Part shown: one piece after another, positions 1 through 35,544 of the stretch | Numbering within the stretch: the stretch's first letter is position 1 | How the letters are laid out: each line of letters starts with the position of its first letter | Origin: Rubrivivax sp. | Lineage (GTDB): Bacteria; Pseudomonadota; Gammaproteobacteria; Burkholderiales; Burkholderiaceae_C | Reading direction: 5' to 3' | Assembly: GCA_016789865.1 (NCBI GenBank) | Contig: JAEUPC010000189.1 | Location: forward strand, 1 to 35,544 | Length of the DNA stretch: 35,544 bases | Notes under the pieces: generated by a model | Database searches by the model: none | What the model was told of the DNA's origin: nothing | Seen by the model: the letters and a program-made list of their open reading frames with translations, nothing else | Position numbers and translations under genes: made by a program

Positions 1-432
1 AACCACGTGCCGTTCAAGGGCAACGCCGACAACATGCAGGCCGTGCTCGGCGGCCACACCATGGCCGCCAGCGACGCCACCGGCTGGGCGCCGCATGTCG
101 ACGCCGGCAAGCTGCGCCTGTTGGCCACCTACGGCAGCAAGCGCACCAAGCGCTGGCCCCACGTGCCCACGCTCGACGAGCTCGGCTACAAGACGGTGAG
201 CGATTCGCCCTTCGGCGTGTGCGGCCCCAAGGGCATGGACCCGGCGGTCGTGAAGACCCTGCACGACGCGTTCAAGAAGACGCTCGAAGACCCGGCGGTG
301 CTGGCCACCTTCGACAAGTTCGACCAGTCGGTGATCTACCTGGACACCGAGGCGTACACGAAGTGGGCGCGTGAGACCTTCGAGGCGGAGAAGGCGACGA
401 TTCAGCGGCTGGGCATGGCCAAGCCGGGATGA
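1..432 (+). CDS. Bug/TctC-family tripartite tricarboxylate transporter substrate-binding protein (C-terminal part)
   Basis: This is the last 143 codons of a periplasmic solute-binding protein of the Bug (TctC) family; the N-terminus lies outside the window and the frame is open from base 1. Such proteins capture small carboxylates or related organic compounds in the periplasm. The visible part starts in the 'VPFKG' segment that normally lies about halfway along the protein. It continues with the family pattern 'GKLRLLATYGSKR', 'PHVPTLDELGY' and a 'GPKGMDPAVVKTLHDAF' helix. The stop TGA lies only 6 bp from the stop of the convergent kinase gene, with no room for a terminator between them. No TctA or TctB membrane subunit is visible. 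The ligand cannot be inferred. Confidence 0.9.
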   Translation, partial: NHVPFKGNADNMQAVLGGHTMAASDATGWAPHVDAGKLRLLATYGSKRTKRWPHVPTLDELGYKTVSDSPFGVCGPKGMDPAVVKTLHDAFKKTLEDPAVLATFDKFDQSVIYLDTEAYTKWARETFEAEKATIQRLGMAKPG

Positions 433-438
433 CGCCAC

Positions 439-3210
439 TCACCTGGCGGCCTGCAGCTTGCGCAGCACCTCGCGCTGGTGCTCCACCACCCAGGGCCAGG
501 TGCCTTTGTTCGGCATCGCCTCCAGGGCCGCCTGCATCATCTCGAGGCCGCGGCTGCGTTCACCGAGCATCCACCGGGCGCGGCCGATCTCGAAGTCGAT
601 GCGCTCGAGCGCCTCGGGCCAGTTGGACGTGTAGTAGTCCAGACCGCGGATCGACTCCAGCAAGGCGATCGCTTCCCTTGGGCGACCCAGGCCGGTCAGT
701 GAGTGGGCGCGCCCGAATTCGATCCAGCCGCGGAAGGGCCGCCGATTGCCGTAGGCGCGGGTCTGGATGGCGTTGGCTTCGTCGTAGAGCGCCAAAGCGC
801 GCACGATGTCGCCCTGCAGGGCCACGATGCCGGCGCGGTCGAGTTGGGTCACGATGACGTACTGGTGGTCTTCGCCCATCGCACGTCGGAACAGCGCCTG
901 GGCGCGCTCGCTCGATCGCAGTGCGGGCTCGAGGCGTCCGAGCCGGTAGTTGGTGGTCGAGACCTCGAACTCCGCCCAGGCGGCGTAGAACTCGTTGCGC
1001 CCCTCCCCCGCTCGGTCCATCCAGTCGCGGGCCTGCTCGAACTCGGCCAGCGCTTCATCCAGCCGCCCGGCCTGTCGAGCCCGCTCACCGCGGTTGATAT
1101 GGACGTTGGCGTGCGCTTCGTGGGCTGCGGTCTTGACCAGGTAGGGTGGTGCAGCCAATCGGGCGAAAGCCGCCTGGGCCTCGGCGTCGTTCTCCATGGC
1201 GACCGCGACCTCGCCCACGCGGCGCAGGGCATCGACTCGTTCGGGGCTCCCCTCGCGCGTGAGGGCTTCGACGATCTGAAGAAGCCGCCGGGCCTGCGGT
1301 GCCGCTTCGGCGTGTCGATGCGAGAACATCAGCAGCTCATGCCGCGCCCGCGAGGCGAGCATCGCCAGCTCCGAAGGCCTGTCCAGGCGCGCCGGCCCGG
1401 CCAGCTGTTCGGCGCCTTCCAGCTCGGCGAAGCCTTCGCGGGTGGCTGGCAGGAATGCGAGTATCCGTGCGTTCACGAACCGGGCGGCGAGCAGTTCACC
1501 GTCCGACTCGGCGGCGTGCTTGCCCAGCAGCGTGAGGCTCTTGTTGATCTCGGCGCGGGCGTCCGGCCATGCCGCCGCCTTCATGTACGCCTCGGCCAGC
1601 CGCCTGCGCATCGCGCCTTCGATGCGCGGCTGGTCCGCAAATCGTTCGCTCGCTCTCAGCGACGCCTTCCTCAGCACTTGCAGCAAGGTGGTGGGTTCGG
1701 TGGCCGCGCGCATCGCCTCGCGCTCGGGCGCCTCCAGCACGTCGCGGTGAAGGAACTCGCTGATGGCCTGCGCGTTGGTCGCGGCTTCCTGCGCTTGCTG
1801 GAGCGAGCCGCGCGAGGCGATGTAGAACCACAGCGTTCCCGCCAAGCCGACAACCAAGCTGGCAAATGCAGCGGTGAGCCAGGGCCTGCGCGCTCTTCGG
1901 CGCTGGAGTTCCGCAGTCAGTTGCGCCTGCTGCGCTGCCGCCAGGCTTGCAGCCTTTCGATCGGCCCGACGCGCCTGCAGCGCGCCCAGCCGCCCGACGA
2001 GCTCCCGCACGCTTGCCACGCGCCGCGCGGCGTCCCCTTGTGTCGCGGCCGCCACGTCCTCTTGCAGCAGCTCATCGTTGACGTCGCGCTGCCAGCCGGT
2101 GGCCAACGGCCGCTTCAGCTCACCGGCCAGCAGCTGGTACAGCATCACCCCCAGCGCATAGACATCGCTCTTCACCGTGGCCCCGTGCCCGCCCAGCAGT
2201 TCGGGCGCCAGATACATCGCGGTGCCGCCGAGCGCCTGCGGGTCGGTGGCCGCGCTCACCGTCAGGCCCATCGCGGTGAGGCCCAGGTGGTGCAGCCGTT
2301 CGGCATCCAGCACATGCCCGCTGCCGAAGTCGGTGAGCACGGGCCGCCACGCGCCCGGCTCGCCGCCCATCAGCACGTTGGCCGGCTTGATGTCCTTGTG
2401 CAGCACGCCCACTTCATGCGCCGCGGCCACGGCTTCGGCGATGGGCATGAACAACGCCAGCCGCTCGTCCACCGTCATCGCGGCGAGGCGACCTTCTTCC
2501 TCGGCGGCCCAGGCCACCAGGTCGGGGCCTTCGTATTCGCATTCCAGGAAGAACGGCGGCTCGGCGAAGTTGGCGTCGACCAGCCGCGCCACGCCAGGCG
2601 GCGCTTCCTGCGGCTGCTCGGCACGCAGCACGCGGTGCAGCGTGAACTCGCGCTTCAACGAGCGCAGCCGTTCGGCATCGGTGGCGAACTTGAACACCCT
2701 TGGCTGGTGCAGTTGCCGGTGGCGGGCCAGCCACACGAGACCGCGCCCATCCAACGCCCGCTCGAGGCGATAGCCCTCGCGGCCGGGCACGGCCTGGCCC
2801 GGCTGCAGGTCGAGCGTGGCGTCGGCCAGTCGACCCACGACCACGCGCTCCACCGTGCCGCTGAAGCGGTAGCCCACGCGCGGCACGTTGACGATGCGCG
2901 CCCCGGCCTGCGGCCCCAGCGCCTTGCGCAGCTTGTTCACGGCGCTGGCCAGCACGTGATCAACCGTGATGCGGCCCGCCCACACTGCCTCGAACAGCTC
3001 GTCCTTGGTCACCACCTCGTTGGGGCGGCGCAGCAGTTCGGCCAGCAGCTGCAACGGGCGCGGCTCCACCGCCACCGGCTGGCCCTGCACGCGCAGCGCC
3101 GACTGCGCCTCGTCGAACTCGGCGTCGTCGAAACGGTAGCGAAAGCTCAGCGCGCGGCCCGCGGCGGCGCCATCTTGATCAGGTCCCTGCTCATGCTCGG
3201 CGCTGGACAT
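439..3210 (-). CDS. Membrane Ser/Thr protein kinase with N-terminal winged-helix DNA-binding domain and C-terminal TPR-like region
   Basis: The protein has 923 residues. Residues about 22-117 form an OmpR/PhoB-type winged helix (Trans_reg_C), with the recognition-helix segment 'VNKLRKALG' and the terminal hairpin 'VPRVGYRFSG'. Residues about 147-400 are a Hanks-type kinase with a visible VFKFA lysine (K174), αC Glu (E188), catalytic loop HKDIKPAN (D273, N278), DFG (294-296) and APE (335-337), so it looks active. A single membrane segment follows at about 444-466. The remaining 450 residues are Ala/Leu-rich helical repeats of TPR type, predicted to lie outside the cytoplasm. The likely role is a membrane sensor that binds DNA and phosphorylates Ser/Thr; that role is inferred from the architecture. 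It is the last gene of a leftward set after two lipoprotein genes. The start chosen is the only ATG before the winged helix. Confidence 0.88.
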   Translation of the reverse strand: MSSAEHEQGPDQDGAAAGRALSFRYRFDDAEFDEAQSALRVQGQPVAVEPRPLQLLAELLRRPNEVVTKDELFEAVWAGRITVDHVLASAVNKLRKALGPQAGARIVNVPRVGYRFSGTVERVVVGRLADATLDLQPGQAVPGREGYRLERALDGRGLVWLARHRQLHQPRVFKFATDAERLRSLKREFTLHRVLRAEQPQEAPPGVARLVDANFAEPPFFLECEYEGPDLVAWAAEEEGRLAAMTVDERLALFMPIAEAVAAAHEVGVLHKDIKPANVLMGGEPGAWRPVLTDFGSGHVLDAERLHHLGLTAMGLTVSAATDPQALGGTAMYLAPELLGGHGATVKSDVYALGVMLYQLLAGELKRPLATGWQRDVNDELLQEDVAAATQGDAARRVASVRELVGRLGALQARRADRKAASLAAAQQAQLTAELQRRRARRPWLTAAFASLVVGLAGTLWFYIASRGSLQQAQEAATNAQAISEFLHRDVLEAPEREAMRAATEPTTLLQVLRKASLRASERFADQPRIEGAMRRRLAEAYMKAAAWPDARAEINKSLTLLGKHAAESDGELLAARFVNARILAFLPATREGFAELEGAEQLAGPARLDRPSELAMLASRARHELLMFSHRHAEAAPQARRLLQIVEALTREGSPERVDALRRVGEVAVAMENDAEAQAAFARLAAPPYLVKTAAHEAHANVHINRGERARQAGRLDEALAEFEQARDWMDRAGEGRNEFYAAWAEFEVSTTNYRLGRLEPALRSSERAQALFRRAMGEDHQYVIVTQLDRAGIVALQGDIVRALALYDEANAIQTRAYGNRRPFRGWIEFGRAHSLTGLGRPREAIALLESIRGLDYYTSNWPEALERIDFEIGRARWMLGERSRGLEMMQAALEAMPNKGTWPWVVEHQREVLRKLQAAR

Positions 3211-3262
3211 CGCGCGCGGGCCCTCCCCCGGTTGTTTGTTCTTCGGTCGCCATCCACGGGCA

Positions 3263-3294
3263 GCGGGCGGCCCGCCCGAGGGAGAGCCGCCCGC
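3263..3294 (-). terminator. GC-rich hairpin between small lipoprotein and kinase genes
   Basis: There is a perfect 9-bp inverted repeat, GCGGGCGGC / GCCGCCCGC, around a 14-nt loop, about 30 nt beyond the small lipoprotein stop and 53 bp before the kinase start. No T-run follows on the minus strand, so it may be a weak terminator, an attenuator or an RNA processing site within the operon. Confidence 0.35.
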
Positions 3295-3323
3295 CCAGTC
3301 GTGAGATTAGCGCAGGGCCGGCT

Positions 3324-3716
3324 TCACTTCTCGCACTTGAAGATGGTGGTCACCTCGACCGAATCCTCCTTGGCGAGGCCGAGGTAGCGCATGCCGGCCG
3401 TCACCCCGGCGTCGATGCGGCTGTCGCCGGTGTTGGGCTTGTCGCCGTGCTTGTCGACGACGTTCTGCGAAACGACGACGTACTTGCCCGGCTTGTCCAA
3501 GGCCGGGATGGCACCGGTCTCGCCGCAGTAGGCTTTGGCGTCGTTGTCGAACTTGCGCATCGCCTGGGTTCGGTCGGCGCCCTTGACGATGGACTGCAGC
3601 TGCCCACCGGGCTGCGGCGTGACGGCGCCGGCAAGGCGCGGGCCGCTGGCGCAGGCGGCAAGGGCGAGGGCGGCGGCGGCGAGTGCGGCGCGCAGCGCAA
3701 GACGATGGCAGATCAT
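3324..3716 (-). CDS. Small putative lipoprotein, function unknown
   Basis: A 130-residue protein that I do not recognise. It begins with a basic n-region, an Ala/Leu-rich core and a lipobox LAAC with the lipidated cysteine at residue 22, so it should be membrane-anchored. The mature part is about 108 residues and contains two further cysteines, one in 'AYCGE' and one in the C-terminal 'FKCEK', which could form a disulfide. The start at 3716 has a good Shine-Dalgarno GAAGGA about 8 nt upstream and gives a compact signal peptide. A longer start at 3779 would overlap the stop of the upstream lipoprotein gene as ATGA and add 21 residues, which would spoil the signal peptide. It probably belongs to one transcript with the Ig-like lipoprotein and the kinase. 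Confidence 0.75.
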   Translation of the reverse strand: MICHRLALRAALAAAALALAACASGPRLAGAVTPQPGGQLQSIVKGADRTQAMRKFDNDAKAYCGETGAIPALDKPGKYVVVSQNVVDKHGDKPNTGDSRIDAGVTAGMRYLGLAKEDSVEVTTIFKCEK

Positions 3717-3775
3717 GATCTCGGATTCCTTCTTCGGGTTGATGACAGCGATGCGAGGGGAAACGCCGGGAGAGG

Positions 3776-5536
3776 TCATCTGAGGACCACCCCCCAGAGG
3801 TTGCTGACCGACCGGCTCTGGCCGGCTGGCAAGGCCGAAGAGGGCAGCACGTCGTAGCCGTTGCGCAGCGACATGAAGCCCACGCCGTTGGGTGCGAGCA
3901 GCGGGAACGAGTAGCCGACACCGCGGTTGATGGTGTCCACACCCAGCACGTAGTCGCCCGGCGCGGCACTGGCCGGGCGTTTGACGAGCACGTTGTTGGC
4001 GGCGTCGTAGGTGCTCCAGTTGGCGTTCTGGTTGAAGCCGCCGGTCTTGGTGCACAGCGTGTCGCCGTTGCGCGCGACGGCGCAGTCCCAGTCGTTGCCG
4101 GGAATCGCCGCCTCGTCGGGCAGGCTGGTCTCGCCCGACCATGGGCCTGCGGCCGGCCGGCGCCACATCTTGCGCCGGAAGATGTCGTGGAACGTGGTGA
4201 TGCCCGTGTCGCTGACCACCAGCACCTGCTTGTTCAGCGTGGTGGCGACCGCGGCCAGTTCGGTGACCTGCCAGGCACCGGTGGCCGTCTCGCTGGTCGC
4301 AGCGAAATAGCGCGGCTGGACGCCGTTGTTCTGCGTCCAGATGACTGCCTGATGCCCGTTGCGGCCACTGGCGGCGGCCACCAGCGACGCGGTGTTGGCC
4401 AGCGAGTCGAGCACCGACTGCGCGCCGAAGCCGGCGGCCACGTCGCCGCGGTAGACCACGATGTCGGTGGTGCCCCCCTGCGCCGCTTCGGCCACCAGCA
4501 GCAGGCCGCCGTCGCGGTCCAGCCCGAGGCTGGCGGGGTCGCGGTCGACGGTCGCCTCGAGGACAGGCTGCGCGGTGAAGCCCGCCGCGGCGCGGGCGCG
4601 CCGCCAGGTTCCCAGGCGCGTCGTGAACGTGCCGGTGCCCGAACGCACCCAGCCGCTGCCGATGAAGGCGATGTCGCCCCGGTCGTTGATGCGCATCGTC
4701 ACGTCGCTGGCCGAGGTGAGCCCCGGCGCATCGCCGGCCAGCACCGGGGCCTCCCAGCCGGCGCCGCCATCGGCGAGGTAGCGCGCCACGTACCGGTAGG
4801 TGCAGGTGCCGCTGGTGCTGTAGGTCGTGGCGGTGCACGGCGCACGTCGTGTGAAGAGCACCGCGGCATGCCCGGTGGGCGCCACGGCCACCCGCAGGCC
4901 CTCGGTGTTGGCCGCGGTACCCGTCAGGCCAGGCACCGTGTCCACCACCACCGGTGCGCTCCACGCCGGCGCGAAGCCCGCGGTGCCCGGGGTGCCCCGC
5001 GTCGCGTAGACCGTGGCGCGCGTGGCCTCGGTCTTGATGAACGCCACGGTGACGTTGCCGTCATCGTCGATGCCCTCACCTCGGGCCTCCACGGGCGTGT
5101 CACCCGATTCGAGGAGCTGACCCGCCGCCCAGGCCCGCGCCGGCAGCACGGTGAGCACCGCCGCGCCGCTGGTCACCGCGCCGGCGGCGTTGCTCACCTG
5201 CACGCTGAATGCGGCGCCGTTGTCGGCGGCGGCAAGCGCTGCGGTGGTATAGGTCGCGGCCGTGGCGCCGGGGATGTGCACGCCGTCGCGCCGCCACTGG
5301 TAGGCCAGCGGCGCCGTGCCGCTGGCAGAAACGCTGAAGGTGGCCGTGCCGCCAGCCGCGGCGGTGGCCGAGACCGGCTGCGCGGCGATGCTGGGCGCTT
5401 GCGGCGGGGTCGGCGGCGGCTCGGCATCAGTGCCGGCATCCCCTCCTCCGCAGCCGACCAGGGCGGCCAGCCCGAACGCCAGGACACAAAGGCCCAGGCC
5501 CCATCGGGCCGGAAGCACGAACAACTTCTTCTTCAA
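3776..5536 (-). CDS. Lipoprotein with one N-terminal Ig-like domain and a propeller-like body, function unknown
   Basis: A predicted 586-residue surface or periplasmic lipoprotein. The start chosen is TTG at 5536, because GGAGGA lies 6 nt upstream and the product begins with KKK and a hydrophobic stretch ending in lipobox LVGC (Cys29); an in-frame ATG at 5599 would put about 21 extra residues ahead of the signal. A Pro-rich linker (39-48) leads to one immunoglobulin-like domain (about 48-132), with 'AYQWRRDGV' and 'ATYTTAALAAADNG' typical of bacterial I-set repeats. The rest contains recurring short beta-rich units such as 'VAVAPTGHAAVLF', 'MRINDRGDIAFIG' and 'LGLDRDGGLLLVA', which look like propeller blades. 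It is the first gene of the leftward set. Binding partner unknown. Confidence 0.8.
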   Translation of the reverse strand: MKKKLFVLPARWGLGLCVLAFGLAALVGCGGGDAGTDAEPPPTPPQAPSIAAQPVSATAAAGGTATFSVSASGTAPLAYQWRRDGVHIPGATAATYTTAALAAADNGAAFSVQVSNAAGAVTSGAAVLTVLPARAWAAGQLLESGDTPVEARGEGIDDDGNVTVAFIKTEATRATVYATRGTPGTAGFAPAWSAPVVVDTVPGLTGTAANTEGLRVAVAPTGHAAVLFTRRAPCTATTYSTSGTCTYRYVARYLADGGAGWEAPVLAGDAPGLTSASDVTMRINDRGDIAFIGSGWVRSGTGTFTTRLGTWRRARAAAGFTAQPVLEATVDRDPASLGLDRDGGLLLVAEAAQGGTTDIVVYRGDVAAGFGAQSVLDSLANTASLVAAASGRNGHQAVIWTQNNGVQPRYFAATSETATGAWQVTELAAVATTLNKQVLVVSDTGITTFHDIFRRKMWRRPAAGPWSGETSLPDEAAIPGNDWDCAVARNGDTLCTKTGGFNQNANWSTYDAANNVLVKRPASAAPGDYVLGVDTINRGVGYSFPLLAPNGVGFMSLRNGYDVLPSSALPAGQSRSVSNLWGVVLR

Positions 5537-5542
5537 GGGCGA

Positions 5543-5548
5543 TCCTCC
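5543..5548 (-). promoter_or_regulatory. Shine-Dalgarno that sets a TTG start
   Basis: GGAGGA on the minus strand, 6 nt before TTG at 5536. It supports TTG rather than the upstream ATG at 5599 as the start of the Ig-like lipoprotein gene. Confidence 0.6.
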
Positions 5549-5612
5549 ACAGGTTGGTGCCGGCGGTCTTGCCGCGGCAGCGTGAAGGTGCCGTGACATC
5601 GGGCCGGCGTAC

Positions 5613-5640
5613 TCACGGCCCGTTCACGGAACCCTCACGG
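5613..5640. promoter_or_regulatory. Three phased TCACGG direct repeats (11-bp period)
   Basis: TCACGG occurs at 5613, 5624 and 5635, exactly 11 bp apart. The first and third copies extend to TCACGGCCCG. The array lies in the divergent gap (5537-5840) between the Ig-like lipoprotein gene and a Bug gene, 77-104 bp from the lipoprotein start and about 200 bp from the Bug start. An 11-bp period is what tandem OmpR/PhoB-type winged helices use on one face of DNA. I see no clear -35/-10 pair in the rest of the gap, only GC-rich sequence with a small CCCTC/GAGGG hairpin at 5652-5666. Confidence 0.45.
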
Positions 5641-5840
5641 CCCGCGAGAACCCCTCTCGGTGAGGGAGGGCGTGCAGGGCGGGCGTAGGGTCGGCGCGAC
5701 GCCCACGCGCGGTGCCGATGCGCGGGACGGCGCCGGTCACGTCGATCGACAGGCCGCATCCGCTCATGGGCAATCCCGCTGGCGGCACGCAGCCCGGCGG
5801 TGCAGGATCGGCCCACCTCACTTTCGATGACGGAGAACCG

Positions 5841-6806
5841 ATGCCCCGCCCCGTTTTCGCGGCCCTCACTTCCGCTGGCGCCGCGGCCGCCCTGCTGGCC
5901 GCCGCCACCGCCTTCGCCCAACCCTGCCCCGACAAGAACCTCAACTACTGGCAGGCCTTCCCGCCCGGCGGCGAGAGCGACATCTCGGCGCGCCACCAGC
6001 AGGTGGTGCTGAAGAAGAAGTGCCCGGGCATCGACCTCATCGTGCAGTACAAGGCCGGCGGCGGCGGCGCGGTGCTGTGGGGGCAACTGAACACGCTGCC
6101 CGGCGACGGGCTGAACATCGCCGGCGTGAACCTGCCGCACCTGGTGCTGCAGCCGATGGAAGGCACGGTGTCGTACAAGACCGAGGACATCACGCCGGTG
6201 TTCTGGTACCACTACACGCCCGATGCGCTGGTGGTGCCCGAGCAAAGCCCGCTGAAGAGCTTTGCCGATTTCGTGAAGGCCGCGCAGGCCAGCCCGGGCA
6301 AGCTGAACCTCGGCGGCTCGGCGCTGCGCTCGGCCAACCACGCCGCGCACGAGCGCATGAACGCCGCCTTCAAGGTGCAGACCACCTACGTGCCCTACAA
6401 GGGCACCGGCGACCTGACGCTGGCTGTGCTCGGCGCGCAGGTCGACGGCGCGATGAGCTACACCGCCTTCGCCATCAACAACAAGACCAAGGTGCGCGCG
6501 CTGGCGGTGGCGATGGAGCAGCGCCACCCGATGCTGCCCGACGTACCCACCTTCAAGGAACTGGGCGTCGACTGGGTGGACGGCGCCTTTCGCGGCGTGG
6601 GTGTGCCGCGCAGCACGCCGCCCGAGCAGCGCCGGCGCATCGCCGAGCTGTTCGCGGCGCTGAATGCCGAAGCCGAGATGAAGGAGCTGGCCGCCAGGAG
6701 CGGCTTCGAACTCGTCAACATCGGGCCCGACCGCATGGAAGCCTTCATGCGCGAACGCATCCGCGTGTACCAGGAGGTGGGGCGGCAGATGGGGCTGGGC
6801 AAGTAG
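5841..6806 (+). CDS. Bug/TctC-family substrate-binding protein
   Basis: A complete 321-residue periplasmic solute-binding protein. The signal peptide covers residues 1-26 with cleavage after AFA. The family's first ligand loop reads 'FPPGGESD' near residue 40, and the second conserved segment reads 'TYVPYKGTGD'. The later 'HPMLPDVPTFKELG' is also typical of Bug proteins. The start at 5841 is preferred over an upstream in-frame ATG at 5712 because it begins the signal peptide and has GGAGA about 6 nt upstream. Known members bind organic acids or amides for uptake or for sensing. No membrane transporter subunits adjoin it, and it is divergent from the lipoprotein/kinase set, so the ligand and partner are unknown. 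Confidence 0.92.
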   Translation: MPRPVFAALTSAGAAAALLAAATAFAQPCPDKNLNYWQAFPPGGESDISARHQQVVLKKKCPGIDLIVQYKAGGGGAVLWGQLNTLPGDGLNIAGVNLPHLVLQPMEGTVSYKTEDITPVFWYHYTPDALVVPEQSPLKSFADFVKAAQASPGKLNLGGSALRSANHAAHERMNAAFKVQTTYVPYKGTGDLTLAVLGAQVDGAMSYTAFAINNKTKVRALAVAMEQRHPMLPDVPTFKELGVDWVDGAFRGVGVPRSTPPEQRRRIAELFAALNAEAEMKELAARSGFELVNIGPDRMEAFMRERIRVYQEVGRQMGLGK

Positions 6807-6977
6807 CGGCAGGGCACGCGGCGCCGGCGGCGCCGGCGGCGGCCCGTTACCGGTCGCCCGAGGCAGTCCGCCCCCCCAGTTCGCAGCCGGTACGCCGGCG
6901 TTCCTTCGTCACGGCGGAGGATTCAGACCTGAGAGTGGTACCCCTCCAATGGTTCCTCGCGGCATTGCATTGCCGCC

Positions 6978-6982
6978 GGAGG
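6978..6982 (+). promoter_or_regulatory. Shine-Dalgarno setting the start of the oxidase fusion
   Basis: GGAGG five nt before ATG 6988. This favours 6988 over the in-frame ATG at 6949, which has no such site. The gap 6807-6987 otherwise holds GGCGCC-rich palindromic sequence just after the Bug stop, and a less GC-rich stretch around 6915-6955 that could hold a promoter. Confidence 0.6.
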
Positions 6983-6987
6983 ACCTC

Positions 6988-9900
6988 ATGCGCTACCACA
7001 TCAAGGGCCGTGTCATCGACGAATTCAGCGGCGAAGGCCTCGCCGGGGTCCGCGTCGAAGCGTGGGACAAGGACTTCCTGATCGCCGACGACCATCTCGG
7101 CTCGGCGACCACGCTCACCGACGGCAGCTTCGACATCACGTTCGACGAGGCCGCGTTCCGCGACCTGTTCTTCGACAGCCGACCGGACCTGTACTTCAAG
7201 GTCTGGTGCAACGGCGCCCTGCTGGCCAGCACCGAGAACTCGGTGCGCTGGAACGTCGCGCAACACGACATCGGCGTCGAGATCAAGTGCCCGCACCCGC
7301 CGGCGGCCGCGCCGGTGGAACGCCACATCTACTTGAAGATCGAGCGGCTGGAGCACTACAGCCCCGTGCGCCCGCAGGAGAAGGTGGTGCCGCCGGTGCG
7401 CTACGGCCGCGACTGCATGCGCAACCACGGCCACGAGAACGGCCTCATCCCCAACGCCGAGATCGAGGCACGCGCGCTCGACGCGGTGATCTACCGCGAG
7501 TACCTCGACTCGGCCTATCTGGTGCCGAAGTCGGCCAAGCTCATCGACGCGGATGTCAACGAGCCTTCGTGGGCGCACCGCGTTCCGGGCACGGTGATCT
7601 ACACCCACCCGGGCCAGCGGCTGAAAGTCCATGTCTGGAACGGCGACGACGTGCCCCACTCGCTGCACGTGCACGGCCTGCGCTACGGCATCGACTCCGA
7701 CGGCTCGTGGCCGTTCGGCACCGAAGCCGCCCACCACGGCGGGCGCTCTGACGCCATCTGCCCCGATGGCAGCTGGACCTACACCTTCGATGTCCCCGAA
7801 GACGCGCTGGGCGCCTGGCCGTTCCACGACCACACGCACCACGCGTCGATGAAGATCGACCAGGGTCTGTTCGGCGGCATCGTCGTGCTCGGCCGCTGCG
7901 ACCGCCCGCCGCGGCGCTTCGTCTTCCCGTGGCAGGTGCTGCGGCCGATCTACCTGGATGTGGCGCGCTGGCAGGGGCTGAAGCAGCCGTTCCCCCAACC
8001 GCCGCAAGACCGCCACGCGGGGCACGCCGAGGCCCCGGCACCGGCCGCGCAGGAGCGCCCCGCGCCCGATGCCGACGAAGTCATCGCCGTCGTGCCGCAG
8101 CTGCACCGCCGGCGCCTGAAGCCGGCGGCGCACGAGATCCTGTTGCAGCACCTGGACTTCCTCGAGGAGTTCACGGTCAAGGAGCTGGCGCTGCCCAGGC
8201 GCGTGATCAACACCGACCATGTGCCGGTGTTCCTGCACGTGATGAGCAACCCGGACTCCCGCCCGGTCTTCGACACCGACGACATCCACGAGCTGGGCGG
8301 CGAGGCCGAACTCGAGTTCCCGGTGGCTGGCGACTACACGTACTTCTGCCGCCATCACCCCGAGATGACCGGCACCGTGCACGTGGTTCCGGGCGGGCCC
8401 GACCCGGTGACGGTGACCATCACGCCCGGCGCGCCGGCCGCGTTCAGCCCGGCCGAAGTCACCGTGGGGGCCGGCGGCAGCGTGCGCTGGATCAACAACA
8501 CCATCGACCACCATACCGTCACCTCCACCGCCGGTGCGGCGATGAGCACGCACTGCATCAACGGCCGCGGCTTCGTCGGCAACACGCCCACCATCGTCGG
8601 GCGCAGCGGGCAGCGCATCCGCTGGTATGTCTTCAATCTCGACACCAGCACCAACTGGCACAACTTCCACCCGCACGCGATGCGCTGGCGCTTCGCCGGG
8701 CAGAACGTGGACATCCGCAGCCTCGGCCCGGCCGAGTCGTTCGTCGTCGAGTCGGAGATTCCGCCGGTGCTGCTGCTCACCGCCGACGAGGAGCGTGCGC
8801 AGGACCCGGACCATCGGCCCGCGGGCGCCACGCTGCGCCGCCTGAAGGGCGACTTCGTCTTCCACTGCCACGTGCACCATCACATGATGAACGGCATGGT
8901 GGGGCTGGTGCGCGCCCGCCGGAGCCTTTGGCTCACCGATGACATGGCGCACGAGATCAGCCACCGCACCGGCCTGCCGCTGGACGACGGCGGCAACGCC
9001 TGCCCCGATGTCGACGCCCACCCCTGCATGCACCACGGCAGCGGCCGCTGGGAAGAGGTGGCCGGCGCGCCACAGGTGGCGTTCATGCACGCGGTGCTGC
9101 TGCCCCACACCGAGCGCGTGCTGTTCTGGGGCTACACGCGTGCCGACCAATCGCGCGTGTGGGACTACTCCACCGCCGCCGGCAGCTACCTGCTGCCGGC
9201 CAACCAGCCGGCCGACTCACCCGGGCTGGACATCAACAGCTCGAACATGTGGTCGGCGCAGCACACGGTGCTGGACGACGCCGCCGGCAGCGTGCTGGTG
9301 CATGGGGGCTTCTCCCCCGACAAGAGCTTCCTCTTCGACCCCGCCACGCTCACCTGGAGCCGCACGGCCGACACCGCCGACGACCGCTTCTATTCGACGA
9401 CGCTGACGCGCGGCGACGGCAAGGCCGTGACGCTGTACGGTTCGGGCTCGAAGTCGGTCGAGGTGTACACGCCGGGCGGTGGCTGGGCTGCACCAATCGC
9501 CATGCCGGCCGGCATGAACCACCACCAGTACTACCCGTGGACCTACGTGCTGCCAGATGGGCAACTGTTCATCGCCGGCCCGCACGTGCCCACGAACCGC
9601 TTCGACCTCGCTGCACCCGCGGCGGCCGTGGCCTTCAACACGCTCGCCGGCAACCGCAGCACCGGCGGCGAGAAAGGCAGCTCGGTGATGCTGATGGTGC
9701 GCCCGCCGTCGCACAAGCCGGTGGTGACCATCCTCGGCGGCAACCCGGCGCCGGCGCAGAAGAGCGTGGAGATGATCGACCTGTCGGCCGCCACCCCGGC
9801 CTGGGTGGCCTGGCCCGACATGAACCTCGCGCGCGCCCAGCAGTTCACGGCCACCCTGCTGCCCGATGGGCGCATCTTCGTCGCCGGCGGCATCACCGGC

Positions 9901-10404
9901 GGCGCCGACGGCGGCGCCTGCGAGATCTTCGACCCGCGAAACCCCGCCGCCGGCTGGGTGCTCGGCCGGCCGATGAAGTACGCGCGCTCCTACCACTCGG
10001 CCTTCATCCTGCTGCCCGACGGCAGCGTGCTTGGCGGCGGCGACCCCGGCGGGCCGGCCGGGCCCACGCCCCACGAGCGCTTCTACCCGGACTACTTCGA
10101 GCAGATGCGGCCGAACATCGGCGCCGCACCGGCCACCCTGCACTACGGCAGCGCGTTCAGCGTGGGCACGCCGCAGGCCTCCGAGATCACCGAGGTGGTG
10201 CTGCTGCGCGGCGGAACGGTCACGCACGGCTTCAACATGTCGCAGCGCGGCCTGGAGTGCGAGATCACAGGTGTGAACGCGGCCAGCGTGGATGCCGTGC
10301 TGCCGGCCAACGCCAACCTGGCGCCGCCGGGCTGGTACCTGCTGTTCGTGCTCAATGCCAGCCGGGTGCCTTCAACGGGGCGGTGGGTGCGGGTGACCGT
10401 GTGA
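6988..10404 (+). CDS. Multidomain copper oxidase: transthyretin-like + multicopper oxidase/cupredoxins + galactose-oxidase-like domain
   Basis: The protein has 1138 residues. Residues 3-98 resemble a transthyretin-like beta domain. A multicopper oxidase part follows, with His pairs at H227/H229 and H280/H282, a plastocyanin-like C454-x2-H457-x2-M460 site, a further cupredoxin, then HxH at 561/563 and the classic HCH-x3-H-x4-M signature (626-637). Type 1, 2 and 3 copper ligands are therefore visible. From about 690 a kelch-type propeller begins, and 1042-1138 is the DUF1929/GlxA-like cap. Galactose-oxidase copper-site equivalents are Y802, Y1002-H1003 and H1080, but the Cys of the Cys-Tyr cofactor is replaced by Ser756. 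No signal peptide is visible from either candidate start. The substrate is unknown; coupling of two copper oxidations in one chain is inference. Confidence 0.88.
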   Translation: MRYHIKGRVIDEFSGEGLAGVRVEAWDKDFLIADDHLGSATTLTDGSFDITFDEAAFRDLFFDSRPDLYFKVWCNGALLASTENSVRWNVAQHDIGVEIKCPHPPAAAPVERHIYLKIERLEHYSPVRPQEKVVPPVRYGRDCMRNHGHENGLIPNAEIEARALDAVIYREYLDSAYLVPKSAKLIDADVNEPSWAHRVPGTVIYTHPGQRLKVHVWNGDDVPHSLHVHGLRYGIDSDGSWPFGTEAAHHGGRSDAICPDGSWTYTFDVPEDALGAWPFHDHTHHASMKIDQGLFGGIVVLGRCDRPPRRFVFPWQVLRPIYLDVARWQGLKQPFPQPPQDRHAGHAEAPAPAAQERPAPDADEVIAVVPQLHRRRLKPAAHEILLQHLDFLEEFTVKELALPRRVINTDHVPVFLHVMSNPDSRPVFDTDDIHELGGEAELEFPVAGDYTYFCRHHPEMTGTVHVVPGGPDPVTVTITPGAPAAFSPAEVTVGAGGSVRWINNTIDHHTVTSTAGAAMSTHCINGRGFVGNTPTIVGRSGQRIRWYVFNLDTSTNWHNFHPHAMRWRFAGQNVDIRSLGPAESFVVESEIPPVLLLTADEERAQDPDHRPAGATLRRLKGDFVFHCHVHHHMMNGMVGLVRARRSLWLTDDMAHEISHRTGLPLDDGGNACPDVDAHPCMHHGSGRWEEVAGAPQVAFMHAVLLPHTERVLFWGYTRADQSRVWDYSTAAGSYLLPANQPADSPGLDINSSNMWSAQHTVLDDAAGSVLVHGGFSPDKSFLFDPATLTWSRTADTADDRFYSTTLTRGDGKAVTLYGSGSKSVEVYTPGGGWAAPIAMPAGMNHHQYYPWTYVLPDGQLFIAGPHVPTNRFDLAAPAAAVAFNTLAGNRSTGGEKGSSVMLMVRPPSHKPVVTILGGNPAPAQKSVEMIDLSAATPAWVAWPDMNLARAQQFTATLLPDGRIFVAGGITGGADGGACEIFDPRNPAAGWVLGRPMKYARSYHSAFILLPDGSVLGGGDPGGPAGPTPHERFYPDYFEQMRPNIGAAPATLHYGSAFSVGTPQASEITEVVLLRGGTVTHGFNMSQRGLECEITGVNAASVDAVLPANANLAPPGWYLLFVLNASRVPSTGRWVRVTV

Positions 10405-10412
10405 TCGAGGCC

Positions 10413-10438
10413 GGCCGGGCATGAGGCAAAGCCCGGCC
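10413..10438 (+). terminator. Hairpin after the oxidase fusion
   Basis: Perfect 8-bp stem GGCCGGGC / GCCCGGCC around a 10-nt loop, starting 9 nt after the oxidase stop. No T-run follows, as is common in very GC-rich genomes. The rest of the 10405-10591 gap is GC-rich with no clear promoter. Confidence 0.5.
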
Positions 10439-10591
10439 AGCCGCCGCGGCGGGGAGGCATCGGAGGTGCGGCCAGCGTGCAGCGGCCGCACGAACGACAA
10501 TCGCCCTTCCTGCCGGGGCCGCTGACCTGACCCCGGCGCTGTCCGCAGCCTGCCGGGGCGAGCACCCCCGGCCCTCCGCCCCCGCACACCC

Positions 10592-12040
10592 ATGAGCACC
10601 GTCGCCTCCTACCCGCACGTCCAACTCTTCATCGCCGGCCAGTGGCGGCCGGGCCGGGCCGGCGAGACGCTGGCCGTGAGGAACCCGGCCACCGACGCCG
10701 AGATCGGCCGCGTCGCCGTGGCGCGCAAGGCCGACCTGGACGAGGCCCTGGCGGCCGCCGCGAAGGGCTTCGAGGTCTGGCGCAAGACCCCCGCGATCGA
10801 GCGGGCGAAGATCATGCGTGAAGCCGCGCGCCTGTTCCGCGAGCGCGCCGCCGCCATCGCGCCGCTGCTGACCATGGAGCAGGGCAAGCCGCTGGCCGAA
10901 GCGAAGGCCGAGCTGATGGCCGCGCCCGACATCATCGAGTGGTTCGCCGAAGAGGCCCGGCGCATCAACGGCCGCATCACGCCGCCGCGCGCCGCCGGGC
11001 AGCTGGCCCAGGTGTTCAAGGAGCCGGTGGGCCCGGTGGCGGCGTTCTCGCCTTGGAACTTCCCGGTCAACCAGGTCGTGCGCAAGCTGTCGGCGGCGCT
11101 GGCCACCGGCTGCTCGATGATCGTCAAGGCGCCCGAGGAGACGCCGGCGTCGCCGGCCGAGCTGATCCGCGCCTTCGCCGACGCGGGCGTGCCCGCCGGC
11201 GTGGTGAACCTGGTGTTCGGCACACCCTCGGAGATCAGCGAGTACCTGATCCCGCACCCGGTGATCCGCAAGGTCACCTTCACCGGCAGCACGGTGGTGG
11301 GCAAGCAGCTCGCGGCGCTGGCTGGTGCGCACATGAAGCGCGTGACGATGGAGCTCGGCGGCCACGCGCCGGTCATCGTGGCCGAGGACGCCGACATCGC
11401 CAAGGCGGTGAAGATCGCCGGCGGCTCCAAGTTCCGCAACGCCGGGCAGGTGTGCATCTCGCCGACGCGCTTTCTGGTCGCCAACAGCGTGCGCGACGAA
11501 TTCGTCAAGGGGCTGGTGGCGGTGTCGCGCGGCCTGAAGGTCGCCGGCGGGCTGGAGGAAGGCACCTCGATGGGGCCGCTGGCCAACCCGCGCCGCGTGG
11601 CGGCGATGGAGCGCCTCACCGCCGACGCGGTGAAGCGCGGCGCGCAGGTCGCCACCGGCGGCGAGCGCATCGGCAGCGCCGGCAACTTCTTCGCCCCGAC
11701 GGTGCTGGTCGACGCCCCCACCGACAGCCTGGTCTTCAACGAAGAGCCCTTCGGCCCGATGGCCGCTGTGCGCGGCTTCGACCGCATCGAAGACGCCATC
11801 GCCGAGGCCAACCGGCTGCCCTACGGCCTGGCCGCGTATGCCTTCACCGGCTCGCTGCGCACCGCGCACCTGCTCAGCGAGGGGCTGCAGACCGGCATGC
11901 TGTGGATCAACCAGCCGGCCGCCGCGGTGCCCGAGATGCCCTTCGGCGGCGTGAAGGACTCGGGCTACGGCAGCGAAGGCGGCCCCGAGGCGGTGGAGGC
12001 CTACCTCAACACCAAGAGCGTGACGACGGCCTGCCTCTGA
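10592..12040 (+). CDS. NAD(P)-dependent aldehyde dehydrogenase (succinate-semialdehyde dehydrogenase-like)
   Basis: A 482-residue enzyme of the aldehyde dehydrogenase superfamily, oxidising an aldehyde to the acid with NAD or NADP in the cytoplasm. Catalytic Cys288 lies in '[11 protein letters not shown]', general base Glu254 in 'MELGGHAP', and the oxyanion Asn156 in 'PWNFP'. The FTGS cofactor segment and the 'EEPFGP' motif are also present. The overall pattern resembles GabD/SSADH and related class III enzymes, but the substrate cannot be fixed from sequence. It is followed in the same direction by a Bug protein gene (88-bp gap), paaZ and an MFS gene, which suggests a catabolic operon. No clear Shine-Dalgarno precedes the ATG. 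Confidence 0.9.
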
Positions 12041-12128
12041 CGCGCTGGTCGTCGGCCCAGGCCGCGGCCCGGGCACCCGCACCGGCGCCACACGGCACCG
12101 CAAGTCATCCAACGATGAGGAGACAAGC

Positions 12129-13118
12129 ATGACCGACCACCGTCGGCGGCTGGCCGCGGGCCTGGCCGCGATGACCTTGATCGCCGCCGGCGCGGCCGGC
12201 CCGGCCGCCGCACAACCGACCTGGCCCGACCGGCCGATCAAGGTCATCCTGCCGTTCCCGCCCGGCGGCCCGAGCGACATCGTGATGCGCCTGGCCGCCG
12301 AGAAGATGCAGGCCGCGCTGAAGCAGCCCATCGTCATCGAGAACCGCCCGGGGGCCGGCGGCAACCTGGGCACCGCGGAAGCGGCGCGCGCCGCGCCCGA
12401 CGGCCACACCTGGCTGTGGGGCACCGACACGCTGGTCACCGTCAACCCGCATGTCTACAAGCAACTGGGTTTCAAGGTCGAGGATCTGCAGCCGGTGACC
12501 ATCGGCACGAGCTTCAGCCAGACGCTGGTGTGCAACCCGGCCACGGGCGTGAAGAGCGTGAAGGAGCTCGTCGACAAGGCCAGGGCCGGCAAGCTCAGCT
12601 ACGCCTCGGGCGGTGCCGGGGTGCCCGGGCACCTCTCCATGGAGCTGTTCCTGCACATGGCCGGCATCGAGATGACGCATGTGCCGTACAAGGGCCCGGC
12701 GCCGGCCACGCAAGACGTGATCGGCGGCCAGGTGCCCTGCGGCCTGCTGGCCGGCCCCACGGTGCTGCCGCACATCCGCGCCGGCAAGCTGGTGGCGCTG
12801 GCGGTCTCGGGCGCGCAGCGCTCGCCCACCCTGCCCGATGTGCCGACGATGGCCGAGACCGGCGTGGCCGGCCTGGCCGGCTATCGCGCCGACTTCGCGC
12901 TGGCGATGTTCGCGCCGAAGGCCACGCCCGAAGCCATCGTCTCGCGCATGCGCCAGGCCTTCGTCGAAGCGATCAAGGCGCCCGACGTGGTGGAAAAGCT
13001 GAAGGCCGGCGACCAGGTCGTCGTCGGAAGCACCAGCGCCGACGCCGCACGCACGCTGGCCGCCGACTCGCAGAAGTGGGGCGAAGTGGCGCGCCGCATC
13101 AAGCTCGGGCTGGACTGA
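12129..13118 (+). CDS. Bug/TctC-family substrate-binding protein
   Basis: A complete 329-residue periplasmic binding protein. It has a signal peptide with an Arg-rich start (residues 1-28, cleavage after AAA), the ligand loop 'FPPGGPSD' at about residues 43-50, the 'ENRPGAGG' segment, 'THVPYKGPAP' and 'SPTLPDVPTMAETG'. These are the standard Bug landmarks. GAGGAG lies about 6 nt before the ATG. The gene sits between an aldehyde dehydrogenase gene and paaZ; the paaZ start is only 19 nt beyond its stop. This makes it a candidate sensor or uptake component for the compound degraded by its neighbours. The ligand is inferred only from context, perhaps an aromatic or dicarboxylic acid. Confidence 0.93.
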   Translation: MTDHRRRLAAGLAAMTLIAAGAAGPAAAQPTWPDRPIKVILPFPPGGPSDIVMRLAAEKMQAALKQPIVIENRPGAGGNLGTAEAARAAPDGHTWLWGTDTLVTVNPHVYKQLGFKVEDLQPVTIGTSFSQTLVCNPATGVKSVKELVDKARAGKLSYASGGAGVPGHLSMELFLHMAGIEMTHVPYKGPAPATQDVIGGQVPCGLLAGPTVLPHIRAGKLVALAVSGAQRSPTLPDVPTMAETGVAGLAGYRADFALAMFAPKATPEAIVSRMRQAFVEAIKAPDVVEKLKAGDQVVVGSTSADAARTLAADSQKWGEVARRIKLGLD

Positions 13119-13137
13119 AGAGCCTGGGAGCCTTGAC

Positions 13138-13173
13138 GTGAGCCCTGCCGTGAGCCCTGCCGTGAGCCCTGTC
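13138..13173. repeat. 12-bp triplicate spanning the paaZ start
   Basis: The unit GTGAGCCCTGCC occurs three times head to tail (13138, 13150, 13162; the last with one C-to-T change). It encodes 'SPAV' repeats and supplies three possible in-frame GTG starts, each further from the Shine-Dalgarno at about 13126-13130. Confidence 0.9.
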
Positions 13174-15207
13174 CTGCAAAGCCACATTGCCGGCCGCTGG
13201 CTCGGCCAGCACCCCGCGCTTGCGCTGCACTCGGCCGTCAACGGCAGCGTCGTGGCGCACACCCATGCCGAGGCCCCCGACTTCGCCGAGGCCATCGCCT
13301 TCGCGCACCGCCGCGGCGTGCCCGCGCTGCTGGCGCTGGACTTCCAGGAACGTGCCGAGCGGCTCAAGCTCCTGGCGAAGTACCTCGGCGAGCGCAAGGA
13401 AGCACTGTACGCGGTGTCGGCCCACACCGGCGCCACGCGCACCGACGGCTGGATCGACATCGAAGGCGGCACCGGCACGCTGTTCGCCTACGCCGGCACG
13501 GGCGGCAACGAACTGCCCTCGGGCAACGTCGTGCACGAAGGGCCGGCCATCCCGCTGGGCAAGAAGGGCAGCTTCGCCGGCACGCACATCCTGGTGCCCC
13601 GCCGCGGCGTGGCGGTGCACATCAACGCGTTCAACTTTCCGGTCTGGGGCCTGCTGGAGAAGTTCGCGCCGACGTTTCTGGCCGGCATGCCCACCATCGC
13701 CAAGCCGGCCACGTCCACCAGCTATCTCACCGAGAAATGCGTGCGGCTGATGCTGGAGTCGGGCCTGCTGCCCGAGGGTGCGTTGCAGCTGGTCATCGGC
13801 GGCACCGGCGACCTGCTCGACCGGCTGGAGGAAAGCGACGTCGTCACCTTCACCGGCAGCGCCGACACCGCCGCGCGGCTGCGCGTGAATGCCAACCTGC
13901 TGCGCCGCTCGATCCCGTTCAACGCCGAGGCCGATTCGCTGAACTGCGCCATCCTCGCCCCCGATGTGACCGAGAGCGACGAGGAGTTCGACCTGTTCGT
14001 CAAGGAAGTGGCGCGCGAGATGACGGTGAAGGCGGGCCAGAAGTGCACCGCCATCCGCCGCGCCATCGTGCCGCGCCGGCTGCTCGATGCCGTGGCCACG
14101 AAGCTCGCCGAGCGCCTGGCCAAGGTGGTGGTGGGCGACCCGGCGCTCGAAGCGGTGCGCATGGGCGCGCTGGCCTCGAAGTCGCAGCAGGCCGACGTGG
14201 CCGAGCGCGTGGCCGCACTCGCCGCCGGCAACGAGGTGATCTTCGGCGAAGGCCCCGGCTTCAAGCCGCAGGGCGAAGGCGTCGAGCAGGGCGCCTTCTT
14301 CGCGCCGACGCTGCTGCTGTGCCGCAAGCCGCTGGTCAACGCCGCGGTGCACGACATCGAGGCCTTCGGCCCGGTGAGCACGTTGATGCCGTACGACGAA
14401 CTCGACGAGGCCGTGGCGCTGGCCGCGCGCGGCCGCGGCAGCCTGGTGGGCACGCTGGTGACCAAGGAGCCGGCGACCGCCGCGCGCGTGGTGCCGCAGG
14501 TGGCCGCGTTGCACGGGCGCTTTCTGGTGCTGGACCGCGAGGCCGCTGCCGAATCCACCGGCCACGGCTCGCCGCTGCCGATGCTCAAGCATGGCGGCCC
14601 GGGCCGCGCCGGCGGCGGCGAGGAACTCGGCGGGCTGCGCGCGGTGAAGCACTACCTGCAGCGCACCGCCGTGCAGGGCTCGCCTTCCATGCTGGCCGCG
14701 GTGACGGGCGAGTTCGTGCGCGGCGCGAAGGTGGTCGAGACCGCGATCCACCCGTTCCGCCGCCACTTCGAAGACCTCGTCATCGGCGAAAGCCTGCTCA
14801 CGCACCGGCGCACGGTGAGCGAGGCCGACATCGTGGCCTTCGGCGGCATCAGCGGCGACTTCTTCTACATGCACTTCGACGAGGTGGCCGCGGCCAAGAG
14901 CCCGTTCGGCAAGCGCATCGCGCACGGCTACTTCGTGCTCTCGGCGGCCGCCGGCCTGTTCGTCAGCCCCGCGCAGGGGCCAGTGCTGGCCAACTACGGG
15001 CTGGACACGCTGCGCTTCGTCAAGCCGGTGGGCATCGGCGACACCATCCAGGCGCGGCTGACGGCCAAGCGCAAGATCGACCGGCGCAAGAAGGGCGCCG
15101 ACGGCGTGGGCCAGGGCGTGGTGGCCTGGGACGTGGAAGTCACCAACCAGCTCGGTGAAGTGGTGGCCAGCTACGACATCCTCACGCTGGTGGCCAAGCG
15201 CGGCTGA
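13138..15207 (+). CDS. paaZ: Bifunctional oxepin-CoA hydrolase / 3-oxo-5,6-dehydrosuberyl-CoA semialdehyde dehydrogenase
   Basis: A 689-residue fusion enzyme of aerobic phenylacetate breakdown. The C-terminal MaoC-type hydratase opens oxepin-CoA, and the N-terminal aldehyde dehydrogenase oxidises the resulting semialdehyde. The dehydrogenase half (about 12-525) shows Glu264 in 'NAEADSLN' and Cys303 in 'GQKCTAIRR'. The stretch 'STGHGSPLP...[14 protein letters not shown]' links to the MaoC half, where Asp574 and His579 sit in '[10 protein letters not shown]' and the protein continues with '[14 protein letters not shown]', as in E. coli PaaZ. Length fits the family (about 680). The start is GTG with GGGAG about 8 nt upstream, and it lies in a 12-bp triplicate that offers three in-frame GTG codons. 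No other paa genes are in the window. Confidence 0.93.
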
Positions 15208-15236
15208 GCGGGCAAGCGGCCGCAACGCCTTTCGCC

Positions 15237-16463
15237 TTGAACACGCGGCGCGTCGTCTTGCTGCTGGGCAGCACGCAGACACTGGCCTGGGCCTCGTCGT
15301 ACTACCTGCCGGCGATCGTGGCCGCGCCGATGGCGCGCGACCTCGGCCTGTCGGTGACCACGGTGTTCCTGGCCTTCTCGGTGTCGCTGGTGCTGGCGGC
15401 AATGGTGGGCCCGGCCACCGGCCGCTTCATCGACCGCCACGGCGGGCGGCCGGTGCTGATGGGCACCAACTTGCTGTTCGCGGCGGGCCTGGCCGCACTC
15501 GGCCATGCGCAGGGGCCGGTGTCGCTGTTCGGCGCCTTCGCGCTGGTCGGCGTGGCCATGGGCGCGGGCCTGTACGACGCCGCGTTCGCCGGCCTCGTGT
15601 GGCTGTACGGGCGCGCCTCGCGCAACCCGATCACCGGCATCACGCTGCTGGCGGGCTTTGCCAGCACCGTGGGCTGGCCGCTCACCGCCTGGATGAGCGA
15701 GCAGTGGGGCTGGCGTGGCGCCTGTCAGGGCTGGGCGGCGCTGCATCTCGTGCTGGGGCTGCCGCTGAATGCGTGGCTGCCGCGCCGCCAGGCGGCGGCC
15801 GGGCCGCACGGGGCCGCCGATGCAAGCGAGCGGCAGGCGCCCGAAGCGGTTGCGGCCACGCAACCCGTGGCCGTCGCCGAGGCCCCTGCTGCGCCGTGGG
15901 GTCCGTTGGTGCTGCTGGCCTTCGTCTTCGCGACCACGCGCTTTGTCACCACCGGCATCGGCGCACACCTGCCGGGGCTGATGATGGCCGCCGGCGCATC
16001 ACTGGCCGCGGCGGTGGCGGTGGGCACGCTGGTCGGTCCGGCGCAGGTGGGTGGGCGGCTGCTGGAGTTCGGGCTGCTGCGGCGCTGGCACCCGCTGCTG
16101 TCGGCGCGGCTGGCCGCCGCGGGGCCCCCGCTGGGCATGGGCGCGCTGCTGGCCTTCGGGCTGCCGGTCGCGGCACCTTTTGCGCTGCTGCATGGCGCGG
16201 GCAACGGCATCATCACCATCGCCAAGGGCACGCTGCCGCTGGCGCTGTTCGGCGCGCAGGGTTACGGCCGCCGGCAAGGGTGGCTGTCGCTGCCGGCACA
16301 GGCGCTGCAGGCCTTCGCGCCATGGCTGTTCGGGCTGGCGCTGGAGCGCTCGGCGCAGACGCTGATGGCGATGTCGTGCGTGATCAGCGCCGCCGGGTGG
16401 GTGGCGCTGATGGCCCTTCGGCTGCCGGGGTCGGCCACCGGCGCCACGGCGGCGCCGCGTTGA
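15237..16463 (+). CDS. MFS transporter
   Basis: A 408-residue membrane protein of the major facilitator superfamily with about 12 hydrophobic segments. After the first two segments comes 'GRFIDRHGGRPVL', the loop 2-3 motif of MFS proteins. A charged, Ala/Pro-rich cytoplasmic loop at about 182-220 separates the two halves. The start is TTG at 15237, 29 nt after paaZ; no good Shine-Dalgarno is seen and the first in-frame ATG is well inside the first helices, so the exact start is uncertain. It is the last gene of the aldehyde dehydrogenase-Bug-paaZ group and may carry the substrate or a product of that pathway. The direction of transport cannot be told. Confidence 0.82.
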   Translation: MNTRRVVLLLGSTQTLAWASSYYLPAIVAAPMARDLGLSVTTVFLAFSVSLVLAAMVGPATGRFIDRHGGRPVLMGTNLLFAAGLAALGHAQGPVSLFGAFALVGVAMGAGLYDAAFAGLVWLYGRASRNPITGITLLAGFASTVGWPLTAWMSEQWGWRGACQGWAALHLVLGLPLNAWLPRRQAAAGPHGAADASERQAPEAVAATQPVAVAEAPAAPWGPLVLLAFVFATTRFVTTGIGAHLPGLMMAAGASLAAAVAVGTLVGPAQVGGRLLEFGLLRRWHPLLSARLAAAGPPLGMGALLAFGLPVAAPFALLHGAGNGIITIAKGTLPLALFGAQGYGRRQGWLSLPAQALQAFAPWLFGLALERSAQTLMAMSCVISAAGWVALMALRLPGSATGATAAPR

Positions 16464-16553
16464 TGAAGAGGGCCCGGTGAATCAGATGGCGCGGCCAGCG
16501 ACACCGGCAATTCCACCCGCCGCCCCGAGGGCATTGGGGCGCCCGCGCCGGCC

Positions 16554-18131
16554 ATGAGCAGCCTGTCGGTCACCCAGCCGCTTCGGCGCGCCGCCTTCCG
16601 CGGCCTGCTGGCCGGCGGCCTCATCTACTTCGTCGGCAGCTTCATGCAGGCCATGGCCACGGCCTGGCTGATCGTCGAGCTGGATGGCTCGGCCTTCCTC
16701 GCCGCGCTGGTGCAGACGGCCTCCTTCGGCCCGATGTTCCTGCTGGCCCTGCCGGCCGGTGTGCTGGCCGACACCACCGACCGGCGGCGCCTGCTGCTAG
16801 TGGTGCTGGCGGTGCAGGCGGGCGTGGTGCTGGTGCTCGCCGCGCTGCTGGCGCTGGGCTGGGCCGGCGCCGGCACGCTGCTGGCGCTGACCTTCGTCTG
16901 CGGCTGCTGCACGGCGCTGCTGTCGCCCGGCTGGAACTCGGCCGTCGTCGACACGCTGCCGCGCGAGGAGTTGCCTCAGGCCATCACGCTGATCGGCATC
17001 TCGTACAACGCGGCGCGCGCCATCGGCCCGGCGCTGGCCGGGGCGCTGTACGCGCTGGCCAGCCCGGTGGCCGTGTTCCTCGGTGCTTCGCTGGGCGTGC
17101 TGGCGCTGTGGCAGGCCGTGCGCTGGCATCCGCCGCGGCCGCATCCGCCGTCGCGGCTGCCGGCCGAGCGACTGTGGGGCGGCGTGCTCAGCGCGCTGCG
17201 CTTCGCGCGCCACAGCGACGCCGTGCTGGCCCAGCTCGTGCGTACCGGCGCCTTCGGCGCGGCAGGCGCGGCGCTGTGGGCGCTGCTGCCGGTGATCGGC
17301 CAGCGCCAGCTGGGCCTGGGCGCCACCGGCTTCGGGCTGCTGATGGCCTGCCTGGGTGGCGGCGCCGTGCTGGCCGGCCTGTTCATCGGCCGCTGGCGCC
17401 AGCGCCTCGGGCTGGAGCGGCTGGTGGGCACGGGCACGCTGCTGTTCGCGATGGTGATGCTGGTGGCGGCCTGGAGCCGCTGGAGCGCCCCGGTGTACGC
17501 GGCGTTGTTCGTCGGCGGCGGCTGCTGGATGGGCGTGATGTCGACCTACAACATGGCCACGCAGGCCAGCGCGCCGCGTTGGGTGCGCGCGCGGGCGAAC
17601 GCGCTGCACGTGCTGTGCTCGCTCGGCTCGTTTGCCGTCGGATCGGCGGTCTCGGGAGCGCTGGCGTCCCTGCTGGGTCTGTCTTGGGCGCTGACGCTGG
17701 CGGCGCTGGCGTTGGCCGCCGGGCTGCTGCTCGTGCGGCGCTTTCCGCTGCGCATGAGCGAGCTGGAGGAGGTGACGCAGGCGCCGCTGTCGGAAGACCT
17801 GTTCGTCGCGCACCGCCCCGACCCCGAGGCGGGCCCGGTGTCGGTGGAGTTCGTCTACCGGGTGCAAAGCGATCGTGCCGAGGCCTTCCTCGACGCCGTG
17901 ACGCAGCTGCGCGGCCCGCGCCGCCGCGACGGCGCGACGCTGTGGCGCGTCTACCGCGACCTCGCCGACCCCAGCCGCTTCGTCGAGCGGTTCATCGTCA
18001 CGAGCTGGGCCGACTACCTGCACCAGCGCGCCCGCGCGACGCTGGCCGACCTCGAACTGGAAGCCAGCCTGCTCGAGTACCTGGTCGAGCGCCGGTCGCC
18101 GACGGTGCAGCACTTCATTGCCGAACGCTGA
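16554..18131 (+). CDS. MFS transporter (EntS-like, MFS_3) with C-terminal ABM-like domain
   Basis: A 525-residue protein. Residues about 10-405 are a 12-helix major facilitator of the EntS/MFS_3 type, with 'GVLADTTDRRRLL' as the loop 2-3 motif and 'SPGWNSAVVDTLPREELPQA' typical of this group. The last 100 or so residues (from about 425) are soluble and follow an antibiotic-biosynthesis-monooxygenase-like beta-alpha-beta pattern: 'VSVEFVYRVQ', 'LWRVYRDLADPSRFVERFIV', 'SWADYLHQ'. Family knowledge suggests export of a siderophore or other small molecule; the role of the tail is unknown. The upstream gap (16464-16553) shows no evident promoter, and no Shine-Dalgarno precedes the ATG. The gene converges with the cyclo-ligase gene. 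Confidence 0.86.
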   Translation: MSSLSVTQPLRRAAFRGLLAGGLIYFVGSFMQAMATAWLIVELDGSAFLAALVQTASFGPMFLLALPAGVLADTTDRRRLLLVVLAVQAGVVLVLAALLALGWAGAGTLLALTFVCGCCTALLSPGWNSAVVDTLPREELPQAITLIGISYNAARAIGPALAGALYALASPVAVFLGASLGVLALWQAVRWHPPRPHPPSRLPAERLWGGVLSALRFARHSDAVLAQLVRTGAFGAAGAALWALLPVIGQRQLGLGATGFGLLMACLGGGAVLAGLFIGRWRQRLGLERLVGTGTLLFAMVMLVAAWSRWSAPVYAALFVGGGCWMGVMSTYNMATQASAPRWVRARANALHVLCSLGSFAVGSAVSGALASLLGLSWALTLAALALAAGLLLVRRFPLRMSELEEVTQAPLSEDLFVAHRPDPEAGPVSVEFVYRVQSDRAEAFLDAVTQLRGPRRRDGATLWRVYRDLADPSRFVERFIVTSWADYLHQRARATLADLELEASLLEYLVERRSPTVQHFIAER

Positions 18132-18135
18132 GCAC

Positions 18136-18152
18136 GGCGGCGACGCGCCGCC
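18136..18152. terminator. Hairpin between convergent MFS and cyclo-ligase genes
   Basis: Perfect 7-bp stem GGCGGCG / CGCCGCC with a 3-nt loop, five nt after the MFS stop. There is no T-run on either side. It could stop transcription from either gene. Confidence 0.4.
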
Positions 18153-18190
18153 CCGGGCGGCTGTCTGGACCTGCTGGCGGTACCGCCCAT

Positions 18191-18214
18191 TTCGGCGGCC
18201 TCCACGGCGGCCTC
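18191..18214. repeat. 12-bp tandem duplication at the end of the cyclo-ligase gene
   Basis: Two 12-bp units of the form YWCGGCGGCCTC (18191-18202 and 18203-18214), followed by a partial third; they abut the cyclo-ligase stop codon (18214-18216). The core GGCGGCCTC resembles the GCGGCCTCAT units in the nearby transglycosylase gene. Confidence 0.6.
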
Positions 18215-18807
18215 TACGGCGCTCGCTCCCACGCCGCCCCTTCCTCGGTGAGGATGGCGTCCAGCGGCACGTCGTGCGGCTCGGCGGCCAGCCACGGCAG
18301 GAAACCGTGCGCGTAGGCCAGGCCCACCGTCACCGGGCGCGGGTGCAGGTCGGCCAGCGTGCGGTCGTAGAACCCGCCGCCGTAGCCCAGGCGCAGCCCG
18401 CGCGGGCCGTAGCCCACGCACGGCACCAGCAGCAGCTGCGGGTGGAACTCCTCGGTGCCTTTGGGCTTGGGGATGCCGTAGGCGTCTTCTTCCATCGGGC
18501 AGCCCGGAAACCAGACGTGGAAACGCAGGTGCTTGGTCTCGCGGTCGGCCACCGGCAGCCCGATGCGCCGGCCCTCGTGGGCCTCGCTCCAGCGGTACAG
18601 CGCCGGCAGCGCGTCGAATTCACCCTTGATCGGCCAGTAGGCGCCGATGGTCGACTCGCCGCGGGCCACCAGCCACACGCGCAGCACCTCCTGCAACTGC
18701 ACGGCGCGCCGATGGCGGTCGAGCAGGCCCTGGCGCTCGGCCTGCAGCTGGCGGCGCAGCGCCTTCTTGTCGTGCGAAGGTTCGAAGGAGGGCAGGTCGA
18801 GGGACAT
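18214..18807 (-). CDS. 5-formyltetrahydrofolate cyclo-ligase
   Basis: A 197-residue cytoplasmic enzyme that uses ATP to turn 5-formyl-THF into 5,10-methenyl-THF, returning it to the one-carbon pool. Visible landmarks are the N-terminal 'KKALRRQLQAER', the 'YWPIKGEFD' segment and the signature 'LGYGGGFYDRTLA' near residue 145, followed by 'GLAYAHGF'. The length is normal for the family. The start chosen gives the usual short lead before the first helix; upstream in-frame ATGs would read back across the divergent neighbour. It is divergent from the TfoX-like gene over a 94-bp gap and converges with the MFS gene. The gap is too short for a 6S RNA gene, which accompanies this gene in some proteobacteria. 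Confidence 0.93.
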   Translation of the reverse strand: MSLDLPSFEPSHDKKALRRQLQAERQGLLDRHRRAVQLQEVLRVWLVARGESTIGAYWPIKGEFDALPALYRWSEAHEGRRIGLPVADRETKHLRFHVWFPGCPMEEDAYGIPKPKGTEEFHPQLLLVPCVGYGPRGLRLGYGGGFYDRTLADLHPRPVTVGLAYAHGFLPWLAAEPHDVPLDAILTEEGAAWERAP

Positions 18808-18901
18808 GGCGGCGCTTGGACGGCTGGTATTGTCCGCCCGCCACGCACCCGGCGCACCCCCGCGCCCAATCTGCCCGGCCGCAACCGATATCGGTACACC
18901 C

Positions 18902-19258
18902 ATGGGTCCCGCCTTCGTCGAACACTGCCTGGAGCTGCTCGCCACGCTCGGGCCGGTGCGCTCGCGCCGCATGTTCGGCGGGCATGGCCTGTACGCGCGC
19001 GACCTGTTCGTGGCCCTCATCGCGTTCGACCGCCTGTACCTGAAGGTCGACGCCAGGACCGAAGCGAGCTTCGTCGCGGCCGGTTGCCAGCCCTTCATCT
19101 ACGAGGGCAAGGGCAAGCCGGTGCGCATGAGCTACTGGACCGTGCCCGACGAGGCGATGGAGTCGCCGGCGCTGATGGCGCCGTGGGCGCAGCGGGCCTG
19201 GCAAGCGGCCTCGGCCGCCAAGTCCACGCCCCGGGCCGCCGGCCAGCGGGCCCGATGA
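18902..19258 (+). CDS. TfoX/Sxy N-terminal-domain family protein
   Basis: A 118-residue protein with the TfoX N-terminal domain fold: 'LATLGPVRSRRMFGGHGLYARDLFVALIAFDRLYLK' in two parts, then 'YEGKGKPVRMSYWTVPDE'. The pattern MFGG-hG-Y and the later Y-W-x-VP are the family hallmarks. In gammaproteobacteria full TfoX works with CRP in competence control. Stand-alone N-terminal domains like this one have no established role. The ATG at 18902 is chosen because the conserved domain starts at once; no clear Shine-Dalgarno is visible. The gene is divergent from the cyclo-ligase gene and lies 103 bp before the transglycosylase gene, separated from it by a repeat-rich spacer. Confidence 0.85.
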   Translation: MGPAFVEHCLELLATLGPVRSRRMFGGHGLYARDLFVALIAFDRLYLKVDARTEASFVAAGCQPFIYEGKGKPVRMSYWTVPDEAMESPALMAPWAQRAWQAASAAKSTPRAAGQRAR

Positions 19259-19264
19259 CGACAG

Positions 19265-19310
19265 CCCCGCGGCCCCGCAGCCCTGCGGCTCCGCAGCCCC
19301 GCAGCCCCTC
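19265..19310. repeat. Imperfect CCCGCAG repeat tract in spacer
   Basis: The spacer 19259-19361 contains five or so loose copies of CCCGCAGC/CCCGCGGC, including a CTGCGG / CCGCAG inverted pair at 19283-19296. The stretch after it (19327-19355) is less GC-rich and could contain the transglycosylase promoter, but no clear boxes are seen. Confidence 0.5.
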
Positions 19311-19361
19311 GACCCCGGGGGGCGACGAAACAGTGCGCCTTTCACAGCAGAATTCGACCCC

Positions 19362-21896
19362 ATGCCGCAAGTGCAGATGCCTACAGTGGTCGGCGTGAAG
19401 CGCCGCATCGTCGCCACTTTGGGCCTCGTGCTCGTTGCCGCGGCGATGGCTGCGCCCCCGCGTGCGGTGCGCGCGCAGAACGGCGGCAGCCTTGCGGCGC
19501 CGGGCGACGACCCGGTGGTGCAGGCGCGCGAGGCCTTTCGCGCCAAGGACCGCCACCAGCTCTTCGCGTTGCGCCAGGCGGCCGCGATGCAAGACCACCC
19601 GCTCGCCTCGTGGGTGGAGTACTGGGAGCTGGCGGTGCGCCTGGCCGATGCACAGCCGGCCGACTTCGACGCCTTCGCTGCCCGCTGGCGGGGCACCTAT
19701 GTCGAAGACCGGTTGCGCAACGACTGGCTGCTCGAACTTGGCCGCCGCCGCGACTGGGCGACGCTGCGCACCGAGTTCCCGCGCTTTCGCATGAACGACG
19801 ACCGCGAGGTCACGTGTTTCTCACTGCTGGCCGCGCATCAGCACGGCGGCGCACTTGCCGGCGCGGCGGCGGGTGGCGGCGCTTTGGCGGCTTCGGCGGT
19901 CCCATCAATCGCCCCCACGGCGGCCCCCACGGCGGCCCCCACAGCGGCCTCATCAGCGGCCTCATCAGCGGCCTCATCGGGGGCCTCATCGGGGGCCCCA
20001 ACCGCCGCCGCCGCTGCGAGCGCCGGCACCGCGCCCGCCGGAGCACTTCCTGCCGCCGCAGCTCCCGCGCCCGCGGCCCCGGTGCCCGCACCCGCTGCGC
20101 CCCCCGCCCCCGATCTGCGCGGCGCCGCCCGCGTGGCCTGGCTCGCGCAGCGCGAGCCCGACGACGGCTGCTCGCTGCTCGCGCAGACGCTGTTCGAGCA
20201 GCGCGTGTTCGGTGCCACCGAGCTGTGGCAGGGGCTGCGCGCCGCCACCGAGCTCAACCGGCCGCGGCTGGCGCGCGAGCGCGCGGCGTTCGTCGATGCC
20301 CAACTGGCCGCGCAGGTGGACGCGTTGTTCAAGGACCCCGGCCGCTTCCTGCGCGAGCGGCGCGGCACGCGCACCGAAGCCGGCCACGGGCTGGCCGTGC
20401 TGGCGCTGTGGCGGCTGGCGGCGGCCGACCCCGACCTCGCCTTCACCCACCTCGAACAGCACGAGGCAACCCGCCTGCCCGCGCTGGAGCTGGCTCGCGC
20501 CTGGGGTGGTGTGGCCCGCCACGCGGCGCTCAAGCAGCATCTGCGTGCCGCCGATTTCGCCCGTCGCGCCTTCGCCGCCTGGGACAAGGCCGTGGGCCGA
20601 GGCCGCCCGTCGATGGCCGCCGGCTCCGCTGAGGGCACCGAGGGCGGCACGGCCGCGCCGCCGGTTGTCGGCGTGCACGAAGCACCGTTCAGCGACGAGA
20701 CGCTCGCCTGGATGGTCCGCGCGGCGCTGCGCGGGCCGGCCACCGACAAGGCGCGCTGGACCCTCGTGCAGCGCGCCGTCGAGGAGATGAGCGCGGCCGA
20801 GCAGCGCGACGCAGCCTGGGTGTACTGGCGCGCCCGCGCGCTGCGCGGCAATGCCGCACCCGGCGCAGAAGGCGAAGGCGCACGCAGCCTTGCGCGGCTG
20901 AAGCTGGAGGCGATTGCCGGGCCGCTGGGCTTCTACCCGCAGCTGGCGCTGGAAGACCTCGGCCGCCGGATCGCCCTGCCCGCTGCGCCGGTGCCGCTGG
21001 TGGACGCCGAGCGTGAGCCGCTGCGCCAGCACGCCGGCCTGAAGCGCGCCCTGCGGCTGATGGCGCTGGGCTTGCGCGCCGAGGGCGTGCGCGAGTGGAA
21101 CTACTCGCTGCGCGGCATGAACGATCGCGAGCTGATGGCCGCCGCCGCACTGGCTTGCGAGCGCGAGATCTGGGACCGCTGCATCAACACCAGCGAACGC
21201 ACGCGCGATGTGGCCGACGTGACGCAGCGCTACCCGTTGCCGTTCCGCGACGCCGTGCTCGCACAGGCGCGCGACACCGGCCTCGACCCGGCCTACGTGT
21301 TCGGCCTCATCCGCCAGGAATCGCGCTTCATCCTCGACGCCCGCTCGCACGTGGGCGCCTCGGGCCTGATGCAGCTGATGCCGGCCACGGCACGCTGGAC
21401 GGCGCGGCGCGTCGGCCTGGCCGACTGGCGACCCGACCAGGTCACCGACCGCGACACCAACCTGCTGCTGGGCACCACCTACCTCAAGCTCGTGCTCGAA
21501 GAGTTCGGCGGCACGCAGGCCATGGGCGCAGCGGCCTACAACGCCGGCCCGGCCCGGCCCCGCCGCTGGCGGGAGGGCGCCACGGTGGAACCGGCCGCGT
21601 GGATCGAAGGCATTCCGTTCAACGAGACGCGCGACTACGTCAAGAAGGTGCTGGCCAACGCGGTGGTCTACGCGGCGCGGCTCGGGCCCGCGGCGGGTGC
21701 CGGCGCCGTGGCGGGCGCGGGCAGCGCCGGCCCGGCTGCGGCGGGTTCCGGCGCGGCACCCGCTGTGGCGCCTCCCGCCGTCGCATGGGTGGCGGCCGCG
21801 CCGCGGCCGAGCGCGGTGAGCCTCAAGGCGCGCCTCGGCGGGCCGATCGGTCCGCGCGACGCCGGCGCCCCGGCGGAGAACCGCGACCTGCCTTGA
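19362..21896 (+). CDS. slt: Soluble lytic murein transglycosylase with a repeat-encoded Ala/Pro/Ser insert
   Basis: An 844-residue periplasmic enzyme that cleaves peptidoglycan glycan strands to 1,6-anhydro products. A signal sequence follows 'VKRR' and ends near 'VRAQ' (about residue 38). A long alpha-helical superhelix leads to the catalytic SLT domain: 'FGLIRQESRF' with catalytic Glu653, then 'GASGLMQLMPATA', 'LLLGTTYLK' and 'AAYNAGPARPRRW'. Residues about 166-250 are a low-complexity insert (APTA, ASSA, ASSG units) absent from E. coli Slt, which has about 645 residues. The C-terminal 90 residues are also Ala/Pro-rich. ATG 19377 or GTG 19395 could be the true start. It leads a group with the NDUFA9-like, GST and cca genes. 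Confidence 0.9.
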   Translation: MPQVQMPTVVGVKRRIVATLGLVLVAAAMAAPPRAVRAQNGGSLAAPGDDPVVQAREAFRAKDRHQLFALRQAAAMQDHPLASWVEYWELAVRLADAQPADFDAFAARWRGTYVEDRLRNDWLLELGRRRDWATLRTEFPRFRMNDDREVTCFSLLAAHQHGGALAGAAAGGGALAASAVPSIAPTAAPTAAPTAASSAASSAASSGASSGAPTAAAAASAGTAPAGALPAAAAPAPAAPVPAPAAPPAPDLRGAARVAWLAQREPDDGCSLLAQTLFEQRVFGATELWQGLRAATELNRPRLARERAAFVDAQLAAQVDALFKDPGRFLRERRGTRTEAGHGLAVLALWRLAAADPDLAFTHLEQHEATRLPALELARAWGGVARHAALKQHLRAADFARRAFAAWDKAVGRGRPSMAAGSAEGTEGGTAAPPVVGVHEAPFSDETLAWMVRAALRGPATDKARWTLVQRAVEEMSAAEQRDAAWVYWRARALRGNAAPGAEGEGARSLARLKLEAIAGPLGFYPQLALEDLGRRIALPAAPVPLVDAEREPLRQHAGLKRALRLMALGLRAEGVREWNYSLRGMNDRELMAAAALACEREIWDRCINTSERTRDVADVTQRYPLPFRDAVLAQARDTGLDPAYVFGLIRQESRFILDARSHVGASGLMQLMPATARWTARRVGLADWRPDQVTDRDTNLLLGTTYLKLVLEEFGGTQAMGAAAYNAGPARPRRWREGATVEPAAWIEGIPFNETRDYVKKVLANAVVYAARLGPAAGAGAVAGAGSAGPAAAGSGAAPAVAPPAVAWVAAAPRPSAVSLKARLGGPIGPRDAGAPAENRDLP
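19909..20004. repeat. Eight 12-bp tandem units inside the transglycosylase gene
   Basis: Eight successive 12-bp units cover 96 bp in frame. Units 1-3 are of the type CGGCCCCCACGG, units 4-7 of the type CGGCCTCATCAG, and unit 8 returns to the first type in decayed form. Translated, they give tetrapeptides APTA, ASSA and ASSG. Copy number changes would leave the frame intact. Confidence 0.9.
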
Positions 21897-22012
21897 CCGG
21901 CCCCGCCGGACAGGCTCGCGGCCGCCGATCGCAGCGCCCGGGCGACCAGACCCCAGCCCGTGGGGCGCCCGGTTCTACACTGGCGCCGCAGCATGGCGTC
22001 GACATCACACCG

Positions 22013-22963
22013 ATGAACAAGATCCTGGTACTTGGGGGCAGCGGCTTCGTCGGCCGCTCGGTCTGCGAGCGGCTGGTGCGCCATGGGCTCGCGCCCGTCG
22101 TGCCGACCCGAAGGCTGGCCCACGCGGCGCACCTGCGCACGCTGCCCGGCGTGGAGCTGGTGCAGGCCGGCGTGCACGATGCGGCCAGCCTGGCGGCGCT
22201 GGCGCGAGGGTGCGACGCGGTGATCAACCTGGTGGCCATCCTGCACGGCACGCCGGCGCAATTCGACACCGTGCATCGCGCGTTGCCCGAAGCGCTCACG
22301 CGCGCCATGCACGGCGCCGGCGTGCGCCGCCTCGTGCACGTCAGCGCGCTGGGCGTGGCACCCTATGCACCGTCGCACTACCTGCGCAGCAAGGCCGCCG
22401 GCGAGGCGGCGCTGCGGGCCGGCGGCCTGGCGCTGACCATCCTGCGGCCGTCGGTCATCTTCGGCGCGCACGACCGGCTGCTCAACCTGTTCGCCGCGCT
22501 GCAGGCGGTGGCACCGGTAGTGCCGCTGGCCGCCAGCCACGTGCACTTCCAGCCAGTGTGGGTGGAAGACGTCGCCGAGGCGGTGGTGCGCACGCTGGCC
22601 GATGCGCGCTGGGCGGCGGTGGGCGAGGGCCGCACCATCGAGTGCGCCGGCCCGCAGGTGCTGCCGCTGGGGGAGATCGTGCGCCTGGCCGGGCGCCTCG
22701 CAGGCCGTGAGCGCCCGCAGATCGCGCTGCCTGATTGGACGGCGCGGGCGCAGGCCTTCGTGCTGGAGCGGCTGCCCGGTGTGCCGCTGATGTCGCGCGA
22801 CAACCTCGATTCGATGAAGGTGCCCAGCGTGGCCAGCGGGCGGCTGCCGGGCCTGGTGGACCTGGGCATCACGCCGGCGGCGATCGGCGCTGTGGCGCCG
22901 GGCTACCTCGCGCCCGGACAAGGGGTGGCCCGCCTGGACGGCTGGCGGGCACTGCATCGCTGA
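22013..22963 (+). CDS. Complex I NDUFA9-subunit-like NAD(P)-binding protein
   Basis: A 316-residue atypical/extended short-chain dehydrogenase of the NDUFA9-like group. The N-terminal Rossmann motif 'ILVLGGSGFVGRSV' begins at residue 4. 'AVINLVAIL', 'RLVHVSALG', 'YLRSKAAGE' and 'LTILRPSVIFG' follow in family order, with Y-x3-K present as 'YLRSK'. Bacterial members are unassigned; the mitochondrial relative is a complex I accessory subunit. The ATG at 22013 starts directly at the nucleotide-binding strand. It follows slt by 116 bp and precedes the GST and cca genes, an arrangement I recall from other Burkholderiales. A small GCATCG/CGATGC hairpin at 22974-22988 lies just after its stop. Confidence 0.88.
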   Translation: MNKILVLGGSGFVGRSVCERLVRHGLAPVVPTRRLAHAAHLRTLPGVELVQAGVHDAASLAALARGCDAVINLVAILHGTPAQFDTVHRALPEALTRAMHGAGVRRLVHVSALGVAPYAPSHYLRSKAAGEAALRAGGLALTILRPSVIFGAHDRLLNLFAALQAVAPVVPLAASHVHFQPVWVEDVAEAVVRTLADARWAAVGEGRTIECAGPQVLPLGEIVRLAGRLAGRERPQIALPDWTARAQAFVLERLPGVPLMSRDNLDSMKVPSVASGRLPGLVDLGITPAAIGAVAPGYLAPGQGVARLDGWRALHR

Positions 22964-23077
22964 TGCGCGCGCCGCATCGTGCCGATGCAACATCGTGATC
23001 CCGCTGCCTTTCGGCATGGCCCGGCATCGGCGGCCTGACCACACCGCGGCCAAGGCCGCAAGAAGGAACCGCACACC

Positions 23078-23773
23078 ATGCAACTCGTGATCGCCAACAA
23101 GAACTACTCCTCGTGGTCGATGCGCCCGTGGGTGCTGATGCGGGGCCTGGGCATCGACTTCGAGGAACGCAAGCTGAGCTTCATGCTCGGCCTGGGGACC
23201 GGCGGCTTTCGCGCCGCGATGCTGCCCATCAGCCCGGCCGGGCGCGTGCCCGCGCTGATCGACGGCGACCTTGTCGTCTGGGACAGCCTGGCCATCGCCG
23301 AGTACCTGCATGAGCGCTTCCCCGACCAGGGCGTGTGGCCCACCGACCGCGCCGCACGTGCGCGCGCGCGCTCGATCTGCGCCGAGATGCACGCCGGCTT
23401 CGGCGCGTTGCGCCAGCATTGCCCGATGAACGTCGAGGCCTCGATGCCCGAGGTCGGCGCCCGGGTGCTGCGCGAGCAGCCGCAGGTGCAGCGCGACCTC
23501 GAGCGCATCGACCGCATGTGGAGCGACGCGCTGGCCGCCGCCGCGCCCGGTGGCCGCGGCGGGCCGTTCCTGTTCGGCGCCTTCGGCGCCGCCGACGCCT
23601 ACTACGCGCCGGTGGCACTGCGCGTGCGCACCTACGGCCTGCCGCTGTCCGGGCCGGCGGCCGACTACGCCCAGCGCCTGCTGGCGGCACCCGGCCCGGC
23701 GGCGTGGATCGCCGATGCGCTGCAGGAGCACGAGTTCGTGCCCGAGGACGAACCGTACCGCACGCGGCGCTGA
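23078..23773 (+). CDS. Glutathione S-transferase family protein
   Basis: A 231-residue protein with the N-terminal thioredoxin-like GST domain: 'LVIANKNYSSWSMRPW' carries the candidate active-site Ser/Tyr group near residues 10-15. 'GRVPALIDGDLVVWDSLAIAEYL' is the glutathione-binding cis-Pro and ESxAI-like region (here DSLAI), and 'GAFGAADAYYAPV' is the C-terminal N-capping box. GAAGGA lies about 10 nt before the ATG. The natural substrate cannot be inferred. It sits between the NDUFA9-like gene and cca in the same direction. Confidence 0.92.
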   Translation: MQLVIANKNYSSWSMRPWVLMRGLGIDFEERKLSFMLGLGTGGFRAAMLPISPAGRVPALIDGDLVVWDSLAIAEYLHERFPDQGVWPTDRAARARARSICAEMHAGFGALRQHCPMNVEASMPEVGARVLREQPQVQRDLERIDRMWSDALAAAAPGGRGGPFLFGAFGAADAYYAPVALRVRTYGLPLSGPAADYAQRLLAAPGPAAWIADALQEHEFVPEDEPYRTRR

Positions 23774-23824
23774 CCGGCCGGCGCGCAGGCCGCGCGGCCA
23801 GCCCGGGCTGCGCGTGCGCCGTGG

Positions 23825-23855
23825 GCTGCCCGCGTGCTAGAACCACGCGGGCTGC
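23825..23855 (+). terminator. Strong hairpin between GST and cca genes
   Basis: A 9-bp perfect stem GCCCGCGTG / CACGCGGGC (23828-23836 with 23844-23852) encloses a 7-nt loop and extends two more pairs past one T-T mismatch. It begins about 52 nt after the GST stop. No T-run follows. Downstream, the 10-bp unit CCGGCCCAGG is repeated twice at 23891-23910. Confidence 0.45.
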
Positions 23856-23939
23856 AAGGCCGCCACGCGAGCTCCGAGCCGGATCGCGACCCGGCCCAGG
23901 CCGGCCCAGGCCGGCGGCCATCGCGGCATCATTGCCGGC

Positions 23940-25145
23940 ATGCAGCTGTACATCGTCGGCGGCGCCGTGCGCGACCGCCTGCTCGGCGAGCCGGTCAGCG
24001 ACCGCGACTGGGTGGCCGTGGGCACCACGCCCGAAGAGCTGCTGGCGCTGGGCTACAAGCCGGTGGGCAAGGACTTTCCGGTCTTCCTGCACCCCACCAC
24101 CGGCGAGGAGGTGGCGCTGGCGCGCACCGAGCGCAAGAGCGGACGCGGCTACCACGGCTTCACCTTCCACGCCGCGCCCGAGGTGACGCTGGAGCAGGAC
24201 CTCGCGCGGCGCGACCTGACCATCAACGCGATGGCCGAGGCCGCCGACGGCACGCTGATAGACCCCTTCGGCGGCCGGCACGACCTGGCCGGCGGCGTGC
24301 TGCGCCATGTCTCGCCGGCGTTTGCCGAAGACCCGGTGCGGCTGCTGCGGCTGGCGCGCTTCGCGGCGCGCTGGCCGCACTTCACCGTGGCGCCCGAGAC
24401 CGAGGCGCTGCTGGCGCAACTCGTGCAGGCCGGCGAGGTGGACGCGCTGGTGCCCGAGCGTGTGTGGCAGGAGCTGGCCCGCGGCCTGATGGCGCGGCGG
24501 CCCAGCCGCATGTTCGAGGTGCTGCGCGGCTGCGGTGCACTGGCGCGGCTGCTGCCCGAGCCGCGGCTGGACGCCGCGGCGCTGGCGCAGGTGGACGCCG
24601 CTGCGGCAGCCGGCGCCGCGCTGGCGGTGCGGTTCGCGCTCTTGGGCTGGGCCGAGGAAGGCGAGGCCGGCGCGAGCCCGGCGGTGGCCCGTGCCGCCCA
24701 ACGCCTGCGGGTGCCCACCGAGGTGCGCGAATTGGCACAGCTGTTCGCGCGCGAGGGCGAGAGGCTGGCCGCCTGGCGCCCCGCCGGGCCGCGGCACGAC
24801 GCGCAGGCCGATGCCGTGCTCGCGCTGCTGGAGCGCTGCGACGCGTTCCGGCAGCCGCAACGATTCCGGGCACTGCTCGAAGCCGCCCGCTGGTCACAGC
24901 CGCTGGGTGGCGGGCCGGCGCGGGGCACGCCGGGTGGCGGACCGGCGCGGGGCACGCCGGGTGCTGCCGCCGAAGCGATCGACACCCTGGGCCGGTTGCA
25001 CGCGGCCGCGGCCGGCGCCGACACGGCAACGGCCGCGCAACGGGCACTGGACTCGGGCGCCCGCGGTCCCAAGGTCGGCCAGGCGGTGCAGCAGGCACGC
25101 CTGGCGGCGCTGCGGGCCGCCTGGCCTGCTGCGAGACAAGCGTGA
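23940..25145 (+). CDS. cca: CCA-adding tRNA nucleotidyltransferase
   Basis: A 401-residue class II CCA-adding enzyme that builds or repairs the 3' CCA end of tRNAs. Motif A is '[11 protein letters not shown]' followed by S-D21-R-D23-W, whose two aspartates bind the metal. '[10 protein letters not shown]' and '[16 protein letters not shown]' are the next conserved blocks. E. coli Cca (412 residues) carries an HD phosphohydrolase domain with HxxxHD after the 'VLRxCGAL' segment. Here that segment runs straight into Ala-rich sequence with no such motif, so 2',3'-phosphatase activity is unlikely. A 9-residue duplication (GGGPARGTP twice) lies near residue 325. The start has no strong Shine-Dalgarno but begins right at motif A, as in homologues. 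Confidence 0.92.
24905..24958. repeat. 27-bp tandem duplication inside cca
   Basis: Two adjacent 27-bp copies (24905-24931 and 24932-24958) differ at one base and encode GGGPARGTP twice. The duplication is in frame in the C-terminal region where the HD domain has been lost. Confidence 0.92.
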
Positions 25146-25163
25146 CAAGATGGCCCTGCGCCG

Positions 25164-25190
25164 CGCGCACATCGCGCACATCGCGCACGC
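25164..25190. repeat. 9-bp tandem repeat after cca
   Basis: CGCGCACAT twice and CGCGCACGC once, followed by two more decayed 9-mers up to about 25208. It fills the 103-bp gap between cca and the zinc-ribbon gene. If read from the ATG at 25150 it would encode a His-rich AHI repeat. Confidence 0.7.
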
Positions 25191-25248
25191 TGCGTACGTC
25201 GCTCATGACAGCCACGGCGGGCACGCCACCGAAGGATCGAAAGCGAAC

Positions 25249-25629
25249 ATGAGGCTGGCCGAGGGCATCCGCCGGGTGGGCTTTCGCAAGTGGTACGAGC
25301 GCCAGCTGCTGCAAAGCCACGGCCACCTGGTGCTGACGTTCCTGTGCCTGGTGGCGGTGTTCGGCGCGCTGGAGGCCATGCGCGGCACGCTCGGCTGGGC
25401 CGAGCGCGTGGAGGAGCTGGCCACTCTGGTGCTGTGCGCCGGCGCGGGGCTGTGGGCGCTGCGCCGCTACCTCCTGCTGCTGAACCACGCCGAGCTGGCC
25501 GCCAGCCAGGCCGAATGCCCGCAGTGCAAGACCTACGGGCGGCTGGAGCTCGTGCAGTCCGACGACAGCGGTGAGCGCGTGACCGTGCGCTGCCGCGGTT
25601 GCGGGCACGGGTGGCGCATCGAGGTCTGA
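25249..25629 (+). CDS. Small membrane protein with C-terminal zinc ribbon, function unknown
   Basis: A 126-residue protein not recognised as a named family. Two hydrophobic segments lie at about residues 26-41 and 56-79, followed by a cytoplasmic or periplasmic tail with C90-x2-C93 and C115-x2-C118, which together look like a zinc ribbon. ATG 25249 is preferred because GAAGGA lies about 12 nt upstream. An in-frame ATG at 25150, four nt after the cca stop, would add a 33-residue His-rich lead encoded by the 9-bp repeat and could allow coupling to cca. The gene converges with the FHA-EAL gene. Confidence 0.72.
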   Translation: MRLAEGIRRVGFRKWYERQLLQSHGHLVLTFLCLVAVFGALEAMRGTLGWAERVEELATLVLCAGAGLWALRRYLLLLNHAELAASQAECPQCKTYGRLELVQSDDSGERVTVRCRGCGHGWRIEV

Positions 25630-25631
25630 CC

Positions 25632-25645
25632 GGGCGCGCGCGCCC
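25632..25645. terminator. Perfect 14-bp GC palindrome between convergent genes
   Basis: A self-complementary GGGCGCGCGCGCCC starts two nt after the zinc-ribbon stop. Its hairpin would have almost no loop, so the role as a terminator is tentative. The rest of 25646-25756 is GC-rich with nothing evident. Confidence 0.3.
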
Positions 25646-25756
25646 ATGGCACGCCGGCGCGCGTCTGCAGGGCAGCCAGGCAACTGCCGCACGGCGCAGG
25701 GAAGGCGCCCCCGGAAGACCCCCCCTCGCTGCGCCCGGGCCGCGGCCCCAGTCAGG

Positions 25757-26920
25757 TCAGCCGCGCAAGCTGTCGAACGGCGCCGGCCGGCCGGTGAGGT
25801 AGCCCTGCAGCAGGTCGAAGCCGATCTGCCGGCAGACCTCGGCCTCGGCCTCGGTCTCCACGCCCTCGGCCAGCGTCATCGAGCCCAGCTCCTTGCACAT
25901 GCGCACGAGGTCGCTGACCAGTTTCTGCTTGGCGCCGCTGGCCTCGTTGATGCCGTGCACGAGCCCGAAGTCGAACTTGACGAAGTGCGCCGGCACCTCG
26001 GCCAGCTCGTTCAGCCGCGCCTGGCCGGCGCCGAAGTCGTCGTAGGCGAAGCGCACGTTGAGGTCGGCCAGCTTGGCGGCCAGCTCGCGCATGCGCTCGA
26101 CCTCCATGACCGCCGTCTCATGGACCTCGATCACGAGGTCGAGCTTCAGGCCGTCGCGCGGCAGTCGCGACAGCGCCTCGAGGAAGCCGGGCTCGAAGGT
26201 CTCCTGCGGGTGGGTGTTCACGAACAGCGTGCTGCCCGGCGCCAGCTGCGCCACCGTGCGCACGCCGTGGTCGCGGAAGGCGCTGGACAGCTCGGCCTCG
26301 CGGCCCATGCGGGCGGCCAGCGCGAACAGGTGCACCGGCGAGGCCGGCAGCTCGGGGTGCGAGCTGCGGCCCAGCAACTCGAGGGCGAAGCGCTGGCCGC
26401 CCAGCGCCCGCACGATCGGCTGCACGGCGCCGCCGAGGCCAGCGCCGCCGAGCAGCTCGTTCATCTGCTTCTCGTGCGGCACGAAGTGGCCCGACAGCTG
26501 CGCGCCGGCCGGCGCGATCATCGTGCGGTCGGCGTTGACCGGAATGGTGGCGCTGCCCAGCACGCCGAGGCGGAACTCGGCGTTGCCGAAGTGGATGACG
26601 TCGTTCTCGTCGAGCACGCGCGCGGCGGCCAGCCGCACGCGGTTCACGTAGGTGCCGTTGGTGCTGCCGAGGTCGGTGAGGCGCAGCCGCCCGTCCTCGG
26701 TGGCCACCAGCACGGCATGCTGGCGCGACATGCCCGGCGCCGCCAGCGCCAGCTCGTTGCCGGCATCGCGCCCGACGCGAAACGGCACCAACGCCACCTC
26801 GTGCACCGTGTGCGAGCCGTCGGCCGCCACGCCCTCGAGGAACCAACGCCGGGCCGTGGGCGAGGGGCTGGGCGCGGCGGCGCTCTCGGCGCCGTGGCCC
26901 ATGGCTTCCGTTGCACCCAT
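25757..26920 (-). CDS. FHA-EAL protein (phosphothreonine-binding domain fused to c-di-GMP phosphodiesterase domain)
   Basis: A 387-residue soluble protein. Residues about 25-120 are an FHA domain with all marker residues: GR (50-51), SRQH (65-68) and GSTNGT (85-90). Residues about 150-387 are an EAL domain. The signature reads E181-L-L instead of EAL, but N235, E265, DD (294-295), K315, E352 and Q372 are at the expected places, so activity is plausible. EAL enzymes hydrolyse c-di-GMP; FHA domains bind phosphothreonine on partners. This implies c-di-GMP turnover controlled by Ser/Thr phosphorylation, which is inference. The start lacks a clear Shine-Dalgarno; ATG at residue 7 is an alternative. 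The 152-bp upstream gap (26921-27072) should hold its promoter, but no boxes are obvious. Confidence 0.88.
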   Translation of the reverse strand: MGATEAMGHGAESAAAPSPSPTARRWFLEGVAADGSHTVHEVALVPFRVGRDAGNELALAAPGMSRQHAVLVATEDGRLRLTDLGSTNGTYVNRVRLAAARVLDENDVIHFGNAEFRLGVLGSATIPVNADRTMIAPAGAQLSGHFVPHEKQMNELLGGAGLGGAVQPIVRALGGQRFALELLGRSSHPELPASPVHLFALAARMGREAELSSAFRDHGVRTVAQLAPGSTLFVNTHPQETFEPGFLEALSRLPRDGLKLDLVIEVHETAVMEVERMRELAAKLADLNVRFAYDDFGAGQARLNELAEVPAHFVKFDFGLVHGINEASGAKQKLVSDLVRMCKELGSMTLAEGVETEAEAEVCRQIGFDLLQGYLTGRPAPFDSLRG

Positions 26921-27072
26921 GATGGAACTGTCCGGTGGCTTGCGCTCGCTTTGACTTGCCGGCCGCGGCGTGCGCCGCGGCCTCCCAACGTGGCCCGCAT
27001 CTTACGCGGCAGGGTGCGGCCGCGCGCCTGCCGGGGCCCCCCTGTTTCCGCGGGCACCGGGGCCGCCGCGGC

Positions 27073-27264
27073 TCAGATCAGCAATCCGATCACGGCCCCG
27101 AGCACGGTGAGGACGATCGAACTCGTCAGCGGCACGAACCAGTCCCGCCCGCCGGCCCGGAACCGGATGTCCCCCGGCAGCCGGCCCAGGCCGATCTTGG
27201 CCAGCCAGCCCTGCAGCACGTTGAACAGCAGGCAGGCGAGCAGGAAGACGAGCAGCCAGCGCAT
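27073..27264 (-). CDS. DUF2905-like small membrane protein
   Basis: A 63-residue protein with a hydrophobic N-terminal helix (RWLLVFLLACLLF), a short loop 'KIGLGRLPGDIRFRAGGRDWFVPL' that is typical of DUF2905, and a second helix to the C-terminus. Family function is unknown. The ATG at 27264 starts 10 nt beyond the stop of the upstream methyltransferase gene, so the two are probably co-transcribed. Confidence 0.85.
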   Translation of the reverse strand: MRWLLVFLLACLLFNVLQGWLAKIGLGRLPGDIRFRAGGRDWFVPLTSSIVLTVLGAVIGLLI

Positions 27265-27274
27265 GACCCGCACC

Positions 27275-28549
27275 CTACAGCATGTGCGTGCGGTCGCCGG
27301 CCCGAAAACCCAGCGGCCCGGCCGGCCCGAACCGCACGCCGCGGGCGAAGGCCAGCACCTTGAACAGCTCACCCATCTCGTGCTCGGCCAGCAGCTTGTG
27401 CGCCGGCGCGAGCGTGCGCGCGTCGGCCCCGTGCAGCCGCTCCAGCAGGCCGCAGTTCATCAGAAACCGCGCCTGGCTCGTGTAGCCCACGACCTCGGCG
27501 CCCACCTCCTGCGCGGCCAGCGCGAGGGCCGTGAAGTTGAGGTGCGCGGTGATGTCCTTGGTGCCGGGCTCGGCCAGCGGGTCGATGTCGGCGCGATGCG
27601 CGCGATGGCACATCAGCGTGCCCTGGTGGCGCTGCGGGTGGTAGTACTCGGCCTCGGGGAAGCCGTAGTCGATGAAGAAGGCAGCGCCGCGGGCCAGCCG
27701 CGCGGCCAGTGTGGCGACAAAGGCCTCGGCCTGGGGATGGATTTCCACCGTCGCCCCGGGCAACGCTTGTTCGGCCAGCGGCGGGCGCAACGCCGTTGGC
27801 CGCTCGGCGAAGGCCAGTCCAACGGGCACGACGGCCGCGCCCGGGCCGGCGGGGCTGGCCCCGTCATCGACCGCGCGCTCCCCCTGGCGATGGGGCGGGT
27901 GTACCGGCATCGGTTCGGCCGCTGTGGACGCTGCCGCTGCAGCGATCACGCCGCGCTCCAGCCAGGCCTGGCCGTCGAAGCGCAGCAGCTTCACCGGCAT
28001 GGCGTCGAGCACCTCGTTGCCGATGACCACCGCTTCGATGGCGGGCGGCCACCTGTCGAGCCAGCGCACGGTGTCGCCGAAGCCGGCCAGGCGCTGCTGC
28101 TGCCGCGCCCGCAGCGCCCCGGGCAGCTCGACAATGGTGTAGCGGCGCAGTGCGATGCCGCGCGCTGCCAGCGCGCCCAGCACCTGCGCGGCCAACGCCC
28201 CGCTGCCGGCCCCGAACTCGATGACCTCGTCGAGCGCGGCCAGCCGCAGCACCTCGGCCACCTGTGCGGCCAGCGCCGCGCCGAACAGCGGCGAAAGCTC
28301 CGGCGCGGTGACGAAGTCGCTGCCGCCGGCGGGCCCGGTGCCGAAGAGGGGCGCCCCGCGGGCGTAGTAGCCCAGCCCCGGCTCGTACAGCGCCATTGCC
28401 ATGTAGCGGTCGAACGGCAGCCAGCCGCCGGCCCCGGCGATGGCGGCAAGCACGCGCTGCTGGAGCAACGCCGATAATTCGCGGCCCGCGATGTCGGCAA
28501 GCCCCGGGGCATCACGGCCCGGCGGGCTGAGGCGGTTCACGCGCGGCAT
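27275..28549 (-). CDS. NDUFAF7-like class I SAM-dependent methyltransferase (COG1565/DUF185)
   Basis: A 424-residue protein of the NDUFAF7/MidA family. 'FDRYMAMALYEPGLGYYARG' marks the family N-terminus, 'VTAPELSPLFG' follows, and motif I is 'VIEFGAGSGALAAQV'. Later come 'GNEVLDAMPV', 'AFFIDYGFPEAEYYHPQR' and 'DITAHLNFTAL', all conserved. Mitochondrial NDUFAF7 dimethylates an arginine of a complex I subunit; the bacterial substrate is unknown. A Pro/Ala-rich insert of about 50 residues sits near the middle. The start at 28549 lies only 10 bp from the start of the divergent SDR gene, so its promoter must lie inside that gene. Longer in-frame ATGs exist at 28561 and 28666 but would overlap it. 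Confidence 0.88.
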   Translation of the reverse strand: MPRVNRLSPPGRDAPGLADIAGRELSALLQQRVLAAIAGAGGWLPFDRYMAMALYEPGLGYYARGAPLFGTGPAGGSDFVTAPELSPLFGAALAAQVAEVLRLAALDEVIEFGAGSGALAAQVLGALAARGIALRRYTIVELPGALRARQQQRLAGFGDTVRWLDRWPPAIEAVVIGNEVLDAMPVKLLRFDGQAWLERGVIAAAAASTAAEPMPVHPPHRQGERAVDDGASPAGPGAAVVPVGLAFAERPTALRPPLAEQALPGATVEIHPQAEAFVATLAARLARGAAFFIDYGFPEAEYYHPQRHQGTLMCHRAHRADIDPLAEPGTKDITAHLNFTALALAAQEVGAEVVGYTSQARFLMNCGLLERLHGADARTLAPAHKLLAEHEMGELFKVLAFARGVRFGPAGPLGFRAGDRTHML

Positions 28550-28559
28550 TCTAGGAAGC

Positions 28560-29444
28560 ATGCCTGCCCTCTCGCCCGCCCCGCAAGCGCCCGCTGCCGG
28601 AAACACTGCAGCCGCGGCGCCGGTGGTTCTCGTCACCGGTGCTGCGCAGCGCATCGGCCGCGCCATCGCGCTCGAACTGGCTGCGGCGGGCTGGCGCGTG
28701 GCAGTGCACTATCGGCACTCGGCCGGCCCGGCCCAGGCGCTGGTGCAGCACCTGAACGCGGTGGCGAGGCCCGGCCTGCCGCTGCCGCTGCCGAGGGAGC
28801 CGCGCAGCGCGGCGTTCTGCGCCGACCTCGCCGACGAGGCCGCCTGCCGCGCGCTCGTGCCGGCCGTCGTGCGCGAGATGGGCCGCATCGACGCGCTGGT
28901 CAACAACGCCTCGCTGTTCGAGCACGACAACGCCGCCGATTTCAGCTTCGCGGCCATGGAGCGCCACTGGCGCGCCAACACCGGCGCGCCGCTGCTGCTG
29001 GCCCAGGCCCTGCACGAGGCGCGCGGCCATGCGCCGCCGCGCCACGAAGGCGGCTCGGCGGTGGTGGTCAATCTGCTGGACCAGAAGCTGTGGGCCATCA
29101 ACCCCGACCACCTGTCGTACACGCTGTCGAAAGCCGCGCTCGAGGTGGCCACGCGCATGCTGGCGATGACCTTTGCGCCGCACACCCGCGTGTGCGGCGT
29201 GGCGCCGGGCATCACGCTGACCTCCAGCGAGATGAGCGCGGCCGAGTTCGACACCGCGCACCGCATGACGCCACTGGGCCGCGGCGCATCGGCCGACGAG
29301 ATCGCGCGGGCCGTGCGCTTCCTGGTCGAGTCGCCATCGATCACCGGCACCACCTTGCTGGTCGACGGTGGCCAGCACCTGGCCGGGCAGGCCCGCGACG
29401 TGGTGTTCCTGGCGCGCGAGGTGCTGCCCGCGCCGCCGCGGTAG
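28560..29444 (+). CDS. SDR-family oxidoreductase, pteridine-reductase-like
   Basis: A 294-residue short-chain dehydrogenase with a cofactor motif 'VTGAAQRIGRAIA' near residue 24. 'RIDALVNNASLFEHD' is the NNAS-type segment. The catalytic set has Asp-Gln-Lys (DQK) where many SDRs have Ser, followed by Tyr187-x3-Lys191 (YTLSK); the Asp-for-Ser feature and the Arg in the cofactor motif suggest a pteridine-reductase/FolM-like, NADPH-using enzyme. In several Burkholderiales this gene precedes folB and ttcA; here no folB follows, only a GNAT gene and then ttcA. AGGAAG lies close to the ATG. Exact substrate uncertain. Confidence 0.82.
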   Translation: MPALSPAPQAPAAGNTAAAAPVVLVTGAAQRIGRAIALELAAAGWRVAVHYRHSAGPAQALVQHLNAVARPGLPLPLPREPRSAAFCADLADEAACRALVPAVVREMGRIDALVNNASLFEHDNAADFSFAAMERHWRANTGAPLLLAQALHEARGHAPPRHEGGSAVVVNLLDQKLWAINPDHLSYTLSKAALEVATRMLAMTFAPHTRVCGVAPGITLTSSEMSAAEFDTAHRMTPLGRGASADEIARAVRFLVESPSITGTTLLVDGGQHLAGQARDVVFLAREVLPAPPR

Positions 29445-29522
29445 CCGGCGCCGAACGCGATTCCGCGCATCGAACCCGCACGTCGATCCCGCACCTCGCA
29501 GGCAAGCAAAGGCACGCGAAGC

Positions 29523-30254
29523 ATGGCCACCCGGAAGAGCAGCTCGAAACCCCAGCCGGGACCACAACCGGGACCACAACCGCGCCCGGCTGCCCGCAAG
29601 GCTGCCGCGAGCCGGCCGGCGGGCGCCGCGCCGCGCTCGCCTTCGCATTCCACGTCGGCCGCCAGCGGCCTCGTGGTGCACCCGCTGACGCCCGCGCGCT
29701 GGCCGGATGTCGAGGCGCTGTTCAACGCCAAGGGCTGCTCGATGGCGCGCGGCTGCTGGTGCATGGCCTATCGCCAAAGCGGCCACGTGACCGTGCCCGC
29801 CGGTCAGTCGATGAGCGACTTCAACCGCAACGGACTGCGTGCGCTCACCGAGGCGGGCCAACCGCCGCCCGGCCTCATCGCCTACCGCGGCAAGGAGCCG
29901 GTGGGCTGGGTGTCGCTGGGCCCGCGCGAGCAGTTCGCGCGGCTGGCCAGGTCGCCGGTCATGGGGCCGGTGGACGACCGGCCGGTGTGGTCGATCATCT
30001 GCTTCGTGGTACCCACCGCGCACCGCCATCAGGGCGTGGCGCACACACTGCTGCAAGGCGCCATCGAGTTCGCGGCCCGGCATCGGGCCCGGCTGCTCGA
30101 GGCCTACCCGGTGGACAAGGCGGTGCGCGGCGCCGATGCCTGGATGTGGTTCGGCGCCAAGTCGATGTACGACCGCGCCGGCTTCACCGAGGTGGCACGG
30201 CGCAAGCCCGAGCGGCCGGTGGTCCGGCTGGTGGTCGAACCTGGTCCGACCTGA
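29523..30254 (+). CDS. GNAT-family N-acetyltransferase with disordered N-terminus
   Basis: A 243-residue protein. Residues 1-50 are a low-complexity Pro/Gln/Ala/Lys tail that includes PGPQ repeats. The rest is a GNAT fold. 'FNAKGCSMARGCWCMAYR' is a cysteine-rich start seen in one GNAT subgroup, and 'IICFVVPTAHRHQGVAHTLLQGAIEFA' is the acetyl-CoA-binding strand-loop-helix (R/Q-x-x-G-x-A/G). 'GFTEVARR' ends the fold. The substrate is unknown. The gene lies 78 bp after the SDR gene and 33 bp before ttcA. Confidence 0.82.
   Translation: MATRKSSSKPQPGPQPGPQPRPAARKAAASRPAGAAPRSPSHSTSAASGLVVHPLTPARWPDVEALFNAKGCSMARGCWCMAYRQSGHVTVPAGQSMSDFNRNGLRALTEAGQPPPGLIAYRGKEPVGWVSLGPREQFARLARSPVMGPVDDRPVWSIICFVVPTAHRHQGVAHTLLQGAIEFAARHRARLLEAYPVDKAVRGADAWMWFGAKSMYDRAGFTEVARRKPERPVVRLVVEPGPT
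29556..29579. repeat. 12-bp tandem duplication in the GNAT gene
   Basis: CCGGGACCACAA occurs twice in tandem, in frame, encoding PGPQ repeats of the disordered N-terminus. Confidence 0.85.
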
Positions 30255-30287
30255 CGCACCCGACACCCCCTTCCCGAGATCTTCGCC

Positions 30288-31337
30288 ATGAACGCGCTTC
30301 ACGACTCCCCGCCGCCGGCGCAGGCCGACCAACCCCCGCCCGCCGGCGCCGCGCCCACCAGCGCCCAGCCCGATCGCCCCGCGCACAAGGCGGCCTTCGA
30401 GGCCAACAAGCTCTCCAAGCGCCTGCACCGGCAGGTCGGCCAGGCGATCGCCGACTTCCACATGATCGGCCAGGGCGACAAGGTGATGGTGTGCCTGTCT
30501 GGCGGCAAGGACAGCTACGCGCTGCTGGACATCCTCATCAACCTGCGCGAGCGCGCGCCGGTGCGTTTCGACCTCGTCGCCGTCAACCTCGACCAGAAGC
30601 AGCCGGGCTTCCCCGCCGAAGTGCTGCCGAACTACCTGCGCAGCCGCGGCGTGCCCTTCCGCATCGAGGAGCAGGACACCTACTCGATCGTGAAGAAGCA
30701 CATCCCCGAAGGGCACACGATGTGCAGCCTGTGCTCGCGCCTGCGCCGCGGCATCCTGTACCGCGTGGCCGGCGAACTGGGCGCCACGCGCATTGCGCTG
30801 GGCCACCACCGCGACGACATGGTGGTGACGATGCTGATGAACATGTTCTTCGGCGGCCGCCTGAAGGGCATGCCGCCCAAGCTGGTCAGCGACGATGGGC
30901 GCCATGTCGTCATCCGCCCGCTGGCCTACGTGGCCGAGACCGACCTCGAGCGCTTCGCCGAGGTCCGCCGCTTCCCGATCATTCCGTGCACGCTGTGCGG
31001 CAGCCAGGACAACCTGCAGCGCGTGCAGGTCAAGAAGATGCTGCGCGAGTGGGAGCGCCACTACCCGGGGCGCAGCGACAACATGCTGCGCGCGATGGCG
31101 CATGTCACCCCTTCGCACCTGCTGGACCGGAACCTGCACCCCTTCACCTCGCTCCAACCCACGGGCGTGCCCGACGCGCGGGGTGACGTGGCGTTCGACG
31201 GCGACGATCCGTGCGCGCCGCCAGACCCGGCGGCGGCCCGCCCGGTGGCGCTGCCGAAGGTCGGTTCATGGGGGCGGCCCGCGGCGCCCGGGGCGCCCAC
31301 CGCCCCGCTCGACGCTCCGTTGGAGGAACAGGCATGA
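30288..31337 (+). CDS. ttcA: tRNA 2-thiocytidine(32) synthetase TtcA
   Basis: A 349-residue cytoplasmic enzyme that makes 2-thiocytidine at tRNA position 32, using ATP and an iron-sulfur cluster. The PP-loop SGGKDS is at residues 71-76. Cluster cysteines are C146 and C149 in '[10 protein letters not shown]' and a third in 'CTLCGSQDN' (C234 or C237). '[21 protein letters not shown]' is also diagnostic. The N-terminal 40 residues and the Ala/Pro-rich last 60 are extensions relative to the E. coli enzyme (311 residues). Its stop overlaps the start of the next gene as ATGA, which points to translational coupling with the DUF4136-like lipoprotein. Confidence 0.95.
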
Positions 31338-31987
31338 TCGTCCCGCCCCTGCTGCATGCCGCGGTGGCCCCAGTGGCCTCGGCGGCGCCGCGGCGCATCG
31401 CAACGGCCCTGCTCGGCGCGGCGTTCGCGCTCACGCTGGCCGGCTGCGCCACGCTGAACTCGGTCACCAGCGAGGTCTCGAGCTTCGGCGAGTGGCCCGC
31501 CGGCCGCCAGCCCGGCACCTACGCGTTCGAACGCCTGCCGTCGCAGCAGCAGCGTGCCACCGAGACCGAGGCGCTGGAAGCCGCCGCCCGGCCGGCCCTT
31601 GAGAAGGCCGGCTTCAAGCCGGCGCCCGCGGGCGAAGCCCCCGACGTGACGGTGCAGGTGGGCGCGCGCACCACGCGCACCGACGTGGGCGCCTGGAACG
31701 ACCCGCTGTGGTGGCACGGCGGCTTCGGCTACTGGCGGCGCGGGCCCTGGGTGGGGCCGGGCTGGTCGATGTCGGTCTACGCCAGCCCGCCGCGATACGA
31801 CCGCGAAGTGGCGCTGCTCGTTCGCGACCGCGCCTCGGGCAAGCCGCTGTTCGAGGCCCGCGCCAGCAGCGAGGGCAGCGCCTACGGCAGCCCCACGGTG
31901 CTGGCCGCGATGTTCGAAGCCGCGCTGCTGGACTTCCCGAAGACCGGCCTGAACCCGCGCCGCGTGAACGTGCCGCTGGCGAAGTAG
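31334..31987 (+). CDS. DUF4136-like lipoprotein
   Basis: A 217-residue predicted lipoprotein. A long n-region leads to the lipobox LAGC with Cys38. The body has DUF4136 features: '[11 protein letters not shown]' near the start, '[11 protein letters not shown]', '[13 protein letters not shown]' and the Trp/Gly-rich loop '[19 protein letters not shown]'. The family function is unknown. The start is secure: GGAGG lies 7 nt upstream and the ATG overlaps the ttcA stop. It converges with the DUF6279-like lipoprotein gene over a 72-bp gap. Confidence 0.85.
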
Positions 31988-32005
31988 CCCGCTTGGCGCG
32001 CGGGC
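31987..32005. terminator. Small hairpin between convergent lipoprotein genes
   Basis: A 6-bp stem GCCCGC / GCGGGC with a 7-nt loop begins at the last base of the DUF4136-like stop codon. No T-run follows. A weak candidate terminator. Confidence 0.25.
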
Positions 32006-32018
32006 CTGGCGCTGGCCT

Positions 32019-32051
32019 GGCGCGGACTCGGCGCGGACCCCGCGCGGACTC
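32019..32051. repeat. 11-bp tandem repeat in a convergent gap
   Basis: Three 11-bp units GGCGCGGACTC, GGCGCGGACCC and CGCGCGGACTC lie head to tail in the 72-bp space between two convergent lipoprotein genes, followed by GGCGCCGG. Their role, if any, is unknown. Confidence 0.8.
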
Positions 32052-32059
32052 GGCGCCGG

Positions 32060-32989
32060 TCAGTTCGTCGCGCCCGCCGGGTCGCCGGCCGCGGCGCCGC
32101 CGTTCATCACCGCGCGCAGGTCGTCTTCCCAGCCCTTGAACGTGGCGCGCGCGCGCTGCCGCTGTTCGGCGGTGGTGGCGTTGTGGATGCGTGCGGCGAA
32201 GGCGCAGTTGTAGTCGGTGAGCCGCTGCTGGTAGGCGCGGTAGCCGGGCTCGGGCGAGCGCTGGCTGCGTTCGGCCAGCGCGCGCAACGCCGCCAGCCGC
32301 TGGTCGCGGTCGGCGCGCTCGGCCAGCAGGCGGCGCAGGGTGGCCACGGTGTCGCGCTGCCGGCGCGTGCGTTCCGCGGCCCAGCCTTGCGCGTCGAAGG
32401 GCGAGGCGACCACGCCCTCGGCGATGACCTTGCGCTGCGGCTCGTCCAGCCGGCCGTAGATCTGCTCGGCACGATCGATGGCCCGCTTCACCGAGGCCGC
32501 GCGCCGCTCGGCCGCATCGGGCTGCAAGAACTCGCGCCGCATGTCGTCGAGGTTCTTCTCGTAGCGCTGCTCCAGGTGGCGCAACTGCGGCTCGCCGAGC
32601 CCGGGCACCAACTCGGCCGCCTGCACCAGCGCACGGTTGACCGCAGGCGACAGCGCCTCCGACAGCCGCTGGTTCCACTGGCATGCCGCCGCGGCCGTCA
32701 GCGGCTCGGCGACCTGGGCCTGCGCCGAAGCCAGCAGCGCGGCGTACCCGGGCAGCTGCGTCTGGCGGTGCCAATCGAACCAGCGCTCGAGGGCCCCTTT
32801 GACCTGCGGCGCATGGTCGCGCGAGAAGTCGAGGTAGCCGTCGAGCCACCACCACGCCAGCTGCGGGCCCGTGTTGTAGGCCACGCGCAGCGCGCTGCAG
32901 CCGGCCAGCAGCACGGGAGCGGCCAGCACCAGCGTGCCGATAATCGCCGCTCGCTTACTGACGGTCTTGCACAGACTCCACCAACGCAT
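32060..32989 (-). CDS. DUF6279-like lipoprotein
   Basis: A 309-residue predicted lipoprotein with lipobox LAGC (Cys31), starting 'RWWSLCKTVSKRAA'. The mature part is alpha-helical and Arg/Gln/Glu-rich, with 'VAYNTGPQLAWWWLDGYLDFS' near its start and 'YEKNLDDMRREFL' and 'YRAYQQRLTDYNCAFAARIHN' later, which matches the DUF6279 pattern as I recall it. Function unknown; it may be an envelope factor. The ATG at 32989 shares a CATG with the glmU start on the other strand, so the two start codons overlap by 2 bp. Earlier in-frame ATGs lie inside glmU and are less likely. Confidence 0.8.
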   Translation of the reverse strand: MRWWSLCKTVSKRAAIIGTLVLAAPVLLAGCSALRVAYNTGPQLAWWWLDGYLDFSRDHAPQVKGALERWFDWHRQTQLPGYAALLASAQAQVAEPLTAAAACQWNQRLSEALSPAVNRALVQAAELVPGLGEPQLRHLEQRYEKNLDDMRREFLQPDAAERRAASVKRAIDRAEQIYGRLDEPQRKVIAEGVVASPFDAQGWAAERTRRQRDTVATLRRLLAERADRDQRLAALRALAERSQRSPEPGYRAYQQRLTDYNCAFAARIHNATTAEQRQRARATFKGWEDDLRAVMNGGAAAGDPAGATN

Positions 32990-34364
32990 GGCACTGAACG
33001 TCGTCATCATGGCCGCGGGCAAGGGCACACGCATGAAGTCCGCGATCCCCAAGGTGCTGCACCGGATCGCGGGCACGAGCCTATTGGACCACGTGATCGG
33101 AACGGCCGTGGCGCTCGAACCCGGCCGCACGGTGGTGCTGGTGGGTCATGGCGCCGCGCAGGTGCAAGCCTCCATCGCCGGGCGCGGCGCGCGCTGCGTG
33201 CTGCAGGAACCGCAGCTGGGCACCGGCCACGCCATGCAGGTGGCGGCGCCGGCGCTGGACGATGCGCTGGCCACCACACTCGTGCTGTATGGCGATGTGC
33301 CGCTGCTGCGCGCCGAGACCGCGCGCGCGCTGGTCGCCGCCAGCGGCGGGCAGCGCGTGGCCCTGCTGAGCTTCAAGCCGGCCGACACGGCCCGGTACGG
33401 CCGCATCGTGCGCGACGCCGCCGGCCAGGTGCGCGCCATCGTCGAGTTCAAGGACGCAAGCGACGAGCAGCGGGGCATCCGCGAGGTCTACAGCGGCATC
33501 ATGGCCGCGCCCACCCGGCTGCTCAGGCGCTGGGTGGCCGCACTGAAGAACGACAACGCGCAGGGCGAGTACTACCTGACCGACATCGTCGCGATGGCCG
33601 TGGCCGAAGGCGTGCCGGTGGTCGCCGAGGCCGTGGCCGACGAGGCCGAGGTGGCCGGCATCAACGACGCCGCGCAGCTGGCCGACCTGGAGCGCGTGTT
33701 CCAGCGCCGCCAGGCTCAGGCATTGATGGCCGCAGGCGTGCGCCTGGCCGACCCCGCCCGCTTCGACGTGCGCGGCACGCTGACCTGCGGCCAGGACGTC
33801 GAGATCGACGTCGGCTGCATCTTCGAAGGCACGGTGCACCTGGCCGATGGCGCACGCATCGGGCCGCATTGCGTGATCCGCGACGCCACCATCGGCCAGC
33901 GGGCGCAGATCCAGGCCTTCACCCACATCCGCGAGGCGGCGGTCGGCGCACGAGCCGAGGTCGGCCCCTACGCCCGCCTGCGCCCGGGCGCCCAGCTGGG
34001 CGAAGAGGTGCACATCGGCAACTTCGTCGAGGTGAAGAACTCGACGCTGGCCGCCGGCGCCAAGGCCAACCACCTGGCCTACCTCGGCGACGCCAGCGTG
34101 GGCGCGCGCGTCAACTACGGCGCCGGCAGCATCACCGCCAACTACGACGGCGCCAACAAGCACCGCACGGTGATCGGCGACGACGCACACATCGGCAGCA
34201 ACTGCGTGCTCGTCGCGCCCATCACCATCGGCGCCGGGGCCACCATCGGCGGCGGCTCGACGATCAACAAGTCCGCCCCGCCGGGCAAGCTGACCCTCGC
34301 ACGCACGAAGGCCGTCACGCTGGACGGCTGGCGCCGGCCGAAGAAGGTGCCCAAGGCCGGTTGA
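32988..34364 (+). CDS. glmU: Bifunctional N-acetylglucosamine-1-phosphate uridyltransferase / glucosamine-1-phosphate acetyltransferase GlmU
   Basis: A 458-residue cytoplasmic enzyme that makes UDP-GlcNAc for peptidoglycan and lipopolysaccharide. The N-terminal uridyltransferase shows 'VVIMAAGKGTRMKSAIPKVLH', 'QLGTGHAMQ' and 'YGDVPLL' (metal-binding Asp). From about residue 255 the left-handed beta-helix acetyltransferase begins, with hexapeptide repeats and 'NFVEVKNSTLAAGAKANHLAYLGD', including the catalytic His. The length matches E. coli (456). The start at 32988 is set by homology; it has no good Shine-Dalgarno and overlaps the start codon of the divergent lipoprotein gene. Unlike in many bacteria glmS does not follow; a GGDEF-EAL gene converges on it after 48 bp. 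Confidence 0.96.
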   Translation: MALNVVIMAAGKGTRMKSAIPKVLHRIAGTSLLDHVIGTAVALEPGRTVVLVGHGAAQVQASIAGRGARCVLQEPQLGTGHAMQVAAPALDDALATTLVLYGDVPLLRAETARALVAASGGQRVALLSFKPADTARYGRIVRDAAGQVRAIVEFKDASDEQRGIREVYSGIMAAPTRLLRRWVAALKNDNAQGEYYLTDIVAMAVAEGVPVVAEAVADEAEVAGINDAAQLADLERVFQRRQAQALMAAGVRLADPARFDVRGTLTCGQDVEIDVGCIFEGTVHLADGARIGPHCVIRDATIGQRAQIQAFTHIREAAVGARAEVGPYARLRPGAQLGEEVHIGNFVEVKNSTLAAGAKANHLAYLGDASVGARVNYGAGSITANYDGANKHRTVIGDDAHIGSNCVLVAPITIGAGATIGGGSTINKSAPPGKLTLARTKAVTLDGWRRPKKVPKAG

Positions 34365-34412
34365 CGCCGCCGGACCCGCGCGTGCGCCGCGCCGGGGCGC
34401 CGCCGCTCGCCG

Positions 34413-35544
34413 TCAGGCGCGCGCGCGCAGCCAGTGCAGCAACTGCGGCTCGGTCATCGGCGCGGCCAGCAGGTAGCCCTGCATCGCATCGCAGCCCATC
34501 GTGCGCACCGCCTCGCGCTGCGCCGCCGTCTCCACGCCTTCGGCCACCACTTGCAGCGCCAGGCCATGCCCCATCTCGACGATGGCGCGGGCGATGGCCA
34601 CCGCGCCCGCATCGCCCGGCAGGCCGGACACGAAGCTGCGGTCGATCTTCAGCCGGTGCAGCGGCAGCTCCTTGAGGTGCGCCAGCGAGGTGTAGCCGGT
34701 GCCGAAGTCGTCCACGGTCACCGTGACGCCCAGGCGTCCCAATCGCCCGAGCGCTTCACGTACATCGGCCAGGTTGTCCATCAGCATGCGCTCGGTCAGC
34801 TCCAGCTCGAGCATCGTGCCCTCGGCCCCGGCCGCGCTCAGCGCTTCGGCCACCGCGTCGGCGAAACCGGGGGCCTGGAACTGCAGCGTCGAGAGGTTCA
34901 CCGCCACCGGCACGGCCACCCCGCCGGCGGCGCGCCAACGCATCGCCGCGGCCAGCGCATGGCGCAGCACCCAGGCGCCGATCGGCAGGATGAGCCGGCG
35001 CTCCTCGGCCAGCGGAATGAACTCGTCGGGGCCGATGAGCCCGCGCTGCGGATGCGCCCAGCGCACCAGCGCCTCCACGCCGAGCACGCGGCCCTCGCTG
35101 CTGTCGGCGTGCAGCGCCACCTGCGGCTGGAAGTGCAGCACGAATTCGCCGGCGCTCACCGCCTGCGCCAGGCGGCTTTCCATCGCCAGCTCGGCCAGCG
35201 CCGCCTCGGCCATGCCGGGCTCGAAGAAGCGCAGGCGGGCCCGCCCGCCCGACTTGGCGCGGTACATCGCCTGGTCGGCGTGCTGGATCAGCTCGGCGCT
35301 GGTGCGCCCGTCCTGCGGAAACATCGCCACGCCGATGGAAGGCGTCACCGAGATCGTCACGCCGGCGGCCTGCAGCGGCGCACCGACGGCGGCGAGCAGC
35401 CGGCCGCCGACCTCGGCCACCGCCGGGGCGCCGGCGCGCGGGCTGAGCAGCACCAGGAACTCGTCGCCGCCGAAGCGCGCCACCATGTCGCCGCCGCGCA
35501 GCGCCTCGGCGATGCGCGTGGCCACCGTCTTGAGCAGCATGTCG
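34413..35544 (-). CDS. GGDEF-EAL c-di-GMP turnover protein (C-terminal part)
   Basis: The N-terminus runs off the right edge; 377 codons are visible. The GGDEF domain shows RFGGDEF, preceded at the proper 5-residue distance by RGGD, a product-inhibition I-site of RxxD type. The EAL domain has 'GVEALVRW', 'PVAVNLS', 'ELELTER', 'VTVDDFGTGYTSL', 'LKIDRSFV', 'AEGVET' and 'MQGYLLAAPM', so all catalytic residues for c-di-GMP hydrolysis are present. Both synthase and phosphodiesterase activities are possible. Any sensor domain lies outside the window. It converges with glmU. Confidence 0.94.
   Translation of the reverse strand, partial: DMLLKTVATRIAEALRGGDMVARFGGDEFLVLLSPRAGAPAVAEVGGRLLAAVGAPLQAAGVTISVTPSIGVAMFPQDGRTSAELIQHADQAMYRAKSGGRARLRFFEPGMAEAALAELAMESRLAQAVSAGEFVLHFQPQVALHADSSEGRVLGVEALVRWAHPQRGLIGPDEFIPLAEERRLILPIGAWVLRHALAAAMRWRAAGGVAVPVAVNLSTLQFQAPGFADAVAEALSAAGAEGTMLELELTERMLMDNLADVREALGRLGRLGVTVTVDDFGTGYTSLAHLKELPLHRLKIDRSFVSGLPGDAGAVAIARAIVEMGHGLALQVVAEGVETAAQREAVRTMGCDAMQGYLLAAPMTEPQLLHWLRARA

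What the first reader, a model, noticed from the sequence alone, without database searches (positions are those of the whole stretch)
6988..10404. Multicopper oxidase fused to a galactose-oxidase-like copper domain
One 1138-residue chain holds a transthyretin-like domain, multicopper oxidase sites (HCH-x3-H-x4-M), a separate plastocyanin-like C-x2-H-x2-M site and a GlxA-like propeller with cap. Multicopper oxidases reduce O2 to water, while galactose-oxidase-type enzymes make H2O2. Joining them could create internal electron transfer or a polymer-modifying enzyme.
Basis: partly seen in the sequence, partly recalled or inferred. Interest (0 to 1): 0.7.

Follow-up and report, generated by a model that had tools for sequence, protein, structure and literature searches.

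The report
Copper oxidase fused to oxidase-like propeller
A bacterium carries one very large copper protein that joins a multicopper oxidase, an extra electron-carrying copper domain whose two halves are in swapped order, and a propeller that resembles galactose oxidase but lacks the cysteine needed for that enzyme's usual chemistry; related proteins turn up scattered across distant bacteria and one archaeon.

Summary
Window 6988-10404 (+) is one intact 1138-residue gene: a TTR-like domain, a multicopper oxidase (MCO) core, an extra type-1 (T1) copper domain and a galactose-oxidase/GlxA-like propeller with E-set cap. The MCO-propeller fusion occurs in 13 other public contigs at 48-76% identity (Betaproteobacteria, Actinomycetota, Bacteroidota, a Nitrospirota MAG, a Nitrosopumilus MAG). 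It is rare and patchy: 1 of 398 phylum genomes and 3 of 399 family genomes, the window's own included in both.

(1) The propeller keeps both Tyr and both His ligands in 14 of 14 proteins, but the cysteine that makes the Tyr-Cys radical cofactor is serine in 14 of 14, whereas 8 of 8 comparison propellers covering the site keep Cys. A classical H2O2-making radical oxidase is therefore unlikely. (2) The extra T1 domain reads C-terminal half first, then N-terminal half: an apparent circular permutation of a plastocyanin-type domain, placed between the two cupredoxin domains of a ceruloplasmin/two-domain-laccase-like MCO.

The MCO ligands are conserved (axial Met, one Leu). Most likely it is an active MCO with an added T1 relay and a cysteine-less propeller site. 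Substrate is unknown; copper distances could not be measured.

The parts
6978..6983 (+). GGAGGA, Shine-Dalgarno-like, four bases before ATG 6988
   Evidence: sequence read
6988..10404 (+). whole gene, 1138 aa, no signal peptide apparent
   Evidence: crude hydropathy maxima of the first 60 residues 0.35-1.00 in 14 rows (L006 lacks its true N-terminus) versus 1.93 for one TctC control and 1.03 for a second whose start is unsure
6988..7302 (+). N-terminal transthyretin-like domain, residues 1-105
   Evidence: PF01060 3.2e-4, 21.7 bits, below its cut-off of 24.9; absent from L010-L012, replaced in L013, L006 cut; L020 matches only from residue 111
7315..7917 (+). MCO cupredoxin domain 1, residues 110-310; HVHG (H227, H229) and HDH (H280, H282) trinuclear-cluster ligands
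   Evidence: PF07732 3.1e-9; invariant in 14 of 14
7918..8202 (+). variable helical linker, residues 311-405
   Evidence: highest dN/dS of the six regions in each of five pairs; helices in the models
8203..8544 (+). extra type-1 copper domain, residues 406-519, halves in permuted order; ligands H509, C454, H457, M460
   Evidence: PF00127 in two partial stretches natively, in one stretch when reordered; plastocyanin alignments; C454/H457/M460 in 14 of 14, H509 invariant
8545..8952 (+). MCO last cupredoxin domain, residues 520-655; H558, H561, H563, H626-C627-H628, H632, M637
   Evidence: PF07731 4e-10; invariant in 14 of 14 except M637 = Leu in L012
9025..10107 (+). galactose-oxidase/GlxA-like kelch propeller, residues about 680-1040
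   Evidence: phmmer and hmmsearch against PDB; Foldseek
9253..9255 (+). Ser756 codon, at the position of galactose oxidase Cys228
   Evidence: alignments to galactose oxidases; Ser in 14 of 14; Cys in 8 of 8 comparators
9391..9393 (+). Tyr802 codon (GO Tyr272 position)
9991..9996 (+). Tyr1002-His1003 codons (GO Tyr495-His496)
10108..10395 (+). GO-like early-set cap, residues 1041-1136, with His1080 (GO His581)
   Evidence: PF09118 6.2e-25; His1080 invariant

Best explanation
This is a single-chain, multi-site copper oxidoreductase. Domain 1 and the last cupredoxin domain form a ceruloplasmin / two-domain-laccase-type MCO that takes electrons at its T1 copper (H558, C627, H632, M637) and reduces O2 to water at a trinuclear cluster (eight His). 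An extra plastocyanin-type T1 copper domain with its halves in permuted order lies between them and most likely relays electrons into the MCO. The C-terminal propeller keeps the 2-Tyr/2-His copper site of galactose oxidase but, with Ser for Cys, cannot form the Tyr-Cys radical cofactor. It therefore more likely serves as a substrate- or metal-binding site or an added one-electron copper site than as a classical H2O2-producing alcohol oxidase. The electron donor is probably a metal ion (Cu(I), Fe(II) or Mn(II)) or a phenol. Shown: domains, ligands, their conservation, loss of Cys, reversed order of the halves. Inferred: copper loading, relay, substrate and direction of electron flow.
Confidence: 0.5

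Rival explanations
1. The propeller is a working alcohol/aldehyde radical oxidase with an unlinked Tyr radical, and the MCO is a separate catalytic head on the same chain.
For: Both Tyr and both His ligands are invariant in 14 of 14; the propeller is under purifying selection. An aldehyde dehydrogenase lies next to the gene in the window and in L005.
Against: Cys is Ser in 14 of 14. No Trp290 counterpart is seen in the alignments. Passages of PMC11267884 and PMC6519835 name the crosslinked Tyr-Cys as the redox cofactor of AA5 enzymes; recalled only: GO Cys228 variants lose nearly all activity. ALDH genes are common (recalled) and were seen beside 2 of 13 loci, the window counted (30 neighbours of 12 loci; L004 not scanned).
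Confidence: 0.15
2. The propeller is a scaffold: its site binds copper or another metal for storage, sensing or substrate docking, and only the MCO is catalytic.
For: Loss of Cys with retention of the four ligands. Copper-handling genes lie near L009 (an ACR_tran RND pump with HlyD_D23+CusF_Ec partner, and DUF411) and L012 (HMA P-type ATPase, DUF326, another MCO).
Against: Such copper genes were seen at 2 of 12 loci scanned; metal binding was not tested.
Confidence: 0.3
3. The extra T1 region is not one permuted domain but two half-domains that pair with other parts of the chain or with a second subunit (strand swap).
For: Two partial matches in native order; the C-half piece against 3bqv is not significant alone (i-E 25). 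H417 in a preceding strand is invariant and unexplained.
Against: The halves are complementary (about profile 3-45 and 59-98 of 99), adjacent, and together hold all four ligands; residues about 430-510 are among the better predicted parts of both models (block means 74-90).
Confidence: 0.2

Closest known systems
Two-domain laccases (e.g. Streptomyces SLAC, Ssl1) and the two-domain units of ceruloplasmin / factors V and VIII
   Same: The model's domain pair aligns with them; MCO copper ligands conserved; ceruloplasmin heads the MCO sequence matches
   Different: A linker and an extra permuted T1 domain sit between the two domains; a propeller follows; no signal peptide apparent
Galactose oxidase (1gof) and GlxA (4unm), CAZy AA5
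   Same: Best matches of the propeller by sequence and fold; four copper ligands and the E-set cap
   Different: The crosslinking Cys is Ser; no Trp290 counterpart seen; an MCO precedes the propeller; NCBIfam GlxA equivalog scores 104.8 against a cut-off of 800
Plastocyanin / amicyanin (PF00127)
   Same: Same ligand set, C-x2-H-x2-M spacing as in amicyanin (recalled); full-length match after reordering
   Different: The halves are in reversed order in the natural chain
Bacterial six-domain multicopper blue proteins and MnxG-type metal oxidases (passages of PMC3600357)
   Same: Ceruloplasmin-like relatives in bacteria and archaea
   Different: Two MCO cupredoxin domains plus one permuted T1 domain, not six; fused propeller; no direct sequence comparison was made here

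Membership tests
Multicopper oxidase (two-domain / ceruloplasmin type) | Eight trinuclear-cluster His in HxH, HxH, HxH, HCH motifs | tested here: met
   14 of 14 rows; PF07731 and PF07732 above cut-off
Multicopper oxidase (two-domain / ceruloplasmin type) | T1 site His-Cys-His plus axial Met/Leu/Phe | tested here: met
   H558, C627, H632 in 14 of 14; axial Met in 13, Leu in L012
Multicopper oxidase (two-domain / ceruloplasmin type) | Fold of the two-domain pair | tested here: met
Multicopper oxidase (two-domain / ceruloplasmin type) | Copper content and O2-to-water turnover | not testable with these tools
   needs protein
AA5 copper radical oxidase (GO/GlxA) | Kelch propeller plus E-set cap | tested here: met
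AA5 copper radical oxidase (GO/GlxA) | Copper ligands Tyr272, Tyr495, His496, His581 | tested here: met
   Y802, Y1002, H1003, H1080 in 14 of 14; residue roles from a passage of PMC6519835
AA5 copper radical oxidase (GO/GlxA) | Cys228 that crosslinks to Tyr272 | tested here: not met
   Ser in 14 of 14; Cys in 8 of 8 comparators that cover the site
GlxA equivalog NF052501 | score over 800 bits | tested here: not met
   104.8 bits
Plastocyanin/amicyanin T1 domain (PF00127) | one collinear N-to-C match with His...Cys-His-Met | tested here: not met
   ligands present, but the order of the halves is reversed
Transthyretin-like PF01060 | score over gathering cut-off 24.9 | tested here: not met
   21.7 bits
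Non-enzymatic kelch protein | closer to non-enzymatic kelch than to AA5 | tested here: not met
   AA5 6.8e-31 versus 2.4e-11 (designed SAKe) and 7.8e-11 (Keap1)

The most novel reading that the evidence does not exclude
A water-making alcohol oxidase. The propeller copper oxidises the substrate without a Tyr-Cys radical because the second electron is drained through the permuted T1 domain into the MCO trinuclear cluster, so O2 ends as H2O, not H2O2. The loss of Cys would then be the mark of a galactose-oxidase-type site rewired from direct O2 chemistry to internal electron transfer.
Probability: 0.1. Interest if true: 0.85.

Novelty: new variant of a known kind. Interest (0 to 1): 0.6.

Why it matters
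It is a natural, laterally scattered fusion of two classic copper-enzyme folds. It offers a natural family of galactose-oxidase-like sites without the Tyr-Cys crosslink, which makes the role of that crosslink testable outside engineered mutants, and an apparent natural circular permutation of a blue-copper domain within an MCO. Nine paper searches in the held library listed no paper that, by title and abstract start, describes this fusion or a naturally permuted cupredoxin. The lists were mostly capped (for example 20 of 106 and 12 of 170 papers) and the library is an open-access subset, so this is weak evidence of absence.

Tried and rejected
Conserved operon: all-against-all BLAST of ORFs (90 aa or more, flanks of at most 10 kb) from the window and 16 loci showed no neighbour shared across the family. 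Pairs seen were same-genus ones (L001/L003), tyrosinase-VWA (L002/L009), an unexamined L001/L009 pair, and common enzymes such as ALDH (window/L005), thiolase (L007/L013) and a P-type ATPase (L003 fragment/L012/L014). Operon-based function was dropped. Plasmid carriage: no hit of P0001 at 1e-20 in 72,556 plasmid records. Viral contigs: 19 pattern hits, 0 relatives. A role in manganese chemolithotrophy was considered because relatives include a Ramlibacter and a Troglogloeales MAG; PMC9040806 (three passages) mentions two MCOs per Manganitrophaceae genome and holds neither 'galactose' nor 'kelch', so I left it as a thought. The TTR domain as a widespread modular tag: 1 of 299 phylum genomes, only our own, has it. 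Tyrosinase-VWA in the window's genome: no match, and the tool warns that an empty answer without a positive control shows nothing. Whole-chain and 108-660 AlphaFold runs were meant to give copper distances; pLDDT was too low and no coordinates are offered. The permuted order as a clear score win: gains are only 1.0-4.0 bits, and phmmer E-values barely move (4.5e-6 versus 6.2e-6), so I rest on order and coverage. L003 was left out of the permutation test because it is nearly the same as L001; L012 gave one stretch, not two, in native order. A first count by regular expression missed the Cys of L025, which lies just behind an in-frame stop; alignment mended the count from 7 of 7 to 8 of 8.

Full report
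OBSERVATION. The gene at 6988-10404 (+) is intact and encodes 1138 residues. ATG 6988 is preceded by GGAGGA with four bases between. Codon-position G+C of the frame is 0.67/0.51/0.91, as expected of coding DNA in this high-G+C window. Pfam gives GO-like_E_set 1041-1136 (6.2e-25), Cu-oxidase_3 198-301, Copper-bind 430-466 and Cu-oxidase_2 514-574 as best stretch of two, all above their cut-offs. Glyoxal_oxid_N (753-910) and TTR-52 (16-89) are below theirs.

FAMILY. One scan of genome contigs found 16 loci. Thirteen carry the MCO-propeller protein: two Variovorax, Nitrosomonas nitrosa Nm90, Nitrosomonas Nm166 and Nm51, a Ramlibacter MAG, betaproteobacterium BroJett031, a Troglogloeales MAG, Piscinibacter caeni, two Lewinellaceae MAGs, a Nitrosopumilus MAG and Lentzea aerocolonigenes. 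The other three (L014-L016) match the N-terminal domain only. The scan is pattern-based and not exhaustive, and MAG assignments can be wrong. Identity to the window protein is 48-76%. L006 and L008 are cut by contig ends. The TTR-like domain is missing in L010, L011 and L012 and replaced in L013; L020 matches only from residue 111. The gene is rare at E 1e-60: 1 of 398 phylum genomes and 3 of 399 family genomes, the window's own included in both; none of the 5 other same-genus genomes listed has it; 1 of 8 in another genus. There was no plasmid match and no viral relative. In the tree of 15 proteins, Lentzea (Actinomycetota) groups with L020, from the window's own bacterial family, at 100/100, and Nitrosomonas Nm51 stands apart from the other two Nitrosomonas. 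This points to horizontal transfer. Six of 12 inner branches are well supported, and midpoint rooting is for drawing only.

EXTRA T1 DOMAIN, HALVES REVERSED. Between the two MCO domains, residues 406-470 match the end of the plastocyanin profile and 471-519 its start. In native order PF00127 gives two stretches in 12 of 13 rows tested and one in L012; the table prints only the better stretch of each, which is either the C-half early in the chain or the N-half late in it. Reordered, it gives a single stretch covering positions 3-9 to 98-99 of 99 in 13 of 13 (L003 not tested). Score gains are 1.0-4.0 bits; the weaker Cupredoxin_1 match fell slightly in L008 and L012. The plastocyanin 3bqv aligns to the natural chain as two pieces in crossed order, the second of them not significant alone (i-E 25), and to the reordered chain as one. 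Joining any two matching halves in the right order would let an aligner chain them, so this shows order, not by itself a single folded unit. For one unit speak the complementarity of the halves, the four invariant ligands H509, C454, H457 and M460, and the fair pLDDT of about residues 430-510 in both models (block means 74-90).

PROPELLER. The nearest solved proteins are galactose oxidases and GlxA. Foldseek gives 6.8e-31 for galactose oxidase, 2.1e-26 for GlxA, 2.4e-11 for the best non-AA5 propeller (designed SAKe) and 7.8e-11 for Keap1. Y802, Y1002, H1003 and H1080 sit at the four copper-ligand positions in 14 of 14 rows. The Cys228 position is Ser756 in 14 of 14. This placing rests on the galactose-oxidase alignments; in GlxA the stretch with the Cys aligns only as a separate weak piece (3.1 bits), which also shows that the invariant His three residues on is shared with GlxA. 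Of nine other PF09118 proteins from 249 phylum genomes, eight cover the site and all eight have Cys and the same four ligands; L031 is cut by its contig end. One of the eight, L025, has an in-frame stop just before the site. Residue roles come from passages of PMC6519835; the crosslinked cofactor from passages of PMC11267884.

NEIGHBOURHOOD. Window neighbours are a TctC receptor upstream and an aldehyde dehydrogenase, a TctC receptor, a PaaZ-type bifunctional enzyme and MFS transporters downstream. None is conserved with the gene across the family; only an ALDH recurs, at L005. In 30 neighbours from 12 loci (L004 not scanned) I saw copper-handling genes at L009 and L012 and tyrosinase-VWA proteins at L002 and L009. 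This is suggestive only.

SELECTION AND LOCATION. The modules, the propeller included, are under purifying selection in five pairs. No N-terminal hydrophobic segment like a signal peptide is seen (0.35-1.00 in 14 rows, of which L006 lacks its true start), against 1.93 in one TctC control; the second control, whose start is unsure, gave 1.03, so this crude measure is not decisive.

VERDICT. The fusion is real, conserved and rare. It looks like an MCO with an added blue-copper relay and a galactose-oxidase-like site that fails the membership test for a copper radical oxidase. Whether the sites talk to each other is open.

Noticed in passing
L002:4650-7760 (+) and L009:6653-9493 (-): A 946-1036-residue tyrosinase plus von Willebrand A protein lies near the fusion gene in two different genera, a second large copper-type protein with no obvious signal peptide by eye. 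No match was found in the window's genome (without a positive control).
   Followed up: partly
window 439-3210 (-): One protein with a winged-helix Trans_reg_C domain, a protein kinase domain whose best stretch covers only profile positions 94-195 of 263, and TPR repeats.
   Followed up: no
window 25757-26920 (-): FHA domain fused to an EAL domain.
   Followed up: no
L014:9980-10609, L015:9932-19300, L016:9971-12829: The TTR-like N-terminal domain also caps unrelated proteins: a short one, a large one that by eye looks Tc-toxin-A-like, and one that by eye looks like a metalloprotease. Not tested by any library.
   Followed up: partly
G000:C241:20-886 (L018/L031): The same genome holds a second galactose-oxidase-like protein, 33% identical to residues 849-1138, followed by further domains; its start and Cys site are cut off by the contig end.
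   Followed up: partly
window 8236-8238 (H417): An invariant His in the strand before the permuted T1 domain, with no role assigned.
   Followed up: no
   Followed up: no
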